Notes under the pieces: model-generated
What the model was told of the DNA's origin: nothing
What the model saw: the letters and a program-made list of their open reading frames with translations, nothing else
Databases searched by the model: none
Shown: in pieces, positions 1 through 26,338 of the stretch
Layout: each line of letters opens with the position of its first letter
How positions within the stretch are numbered: the stretch's first letter is position 1
Source: a virus
Direction: 5' to 3' (one strand)
IMG/VR virus record: IMGVR_UViG_3300042507_000843
Coordinates: 1 to 26,338 of that record
DNA length: 26,338 nucleotides
Program-made: the position numbers and the translations under genes

Positions 1-2059
1 AGAAGGGCGAGCCGATGACGCCACGGGCAAAGTCGCCCTGACGCTGCCGAATCATCTCGACCAAGAACGACTCGGCCGTAGACATGGCCGATTCAATCAT
101 AATCAACTTGGCCTCGGTCATGGGCGGCGCGGCGCCAGGGTTGAACGCCGACACGTCACGGGCGTCGAGCCACGCAGCCACGGCCTCAAACCCGCCGGAC
201 TTATACCATGCCCAGATACGGGCGGCGTCGGCCTCGGGCAGACGCTCGGCCTCCGACCAGACAACGAACCACCGCCGGTCATCGGAGGGCAGACTGATGG
301 CGGCGCGCTCGTTAGAGAAGGACAGTACGAACACGCGGTTAAGTGCGTCATACGGGTGCAAGCCCTTGCGGTTCACGCTCAGAAGTTCAGGCGGCGCGGC
401 GATGACAGGCTTCAGGCTGTTTTCAAGCGCCCGCCGGTCTTTAGCCTCGGCCTGCCGCAGCTCGTTGATGACGATGACCTCGGACTCTAAGGCATAGCCC
501 CACTGCGAGTTAAGTTCCTCGTTCTTGACGATTGCCACGTTGACGTGGGTGTGGCCGCCGATAGACCACAGGAACGGCGCCCAGAGCGTATCCTTACCGC
601 TGCCAGGGCGACCGGCGTGCAAGACGGCATGGTTGATTTTCTGGTTGGCGTGCTGGCGCTTGTAGGCCATGACGTTGAAGACGTGCTCGCGCTCAACCGG
701 GTCGGGGATCATGCGCTCGGCGTGCTCTAACCACACGGCCACGTCGCCGTCGCTAGCCGCCGGTCGCGCGTCGCGCCAACGGTTGCCGTAGACCAGGCCG
801 TTACGCGAGACAAGAATAGACTCGCCGGCGGCGAACGTGACGCCGACGAGCGAGTGAGCGCCCATGGCCTGCCGGTTCTCATCGAAGCAGACAGAGGCTT
901 CGATGTTGCGGTTGGAGCGGATGCTGCGGCAGGGGATGTGGCGGAACAGGGCGTTGAACGTCTGCCGGCTGATTTCGCGGCGATCCACCATGTCAAAGTA
1001 GCTGTCGTCGTCTTGGATATAAGCAAAACGCTCATACCATTGCGCCCGTTCGATGCGCCCCAGTTCGCGGCGCTCGACCTCCTCAATGACCTTGGCGGCC
1101 TCGTTGGGGAACTCCTCGGTGGGGGTGATTCTGGCCAAAGCGGACTCCATCTTTTTTGCGAGCAGGTCATCCCGCAGGCCGTAGCCCGTCTTGGGGCCGC
1201 CTTCGGCTTCAACCCACCGCAGGAACGCCTCGCTGTTCCAGTCGCCACAATGGCCGTGGAAGCAGGTGTAGCTACGCGTAAGGGGATTGTAGCGCCCGCC
1301 GGGATCGCCCGTCGTGTGCTCGGCGTGGTTAGGGCAGACAACGCCATACCAACCTTCGCCGTTGGCCTTGTCAAGCAGCAGCCCGCGCTCGCGCACCCAC
1401 TCCAGAACGGTGTCGAGGCCGTCGTCCTCAAGGTATACGCCGCGTATATACGCCGTGTCTACAGCGCCGGGGGTGACGTTAAACGCTTGACAAATCTGCG
1501 CAAGCGTGTACTCGCGCTCGGGGTAAAACTCGGCCAGGATGGCGGCAAAGTTGTTGCGGCCTTCCTTGAGGTTAACACTACCCTCAATGCGGAAGTTACG
1601 TACGGGGTTGATTGCACCGGGGTCGGTATAACCCGCATCGGCGATGGCCTTGATGGCGGCCGAGAACTCGCCCTTGGTCGGCTGATCGTCCAGGCCGAAC
1701 GTGTAGCCCCACTGGTAGTTGCCGGGGCTCGTCTCTAGCTTCCACGTCGGTTCCAGCGGCGGTACCTTGGACTTGGTGCCGATGTCATCCAGCACCATGA
1801 ACGCCACGCGCTCGCAGTTGGCCGCAGAGGCCGAGAGGCCATCCGCCATGCGGTCAACGATGAAGCAGCCCGTGTTGGCGTACCACGCCCCATCAGGCCG
1901 GCGTTGGTAAGTGTCGAACAGGGCGGGCGGCCAGGTGTATTTCGGCGTCCCGTCGTTATGCGTCAGATGCTCGCCCTTTCGGACGATTGGCTTCTGACGG
2001 ACGAACAAAATGGTTTCCCCTTCGGGGGCGATATTGTTAATATAGTCGGCGAATCTCAT
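1..2059 (-). CDS. DNA primase-helicase, N-terminal 686 residues (runs off left edge)
   Basis: No stop codon occurs in this frame before the left edge, so the gene is partial at its C-terminus. The N-terminal third carries VLDDIGTKSK followed by LETSPGNYQWGY, which resembles RepB-type primase-polymerase domains of phages. Near residues 240-270 a CPNH...CFHGHC cluster forms a likely zinc-binding motif. Near residue 483 GRPGSGKDT is a Walker A P-loop, followed by VIVINEL (Walker B-like) and SFSNERAAI, as in D5/VapE-type superfamily 3 helicases. The product probably primes and unwinds DNA at the phage fork. Two in-frame ATGs exist (2068 and 2059). A GGAG lies directly against the first and nine bases from the second, so 2059 is preferred. 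It follows the polymerase gene by about 50 bases that hold a hairpin. Confidence 0.88.
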   Translation of the reverse strand, partial: MRFADYINNIAPEGETILFVRQKPIVRKGEHLTHNDGTPKYTWPPALFDTYQRRPDGAWYANTGCFIVDRMADGLSASAANCERVAFMVLDDIGTKSKVPPLEPTWKLETSPGNYQWGYTFGLDDQPTKGEFSAAIKAIADAGYTDPGAINPVRNFRIEGSVNLKEGRNNFAAILAEFYPEREYTLAQICQAFNVTPGAVDTAYIRGVYLEDDGLDTVLEWVRERGLLLDKANGEGWYGVVCPNHAEHTTGDPGGRYNPLTRSYTCFHGHCGDWNSEAFLRWVEAEGGPKTGYGLRDDLLAKKMESALARITPTEEFPNEAAKVIEEVERRELGRIERAQWYERFAYIQDDDSYFDMVDRREISRQTFNALFRHIPCRSIRSNRNIEASVCFDENRQAMGAHSLVGVTFAAGESILVSRNGLVYGNRWRDARPAASDGDVAVWLEHAERMIPDPVEREHVFNVMAYKRQHANQKINHAVLHAGRPGSGKDTLWAPFLWSIGGHTHVNVAIVKNEELNSQWGYALESEVIVINELRQAEAKDRRALENSLKPVIAAPPELLSVNRKGLHPYDALNRVFVLSFSNERAAISLPSDDRRWFVVWSEAERLPEADAARIWAWYKSGGFEAVAAWLDARDVSAFNPGAAPPMTEAKLIMIESAMSTAESFLVEMIRQRQGDFARGVIGSPF

Positions 2060-2082
2060 CGTAGACATCTCCAGTCTTCGTT

Positions 2083-2111
2083 AGCCCGGCCTAACCCACC
2101 GGGCTTTTTTT
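2083..2111 (+). terminator. Intrinsic-terminator-like hairpin, facing against the local genes
   Basis: AGCCCGG (2083-2089) pairs with CCGGGCT (2099-2105) around a 9-base loop, and a run of seven T (2105-2111) follows on the plus strand. This is the shape of a rho-independent terminator for rightward transcripts, although the flanking polymerase and primase genes read leftward. The right arm can alternatively pair as GGGCT (2101-2105) with AGCCC (2112-2116). On the minus strand the run is A-rich and lies before the stem, so it should not terminate the gene-sense transcript efficiently. Confidence 0.55.
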
Positions 2112-4107
2112 AGCCCTTACCGTACCGCGCCATGACCTTGACTTCGGCCTTGAGCGGAAACCCCGCAGCCCAGTCAGGCGCCGTACACATAACCGTATTC
2201 AACACCTCGGCGACCGCCTCGGCGGCTTCGTCGGCGCACTCAATGACGATTTCGTCATGGATGTGCAGCACCGTACGCAGCCCCTGACGGTCGAGCTCAC
2301 GCAGGCTATGCCTTAGCAGATCGTTGGCGGTCGCCTGTGTGATGTTCTCGCAAGCCAAACCCTTCCACAGCCGCGCGCGCGGCCATTCGGTCGCATCCTG
2401 CGCAGGCTTCCAGGCGGCTTTGAGGTAACTCACCCCGTCCGACTCCAGACGGGCGAACGGATAACATAGCACGCGGCCTGACGGCAGGGCATACCAAAGA
2501 TGCTGCCCGTCGTACATGTACGCCACGCGGCCCGCTCGTATTTCATGGTTGACATTTCGCATGGCGCGGGTGTAGGCGTCCTCCAGCTTCTGCCAGTAAC
2601 GCACCGCCCAAGGGTTTGCCCGGCGCCATCGGTCAACAATACGCTGCGCCTCGGCCTCGGGCATACTCAGGCCGTAGGCTCGGCCCATGGCGCTGAACGC
2701 TCCGACGCCGCCCGCGAAGCCAAGCGAGAGGATGGCGACCTTGCCGATCTGGCGCTGCTCGTCGTTGACCGCCTCCGGCGCTAGGCCATAGATGCCGCCG
2801 GCCTCGCGCTTGTAGATGTCGCCACCTTGGCGGAAGGCGTCCAACACGTCCTCGGCGAGTCGGTCGGCGGACAGCCACGCGGTCGCACGGGCCTCTATCG
2901 CTGCCCAATCGGCCACGACGAAAATGTTACCTCGGGCGGGGACAAGGGCTGGGCGCAACATTCCTTTAAGAACGTCTGTAACGCGGCGACCGAACTCGGG
3001 CACGATACTGTGACCGCGCACCAGGGCATGTCTAACCGCGTCGGGCTGTTTGACGCACTTACGCGTAAAGTTATGGACTTGCGCGCCGTAGCTTGAAGCA
3101 CGCCCGGTGGCACTTCCACCAGCAAATATAAAGGCTCCACGGACACGAGCGTCCTCCACGTCGGCTAGCTGCTTCAGCCGGTTGAACTTGGCTACCGACG
3201 AGGCCCAAAGGTCATCGGCGCATTGGATTACATCCGCCACGTCGGGCGGCACCTCATCGGCGTTATCCATGGCGAGCAGGTTGGCTCGCACGGTCTTGTC
3301 AATACTAAACTTCTTTTCGCCGTCCTTGTGGACGGTCATCAGGCGCTTGGCCTCGGGCCCGACGCGCTCCAGCACCCACTCGCGCATCTTAGGCGAGCGG
3401 ACGGTCGTTATCGCGCCCTGCGTGACCTCAGCCACGATCCGCTCAATATCCTGCAGCTCGACTTCAGCGTAGCGCACGGCGGCCTCGCAGAGCGGCACGT
3501 CCACCATGACGCCGGCGTCGTTGATGCGCTCGTTGACGTGGTAATCGGCCAGCTCGGTGTCCGACAGGTCGCGCATGGCCTTGCTGATCTCGCGCATAGC
3601 GCGCACGTCCTGCTCGCAGTAGGCGACCATCTCGGCCATCAGCTCAGGGTCGGTGTTGAACGTCCCGTCAGCGCGGGGGATGGACAACTGCCGGATAAGC
3701 TGCGCGCCTCGGTAGTCCTTCTTCATCTTGGACGACAGGGCGCGGCCGATGTCCTCAAGGCTACCAGGCAGGCAGTTGGCCCGCGCCTGAGCGGCCGTGC
3801 AGTAGAACTGCGACAAGGCGAACGGCATGTCAAGGACATACCAGAAGATAAGCCGCTCAAAGGCAGCGTTGTGCGCGCGTATCTGGCCCTTGAAGTTAGC
3901 CACGCGCTCGGGAAACGGGTGCTTCGGCAACCACGTCTCGACCTCGCCATCGTCGAAAGCGTAGGACATGCACAGCACCTCAGTGCTCGCGTCCAAGGCG
4001 TAGTTGTACGCACCCGCCGCCGGTAGGTCGCACCGGCTACGGGTTTCAAAGTCTAGCCAAAGTATTGCCATCGAAGAATCGGGGGCCGTTACCGGCCCCC
4101 GCTCCAT
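2110..4107 (-). CDS. Family A DNA polymerase with 3'-5' exonuclease domain
   Basis: This is a replicative phage PolA-type enzyme of 665 residues. The exonuclease motifs are visible: DFE (D19, E21), HNAAFE (N80, E84) and YCEQD (Y163, D167). Polymerase motif A is ADWAAIEAR (D400, E405, R407), motif B lies around GKVAILSLGFAGG (K456), and motif C is HDE (617-619). No 5'-nuclease domain is present, as is usual for phage enzymes. The ATG at 4107 overlaps the upstream stop as TAATG, suggesting re-initiation. An internal ATG at 4071 starts exactly at the conserved domain (MAILWLDFETRS) and is a real alternative. Neither start has a clear ribosome binding site. Gene order suggests it acts with the SSB-like protein and primase-helicase beside it. 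Confidence 0.95.
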   Translation of the reverse strand: MERGPVTAPDSSMAILWLDFETRSRCDLPAAGAYNYALDASTEVLCMSYAFDDGEVETWLPKHPFPERVANFKGQIRAHNAAFERLIFWYVLDMPFALSQFYCTAAQARANCLPGSLEDIGRALSSKMKKDYRGAQLIRQLSIPRADGTFNTDPELMAEMVAYCEQDVRAMREISKAMRDLSDTELADYHVNERINDAGVMVDVPLCEAAVRYAEVELQDIERIVAEVTQGAITTVRSPKMREWVLERVGPEAKRLMTVHKDGEKKFSIDKTVRANLLAMDNADEVPPDVADVIQCADDLWASSVAKFNRLKQLADVEDARVRGAFIFAGGSATGRASSYGAQVHNFTRKCVKQPDAVRHALVRGHSIVPEFGRRVTDVLKGMLRPALVPARGNIFVVADWAAIEARATAWLSADRLAEDVLDAFRQGGDIYKREAGGIYGLAPEAVNDEQRQIGKVAILSLGFAGGVGAFSAMGRAYGLSMPEAEAQRIVDRWRRANPWAVRYWQKLEDAYTRAMRNVNHEIRAGRVAYMYDGQHLWYALPSGRVLCYPFARLESDGVSYLKAAWKPAQDATEWPRARLWKGLACENITQATANDLLRHSLRELDRQGLRTVLHIHDEIVIECADEAAEAVAEVLNTVMCTAPDWAAGFPLKAEVKVMARYGKG
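4081..4100. repeat. Perfect GC-rich hairpin at the polymerase start
   Basis: GGGGGCCG (4081-4088) and CGGCCCCC (4093-4100) form an 8-base-pair all-GC stem with a TTAC loop. It lies between the two candidate polymerase start codons (4107 and 4071). No T-run follows on either strand, so it is better read as an RNA structure affecting polymerase translation, or an RNA processing signal, than as a terminator. Confidence 0.6.
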
Positions 4108-4751
4108 TACGCAACGCGACGCCGACGAGCCGCAGCAGCCGGCGGAGGCGTGTCATCGCCCTCCGGTGCCGAGGGAGCCTCGCCGTCCATGGACACCCAC
4201 TCGACGATTTCAAAGACCGGCGTGTAGATGCGACCGTAGGACTTGTGCTGGTAGTGTTCCTTCTTCAGAACCACCACCGGCACGGGCTTGCTCTGGTCAC
4301 GCTCGACCTGGGCTGCGATGGCCGCCGCCAAGGTTTGCACGGCACGCTTGCCGCCCACGGATGTAGTGCTGTAGCGAGCCTCAAGGCCCGCGTCCTCGCC
4401 CGTGATGCACTTCAAGCTCATGCCAACCTGAGTCTCCCACCCCTTCTTGCTCTGCGGGGGCGCGGGCTCAAGTTCCGGCAGCGGCTGCGACACCGACACC
4501 ATCTTCTCGCCGAGCACCTCTCCGTCGCCCCACGCGATGAAGCCGTGAACGAACGAGAAGGGATTAACTGCCCACCGGCTGTTTTCCTCGGCCTCGGTTT
4601 GATCCGCGCCGAAGACCCAGTGGCCCGTCTTATCCATCTTGAGGATAGCCGACCCGACCGGGCCGACCTCCACTTCGATGTTACGCAGAGCCGTGGACAG
4701 GGAAGTGACAGCGGGCAGACCCGCCTTGCTGAACGCAGTGATATTCGACAT
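4107..4751 (-). CDS. Putative single-stranded DNA-binding replication protein
   Basis: This 214-residue protein has no catalytic motif I recognise. It is probably beta-rich (residues 20-150), with aromatic residues in strands such as GHWVFGAD, NPFSFVHGFIAW and GRIYTPVFEIVEW. It has a low-complexity C-terminal tail with an acidic segment, then a proline/alanine stretch, ending in a basic RRRRVA. It sits between the Cas4-like nuclease and the polymerase, the place where related phage replication cassettes encode a DUF2815-type single-strand-binding protein. The SSB role is therefore inferred from position and composition. A strong AAGGAG lies 7 bases before the ATG, overlapping the end of the upstream gene. 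The stop overlaps the polymerase start (TAATG). Confidence 0.7.
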   Translation of the reverse strand: MSNITAFSKAGLPAVTSLSTALRNIEVEVGPVGSAILKMDKTGHWVFGADQTEAEENSRWAVNPFSFVHGFIAWGDGEVLGEKMVSVSQPLPELEPAPPQSKKGWETQVGMSLKCITGEDAGLEARYSTTSVGGKRAVQTLAAAIAAQVERDQSKPVPVVVLKKEHYQHKSYGRIYTPVFEIVEWVSMDGEAPSAPEGDDTPPPAAAARRRRVA

Positions 4752-4762
4752 TACTCTACTCC

Positions 4763-5887
4763 TTACACTATTTTAGAAAGGGCCGCAGTCAACTGCTGCC
4801 CGATTTGCAGCACGGCGGGCCGGGGATCGCTCTCCGGCGCCATCGTGTTGCCCGTCGAGACTGAGACAACGAGGTCATCCGGCAGGGGGAGCTTCAGCTT
4901 CTTCAGCTTCTTCTCCGCCTGAGCCGGGCTAACCACAGTCGTCTCAATCACGTCCTCTGAAGGCAGGTGCGCAAGCAACGCCTGCTTGGCGCGCTCGTCA
5001 TCTGCCCACTTGCGCGTTGCGCGCTTCTGCACGAGCTTGAAGCCTGGCACCGGGTTGCCGGACTCCAGCACCTGCATCGCCAGCGCGCGCAGGTCGCTAA
5101 TCCAATCCTCAAGCATCTGCGCCCGCTCAAGCATCTGCCCAAGCTGCGCCGCGTCGAGCTCCTTAATCTGCGTCTGCGCTGCACGGTCAACCGCGCCGGT
5201 CATCAGGGGGCAGATGGGCTTGGCGGCGCACCAACGGCAGTGCTCGCCAATCTTGAGCGCCGCGTCGGGGCGTTCCGCCTGCTTGACCGCATGCACCAAC
5301 TCGCGCTCAAACAGCCGCACGCGGTCAAACGATGTAACCCACCGCTTTACCTGCGGCGGCTGGACGATGATGCACTCAATCTCTTTAACGCCCTTGAATA
5401 CCCAGTCCAGCGCCGGCGTGCGAATCGCCGCAGCCGTATAAAATAGAAGCTGAGGGTTTTCTTCCACTTCGACGGCCACGCCGTCACCGAATTTCCAATC
5501 CAATACAATAGCGCGATTGCCAATCCGACCGATAAGATCACAAGAACCAAACACACCCGGCAAAAGATCACCGAAGCTGACGGTTTGTTCGACTGCGAAC
5601 TCAAGTTGCGCGTTTGGGTCGATTTCATTTATGGCATCCATGGCGGGACGAATCTTCTCGTCGAGCAGATCGTCGGTAAGTTTAATGCCGTTGTACTCCA
5701 TGCCGAGCACGTACCGCAGCTCCTTGTCTTGGCCCAACAACTCGGCCATGACGTTGTGCAGCAGCGTGCCTTCATCGGCGTACTTGCTTGACGGCTTCGG
5801 GGGGACTTTTTGGCAGAGCGCGACGCTGCCAGGGCAGTTAATCACGCGCTTGGCGGTGGACCCGCCGACTATGTTGCTATGGCTCAT
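4763..5887 (-). CDS. DUF2800 family Cas4/RecB-like PD-(D/E)XK nuclease
   Basis: This 374-residue protein matches the DUF2800 pattern. The RecB-type nuclease core is visible: H44 in TLLHNV, GSCD (D117), VLDWK (D130, K132) and QLLFY (Q146, Y150). A cysteine cluster C217-x2-C220-x5-C226, together with C18 or C25 near the N-terminus, resembles the split iron-sulphur site of Cas4/AddB nucleases. That cluster assignment is inference. The gene opens the leftward replication operon. AAAGGAG lies 8 bases before the ATG and a good promoter lies upstream (5917-5945). In comparable phage cassettes this family accompanies an SSB-like protein and PolA, and a role in processing replication or recombination ends is likely. 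Confidence 0.87.
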   Translation of the reverse strand: MSHSNIVGGSTAKRVINCPGSVALCQKVPPKPSSKYADEGTLLHNVMAELLGQDKELRYVLGMEYNGIKLTDDLLDEKIRPAMDAINEIDPNAQLEFAVEQTVSFGDLLPGVFGSCDLIGRIGNRAIVLDWKFGDGVAVEVEENPQLLFYTAAAIRTPALDWVFKGVKEIECIIVQPPQVKRWVTSFDRVRLFERELVHAVKQAERPDAALKIGEHCRWCAAKPICPLMTGAVDRAAQTQIKELDAAQLGQMLERAQMLEDWISDLRALAMQVLESGNPVPGFKLVQKRATRKWADDERAKQALLAHLPSEDVIETTVVSPAQAEKKLKKLKLPLPDDLVVSVSTGNTMAPESDPRPAVLQIGQQLTAALSKIV

Positions 5888-5916
5888 TGAGGACTCTCCT
5901 TTAGTGTGTTTGCGCT

Positions 5917-5945
5917 AGCCTAAAGCCGCCGAATCGGCTTGTCAA
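5917..5945 (-). promoter_or_regulatory. Sigma70-type promoter for the leftward replication operon
   Basis: On the minus strand TTGACA (5945-5940, exact consensus) and TAGGCT (5922-5917, 3 of 6) are separated by 17 bases. The predicted start of transcription leaves a short leader carrying AAAGGAG before the ATG at 5887. The spacer contains a palindrome. The host sigma factor is unknown, so the call rests on E. coli-type consensus. Confidence 0.6.
5923..5940. promoter_or_regulatory. Palindromic operator candidate between divergent promoters
   Basis: AAGCCG (5923-5928) and CGGCTT (5935-5940) form an inverted repeat with a 6-base centre. An 11-base palindrome, GCCGA-A-TCGGC (5928-5938), overlaps it. 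The element fills the spacer of the leftward promoter and touches the -35 box of the rightward one. A bound repressor would block both. No cognate regulator is identified. Confidence 0.45.
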
Positions 5946-5967
5946 GCATTGTTTTATCCCGTAAGAT
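5939..5967 (+). promoter_or_regulatory. Sigma70-type promoter for the rightward nuclease-helicase operon
   Basis: TTGTCA (5939-5944, 5 of 6) and TAAGAT (5962-5967, 4 of 6) are spaced by 17 bases. The hexamer overlaps the -35 box of the leftward promoter on the opposite strand. A transcript starting about 7 bases after the -10 box would begin essentially at the ATG at 5975, implying a leaderless mRNA. Confidence 0.45.
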
Positions 5968-5974
5968 TTCGCTC

Positions 5975-6262
5975 ATGCGAGAAAAGACCATTGAGGAATA
6001 CTTGACTTGGGCGGTCGAACGTGTTGGCGGCGTGACGTTCAAGTTCCGCTCGCCCTCCCAGCGAGGCGTGGCCGACCGGATCGTGTGCCTGCCTAACGGC
6101 ACGACTTGGTTCGTGGAGCTAAAAACGGAGAACGGCCGGCTCTCGCCGCTGCAAAAGGTGTTTGCGTCCGTGATGGCGCAGACAAATCAGAAGTACAAGG
6201 TGCTGTACCGCACAGAGGAAGTCGATGCTTTCGTTGCGTCCGTATCAAGAGAGCGCGGCTGA
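5975..6262 (+). CDS. VRR-NUC domain nuclease
   Basis: This 95-residue stand-alone VRR-NUC protein belongs to the PD-(D/E)XK superfamily. Visible features are an N-terminal helix with EE (7-8), GVADRIV (D34), FVELK (E48, K50) and a following Q60, the usual catalytic arrangement. Members cut branched DNA such as Holliday junctions or flaps. The ATG at 5975 gives normal family length. A TTG at 5939 would add 12 residues but lies inside the predicted promoter. There is no good Shine-Dalgarno, only a weak TAAGA, consistent with a leaderless transcript. It overlaps the helicase start by 38 bases, so the two are probably translated together. Confidence 0.87.
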   Translation: MREKTIEEYLTWAVERVGGVTFKFRSPSQRGVADRIVCLPNGTTWFVELKTENGRLSPLQKVFASVMAQTNQKYKVLYRTEEVDAFVASVSRERG

Positions 6263-7562
6263 TTTCCTATACGAGCACGACCGTGCCATGGTGCTGGCGC
6301 CCGTAGGCGCCGGCAAGACGGCGCTTACCCTGACGGCCATGCGCGATGCCTTGGGCGCTGGCGTAGTCAAGCGTTGGCTTGTCGTGGCACCCCTGCGCGT
6401 GGCGCAGCACGTCTGGCCGGTTGAGGCGGCTAAGTGGGCACCGGGGCTCACGCTCGCGGTGGCTCTCGGCGCGCCCGCTTGGCGAACGAAGGCGCTAGAA
6501 TCCGACGCCCGCGTGGTGGTCACTAACTATGACAACCTGCAGTGGTTAGCCAAGCAGAAGCTTGACTTTGACGGCGTGGTGTTCGACGAGCTGACTAGGC
6601 TGAAGAACCCCTCGGGAGCGCGGTTTAAAGCCATCCTGAAGGCGCTGGAGCCGATTAAAGTACGGTGGGGGCTAACTGGTAGCTTCACCTCAAACGGCCT
6701 AGAGGACGTGTTTGGGCAATGCAAAATCATCGACCAAAGCCTGTTAGGCCGCAGCAAAGGCGCCTTCCTGCAACAGTATTTTATCTGCCTCAACCGGGAG
6801 TTTGGCGAATGGACGCCCGCGCCTGGCGCGTTAGGGCAGGTTATGGCGCGGATCAAGCCCGCGACTTTTGTGCTAGAGCCTGGCGAGTACAGCGACAAGC
6901 TGCCGCCGCTCCACACGGTACAGATGCGCTGCGAGCTACTTGACCGCGAGCCTTACGAAAAGATGCGGCGGGACTTTATGGTGGAGTTCCCCAACGTCAC
7001 GGCTATCGCCGCCAACGCCGCCGCCGTCACGTCCAAGCTGCAGCAGATGGCCTCGGGGTTCGTCTACGAGACAACGCGTACGGCCTCGGATCGACCGGGC
7101 AAATTCGACGTGCAGCAAAAGACGGTGTGGTTTTCTGACCACAAGCTAGAGATGCTAGATGACCTGCTGGAAGAAAACCAACACGCTAATACGATAATTG
7201 TTTACAATTATCAGGCCGAGCTTGCTGAGTTGCGGCGGCGATACCCGACGGCGGCGACAATCGACCAGCCGGGGGTAATTGACGCATGGAACCGGGGCGA
7301 TATTGAGCTGTTGCTGATACACCCCAAGTCCGCCGGGCACGGGTTGAACCTGCAGCACGGCGGGTGCCGGATGGTGTTTATGTCGCTGCCTTGGTCGTTG
7401 GAAGAATACGAGCAGGTCGTCGGCCGGCTGCATCGCAGCGGCCAGCGGCACGACGTATGGGTGTACGTGCTGCAGACTGAGAAGACGATTGACGAGAAGA
7501 TTTGGTCGGCATTGCGCGACAAACGCGCCATGTCGGATGTTGCAATGTGGGAGTTAAAATGA
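6225..7562 (+). CDS. SNF2-family DEAD/DEAH-like helicase
   Basis: This 445-residue superfamily 2 ATPase has motif I APVGAGKT (K31), motif II FDELTRLKNP (D121, E122), motif III-like LTGSFTSN (150-157), motif V SAGHGLNLQ (369-377) and motif VI QVVGRLHRSGQ (397-407). These are typical of compact phage SNF2-like enzymes without accessory domains. It probably remodels or unwinds DNA during replication or recombination together with the VRR-NUC nuclease encoded just upstream. An AGAGGAAG lies a few bases before the ATG, inside the nuclease gene. The stop overlaps the next start as ATGA. Confidence 0.93.
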   Translation: MLSLRPYQESAADFLYEHDRAMVLAPVGAGKTALTLTAMRDALGAGVVKRWLVVAPLRVAQHVWPVEAAKWAPGLTLAVALGAPAWRTKALESDARVVVTNYDNLQWLAKQKLDFDGVVFDELTRLKNPSGARFKAILKALEPIKVRWGLTGSFTSNGLEDVFGQCKIIDQSLLGRSKGAFLQQYFICLNREFGEWTPAPGALGQVMARIKPATFVLEPGEYSDKLPPLHTVQMRCELLDREPYEKMRRDFMVEFPNVTAIAANAAAVTSKLQQMASGFVYETTRTASDRPGKFDVQQKTVWFSDHKLEMLDDLLEENQHANTIIVYNYQAELAELRRRYPTAATIDQPGVIDAWNRGDIELLLIHPKSAGHGLNLQHGGCRMVFMSLPWSLEEYEQVVGRLHRSGQRHDVWVYVLQTEKTIDEKIWSALRDKRAMSDVAMWELK

Positions 7563-7756
7563 ACTGGCGAGAGTTGAACGCAAAATTGAACGCAATGAGC
7601 GAAGCCGAAGTAAAGCAGTTGCTTGACGAGGAACTGACCGGCGCCAAGCGGATCACGTTCGTGGAGCGGCTGCACCAGCGGCACTGCGCCCTGCGCGCCG
7701 TCCGTGAGCGCGCAGAGCTGATGGCCTCACTTACTGCGGGATCGCAGGTAGCGTAA
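7559..7756 (+). CDS. Small hypothetical protein, last gene of rightward operon
   Basis: This 65-residue charged, helical protein begins MNWRELNAKLNAMSEAEVK. An ATGA overlap with the helicase stop fixes the start at 7559 rather than at the upstream in-frame ATG at 7502. Its last 30 bases overlap the end of the convergent metallophosphoesterase gene. I recognise no family. The position suggests an accessory to the helicase, which is inference only. Confidence 0.7.
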   Translation: MNWRELNAKLNAMSEAEVKQLLDEELTGAKRITFVERLHQRHCALRAVRERAELMASLTAGSQVA

Positions 7757-8797
7757 GTAGTCCGCCCCTTCCTCGGGCTCCCACCAGACCTTCACCAAGT
7801 CTGGGTGCGACCCTGGCAGTGCAGGGTTGATTGTCGTCACGCAGCAGGGCGACAGCGCGTTGTCGCGGAAGCCCCGGTCTTTCGCGTAGCGGTCGTAGAC
7901 CTTGTAGCTGGCGACCTTGACGGCGTGCATAGTTATGCCGTGGATTGCATCTTTAAGCACGCTATACGCCGACTCATGCTTGTGTCCGGCGATGTACACG
8001 TGGTCGCGGGTACCCATAATCGCGGCCTTCATCGGCCCATGGGCCGGGTTCCAGATGGACGAGCCGCTGTGGTCGTGCCGCGCGTTGACGCGCACTTCGG
8101 CGCCGTTCGGGAACCGCAGCGCGATACGGGCCTCGCTAGCCTTGTAGAGCGCGTTCTGCTGCCGGGCAATCCACTTGAGCGGGTCGCCCGAGCCTGACCA
8201 CAGGTCATGGTTGCCGCCGATCATATAGAGCCAGTTGCAGCGGTTGACGAACCACTCAGCAAGCCGCCAAGCCTGCGCCGCTGACGTAGTTTGGTCGGCA
8301 TAGAGCCGCGCCAGGCGGCCGCACCAGTTATTCGTCGTGTCGCCGACGTTGGCCGCGAATAGACCTTTAGTCTTGTTGACCAGCGCCGTGTGGCGCTCAA
8401 TGGCCTCAATGTCGCAGCCGTCGTCGTCAACGTGCGGATCGCCGAAGTGCAGGATGCCGATAGGGCCGTCGAGCTTGACGCGCACCGGAATCAGCTTGGA
8501 AGCTTCTTCGTGCTCGCGTTTGTGGGTGAACTTGCGCTTGCGCTGCGCAATCAGTTCTTCGATAGAAACGTCGTCATCCGGCAGCGGGGTGAACTCAAAG
8601 TCCTTGGGCAATTCTTCCGGCGGGTGCCCGCTGTATGTTGATTGCGGGATGTCTATGTTTTGCGCTTTAAGCGCATCCAGCCTAAAGTGCAGCGTTCGGA
8701 CGTTGATTTTAAGCGCCCGTGCGGCTACAGCTCGGATGCCGTTGGCTTTGTTTAACGCTTCTAGTATCTGAGCATCCGTAATCTTTTTATCTGGCAC
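7727..8797 (-). CDS. Metallophosphoesterase with N-terminal helix-turn-helix
   Basis: This 356-residue protein has two parts. Residues 5-45 (ILEALNKANGIRAVAARALK onward) look like a Fis-type helix-turn-helix. From residue 113 a calcineurin-like fold follows with FGDPHVD (D120, H122), VGD (D153), GGNHD (196-198), a further HDH and AGHKH, which supplies the metal-binding set. Such proteins are phosphodiesterases or nucleases; the substrate is not evident. The start is a GTG at 8797 with GGAG and GGGG upstream at the end of the previous gene. It is the last gene of the leftward late operon and overlaps the convergent rightward operon by 30 bases. A DNA-directed nuclease is plausible from the DNA-binding-like N-terminus. 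Confidence 0.88.
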   Translation of the reverse strand: MPDKKITDAQILEALNKANGIRAVAARALKINVRTLHFRLDALKAQNIDIPQSTYSGHPPEELPKDFEFTPLPDDDVSIEELIAQRKRKFTHKREHEEASKLIPVRVKLDGPIGILHFGDPHVDDDGCDIEAIERHTALVNKTKGLFAANVGDTTNNWCGRLARLYADQTTSAAQAWRLAEWFVNRCNWLYMIGGNHDLWSGSGDPLKWIARQQNALYKASEARIALRFPNGAEVRVNARHDHSGSSIWNPAHGPMKAAIMGTRDHVYIAGHKHESAYSVLKDAIHGITMHAVKVASYKVYDRYAKDRGFRDNALSPCCVTTINPALPGSHPDLVKVWWEPEEGADYLRYLRSRSK

Positions 8798-8802
8798 AAC
8801 CC

Positions 8803-9159
8803 CTACTCCATTGTAGTTAACATTTGTTGCAACAGATGTCCTAGCAGATCGACTTTTGACTCGTCGCTTGATAGTTCATCTAGCCCTGCAACATCTAAAA
8901 GGGCGTGAATAGCCTCATGCGCCCATACTTGCTGACGATGTGTGCCTTTACAGGTACTTAGCAAGTGAATCTCATATCTATCTGGAAGCCACATTCCAAC
9001 ACAATTCTTGCCATGACGCCACTTGGACGGCGAAATGACCTTTACGCGAATTGTGTGGCCGGCGAGCTGAAAACGCGCCGGGATGCCGTCGTTGCGGGCT
9101 ATGGGCTCGGCTGCGCCCACCGTTGCAACGCCCGCAGTTTCGCGTTTTGCGCGTCGCAT
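8803..9159 (-). CDS. Small HExxH putative zinc metallopeptidase-like protein
   Basis: This 118-residue protein has WAHEAIHALLD, an HExxH motif (H81, E82, H85) within a predicted helix. A second helix, ESKVDLLGHLL, could supply the third ligand (E100 or D104). This resembles the core of ImmA/SprT-like minimal metallopeptidases, but the protein is too short to assign a family. The first 61 bases overlap the i-spanin gene, and a GTG at 9120 would reduce this. It ends 5 bases before the metallophosphoesterase start, so the two are probably co-translated. Confidence 0.72.
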   Translation of the reverse strand: MRRAKRETAGVATVGAAEPIARNDGIPARFQLAGHTIRVKVISPSKWRHGKNCVGMWLPDRYEIHLLSTCKGTHRQQVWAHEAIHALLDVAGLDELSSDESKVDLLGHLLQQMLTTME

Positions 9160-9560
9160 TGGGCGGCTAGCTCGCGGAGGTCGGGGCCGATGTCTGGCCC
9201 TTGTTCAAGATTTGCTCCAACCGATCCTGCACCGCTCCCGGCGGCGGGGGCGGGGTCATCAGTTCTGGGGGCGGCGTAGCCGGGACGCATTGCACCGGGG
9301 TCGCGGCACAACCGGACAGGAGCAGAGCGAACAGGGCGGCTAGCAAGAGCAGCCAGTTCGGATGCGTACGCAGTCGAAGCCATTTCAGCGCGTATGCGAT
9401 TAGCGCGCTCGGCCCGTAGTTCAGCTTCCAGACGCTCCACTTGAGGGCGAATTTCCTCACGACCTTGCTCCCGAAAAGTGTATACCCCATAGATTGCCAG
9501 AAGGCCCAAACCTGCTGTCAAGACTAAATGTGGTACGTATTTCAGTAACCAGTAAGGCAC
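9099..9560 (-). CDS. Rz-like inner-membrane spanin
   Basis: This 153-residue protein has one N-terminal transmembrane segment (about residues 4-27, LLKYVPHLVLTAGLGLLAIY) followed by a long charged coiled coil (EQGREEIRPQVERLEAELRA). That is the layout of i-spanins, which span the periplasm and fuse inner and outer membranes at lysis. The GTG start overlaps the endopeptidase stop (TAGTG). The o-spanin is encoded entirely inside it in another frame. The C-terminal half is poorly conserved-looking, as expected where two proteins share DNA. Confidence 0.85.
   Translation of the reverse strand: MPYWLLKYVPHLVLTAGLGLLAIYGVYTFREQGREEIRPQVERLEAELRAERANRIRAEMASTAYASELAALASRPVRSAPVRLCRDPGAMRPGYAAPRTDDPAPAAGSGAGSVGANLEQGPDIGPDLRELAAQCDAQNAKLRALQRWAQPSP
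9167..9490 (-). CDS. Rz1-like outer-membrane spanin lipoprotein, nested in the Rz gene
   Basis: A second frame inside the i-spanin gene encodes a lipoprotein signal: basic KWLRLRTHP, hydrophobic WLLLLAALFALLLSGC, and lipobox LSGC with C61 when counted from the ATG at 9490. The mature part is short and proline-rich (ATPPPELMTPPPPPG), as in Rz1 proteins. The ATG at 9490 leaves an unusually long 60-residue leader. A later non-ATG start, such as the CTG before KWLRLRT, would give a normal signal peptide, so the start is uncertain while the frame is well supported. Confidence 0.8.
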   Translation of the reverse strand: MGYTLFGSKVVRKFALKWSVWKLNYGPSALIAYALKWLRLRTHPNWLLLLAALFALLLSGCAATPVQCVPATPPPELMTPPPPPGAVQDRLEQILNKGQTSAPTSAS

Positions 9561-9901
9561 TACTTTACACCATTGTGTTCAAAAGAGTAGTGGTTGCCGT
9601 CATTAAATCGGCCGCCCCACCGAGCAAGCGGGTGCTGCTGCTCCCACCATTCGCCTAGCGGACGGTGATCTTCGCTCTGCTCCAAAAATTCGCCGTTCTT
9701 GAACAGATTAAGGTCGATGGCCAGCCGAATCTTGTGGGCGCTGCTCGGGTGGCTGTAGGACTTGCGGACGCCCATGACGCCATGTACGCGGGGGTCGCGG
9801 AAGGCGTCGCCTAGCGACACCTCGTAGCCAAGCTCGTATGCCTTGTCGATGAGTCTGGCCACCAGGCGTGCGAACAGGCGTTGCTTCTGCCCTAGCGTCA
9901 C
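9560..9901 (-). CDS. M15-family peptidoglycan endopeptidase (endolysin)
   Basis: This 113-residue protein carries the M15 (VanY/L-alanyl-D-glutamate peptidase) zinc-site pattern: SAHKIRLAIDLNLF (S54, H56, A61, D63) and, after WGGRF, GNHYSFEH (H104). The family cleaves peptide cross-links in peptidoglycan. It has no signal peptide, so release would need the holin just upstream. The GTG start overlaps the preceding stop as GTGA. Its neighbours (holin, spanins) confirm a lysis role. Confidence 0.9.
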   Translation of the reverse strand: MTLGQKQRLFARLVARLIDKAYELGYEVSLGDAFRDPRVHGVMGVRKSYSHPSSAHKIRLAIDLNLFKNGEFLEQSEDHRPLGEWWEQQHPLARWGGRFNDGNHYSFEHNGVK

Positions 9902-10125
9902 GGCTTGTCGGCCTTTGCATCCAGCTTGTCGTTTATTCGCATCAACATGGCTTTGATTTCGTCAATGTCGGCGCGGTAGTCAACACGGGTCACGTACGTC
10001 AACGGCATGTTGCGCACGTCCTTGTCGAGCCGTTCGATGCTGCGGCTGATGTTATTAAGTATCCACCCGCCAAACAGACCGGCAATACCCACCACAATGT
10101 TAAACAGAATTTGCCCGTCGTTCAC
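9898..10125 (-). CDS. Small membrane protein of the lysis cassette
   Basis: A GTG at 10125, with GGAG seven bases upstream, gives a 75-residue protein. It has one hydrophobic segment (ILFNIVVGIAGLFGGWIL) followed by a charged, probably coiled-coil tail containing RSIERLDKDVRN. The longer open frame extending to 10221 reads through the holin gene and is not supported. The position between holin and endopeptidase suggests an antiholin or second holin. This is not provable from sequence. Confidence 0.75.
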   Translation of the reverse strand: MNDGQILFNIVVGIAGLFGGWILNNISRSIERLDKDVRNMPLTYVTRVDYRADIDEIKAMLMRINDKLDAKADKP

Positions 10126-10126
10126 G

Positions 10127-10321
10127 TCACTTCTCCGAAAGAGCCTGAGTGGTAACAGCGCGTAGCGCCAGGTTAGCAATTGCGCCCGACAGCATGATCG
10201 CTGCCGCCACTTGCGAGCCAAACAACGTCGTCAGATGCGCGCCCATCAGCTCCAAGCCGCCAAGTATGGCTAGCAGCACGTTGAACCACACAGTTTTTGA
10301 CTTAAGCGCGCCTTTAAGCAT
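10127..10321 (-). CDS. Putative holin
   Basis: This 64-residue protein has a basic N-terminus (MLKGALKSKT) and two hydrophobic helices (VWFNVLLAILGGLELM and VAAAIMLSGAIANLALRAV) joined by a short turn. These are the hallmarks of a class II holin, which perforates the inner membrane to time lysis. It lies first in the lysis cassette, followed by a membrane protein, endopeptidase and spanins. Confidence 0.8.
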   Translation of the reverse strand: MLKGALKSKTVWFNVLLAILGGLELMGAHLTTLFGSQVAAAIMLSGAIANLALRAVTTQALSEK

Positions 10322-10326
10322 AGGGA

Positions 10327-12828
10327 CTACCTCGCCAGTGCATTGCGGGATTCACCCGCCGGCTCTGCAAACACGTTAGTGACAACGCCCGGCGCGATTG
10401 CCGGAACACCTCGGCCCGGCGTAATTTGTGCCGGCCGAAAAAAATACTCGCCAATAACATCGCGGCGGGTATTTAGCGCGTTGCTGAACGCTCGCGCTGC
10501 GGCGTTGGAGTTAATCAAATCCACGGCTACCTGCGCTGCCGTGCGAACGTCAAGCTCGCCTTTGACGCGGGTCAAGATAAAGTTAGCCAACATCGCGGGG
10601 CGCGACAGCAACGACGGAATGTCCGCAACTTCTTCCTGCACAATGCCTTTAACGCCCGCACCGGCCCGCTGACCGTCGGCGACCAACTTGTTGAACTGGC
10701 GCTGATCGCGGAACGCGGCGTTAATGTCGTCTACCACGGCCCTTAGCGCGGGGACTTCTGCAACCGCGCCGGTAACACGAGTGGCAGATACGTCGGGCGT
10801 TACGTCAGCAAGGTTAGCTTCGGCTTCCTTGGTGAATGACGCCAAATCGTCTAGCAGCGCACGGCGTCCTTCAAGGCCCATCGCACGCTTACCAAACTCC
10901 GCCAACTGCGGCCGCACATTCATGCCCGCATTGTCGAAGATGCCAAGCTGCGCGCGGTAACGGTCCATAAACTGCCGGTGCGCCTTGGGGTCTACGCGAC
11001 CGCCTTTGACGACGGTTTTGCGATAGTTACCCAAGATACCGTTGCGCATGGCTTCCATCGCGTCGGGGCTATCGCGGAACGCCGCAACGAATCGGATGGC
11101 GCTGTCTTCGTTGCGCAGCGCCGTGCCGACCACGCTGGTCGGCGGCACGGAAGCCTCGCCACCGCGACCACGCGGCGAAAGCTTGGCCACCCAGCCCTCA
11201 CGGAACGGCTGTGCAATCTGCGTTTGATAGACGTTAAGTGCGTTAGCGTACGCATCGCGGGCGTTTTTAGGCACGCCACGGCGGATGGACTCATCTACCG
11301 AGTCACGCAGGCTCTGCAAGTTGCGCAACGCCATGCGCGAAGCAGGGTCGTTAGCGCCCATCAAGCGGCCAACGTCAATGTTGATTGCCTTAATGATGGC
11401 GTCCGCGCCTTCAAGCGTAACCTGCGGCGGAACGGGCGGCGGTGCCGGTCGGTCACCTGCTAGTCCGCTCATGGGATCTCTGGTATCCGCCGGTGCCGAA
11501 AACCTGTAGATACGCAAAATTTCGTCAGTGTTAGGCGCCAACCCTGGGTCAAGCCGGGTAGACGGATCGGCTTGGATAGCCCGCGCGCGGCGCACAACGG
11601 GTTCCAAACTAAACTGATTAGGCGCTAGGTCAAACGCCGCCTGATAAGCTGGCGTAACGACCTCACGCTGACGCCGCTCAATTAAGTTCGCACGCTCTTG
11701 CGCGATTTCACGGCCTACGCGGCGCTGGCTTGTAGTCGGTACAGCACCGGCCAACTCTGTCTCGCGCTCGGCCAACAGACGCTGCTGCACCTGTTCATCC
11801 GCTTTAACGCGAGCCAAGCGGTTAGCCATGTTCTGCTGAATGGCCGCATCGCGCGCGGCGTACATGTCACGTACGGAGGTATTGGCGAACTTAGCCGTAC
11901 CAATCAACGCGGCAAGGTTAGAGTTATTTGTTTGCAGCGCGACCTGCTGTGGCGTCATGCCCGACTCTAGCATGTCAATCGCCGCTTGCATCCGCATCGG
12001 ATCGTTGTCAAATGCGTCTAAATAGGCGCGGGCGCGGATACGCTCGCCACCACGCGGCAACACGGGTTCAACAATGTTGTATCCCGTACCGCCCAATTTT
12101 TTAGCTGCGACGTTTAAGCCGCCAGGTGCCATCGCGCCAAGGAGAGTAGCGCTTGTCTGAATCAGAGGGCTTTCGGCGCCAAAAACTTGCGACGTTTCCA
12201 AACCCGCTGCACCGCCAAGCGCCGCTACGGTCTGCTGTCCTGGCGCACGGCCAAGCTCAGTGACGACGCGTTGCGTGGTGCCCGTAGGAACGCGCTCGGC
12301 CAGAGTTGTTGCGGCACGCGCCGTAGCTTGCGCGGGGACGGCAAACTCGGCGCCCGTGCGCAGCACGTCTGTAAACTCTCCTGTGGGTGCGCCCATGATG
12401 CCTTCGGGGTACAAGTCGCGGATTACCTGCGACGGCGTGCGCACGGGGTCAAGCCCCACCACGCCTCGCCCGACGTTGTACATTGACGCAGCGATGTCGC
12501 CAGTAGTAAGGGCCGCAACACCAAACGCCGCGCCGGGCACTGCACCTACGCCAGCAAACGGCGCGCCTAACGCCGCGCCAGCGGCGGCGGCGGTAGCGTA
12601 TGGTCCAACTGTAGGGTTAACTACTTCGCGGGCAAAGTCTACAACGCCGCCTGCAACGCGCTCAGGATAGGACAACGGCGCTTGCGATTCTGTCACCCAC
12701 TCGCTACCTACCAGATAGGCTTTAGCGCCTTTTGGTCCTGTAGCAGTTTGAGTGTAGGGCTTCCATTCGTCTCCAACCAGTACGACCTTTTCGCCCGTTT
12801 TGGGATTAGTTGCCGTTTGATAAGGCAT
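10327..12828 (-). CDS. Large DNA-ejection (internal virion) protein
   Basis: This 833-residue protein is the last of three consecutive ejection-type genes, the place occupied by gp16 in P22. The N-terminus has two copies of a short motif: TATNPKTGEKVVLVGDEW (residues 5-22) and TATGPKGAKAYLVGSEW (28-44). Next come alanine/glycine-rich hydrophobic segments (about 75-115) that could enter a membrane, then long helical, charged regions through the C-terminus. It is probably carried in the capsid and helps DNA cross the cell envelope. No catalytic motif was found. The functional call rests on size, composition and gene order. Confidence 0.72.
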   Translation of the reverse strand: MPYQTATNPKTGEKVVLVGDEWKPYTQTATGPKGAKAYLVGSEWVTESQAPLSYPERVAGGVVDFAREVVNPTVGPYATAAAAGAALGAPFAGVGAVPGAAFGVAALTTGDIAASMYNVGRGVVGLDPVRTPSQVIRDLYPEGIMGAPTGEFTDVLRTGAEFAVPAQATARAATTLAERVPTGTTQRVVTELGRAPGQQTVAALGGAAGLETSQVFGAESPLIQTSATLLGAMAPGGLNVAAKKLGGTGYNIVEPVLPRGGERIRARAYLDAFDNDPMRMQAAIDMLESGMTPQQVALQTNNSNLAALIGTAKFANTSVRDMYAARDAAIQQNMANRLARVKADEQVQQRLLAERETELAGAVPTTSQRRVGREIAQERANLIERRQREVVTPAYQAAFDLAPNQFSLEPVVRRARAIQADPSTRLDPGLAPNTDEILRIYRFSAPADTRDPMSGLAGDRPAPPPVPPQVTLEGADAIIKAINIDVGRLMGANDPASRMALRNLQSLRDSVDESIRRGVPKNARDAYANALNVYQTQIAQPFREGWVAKLSPRGRGGEASVPPTSVVGTALRNEDSAIRFVAAFRDSPDAMEAMRNGILGNYRKTVVKGGRVDPKAHRQFMDRYRAQLGIFDNAGMNVRPQLAEFGKRAMGLEGRRALLDDLASFTKEAEANLADVTPDVSATRVTGAVAEVPALRAVVDDINAAFRDQRQFNKLVADGQRAGAGVKGIVQEEVADIPSLLSRPAMLANFILTRVKGELDVRTAAQVAVDLINSNAAARAFSNALNTRRDVIGEYFFRPAQITPGRGVPAIAPGVVTNVFAEPAGESRNALAR

Positions 12829-12830
12829 GG

Positions 12831-14063
12831 TTAACGCCCCGGTCGGTCAGGAACAAAGCCAGCAGGCACCGGTGGCGCAGCCTTACCCGGCGTCGCGTAT
12901 TTCTTAAGGGCAGGCCGGTCAAAGATTGATCGTCCGCCTTCGGCATCAAGCCACGCTTCCTCGGCGCCGTCAAACGAGCCCGTCTCACGCCGCCACCGGG
13001 AGTAGAAACGCTGCTGCTCGTTGTCACGGTTAATCTGTTCGCGGGCCACATCCAGCATAAATTGGTTAGCTTTAGGCGTTTTACCCAAGTCAATAAAAGT
13101 TTGCTCAATACGATCAGCGTCAGACGCGGTTTGCGTACCTTTTTGTTCAATCTGCCGACGCAACACGTTTTCTTTACCGGCGGCCAAAAACAATTCGGCG
13201 TTAGCGGCTTTAGCTTCGGCTTCGGGTTCGCCAAGCGCCGCGAGGACTCGCGCGCCTTGACGGATGGCATCGGCACCGAAGCCGGTGCGCAATCCTTCAT
13301 TCAGCGCACGCTGGGCTTGGTCAAGGGTTGGCAAGAAGCGGCGGCCCGATTCAGCGCGCTCGCGGATGGTGTTAAATTCCGCCACCAAGCCTTCGCCAAA
13401 CTTACCCGCTTCAGCACGTTCTTGAACACTAGTGGTAGTAACCACAGTACGGGGGGCGCCAACCGCGCGCTCGGCCAAATCCTGCGCAAACACTTCGGCC
13501 GAACGCGGCACGAACAGTTTGGCGCGTTCGGCCGGCGGAATCTGCGACAGGAACTGTCCGCGCAACTGCTGTTGCAATGTTGCAGGATCAGCCGACAACG
13601 TGCGGTCGGCATAGCCGCGGAACTGCGGCGCAAGGCTGCCCTGCGCAATCATAAAGTCTACTTGATCAATTACCTGCGCCTTGGTGGGCGGCGCGTCGCC
13701 ATACGCGAAGTCGCCAAGCATTTTCTGAAACCGGCCATAATTTTCGTCGGCCATTTCCGATGTAATCTTATTGGCTTCAAGCCCGGTCTTTGCTGTCGTA
13801 GCGCGCTTGCTCGCAAGGTCCGCCATAGATGCGGCGAGCTCGGCACCAGGCTTGCCAAAGCGCAAAAGCTGGTTCTGCGCTTCGGGCGTGCTCAGATCGG
13901 CGGAAGACAGGTAGTTACGGAACTCCAACTCCCGCTGCGCGGCCGCCAGTTCTTGCTGCTCCTTAAGGCGCTGGGCGCGGACGCCACGACCGGCCTCAAG
14001 CCCCTGCACATACGAGCCGAGGATGTTGACCGGCTCCAGTTGGGTTGCACCGATGACTGCCAT
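12831..14063 (-). CDS. DNA-ejection protein, coiled-coil rich
   Basis: This 410-residue, alanine- and glutamine-rich, mostly helical protein includes a strong coiled coil near residues 25-50 (RGVRAQRLKEQQELAAAQRE). The size and position between a gp7-like and a gp16-like gene match P22 gp20, an injected virion protein. Sequence similarity to gp20 cannot be asserted by eye. Spacing to both neighbours is 2 bases, implying coupled translation. Confidence 0.68.
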   Translation of the reverse strand: MAVIGATQLEPVNILGSYVQGLEAGRGVRAQRLKEQQELAAAQRELEFRNYLSSADLSTPEAQNQLLRFGKPGAELAASMADLASKRATTAKTGLEANKITSEMADENYGRFQKMLGDFAYGDAPPTKAQVIDQVDFMIAQGSLAPQFRGYADRTLSADPATLQQQLRGQFLSQIPPAERAKLFVPRSAEVFAQDLAERAVGAPRTVVTTTSVQERAEAGKFGEGLVAEFNTIRERAESGRRFLPTLDQAQRALNEGLRTGFGADAIRQGARVLAALGEPEAEAKAANAELFLAAGKENVLRRQIEQKGTQTASDADRIEQTFIDLGKTPKANQFMLDVAREQINRDNEQQRFYSRWRRETGSFDGAEEAWLDAEGGRSIFDRPALKKYATPGKAAPPVPAGFVPDRPGR

Positions 14064-14065
14064 GA

Positions 14066-14776
14066 TTACGGTCCTCCTGGGCCAGCCGGCGGCGGGTTAA
14101 AGTAGCCACCCTTGTAGAGCCCGTAGCCCATCGCACCTTGGCCAAGGGCTTGGCTCAGCGCATTAGCTTGACCAAGATAGCCCGACGCGCGAGCCTGACC
14201 GCTCTGCATCAGCAAGTTGCCGAGATTGGAGCCCAACTGACCAGCCTGTTGACCAACCTGCTGCGTAGCCGCTTGCCCCGCGCCGTAGAGGCTGCCGAGG
14301 ACGCCGAGGCGGTTGCCGAGCAACGCTTGGGCGCGGTTAAAGGCGTTCATGTACTCCTGCGAACCCATCTCCTGACCGTAGCGCGCACCGGCACGGATTG
14401 CTCCGCCGCCAAGGTACTGACCGCGCGCGGCCTGCATGCGCTCTAGCGCCTTCTCGCCTTCCGCCAGACGGAACGCGTAGCCGGGGTCCGTTTGCATGTC
14501 GGCGGCGCTAAACGGCCGCCCTAGCGAGCCGTACCCGGCCGAAGCGGCGTCGCCGCCAAGACCTAGCAACCGCAGCATTTCGTTCTGCGACGTAATGCCG
14601 GCTTGCCGGAACGGCTCCTGTAGCTCAACCTGCCGCTCAAACGTTTCGCGCTGGACTTGGGCAGCCTGATCGGCGGCCTGCTGCTGCGCTCTGGCGGCCT
14701 TGCTAGCCCCCCGCGACGAGGCGGCGGCACCGATTGCGGCGCTGCCGATAATTGCTGCTGCGGTTCCAATGGCCAT
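14066..14776 (-). CDS. P22 gp7-like DNA-ejection protein
   Basis: This 236-residue protein has a hydrophobic glycine/alanine N-terminus (IGTAAAIIGSAAIGAAAS), a helical AARAQQQAADQAAQVQRE segment, and glycine/alanine/glutamine-rich repeats to a proline-glycine tail. P22 gp7 is of similar length and is also a small ejected protein. It begins the ejection block. The ATG overlaps the acetyltransferase stop by one base. Confidence 0.72.
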   Translation of the reverse strand: MAIGTAAAIIGSAAIGAAASSRGASKAARAQQQAADQAAQVQRETFERQVELQEPFRQAGITSQNEMLRLLGLGGDAASAGYGSLGRPFSAADMQTDPGYAFRLAEGEKALERMQAARGQYLGGGAIRAGARYGQEMGSQEYMNAFNRAQALLGNRLGVLGSLYGAGQAATQQVGQQAGQLGSNLGNLLMQSGQARASGYLGQANALSQALGQGAMGYGLYKGGYFNPPPAGPGGP

Positions 14777-15234
14777 TACGCCACCTCTCTTATAAACGTA
14801 CGTTCCATAGGACGAAACCCTTTCCGCGTATACAGATTAGCCATCTTGCCTACGCGGTCATCTTCAAGGGCAATCATAAAAAGTGCTGTTGCATTGTTTG
14901 CGATTGCCCACGATTCAATCATATCGTACATGGCTTTACCGGCGCCCTTACCCCGTACTTGGGGGGTCAGCCACCACCACAACTCCTGCACTACCATACT
15001 GGAAGGGCTGAAGTACATAGGGTAAAGCAATGCGCCGGCGATTCCAATAATCTTGCTATCGTCTTCAGCCAACCAGACGCCAACCGACGGATCGTGGATG
15101 GCGCGTAAGTAAAAGTCTGAATACCCATCCGCGTCAAACGGGATGACGCCGTGCATCGGGGACGCCGCGTGAAACGCCTGCGCAAGCGGCAGGTAACGCG
15201 GCAAGTCCTCGGCGATGGCGCTGCGGACAATCAC
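14776..15234 (-). CDS. GNAT-family N-acetyltransferase
   Basis: This 152-residue protein has a GNAT fold pattern. It starts VRSAIAEDLPRYLPLA and carries a VWLAEDDSKIIGIAG strand pair, and then ELWWWLTPQVRGKGAGKAMY, where V-RGKGAGKA is the acetyl-CoA pyrophosphate-binding motif A. It ends with LYTRKGFRPMERTF. The substrate is unknown. GTG at 15234 overlaps the upstream stop (GTGA). It lies inside the virion gene block, between a small structural gene and the ejection genes, so it could modify a virion or host protein during assembly or entry. That role is inference. Confidence 0.9.
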   Translation of the reverse strand: MIVRSAIAEDLPRYLPLAQAFHAASPMHGVIPFDADGYSDFYLRAIHDPSVGVWLAEDDSKIIGIAGALLYPMYFSPSSMVVQELWWWLTPQVRGKGAGKAMYDMIESWAIANNATALFMIALEDDRVGKMANLYTRKGFRPMERTFIREVA

Positions 15235-15566
15235 GAAATCTCCCGACCCGAAGCGCGGATGTTGATGGCCGTGGCCGCTGACGCGATCGTGGAAATTGAC
15301 CCGCCAGGAGCAAGCACGTGGCCGACGATTTCGGGGAACGTGTACGTCTCCGAGGGCAGCAGGGTTTTGCTTTTAATGATTAGGTTCTGGTTGCCGGCGT
15401 TATCAAACTGCGTCACAAGGTTGACCGAAATGGTCCGAGCCGACGTGTCGTAGTTAGTCGCCGTAAACTTGTCGATGATGGCCGACACGCCCGAGGCGCT
15501 GTACTGCGTCGTCTGGCTAGACTCCGCAATCTTGGCCGGAATTAAAACTCGTACGTTAACTGCCAT
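15231..15566 (-). CDS. Small beta-rich virion protein, unknown role
   Basis: This 111-residue protein is dominated by short beta strands and Thr/Ser-rich turns (FTATNYDTSARTISVNLVTQ, LLPSETYTFPEIVGHVLAPG). It lacks catalytic motifs. It lies between the glycine-rich adhesin gene and the acetyltransferase. The fold pattern and context suggest a small structural or fibre-associated protein. Confidence 0.7.
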   Translation of the reverse strand: MAVNVRVLIPAKIAESSQTTQYSASGVSAIIDKFTATNYDTSARTISVNLVTQFDNAGNQNLIIKSKTLLPSETYTFPEIVGHVLAPGGSISTIASAATAINIRASGREIS

Positions 15567-15574
15567 GTGTCACC

Positions 15575-16201
15575 TTAGAACGTAAAGACCATACGAACGC
15601 GGCCATTCCCACCGTTTTCGCCTTCGGCAAAACCGCCGTTGCCGCCATATCCGGCTGTCAAACTGTTATCGCCAACTATGCCTGTTGCCCCGGCGTTAGT
15701 GAACAGAGCTCCGCCGTTGCCAGTCGTCCCTGGCACCGTATTACCGCCAGAGGCCGTACCACCCGCGCCTTGGGTATACGACGGCGTGGAAGTGCCTTGC
15801 AGACCACCATTTGCCGTCATGGTCGTAATTGTGTAGGTGCCACTGTAGACGTTTGAGAACGTCCCCGCCGTGGCCGGGCCACCGCTGCCCCCAGCGCCTC
15901 CGGTGCCAACGGTGAAATTGATTGTTTTTAGGGGGTCGCCAACGCCAAGGACAAGCACCGTTTTGGAATACCCGCCGCCACCGCCACCGCCGCCTTCGTA
16001 AATGTCCGGCTCTCCAGGCGCGATGAAATACGTGCCGCCGCTACCGCCGCCGCCGCCCGCGCCCCAAACTTCAATCGTCGCGCCTGTTGCGCCAGCCGGA
16101 ATCGTCACCGATCCAGAGCCGGGTTCGCTCGCGTCATAGACGCCCGCGCCAGCGCCACCGGCACTGCCGTTAAAGAACGCTGCGAGGGTCGCGCCGCCCA
16201 T
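15575..16201 (-). CDS. Glycine-rich receptor-binding (adhesin-like) protein
   Basis: The ATG at 16201 overlaps the upstream stop as TGATG and has AGGA eight bases upstream. A TTG at 16231 would add ten residues and is less likely. The 208-residue product has several glycine runs (GAGGGGGSGG, EGGGGGGGGY, GTGGAGGSGG) alternating with Thr/Asn-rich loops and a final VRMVFTF strand. This is the layout of polyglycine-sandwich adhesins and glycine-rich domains at fibre tips such as T2/T6-type gp38. It directly follows a fibre gene and probably forms the tip or a partner of that fibre. Confidence 0.72.
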   Translation of the reverse strand: MGGATLAAFFNGSAGGAGAGVYDASEPGSGSVTIPAGATGATIEVWGAGGGGGSGGTYFIAPGEPDIYEGGGGGGGGYSKTVLVLGVGDPLKTINFTVGTGGAGGSGGPATAGTFSNVYSGTYTITTMTANGGLQGTSTPSYTQGAGGTASGGNTVPGTTGNGGALFTNAGATGIVGDNSLTAGYGGNGGFAEGENGGNGRVRMVFTF

Positions 16202-17001
16202 CAGGTCAATCCTGCTCCGCTGATAAGCCAAGACGTACCGGCAATCTTAATACAAGTTGCTACGCCATTACGGGCAAGCGTTCGGGTGCCGGTCGTCGTG
16301 CTGTTAGCCAACGTCAACGTGTCTGAGGTAATCGCAATCGAAAGGTTAGTCGCGTTGACATTAATAAAAATTATGACCGTGCCGACCGGGAACGGAACTG
16401 ACGAGTTAGCCGGGATTGTGAGCGTAACGCTGGTGCCGTTCATCAAAATTGACTTACCAGCATCCGATGCAATCAGCGTATAGCCCGTCGTTTTGCTGTT
16501 CTGCGGCGCATCTCGATAGCCTGCCTCATAGTTTGTGTTAGACGGCGCGTTATCGGGAATGAGAACCGTGCCCGTAAACGTCGGGCTGGCAATCGGCGCA
16601 AACTTGGCGTCCGAGGCCGTTTTGGTGTAGGCGTCCGTGATGCCGTAACCCGACAGCGTGTCGGGCGTACCGGCGATGTCCGCCCACTCAATGCCCTGCA
16701 CGCTGAAGTCGTTAACACCCGACACGTCGTCGTACGTGCCAATCGTGACGTTCGCCGAGGTCTGAAGAACGAACTTGTATGACGCACCCTGCGTCAGCCA
16801 GACCGCATTAGCGGTCCTACCGGCGGCGTTAAGGACGATGGGGTTGGTATTAGGGGCAGCTCCAGAAGACGACGTATAGGTCGCCTGCGGGGTCGTGGTG
16901 CCCGCTGCATACGTGTAGAGCTTGCCGCCCGACAGGATATTGCCGTTGTTGTCGAAAAACTGTGCCCCGACACCGGCAAAAGGAGAAAGAAATACGCTCA
17001 T
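16201..17001 (-). CDS. Tail fibre with P22-spike-type head-binding module
   Basis: In this 266-residue protein, residues 13-80 (QFFDNNGNILSGGKLYTYAA, later NPIVLNAAGRTANAVWL) form the module found at the N-terminus of many short-tailed phage fibres and spikes, which attaches them to the tail. A linker with FAPIASPTFTGTV resembles the repeat element of fibre shafts. The C-terminal half is a beta-rich domain (GYTLIASDAGKSILMNGTSV, TIPANSSVPFPVG). The ATG overlaps the preceding stop (ATGA). It is probably one of several adsorption proteins of this virion. Confidence 0.83.
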   Translation of the reverse strand: MSVFLSPFAGVGAQFFDNNGNILSGGKLYTYAAGTTTPQATYTSSSGAAPNTNPIVLNAAGRTANAVWLTQGASYKFVLQTSANVTIGTYDDVSGVNDFSVQGIEWADIAGTPDTLSGYGITDAYTKTASDAKFAPIASPTFTGTVLIPDNAPSNTNYEAGYRDAPQNSKTTGYTLIASDAGKSILMNGTSVTLTIPANSSVPFPVGTVIIFINVNATNLSIAITSDTLTLANSTTTGTRTLARNGVATCIKIAGTSWLISGAGLT

Positions 17002-17702
17002 ACGTACACCTGCATAACGGTCAATATGATGGATGGAATCGCCGGCACGGGGGCAGCCGCCGCAAACGTCTGAAGCTGCACGTCAAGGCTGTCCACCGAA
17101 AAATATAACTGAAAATAGTCGCCGTTGGATAGCGGCAAGAAAAAGTTTGCAGCCGAGAAGATTTCGGCGTCGTTGCCCTGAATCTGAATCAACGACCCAG
17201 AATTGGCGACCGCCGTGCCGTTGATGGCGGGCCAAATGTAAAACCTGCCGCTACCGCCTGAAGTCTTGTCCACCTGAATAGAGAACTGCACGTTGTAGAC
17301 GGCAGGCCGCGCAACTTTGATTTTGCTGCTATCCGCCGGATCACGGTAGACGCCATACGCCGTGTCGGCGTTGTTGTAAGTAATGGCTTTAGCCGTATTG
17401 ATAACGGTCGCCGCTTGAGTCTGGGTTGAAAAAAACGACCCAAAATTTACTACGTTGGGTTCGGGATAGCGGGGCATCAGTTTAAGCGCCTGTATCTCCG
17501 ACTCCAGCACCGGCACGGTGTCTTCTACCGTAGCCGCCAATGCCGGGGTCAACTCAAGGTCAGCCGTCGTAATCTGCGTCGTGCCTGCGCCTGTCAGCGT
17601 GAACTGGTTGTTTAGAAACCTAAACCATTCGCGCGAAATGAGGCCCGTCCGCTCGTCAATGAACGGTACGCGAGGCGCCGGAATGTTAGTGATATTAGGC
17701 AC
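16998..17702 (-). CDS. Virion/tail fibre-type protein with C-terminal beta domain
   Basis: This 234-residue protein has an N-terminus (PRVPFIDERTGLISREWFRF followed by LNNQF) of a kind common at the start of tail-associated proteins that follow gp10-like genes. A helical linker is followed by a beta-rich C-terminal region with ITYNNADTAYGVYRD, PAVYNVQFSIQVDK and GDYFQLYFSVD, resembling TNF/C1q-like trimeric domains. It overlaps the gp10-like gene by 8 bases. By position it may serve as the tail needle or plug or a fibre. I cannot decide which. Confidence 0.72.
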   Translation of the reverse strand: MPNITNIPAPRVPFIDERTGLISREWFRFLNNQFTLTGAGTTQITTADLELTPALAATVEDTVPVLESEIQALKLMPRYPEPNVVNFGSFFSTQTQAATVINTAKAITYNNADTAYGVYRDPADSSKIKVARPAVYNVQFSIQVDKTSGGSGRFYIWPAINGTAVANSGSLIQIQGNDAEIFSAANFFLPLSNGDYFQLYFSVDSLDVQLQTFAAAAPVPAIPSIILTVMQVYV

Positions 17703-19212
17703 TGGTTCCGGCTATCCTGAGTTCAGCGCCCATGATTGCCGTCACCATAGGGTCGGCGGCAGATACTTCGTACACGCGATCGCGCGACTTGAGGGTTGCG
17801 CCAAGCCGACGCCAGATAACACGGGTCTGCGTTGCGCCAATCGGCCCAAGCGACTCCCACCGCTCGTAGCTCCAAGTGTGCCCGCCATCGTCCGACCAGC
17901 GCAGCATGACCTGCGGATTAACGACGCTGTTCTCCGGCTCGCCCTCGACAACGATGTTGCCAAGGTCTTGCTGCAAGATGTACCCAGGCGCTTGTTGCTC
18001 AAGGAAGCCGGGGTCGTCGTATAGCCCGCCCACGCCCGTCTGGCAGTCAAGCTGCAACTGGTGGTGGATGGTACGGGTTAGGTTGTTCTGGCCGGTCGGC
18101 AGCGCGCGCCATGTCCGCAGCCATTTCTGCAACTGCGTGTCATCGCGGAAATACCGCAGGTCAAACTCGTAGAGACGGCCATCTTGGAAATCCCCCAAAA
18201 TCGGCTTGCCCTTAAAACGGGCATGACAGTTTGATCGATGGCGACGGAATTGACCTTTCTCAAACGCTGCGCGTTCATGCCAAGCGCCGGTCGCGGCGTC
18301 ATACACCCAAGTGGTGTTGGCCGTCGGGAAAATCAGCACGTAGAACGCGTGGCCGTCTTGCTGATACGTATACGCGATGGCGTCAGACAAATCAGTGTAG
18401 TTTTGGATGGCGAACTCGACCGCATGGGTCGAAACGCGCACGCCTTGATAGCCTTGTGCGCGGTATACAACACCCTGTCCACGGGCGTCTGACCCCAACC
18501 AAAACACACTGTTATCCAGTTTTGCAACCGAATACGGCGCAAGGCACCCGATTTCGTTGTATGCGCCTTGGATGCGCGTCAACGGGAAGTCGGGGTCGCC
18601 CGAGTTGTACCAGACCTCAATGGAGTTGGTGCCAAACAGCCACGCTTCGCGGTGGTCTATGATGATGGATACCAAGCCGTCCGGCGAACCTTCGGCTGAC
18701 GCGAAGTCAAGCGGATCAACCGACAGGCCATCAAGCAGCGCCGTCACCCATATACGCTGGCTGTTCGGCTCGTTAAATACGAAATACCCGTCCAAGTAGC
18801 CGACCGTGACTGCGCCGGGGAAGTCAGGGTCGGTAATCTCTTGGAACACGTTGGTGTTGTTGTTGTAGATGTATCCGTTCGGGTTACAGGCTACAAATAT
18901 CTGGACGCCGTTGTCCGCCATAGACACGGCGTCGTTACCCGCGATGTCGCCCAGCTTAGTAACGTTAAGGTTCTCGTCAACCTTGTAAAACTCTTGACCC
19001 GATGCGACAAACAGCGAGCCGCTAAGCGGGTACAGCCCACGAATAGGGCCGCTGCCGACTTGCATAAACCGCCGCATACCAGGGCAACGCTGAAGGTACG
19101 CAGGCTCCTTGCCGGCCTCGGGGATGACCTCGGGGTAGAGGTTCACCATCCGAGCATCGGCGGCGTTTACGCTGCGCGCAACGTAAGACGAGCCCAGGAT
19201 CGGCGTCTTCAT
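17695..19212 (-). CDS. P22 gp10-like packaged-DNA stabilisation protein (tail hub)
   Basis: This 505-residue protein resembles P22 gp10 (472 residues). The N-terminal segment is GSSYVARSVNAADARMVNLY followed by PEVIPEAGKEPAYLQRCPGM. WD-like beta repeats follow, with GDIAGNDAVSMADNG, WLFGTNSIEVWYNSG and TTWVYDAATGAWHERAAF, and then a C-terminal WSDDGGHTW motif. In P22 the protein caps the portal-gp4 ring and keeps DNA inside. The start overlaps the gp4-like stop as TAATG. Confidence 0.88.
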   Translation of the reverse strand: MKTPILGSSYVARSVNAADARMVNLYPEVIPEAGKEPAYLQRCPGMRRFMQVGSGPIRGLYPLSGSLFVASGQEFYKVDENLNVTKLGDIAGNDAVSMADNGVQIFVACNPNGYIYNNNTNVFQEITDPDFPGAVTVGYLDGYFVFNEPNSQRIWVTALLDGLSVDPLDFASAEGSPDGLVSIIIDHREAWLFGTNSIEVWYNSGDPDFPLTRIQGAYNEIGCLAPYSVAKLDNSVFWLGSDARGQGVVYRAQGYQGVRVSTHAVEFAIQNYTDLSDAIAYTYQQDGHAFYVLIFPTANTTWVYDAATGAWHERAAFEKGQFRRHRSNCHARFKGKPILGDFQDGRLYEFDLRYFRDDTQLQKWLRTWRALPTGQNNLTRTIHHQLQLDCQTGVGGLYDDPGFLEQQAPGYILQQDLGNIVVEGEPENSVVNPQVMLRWSDDGGHTWSYERWESLGPIGATQTRVIWRRLGATLKSRDRVYEVSAADPMVTAIMGAELRIAGTSA

Positions 19213-20003
19213 TAAAAGTTACCGGCGTAGATGTTGTACCGATTGCGACGGGCGATGATGCTGTACGGCATCGCCATAACGTTGTTGGGGTTGTTGATGC
19301 GCTTGAGGTTACGCTTGCTGTACATCGCAACGCGGCGCACGTCCGGCGCCGGCTCAACGCCAAACTCCGGCGCCAGTTCCAGCGCCAAGTTATACCGGAA
19401 CGCCCGCAAGTAGCCCGGCGGCATGAGGATTTCCGTACTGAGCGACGCGGGGTCCAACAGCCGCTGCACCGAAATAAAGTGGAACTCCAGCACCCGATTT
19501 GGCACCGGATAGACCGACATGGAGATGTTTGGAAACGTATTGTTGACGAACATCACCTGCGGATAGGTGCTCTGCACGGTCTTGACTGCAATGTTGTTGT
19601 ACTGCAGCTGGTTGATGAACTTGATGCCGTACGACACGTTCGTAGACGGGTCGCGGAAAAAAGTCGAGTCATCAAGCAAAATCGGACGCTGCGCCACATT
19701 GTTCCCGTCTTCGACGGAAATGTAGTCATCGTCTTGCGTGGTAATCGGCACTTCGCTTTGAGTGCCAAGCAAATAAAGAAAATCGCCCGACGGGCCAAGC
19801 GTCTGAATACGCTCGCCGGCAGGCCACATGTAAGTCTGGTCTTGGGTGCAGAACACGGCGAGGCGCTCGGTGTTCCAGCTATCCACCATCTGATCGAACG
19901 CCGAAAGTGCGTCCTGTGCCATCGAAGCCGACGGCGTTTCGCCCTCAGCCAAGATGCCCAGCAGACGCAGCGCCCCGTTGATTTGATCGCCCGCTGTCGC
20001 CAT
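19212..20003 (-). CDS. P22 gp4-like head-to-tail adaptor
   Basis: This 263-residue protein has an N-terminus (INGALRLLGILAEGETPSAS, then DALSAFDQMVDSWNTERL) typical of the gp4 family that binds the portal after packaging. It is longer than P22 gp4 (166 residues), as in many P22-like phages outside enterobacteria, with the extra part C-terminal (VMFVNNTFPNISMSVYPVPN, LMPPGYLRAFRYNLALELAP). Its place directly before the gp10-like gene agrees. Confidence 0.85.
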   Translation of the reverse strand: MATAGDQINGALRLLGILAEGETPSASMAQDALSAFDQMVDSWNTERLAVFCTQDQTYMWPAGERIQTLGPSGDFLYLLGTQSEVPITTQDDDYISVEDGNNVAQRPILLDDSTFFRDPSTNVSYGIKFINQLQYNNIAVKTVQSTYPQVMFVNNTFPNISMSVYPVPNRVLEFHFISVQRLLDPASLSTEILMPPGYLRAFRYNLALELAPEFGVEPAPDVRRVAMYSKRNLKRINNPNNVMAMPYSIIARRNRYNIYAGNF

Positions 20004-20006
20004 GAC

Positions 20007-20204
20007 CTACTCCTTCCGCTTTCGACGCGCCTTTAGCTCGTTAACGACCGGCATAGGTTCCGGCGACGCAGCAGGGTCTTCCTCCTGCGCCGCCGGTTCC
20101 AATGGGTCATATTCTTCCCACCCGTGCTCGTAGTCCATAGCCGCTTCCAAATCGGAAATGGCTATCTTTAGCCCATGCACGGGATGGCGAAGATATATGT
20201 TCAT
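20007..20204 (-). CDS. Small acidic hypothetical protein in head module
   Basis: This 65-residue protein has HPVHGLKIAISDLEAAMDYE and GWEEYDP, then an acidic proline-rich stretch, ending with the basic RRKRKE. It lies 2 bases from the head-fibre gene and 3 from the gp4-like gene, so it is clearly part of the late operon. No family is recognised. Confidence 0.75.
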   Translation of the reverse strand: MNIYLRHPVHGLKIAISDLEAAMDYEHGWEEYDPLEPAAQEEDPAASPEPMPVVNELKARRKRKE

Positions 20205-20206
20205 AG

Positions 20207-20527
20207 TTACGGCAGAAGCCCGTAAGCCTGAAACCGCGACTCCAACTGAGCAACGCGAGTCTGGAGGTTTGCAACCACAGCCAACACCGTGTTGCCTTCG
20301 TTCTTAGTAACAAAGCCAAACGGGGTCGTCTGAGTCAAATCCTGAATCGCAAAGTCGGCCGGAGACGGGGGCGTGGACGTAATCGTCGTAAGCTGGGCCG
20401 TAAGAGCCGCACCTTCGGAAACCGGCGTCGTGCCGAAAAATCCGACCGTACCGCCTGCCGACCCAATTACCGCGCCGTCCAGCTCGGGGTCCGAAAACGC
20501 AACGCCAACCGCCTTAGTATTAGGCAT
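20207..20527 (-). CDS. Head fibre protein (Phage_fiber_2-like)
   Basis: This 106-residue protein has a C-terminus (FGFVTKNEGNTVLAVVANLQ followed by TRVAQLESRFQAYGLLP) matching the trimeric coiled-coil end of small phage head-fibre proteins. The N-terminal part is beta-rich with Thr/Ser. Such proteins project from the capsid surface. It follows the decoration-protein gene after a strong hairpin. Confidence 0.8.
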   Translation of the reverse strand: MPNTKAVGVAFSDPELDGAVIGSAGGTVGFFGTTPVSEGAALTAQLTTITSTPPSPADFAIQDLTQTTPFGFVTKNEGNTVLAVVANLQTRVAQLESRFQAYGLLP

Positions 20528-20549
20528 ACAAAATACTCCTGTGAGCAGT

Positions 20550-20577
20550 GCCCCCTACGGTATCACCCGTAGGGGGC
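20550..20577. terminator. Strong intercistronic hairpin downstream of coat/decoration genes
   Basis: GCCCCCTACGG (20550-20560) and CCGTAGGGGGC (20567-20577) form a perfect 11-base-pair stem with a 6-base loop. It lies between the decoration and head-fibre genes. No T-run follows in the leftward gene direction and only GTTTG follows rightward. It is therefore more likely an attenuator, RNA 3'-end stabiliser or processing site lowering expression past the capsid genes than a full terminator. Confidence 0.6.
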
Positions 20578-20585
20578 GTTTGCCA

Positions 20586-20987
20586 TTACGAAATGCGGTA
20601 GACAGTCCAGGCATTGTCGCCGGTCTTGCGGCAACGGAAGTGGCCCGACGTACCCGCCGAAACCGCGCCCGCGCCCACAAGCGTCCAGCCCGTGCCAACC
20701 GCCACCGTAATCGCATCCGAACCGGCCGCGTCGATGTTGATGACAAAGAAGTCGAACGCCGCGTCCACCTTCTCAGCGGACGAGTAGGCCGCCTCCCAAA
20801 GAGCAACGGTCGGAAGGACAAGGTTGCCCGCCGTGCCGTTGAAGGTGAAAAGACCGTTCGCCAGCTCAGCCGGCGTCGCAGTCGCACCCGCCGTGAGCGC
20901 CGTGGGGGCGCCCTGCGGGAAGATCAGCGGTTCGCCGACATTACCAGCACCAACCTGGTAGCCACTAGTACCGTTAGGAATTGCCAT
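20586..20987 (-). CDS. Putative capsid decoration protein
   Basis: This 133-residue protein is beta-rich and has no cysteine pair or catalytic motif. LFTFNGTAGNLVLPTVALWE, FDFFVINIDAAGSDAITVAV and GTGWTLVG are typical of small structural proteins encoded right after the coat gene. A GGAG lies nine bases before the ATG. Its position suggests it binds the capsid surface. The family is not certain. Confidence 0.72.
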   Translation of the reverse strand: MAIPNGTSGYQVGAGNVGEPLIFPQGAPTALTAGATATPAELANGLFTFNGTAGNLVLPTVALWEAAYSSAEKVDAAFDFFVINIDAAGSDAITVAVGTGWTLVGAGAVSAGTSGHFRCRKTGDNAWTVYRIS

Positions 20988-21017
20988 TTTTAGTTACTCC
21001 GTGAATAAGGTTAAGAA

Positions 21018-22229
21018 TTAGCCCCAGATGCGGCAGGCCATCTGCGGACGGATCACCGAGTAGCCATACAGCACGTCGATACGGCAGGGCATACGGTCGT
21101 TGTTGATGTCGTACTGACGGACAACGCGCATGGAGATGCCGTTGTGGACCTGACGCGACGCCATGTCAACGCCCTGCGGGAGCAGGAGGTCGGCGGTGGC
21201 AAACGTAATCGCGTCCTTGTGGTACACCAAGTTCTGAGCGTACTGGCCGCTAGCGGCACCCACGTAGGTCACGACATCGCTAGCGGCCGGCAGCTTGCTG
21301 ACCGTGGCGAGGGCGTGCGTCGGGCCGTAGACCGCCGGCAGGAACTCCACGTCCACGAACTCGGTAGCAGCCGAGGTGACGGTGTTCTGCACAACGAACT
21401 GCTGCAGCGAACCGGTGGACTCGCGGGTCTGCGGGTTGACCGCAAACACGCCAGCGATGGTGAACACGTCGCCGGGGACGAGGGTGAGGCCGTCGGTCAC
21501 GTTGTCGAGCGTCAGCTTGGTCGCACCGTTGACGAGCGTGGTCTTCACAATCGGGGTGTCCGAACGCGAGGCCGAGCCGTTGGTGTGCTGCTTGATCGAC
21601 TGCGACATGTTGATTTCGTCGTAGCCGAGGACGCCTTCACCCATCATGCCGTTCTTGAACTGGCGGCTGATGGAGTCCACCGGGTTGAACAAGCCCTTCA
21701 TGCCTTCGACGAGGCCAGCGTTGGCGGCCGGGTTGACGGTCGCGTAGCGCGGAGCCATGCCGGCGGCGGCTTCGTTCAGCTTCTGCTGGGCCTGCAAAAG
21801 AACCAGCGAGGTGCCGGGGGTGACGCCAGGCGTACCGACCGACTGATAGACCTTCTTGAAGCTGTTGGCCACATCGGCGTCGATGCTGGAAGCGAGCTGG
21901 CTGATACGCGGCTTAAGCACGCGCTCGGCGAAGTCGTCCAACTGGAGGGCCATTTCGGCGCTGGTGAAGTTGACGCCAATGTGCTTCTGCGAGGCGACGG
22001 TGAGCGTGGTGAACTGCTCGTTGTCGTCCTGCACCTGAAGCGCGGCGCCGTCGGTCACAAGGGCGCGATCCGGCAGACGGATGCGGAGGGTCGAACCGAT
22101 CTTGGCACCTTCGACAGCGAAGCTGTCGTCGTACTGACGGTTCACGTTGCGGGTGATCACCAGGTTGTTCTCAAGGATTTCGAGAGCCTTCCGGGTGATC
22201 ATGTCAATAGTAAGCAGCGTATTAGACAC
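21018..22229 (-). CDS. P22-like major capsid protein
   Basis: This 403-residue protein resembles the P22 gp5 coat group. It begins NTLLTIDMITRKALEILENN followed by LVITRNVNRQYDDSFA, and has AKIGSTLRIRLP and QKHIGVNFTSAEMALQLDDF early on. The middle has SISRQFKNGMMGEGVLGYDE, and an inserted beta domain around residues 225-310 includes LTLVPGDVFTIAGVFAVNPQ, as in the P22 insertion domain. It ends YSVIRPQMACRIWG. The GTG start has GGAG seven bases upstream. The gene follows the scaffold and precedes decoration genes. Confidence 0.93.
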   Translation of the reverse strand: MSNTLLTIDMITRKALEILENNLVITRNVNRQYDDSFAVEGAKIGSTLRIRLPDRALVTDGAALQVQDDNEQFTTLTVASQKHIGVNFTSAEMALQLDDFAERVLKPRISQLASSIDADVANSFKKVYQSVGTPGVTPGTSLVLLQAQQKLNEAAAGMAPRYATVNPAANAGLVEGMKGLFNPVDSISRQFKNGMMGEGVLGYDEINMSQSIKQHTNGSASRSDTPIVKTTLVNGATKLTLDNVTDGLTLVPGDVFTIAGVFAVNPQTRESTGSLQQFVVQNTVTSAATEFVDVEFLPAVYGPTHALATVSKLPAASDVVTYVGAASGQYAQNLVYHKDAITFATADLLLPQGVDMASRQVHNGISMRVVRQYDINNDRMPCRIDVLYGYSVIRPQMACRIWG

Positions 22230-22250
22230 AGTAAATCTCCAAAAAAGAAG

Positions 22251-23027
22251 TTAGCGGTTACGTCGGGCTTCCCACTGTTTAATCTGTCGCAGACGCTCGG
22301 CTTCAATCCACTCTGACGTGCTCATGTCCTTGACGGAGCGGGGGTCAGTCGTGTCTCGGGCCGGTGCGCCGACGGTTTTAGCCGTCACAGGCTTAATCGG
22401 CGGGGGCGCATTAGTTGTCTTTTTGACCGGCGGATTGTCGGTCAACTTGACCTCAATCTTACCAATCTCCTTGGCTTGCAGGTATGGCGACAAACGGGAA
22501 ATACGTTCAGCCTCGCGGGGGTTGGAGCCCAAGTAGTACGCTACGTCGGGGCCAACATCCGAAGCCTGAATCGTCTCGGCCATCACGTTCGTGATTGGCA
22601 ACGCCCTGTTGTACACGACTTGCTCAAAGTCGTCGTACTTGTCAAAGGCCGCTTCCTCACGTTCCTTATAGGCCGTCAACAGCTCGCGCTGCTGCCGATC
22701 CGCCTCACGCTGGGCCAGCAATTCCTCCGCCTTACGGGCCGCAAGGGCTTCCGTATAAGCGTCGGGGTCGATGTCCCGGTCAGGCAGCGCGGCAGGCGTC
22801 TGGGCCATCGGCTCAGGCACTTTCAACGCTTGCTCTCGTTCCCACTTGCGACGTTCCCGTGCAAGTCGTTTACCTACCAGCGCGTCGAGCTCCTCTTGGG
22901 AGAACGTCTTGGCAGGCTTTTCCTCCGGCGGGGTTGCCTCTTGAGCAACAACTTCGGGTTCCGGTGCTGCCGTAGCTTCCGGTTCCGGCGCGGGTACTTG
23001 TTCCGCTACAACTTCGTTTTCAGACAT
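22251..23027 (-). CDS. Capsid scaffold protein
   Basis: AAGGA about six bases upstream supports the ATG at 23027 (MSENEVVAEQ) rather than one 33 bases earlier, giving 258 residues. The N-terminus is acidic and proline-rich. A long charged coiled coil (LVGKRLARERRKWEREQALK, AARKAEELLAQREADRQQRE) follows, and the end is basic and helical (RLRQIKQWEARRNR). The same plan occurs in P22 scaffold, where the basic C-terminus binds coat. The role is inferred from composition and from its place immediately before the coat gene. Confidence 0.85.
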   Translation of the reverse strand: MSENEVVAEQVPAPEPEATAAPEPEVVAQEATPPEEKPAKTFSQEELDALVGKRLARERRKWEREQALKVPEPMAQTPAALPDRDIDPDAYTEALAARKAEELLAQREADRQQRELLTAYKEREEAAFDKYDDFEQVVYNRALPITNVMAETIQASDVGPDVAYYLGSNPREAERISRLSPYLQAKEIGKIEVKLTDNPPVKKTTNAPPPIKPVTAKTVGAPARDTTDPRSVKDMSTSEWIEAERLRQIKQWEARRNR

Positions 23028-23072
23028 TTTGATTCCTTCAGAATCCCTGGTGAACCGCACCAGTACGGATAA

Positions 23073-23100
23073 ATCGTACGCTGTTGCGTAAAAGAGTCAA
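23073..23100 (-). promoter_or_regulatory. Promoter candidate upstream of scaffold and coat genes
   Basis: On the minus strand TTGACT (23100-23095, 5 of 6) and TACGAT (23078-23073, 4 of 6) are 16 bases apart. They lie in the 79 bases between the fibre stop and the scaffold ATG, the longest gap in the late operon. The -10 region overlaps an imperfect inverted repeat (23061-23083). It would boost capsid expression over the upstream spike genes. Confidence 0.45.
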
Positions 23101-23106
23101 TACTTA

Positions 23107-23880
23107 TTACGGCCCAGCATCGCGCCATACGCCGGTGCTGTAGAAGTAAAGTTTGTTGTTTGTGGTGTCGACGACGATGGGTGCCATGCCCGTGATAGCG
23201 GTCGGCGTACCCGTAGGCGTACCCGCGCAGGTCGGGACATACAAGAAGCCGTTGGTCGCGGTCGTAGCAAGGGCGGCAGATGCGCCTGCGACGACATTTC
23301 CGGCAACCGTGATGCGGAAGGCTTCGGTGCCATCGGAGAAACTGCTCGCCTGACGCCGATAAACAAACGCATCATCACCCGGCGGGAATCCGATGATGCC
23401 GGAATTGCGGACGCCGGAAACGGCAAAAGCAACCAACGGCGATTTGGTGTCATTCGGCGCGACGATTTCCACCCTCGAATCATCCGCAGCTCCAGCTAGA
23501 GTGCGGGATCGCTGTGCAGATGCGGTGCCGGCGACATCCAAGGGAAAGCCCGGGGTGGTGGTGTTGATACCGACCCGGTTGTTGGCTGCGTCGATGGCAA
23601 GTACATTGGTGTCGAACGTGTTGTTGCCTGCGAAGTTTTGCGCTGCGTCGGTGCGGGCCGCTGTGAAGTTAGCGTCAGGGGTAGTCATAACGCGGGTCGT
23701 GCCAGCGCCGGGGCCTGCGACCTGCAGGATGCCGGTCGTCGCATTCGATCGCACGTTCTTGACCGTCAGGTCATCAGATGCGACCTTAACGGTGCTGCCG
23801 CTTTGAACAATAGGTAGTACCTCAGTACCCGCAAGCGGGGTAGAGGCGGCGGTAAGTTGGGAAATCTTTTTGTCAGCCAT
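23107..23880 (-). CDS. Fibre-like virion protein sharing the spike's N-terminal module
   Basis: In this 257-residue protein, the first ~40 residues (KISQLTAASTPLAGTEVLPI followed by VQSGSTVKV) match the N-terminus of the adjacent spike and probably form the attachment module. Next comes FAGNNTFDTNVLAIDAANNR followed by VGINTTTPGFPLDVAG, a sequence type common in fibre shafts and in proteins with intramolecular-chaperone tails. The final part is a beta domain (GMAPIVVDTTNNKLYFYSTG, then VWRDAGP). No chaperone domain is visible at the end. It is probably an adsorption or head-surface fibre. Confidence 0.75.
   Translation of the reverse strand: MADKKISQLTAASTPLAGTEVLPIVQSGSTVKVASDDLTVKNVRSNATTGILQVAGPGAGTTRVMTTPDANFTAARTDAAQNFAGNNTFDTNVLAIDAANNRVGINTTTPGFPLDVAGTASAQRSRTLAGAADDSRVEIVAPNDTKSPLVAFAVSGVRNSGIIGFPPGDDAFVYRRQASSFSDGTEAFRITVAGNVVAGASAALATTATNGFLYVPTCAGTPTGTPTAITGMAPIVVDTTNNKLYFYSTGVWRDAGP
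23204..23227. repeat. Two-copy 12-base tandem repeat in the fibre gene
   Basis: GGCGTACCCGTA and GGCGTACCCGCG lie end to end and differ in the last two bases. They encode a Gly-Thr-Pro-Thr type repeat in the fibre protein. Slippage could change its copy number. Confidence 0.5.
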
Positions 23881-23898
23881 GATAACCTCTTAGGGTAC

Positions 23899-25839
23899 TC
23901 AACCTAAAAATGAAAGCGTAAAAGTACGACTGCTGCCAAGTCTATTTTTAATGCGAAGTTTATTATCCACAAACCAAACGTTAATTTTTCCGTCAATATC
24001 GGGATTTGATCCAGTCGTAGACGCTTCAAAATCATTAGGCGTTCTTGCAGCAATCACATAAACGTCATCATCGCCGCAAGCCAAAATAGCTTGAGAAGCT
24101 GAGTCATAATTAACGCTAATAGCAACTAACAGTCGGTTTGCAGTTACGCCGCGACGATCAAATGCGTGCGTTCCGTCATCAGCGATTGCAACAGATTGCA
24201 CCGACAGCGCGCCATGATTTTCGGCACCAGTAAGCGCGCCGTCCACCAGCATTGGAGTTTGACGCGTCGATTGTGTAGAGCCAACGTAATTAAGTTCAAA
24301 TCCGCGAATGTTGAATCCGTTAACAATACCACCCCACCCCGCGTCGGCGTACGTTCCTGCTGCACGGAAAAACGGTTTGGCGTTAGCCGGGGTTTTTACG
24401 CCGTCAAGGTTAATGATGTTTGTAGCATTAAGAATGCGGCCAGCGTTGGTATTTGCGACAAGCATCGCAGCTTGAGTAATTTTTGCGACCGAAATGTTGT
24501 TAAGCGACAAAAAGCCGACGTTTGACGGGGGAAAATCGCTAGAAACGATGCCAAGTACGCCATTACGATTAACTATTACGTTTGACAATGAAACCAAAGG
24601 CCGGTCAATCGTGTCGTTATAGCCAAGCGTGGCGGACATTATTAAATTTATGTCGGCATTTGCAATGCCAGATTTAATTTCGTTATAAACCGTCAATCCA
24701 TCGACTATTGCACCTGTTGATTTTTCGTCGTAATAAGCGCCTTGATAGACCGACGTTAGGGTAACGCTACCGTTGAGCGGAGATGTTGCAACACCGCCAC
24801 TTAAATAGTCGTAATACATAAACGTGATGTCGTTGATAGTTCCAACGCCATACTGCAAGTCAATTTCTACGCTACCACCAGAAAGGCAATACCCATCATT
24901 ACGAATAATTTTTTCATCGTTGATGTTAGCAATGCCTTGAACCTTGATGGCTCGACCACGGCAGTTGGTGTACGTATTTCCGCTAGAAATAAACAGCGAT
25001 GGCGGAAACACTTTGTGTGATCCGTCTGCGCTAGGAAAGTTTGACGGGTTGGGAGAAGCAAAAACGATTCCGTCATAGTCAAAGTTCGCAGCAGACCCCG
25101 CAGCATCGCCGCCAGAAATGTTACTGATTGAATTTCCGGTATGGATACATTGATAAATCCATCGAAGTTCGCCCCCACCAAGATTGACAACGGACGCGCC
25201 AATTCCGGTGGTGCCGGAAATGCTGACTATTCCAGTACCTGCGGCGCGGGTAATGTTTTCTATTCGGTTTTCCGCTATGTAAACGGTATTGAAAGACCCC
25301 GCAACCAACAAGCCAAAATTGCGGTCGGTGACGGCAAGCATTCTGAAGTTTTTGAATACGCAACCTTTGACTGTTGCGTTTGGCAGATTGCTTGTCATTG
25401 GCGTAGTGTTTCTTACATACACGCCGCCAGCCGCCAAGTTTGATCCAATAAAGGTCAAGCCAGAAAGGATAAAATTGTAGCCGCCACAAACAAACGTCCA
25501 GATGTTGTTGGCAAGTGCGTCACCAGAGTAAGTAATAACGCCCTCACCATAAATCTCAAGATCGTTAATGAGGCTAATAGTGTAGGTATCGGTAACAATG
25601 TAGTTACCTTTTGGAAAATAAATTGACTTTGCGCCCGAAGCAACAGCCGCTTGCAGCGCCGCTGTGCAATCCGTTACGCCGGTTGAATCGGCTCCAAAAT
25701 CTAAAATGCTGACAAATTGGCGAATCTGGTCAATGGTTGCTTTTACCGTGATGTTGTTTCCATCAACGATAGGCAACACGCTGGCCCCAGAAATAGGCTC
25801 AACAGCGGCAGGCAGTTCAGAAATTTTAATGATTGCCAT
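23899..25839 (-). CDS. Tailspike with right-handed beta-helix (pectate-lyase-type fold)
   Basis: This 646-residue protein opens with an N-terminal attachment module (KISELPAAVEPISGASVLPI) shared with the neighbouring fibre. Then comes SILDFGADSTGVTDCTAALQ and SIYFPKGNYIVTDTYTISLI, the classic entry to a pectate-lyase-like beta helix used by spikes that bind or degrade surface polysaccharide. Asn/Gly/Ile-rich coils follow to about residue 500, and a C-terminal beta domain (FEASTTGSNPDIDGKINVWF) ends with LRIKNRLGSSRTFTLSFLG. GGAG lies six bases upstream. The gene is visibly AT-richer than its neighbours, suggesting acquisition by exchange. Catalytic residues cannot be placed by eye. Confidence 0.87.
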   Translation of the reverse strand: MAIIKISELPAAVEPISGASVLPIVDGNNITVKATIDQIRQFVSILDFGADSTGVTDCTAALQAAVASGAKSIYFPKGNYIVTDTYTISLINDLEIYGEGVITYSGDALANNIWTFVCGGYNFILSGLTFIGSNLAAGGVYVRNTTPMTSNLPNATVKGCVFKNFRMLAVTDRNFGLLVAGSFNTVYIAENRIENITRAAGTGIVSISGTTGIGASVVNLGGGELRWIYQCIHTGNSISNISGGDAAGSAANFDYDGIVFASPNPSNFPSADGSHKVFPPSLFISSGNTYTNCRGRAIKVQGIANINDEKIIRNDGYCLSGGSVEIDLQYGVGTINDITFMYYDYLSGGVATSPLNGSVTLTSVYQGAYYDEKSTGAIVDGLTVYNEIKSGIANADINLIMSATLGYNDTIDRPLVSLSNVIVNRNGVLGIVSSDFPPSNVGFLSLNNISVAKITQAAMLVANTNAGRILNATNIINLDGVKTPANAKPFFRAAGTYADAGWGGIVNGFNIRGFELNYVGSTQSTRQTPMLVDGALTGAENHGALSVQSVAIADDGTHAFDRRGVTANRLLVAISVNYDSASQAILACGDDDVYVIAARTPNDFEASTTGSNPDIDGKINVWFVDNKLRIKNRLGSSRTFTLSFLG

Positions 25840-25842
25840 TCA

Positions 25843-26004
25843 TCACTCCAGCAGCAGCAAGCCGCCGTTCTCTTGCACCAAGTTTTCGCCGGTTTCGGTT
25901 TCCAGATTGCCAAATATCACGTCGCTTGCGTAGCCCGTCAAAAACGAAGCAATGCCGCCAAGCCCTAGCCCGACCGCATTTCGCAAACCAACTCCGAAGC
26001 TCAT
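25843..26004 (-). CDS. 53-residue hypothetical protein between small virion gene and spike
   Basis: The ATG at 26004 overlaps the preceding stop as ATGA, and the stop lies 3 bases before the spike ATG, so the frame fills the gap exactly. The product begins MSFGVGLRNAVGLGLGGIAS followed by FLTGYASDVIF, with GxxxG-type spacing that could form a membrane or packing helix. It ends with an acidic tail and LLLLE. No family is recognised. Its end also carries the GGAG for the spike. Confidence 0.65.
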   Translation of the reverse strand: MSFGVGLRNAVGLGLGGIASFLTGYASDVIFGNLETETGENLVQENGGLLLLE

Positions 26005-26303
26005 CGGATGTTGATGGGCTTGGCGTACAAGTCGCCGTCAGCCGTTACGCGAATGGCACTCACTCGCCAGGGCGCGCCAGTGCCTTGCGGCACAATAAAC
26101 GGAATTGGCGTGTTGGCCGGGATCGGAGTGCTGGAAGTCGTTGCCGTCACGCCTTCCCCCACGACCACGTACGCGGCTGACGTACACCATACCACTACGC
26201 CCTGCGGGCCGGACTGCCAAGTCGCCGTAGAGCCTGCGGTGCCCGTGTACGCTACCGTACGACCGGGGTATACGGCATCGGCCATCGGATTAAGAAGTTC
26301 CAT
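26001..26303 (-). CDS. Small beta-rich virion protein
   Basis: This 100-residue protein starts MELLNPMADAVYPGRTVAYT and consists of Thr/Ala/Val-rich strands with proline turns (TTSSTPIPANTPIPFIVPQG), ending DGDLYAKPINIR. A GAGGG lies about six bases before the ATG. It precedes the 53-residue gene and the spike in the late operon. A minor structural role is likely, but no family is recognised. Confidence 0.68.
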   Translation of the reverse strand: MELLNPMADAVYPGRTVAYTGTAGSTATWQSGPQGVVVWCTSAAYVVVGEGVTATTSSTPIPANTPIPFIVPQGTGAPWRVSAIRVTADGDLYAKPINIR

Positions 26304-26312
26304 GTTCTACCC

Positions 26313-26338
26313 TCACGCTAAGAAGCGCAGTTTATAAA
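26313..26338 (-). CDS. C-terminal fragment of an upstream late gene (window edge)
   Basis: In one leftward frame the edge reads YKLRFLA followed by TGA at 26315-26313, nine bases before the next ATG. This matches the tight spacing of the operon. Only seven residues are visible, so identity cannot be given. By P22-like gene order it could be the portal, but this is a guess. Confidence 0.3.

Follow-up and report, generated by a model that had tools for sequence, protein, structure and literature searches.

How might a phage transcribe two divergent sets of replication and recombination genes out of an intergenic gap of only 87 bases? The locus that raises this question lies in a 26,338-base fragment of a freshwater phage from IMG/VR, a partial genome that is taken here in its whole length as the window. 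The phage encodes a P22-type coat protein and has relatives of up to 36-39 kb. Based on comparison with these relatives, the gap is best understood as two constitutive early promoters of the sigma70 type set back to back on one -35 element, mutually exclusive in their binding of polymerase, the one giving a leadered and the other a leaderless message. We regard this reading as quite probable. The genes and the gap between them are as follows.

2..2068, minus strand: primase/VapE-like gene, continuing past the window edge
2110..4107, minus strand: family A DNA polymerase gene
4107..4751, minus strand: gene of a phrog_9528 protein, occupying the place of an ssDNA-binding/annealing protein when set against bbp40 of BPP-1
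4763..5887, minus strand: DUF2800 / PD-(D/E)XK exonuclease gene
5888..5974, no strand: gap of 87 bases separating the exonuclease gene from the divergent VRR-NUC-type gene, with both promoters inside
5975..6262, plus strand: VRR-NUC-type nuclease gene without a Shine-Dalgarno sequence (phrog_93; Pfam VRR_NUC just below cut-off)
6225..7562, plus strand: SNF2-type helicase gene, starting within the 3' end of the nuclease gene and having its own Shine-Dalgarno sequence

This gene set is like the replication module of Bordetella phage BPP-1, which comprises an exonuclease, an ssDNA-binding/annealing protein, a DNA polymerase, a small endonuclease and a helicase. Unlike the window, where the module is split by divergent promoters, the BPP-1 module is unidirectional and is accompanied by a cI-type repressor and an integrase. 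Elsewhere in the window, positions 7727-8797 encode a DNA repair exonuclease-like protein whose N-terminal match to the Fis-type HTH_8 family falls just under the Pfam cut-off. The DNA polymerase III beta clamp has a phage homologue at L176:12213-12902 and L172:16035-16721, the latter being labelled RusA-like in PHROGs. Matches among genomes are mainly proteobacterial MAG contigs, including two contigs of one Rhodoferax MAG; they point, weakly because phage contigs can be misbinned, to a host that is probably betaproteobacterial. One of the matches, a betaproteobacterial MAG chromosome (L170, CP070643.1), carries the divergent nuclease gene together with a truncated exonuclease, likely a prophage remnant.

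Within the gap and at its edges, the following elements are distinguished.

5894..5899, minus strand: exonuclease Shine-Dalgarno sequence GGAGAG, duplex energy -8.7
5910, minus strand: predicted leftward transcription start, placed from the -10 spacing, giving a leader of about 22 bases
5917..5922, minus strand: leftward -10 TAGGCT
5939..5945, no strand: -35 heptamer TTGTCAA, common to both promoters
5939..5944, plus strand: rightward -35 TTGTCA
5940..5945, minus strand: leftward -35 TTGACA, perfect consensus
5946..5957, minus strand: A-tract ATAAAACAATGC, UP-element-like, adjoining the leftward -35 and lying inside the rightward spacer
5962..5967, plus strand: rightward -10 TAAGAT, its 3' end 7 bases ahead of the ATG at 5975
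5974..5975, plus strand: predicted rightward transcription start, placed from the -10 spacing at the A of the start codon or one base earlier

Direct reading of the sequence bears out what the earlier note had described here, namely the overlap of leftward TTGACA and rightward TTGTCA on the seven bases 5939-5945 and the 17-base spacers of both promoters. With -35 and -10 hexamers set apart by a spacer in the range of 16-18 bases, both promoters are of the sigma70 type, the leftward -10 of the window agreeing with the consensus at only 3/6 positions. Given the known footprints of RNA polymerase, simultaneous binding at both promoters is sterically unlikely. Promoter-like sites as such occur in the window at background (3 in 13.2 kb vs 3.5 expected), and TTGACA-16/18-TAnnnT appears somewhere in the window in 23/100 shuffles. 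When the 87-base gap was shuffled 20,000 times with its dinucleotides preserved, sites on both strands with at least 9/12 matches each were obtained in 7, and an overlapping divergent pair of the same quality in 1. The sharing of the -35 is in part automatic, because TTGACA reversed reads TGTCAA and one extra T creates the other hexamer at 5/6 matches.

Two scans of viral contigs for loci with both divergent genes gave a set of relatives with 103 distinct gaps, 92 of them having distinct 60-base upstream stretches. Comparison of the gaps reveals conservation of both hexamer pairs, which supports the divergent promoters of the earlier note, here assigned to the exonuclease/SSB-like/polymerase/primase genes on one side and the nuclease/helicase genes on the other. 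Close relatives (exonuclease 67-91% identical) for the most part retain TTGACA-17-TAnnnT leftward and TTGTCA-17-TAnnnT rightward. In 23 regions that have the shared heptamer and are below 80% similarity, spacer 17 is the sharp maximum for TAnnnT in both directions (rightward 11/21, leftward 13/23), with any other spacer contributing at most 5; for the leftward -10, it is the T, the A and the final T that tend to persist at this spacing in relatives. Conservation of the heptamer itself among 16 TTGTCAA regions is not evidence, because the heptamer was the criterion of their selection. Outside it, conservation is highest in the -10 boxes, chiefly at T, A and the final T of the rightward box and at A and T of the leftward one, and in a T-tract of the rightward spacer. 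Read leftward, this T-tract is the A-tract adjoining the leftward -35, in the manner of a proximal UP element. AAAA is found no more than 14 bases from the leftward -35 in 73/84 relatives, although several of those nearest to the window have a less pronounced tract.

The best-conserved feature of the gap, however, is one that the earlier note had missed: the leaderless register of the nuclease gene. Since 7 bases separate the rightward -10 from the ATG, the nuclease RNA would be expected to begin at the A or one base before it, and from this register and the missing Shine-Dalgarno sequence, both computed from sequence, the nuclease mRNA is predicted to be leaderless. When the nuclease upstream sequences are grouped into 45 clusters (<80% identity over 60 bases), 36 of them have a TAnnnT whose end is 6-7 bases ahead of the ATG, compared with a mean of 3.6 and a maximum of 9 in shuffles; the exonuclease start, used as control, has it in this register in 0/41. 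Shine-Dalgarno duplex energies have a cluster median of +0.6 at the nuclease start, as against -6.45 at the exonuclease start. The nuclease of the window has -1.4, and values of -5 or below are reached in 5/45 clusters. Leaderless genes are by accepted practice recognised from a TA-like signal close to the start in combination with a missing Shine-Dalgarno sequence (PMC3160421), and lambda cI provides the classic leaderless mRNA (PMC9031893). With its TA-type -10 about 10 bases upstream of the start codon and its lack of a Shine-Dalgarno sequence, the nuclease gene resembles the TA-led genes and lambda cI. Distinct from cI, which encodes a repressor, it encodes a replication/recombination-type nuclease, conserved across changing promoter layouts. 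Its start codon is probably right, because the proteins of relatives align mostly from residue 1. Two exceptions to the register, L106 and L118, also speak for the leaderless reading: with the -10 placed further upstream, both have a leader that includes a Shine-Dalgarno-like sequence.

That the layouts change is evident from their mapping on a tree built from 90 exonuclease sequences. Of these relatives, 47/90 combine a -35 common to both promoters (TTGTCAA or TTGTGCAA) with a rightward -10 at the proper distance, 36/90 have an interleaved arrangement, and the remaining 7/90 fit neither main layout clearly. In the interleaved promoters, TGTGC or TGTGT is followed by TAAACT or TATACT at a distance of 7 bases from the ATG, and these rightward elements face the leftward -10 across an A+T-rich spacer. 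On the exonuclease tree, a minimum of 8 transitions from one of these layouts to the other is needed, a count that recombination within the gap could inflate. The leaderless register is retained in 83/90 relatives, with 7/90 lacking it, if the count also admits a distance of 8 bases from the -10 to the ATG and a single GAGGAT variant. In four relatives (L061, L056, L060, L048) the -35 boxes are separate, yet the nuclease -10 ends 6 bases before the ATG. The feature kept in the lineage is the register, rather than the sharing of the -35.

To put these elements into a working order, the leftward TTGACA-17-TAGGCT with its A-tract would direct synthesis of a leadered mRNA whose strong Shine-Dalgarno sequence opens the series of exonuclease, SSB-like protein, polymerase and primase. 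The rightward TTGTCA-17-TAAGAT would yield an RNA that starts with the A of the nuclease ATG, or one base before, and is translated without a leader, the helicase downstream being served by its own Shine-Dalgarno sequence. Both promoters would most likely be constitutive, early and read by the sigma70 polymerase of the host, and the leadered one is probably the stronger. We infer that polymerase occupies one promoter at a time, an exclusion that need not amount to a switch. The leaderless start probably holds nuclease synthesis low compared to that of the helicase. More speculatively, obligatory leaderless translation of the nuclease could itself be a control device: initiation of the 70S type, sensitive to initiation factors or ribosome pools changed by the infection, would time or limit the nuclease, and selection would have kept the -10/ATG register through the rebuilding of the promoters. 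We offer this only tentatively.

Among the alternatives, self-regulation by polymerase competition alone is compatible with the reading of two constitutive promoters. Strong leftward initiation would exclude the rightward one and thereby set a fixed or time-varying ratio. The common -35 implies overlapping footprints, and in E. coli, measured bidirectional promoters do compete, albeit only under strong activation of one direction and not at basal activity (PMC12825309). Considering also that 36/90 relatives use the other layout and that L061 has its -35 boxes apart, we think of competition as a possibility, on balance an unlikely one. The bidirectional promoters of E. coli and Salmonella plasmids are the nearest comparison, in that they, too, form a compact divergent sigma70 site, at which polymerase binds in a single orientation at a time, as predicted for the window. 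Their -10 elements overlap and their starts are commonly 10, 18 or 23 bases apart (PMC12825309, PMC10268837), whereas the window shares the -35 and has predicted starts about 65 bases apart. Membership in the class of overlapping -10 bidirectional promoters was considered and rejected on this geometry.

A regulated switch, in which a dimeric phage or host protein on the palindrome picks which of the exclusive promoters fires, is less probable. The earlier note had proposed a compact switch between the two operons, and the palindrome it described is present in the leftward spacer (AAGCCG-ccgaat-CGGCTT, 5923..5940), with perfect arms of six bases. Statistically it is weak, arms of at least 6 being found in 0.9% of the window 18-mers and 3.9% of shuffles, and among relatives its place and its sequence vary, or it is missing altogether: most of 26 TTGTCAA gaps are without a perfect arm of 4 or more, and the others vary in sequence and centre. 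As an operator the palindrome was rejected, the window having 27 copies with up to 2 mismatches vs 16 +/- 4.6 in shuffles, and the gaps of relatives lacking a conserved version. The A+T-rich relatives offer the switch a second candidate, an inverted repeat TAGCACA-N-TGTGC that spans the promoters and in part overlaps extended -10 motifs. It, too, is unsupported as an operator: two genomes were checked and had a single copy each, and re-pairing among relatives gave no covariation of the arms. The flanking genes bear out the earlier note in that no regulator adjoins the site. When the early region of relatives was scanned with Pfam/PHROG for an adjacent or common regulator, a single HTH protein came up, a small one whose gene belongs to a different operon in one relative and is present in part of a second (2/8 relatives searched). 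Precedent comes from pLS20, whose overlapping divergent promoters Pc and Pr are governed by the regulator Rco with DNA looping and switch when the regulator affects each of them differently (PMC4207663). In having the -10/-35 of one promoter coincide with the -35/-10 of the other, Pc/Pr resembles the interleaved relatives; unlike in pLS20, no regulator was found here, in what is a partial genome, and the window shares the -35 only. Because the palindrome is unconserved and no shared operator was found, and with 36/90 relatives using the other layout, the switch of the earlier note is possible but unsupported.

The two remaining alternatives are weaker. The nuclease mRNA could be leadered after all, coming from an unseen upstream promoter and leaving TAnnnT before the ATG as some other signal. 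L106 and L118 do have leaders of this kind, the Shine-Dalgarno-like sequences being AGGAG and AAGGAC, but the divergent exonuclease gene occupies the region upstream of the gap, the -10 register stays fixed while layouts change, and the Shine-Dalgarno sequence is missing in most clusters, so that we consider such a leader very unlikely. Least likely of all is that a single promoter is real and the other a by-product of TTGTCAA holding both hexamers, an idea encouraged by the single T that converts TGTCAA into TTGTCA at 5/6 matches and by the background frequency of each site alone, but countered by both -10 boxes being properly spaced in dissimilar relatives and by such a pair arising in just the one of the 20,000 gap shuffles.

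Our literature search found no divergent promoters with a shared -35, and no title or abstract on leaderless phage genes or on this gene set that describes the promoters presented here. Leaderless genes and overlapping divergent promoters are both already known; the lineage-wide conservation of a leaderless nuclease, as predicted here, would be new. If the starts map as predicted, the locus stands for a widespread natural arrangement in which a leaderless and a leadered phage gene face each other across one -35. The dozens of relatives with alternative layouts constitute ready variants for testing the competition of divergent promoters, and they also allow testing whether leaderless translation is selected during infection.

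Other promoter-like sites of these phages deserve brief mention. Upstream of the scaffold/coat genes, the window has TTGACT-16-TACGAT on the minus strand (23100-23072) with ACGCAACAG in the spacer. The site is conserved, recurring at G001 26533 and G003 551, and is possibly a late promoter. The scaffold gene at 22251-23060 was rejected as a second leaderless gene: the GTG start of its longest ORF is probably a choice of the ORF caller and is doubtful because an ATG about 30 bases inside, following a Shine-Dalgarno-like sequence, is likelier. Another early promoter, TTGACA-17-TAATCT or CATGCT, lies ahead of small genes on the minus strand at L172:16883, L174:3341 and L178:833, and its spacer consists of an alternating CG run (CGCGCGCG).
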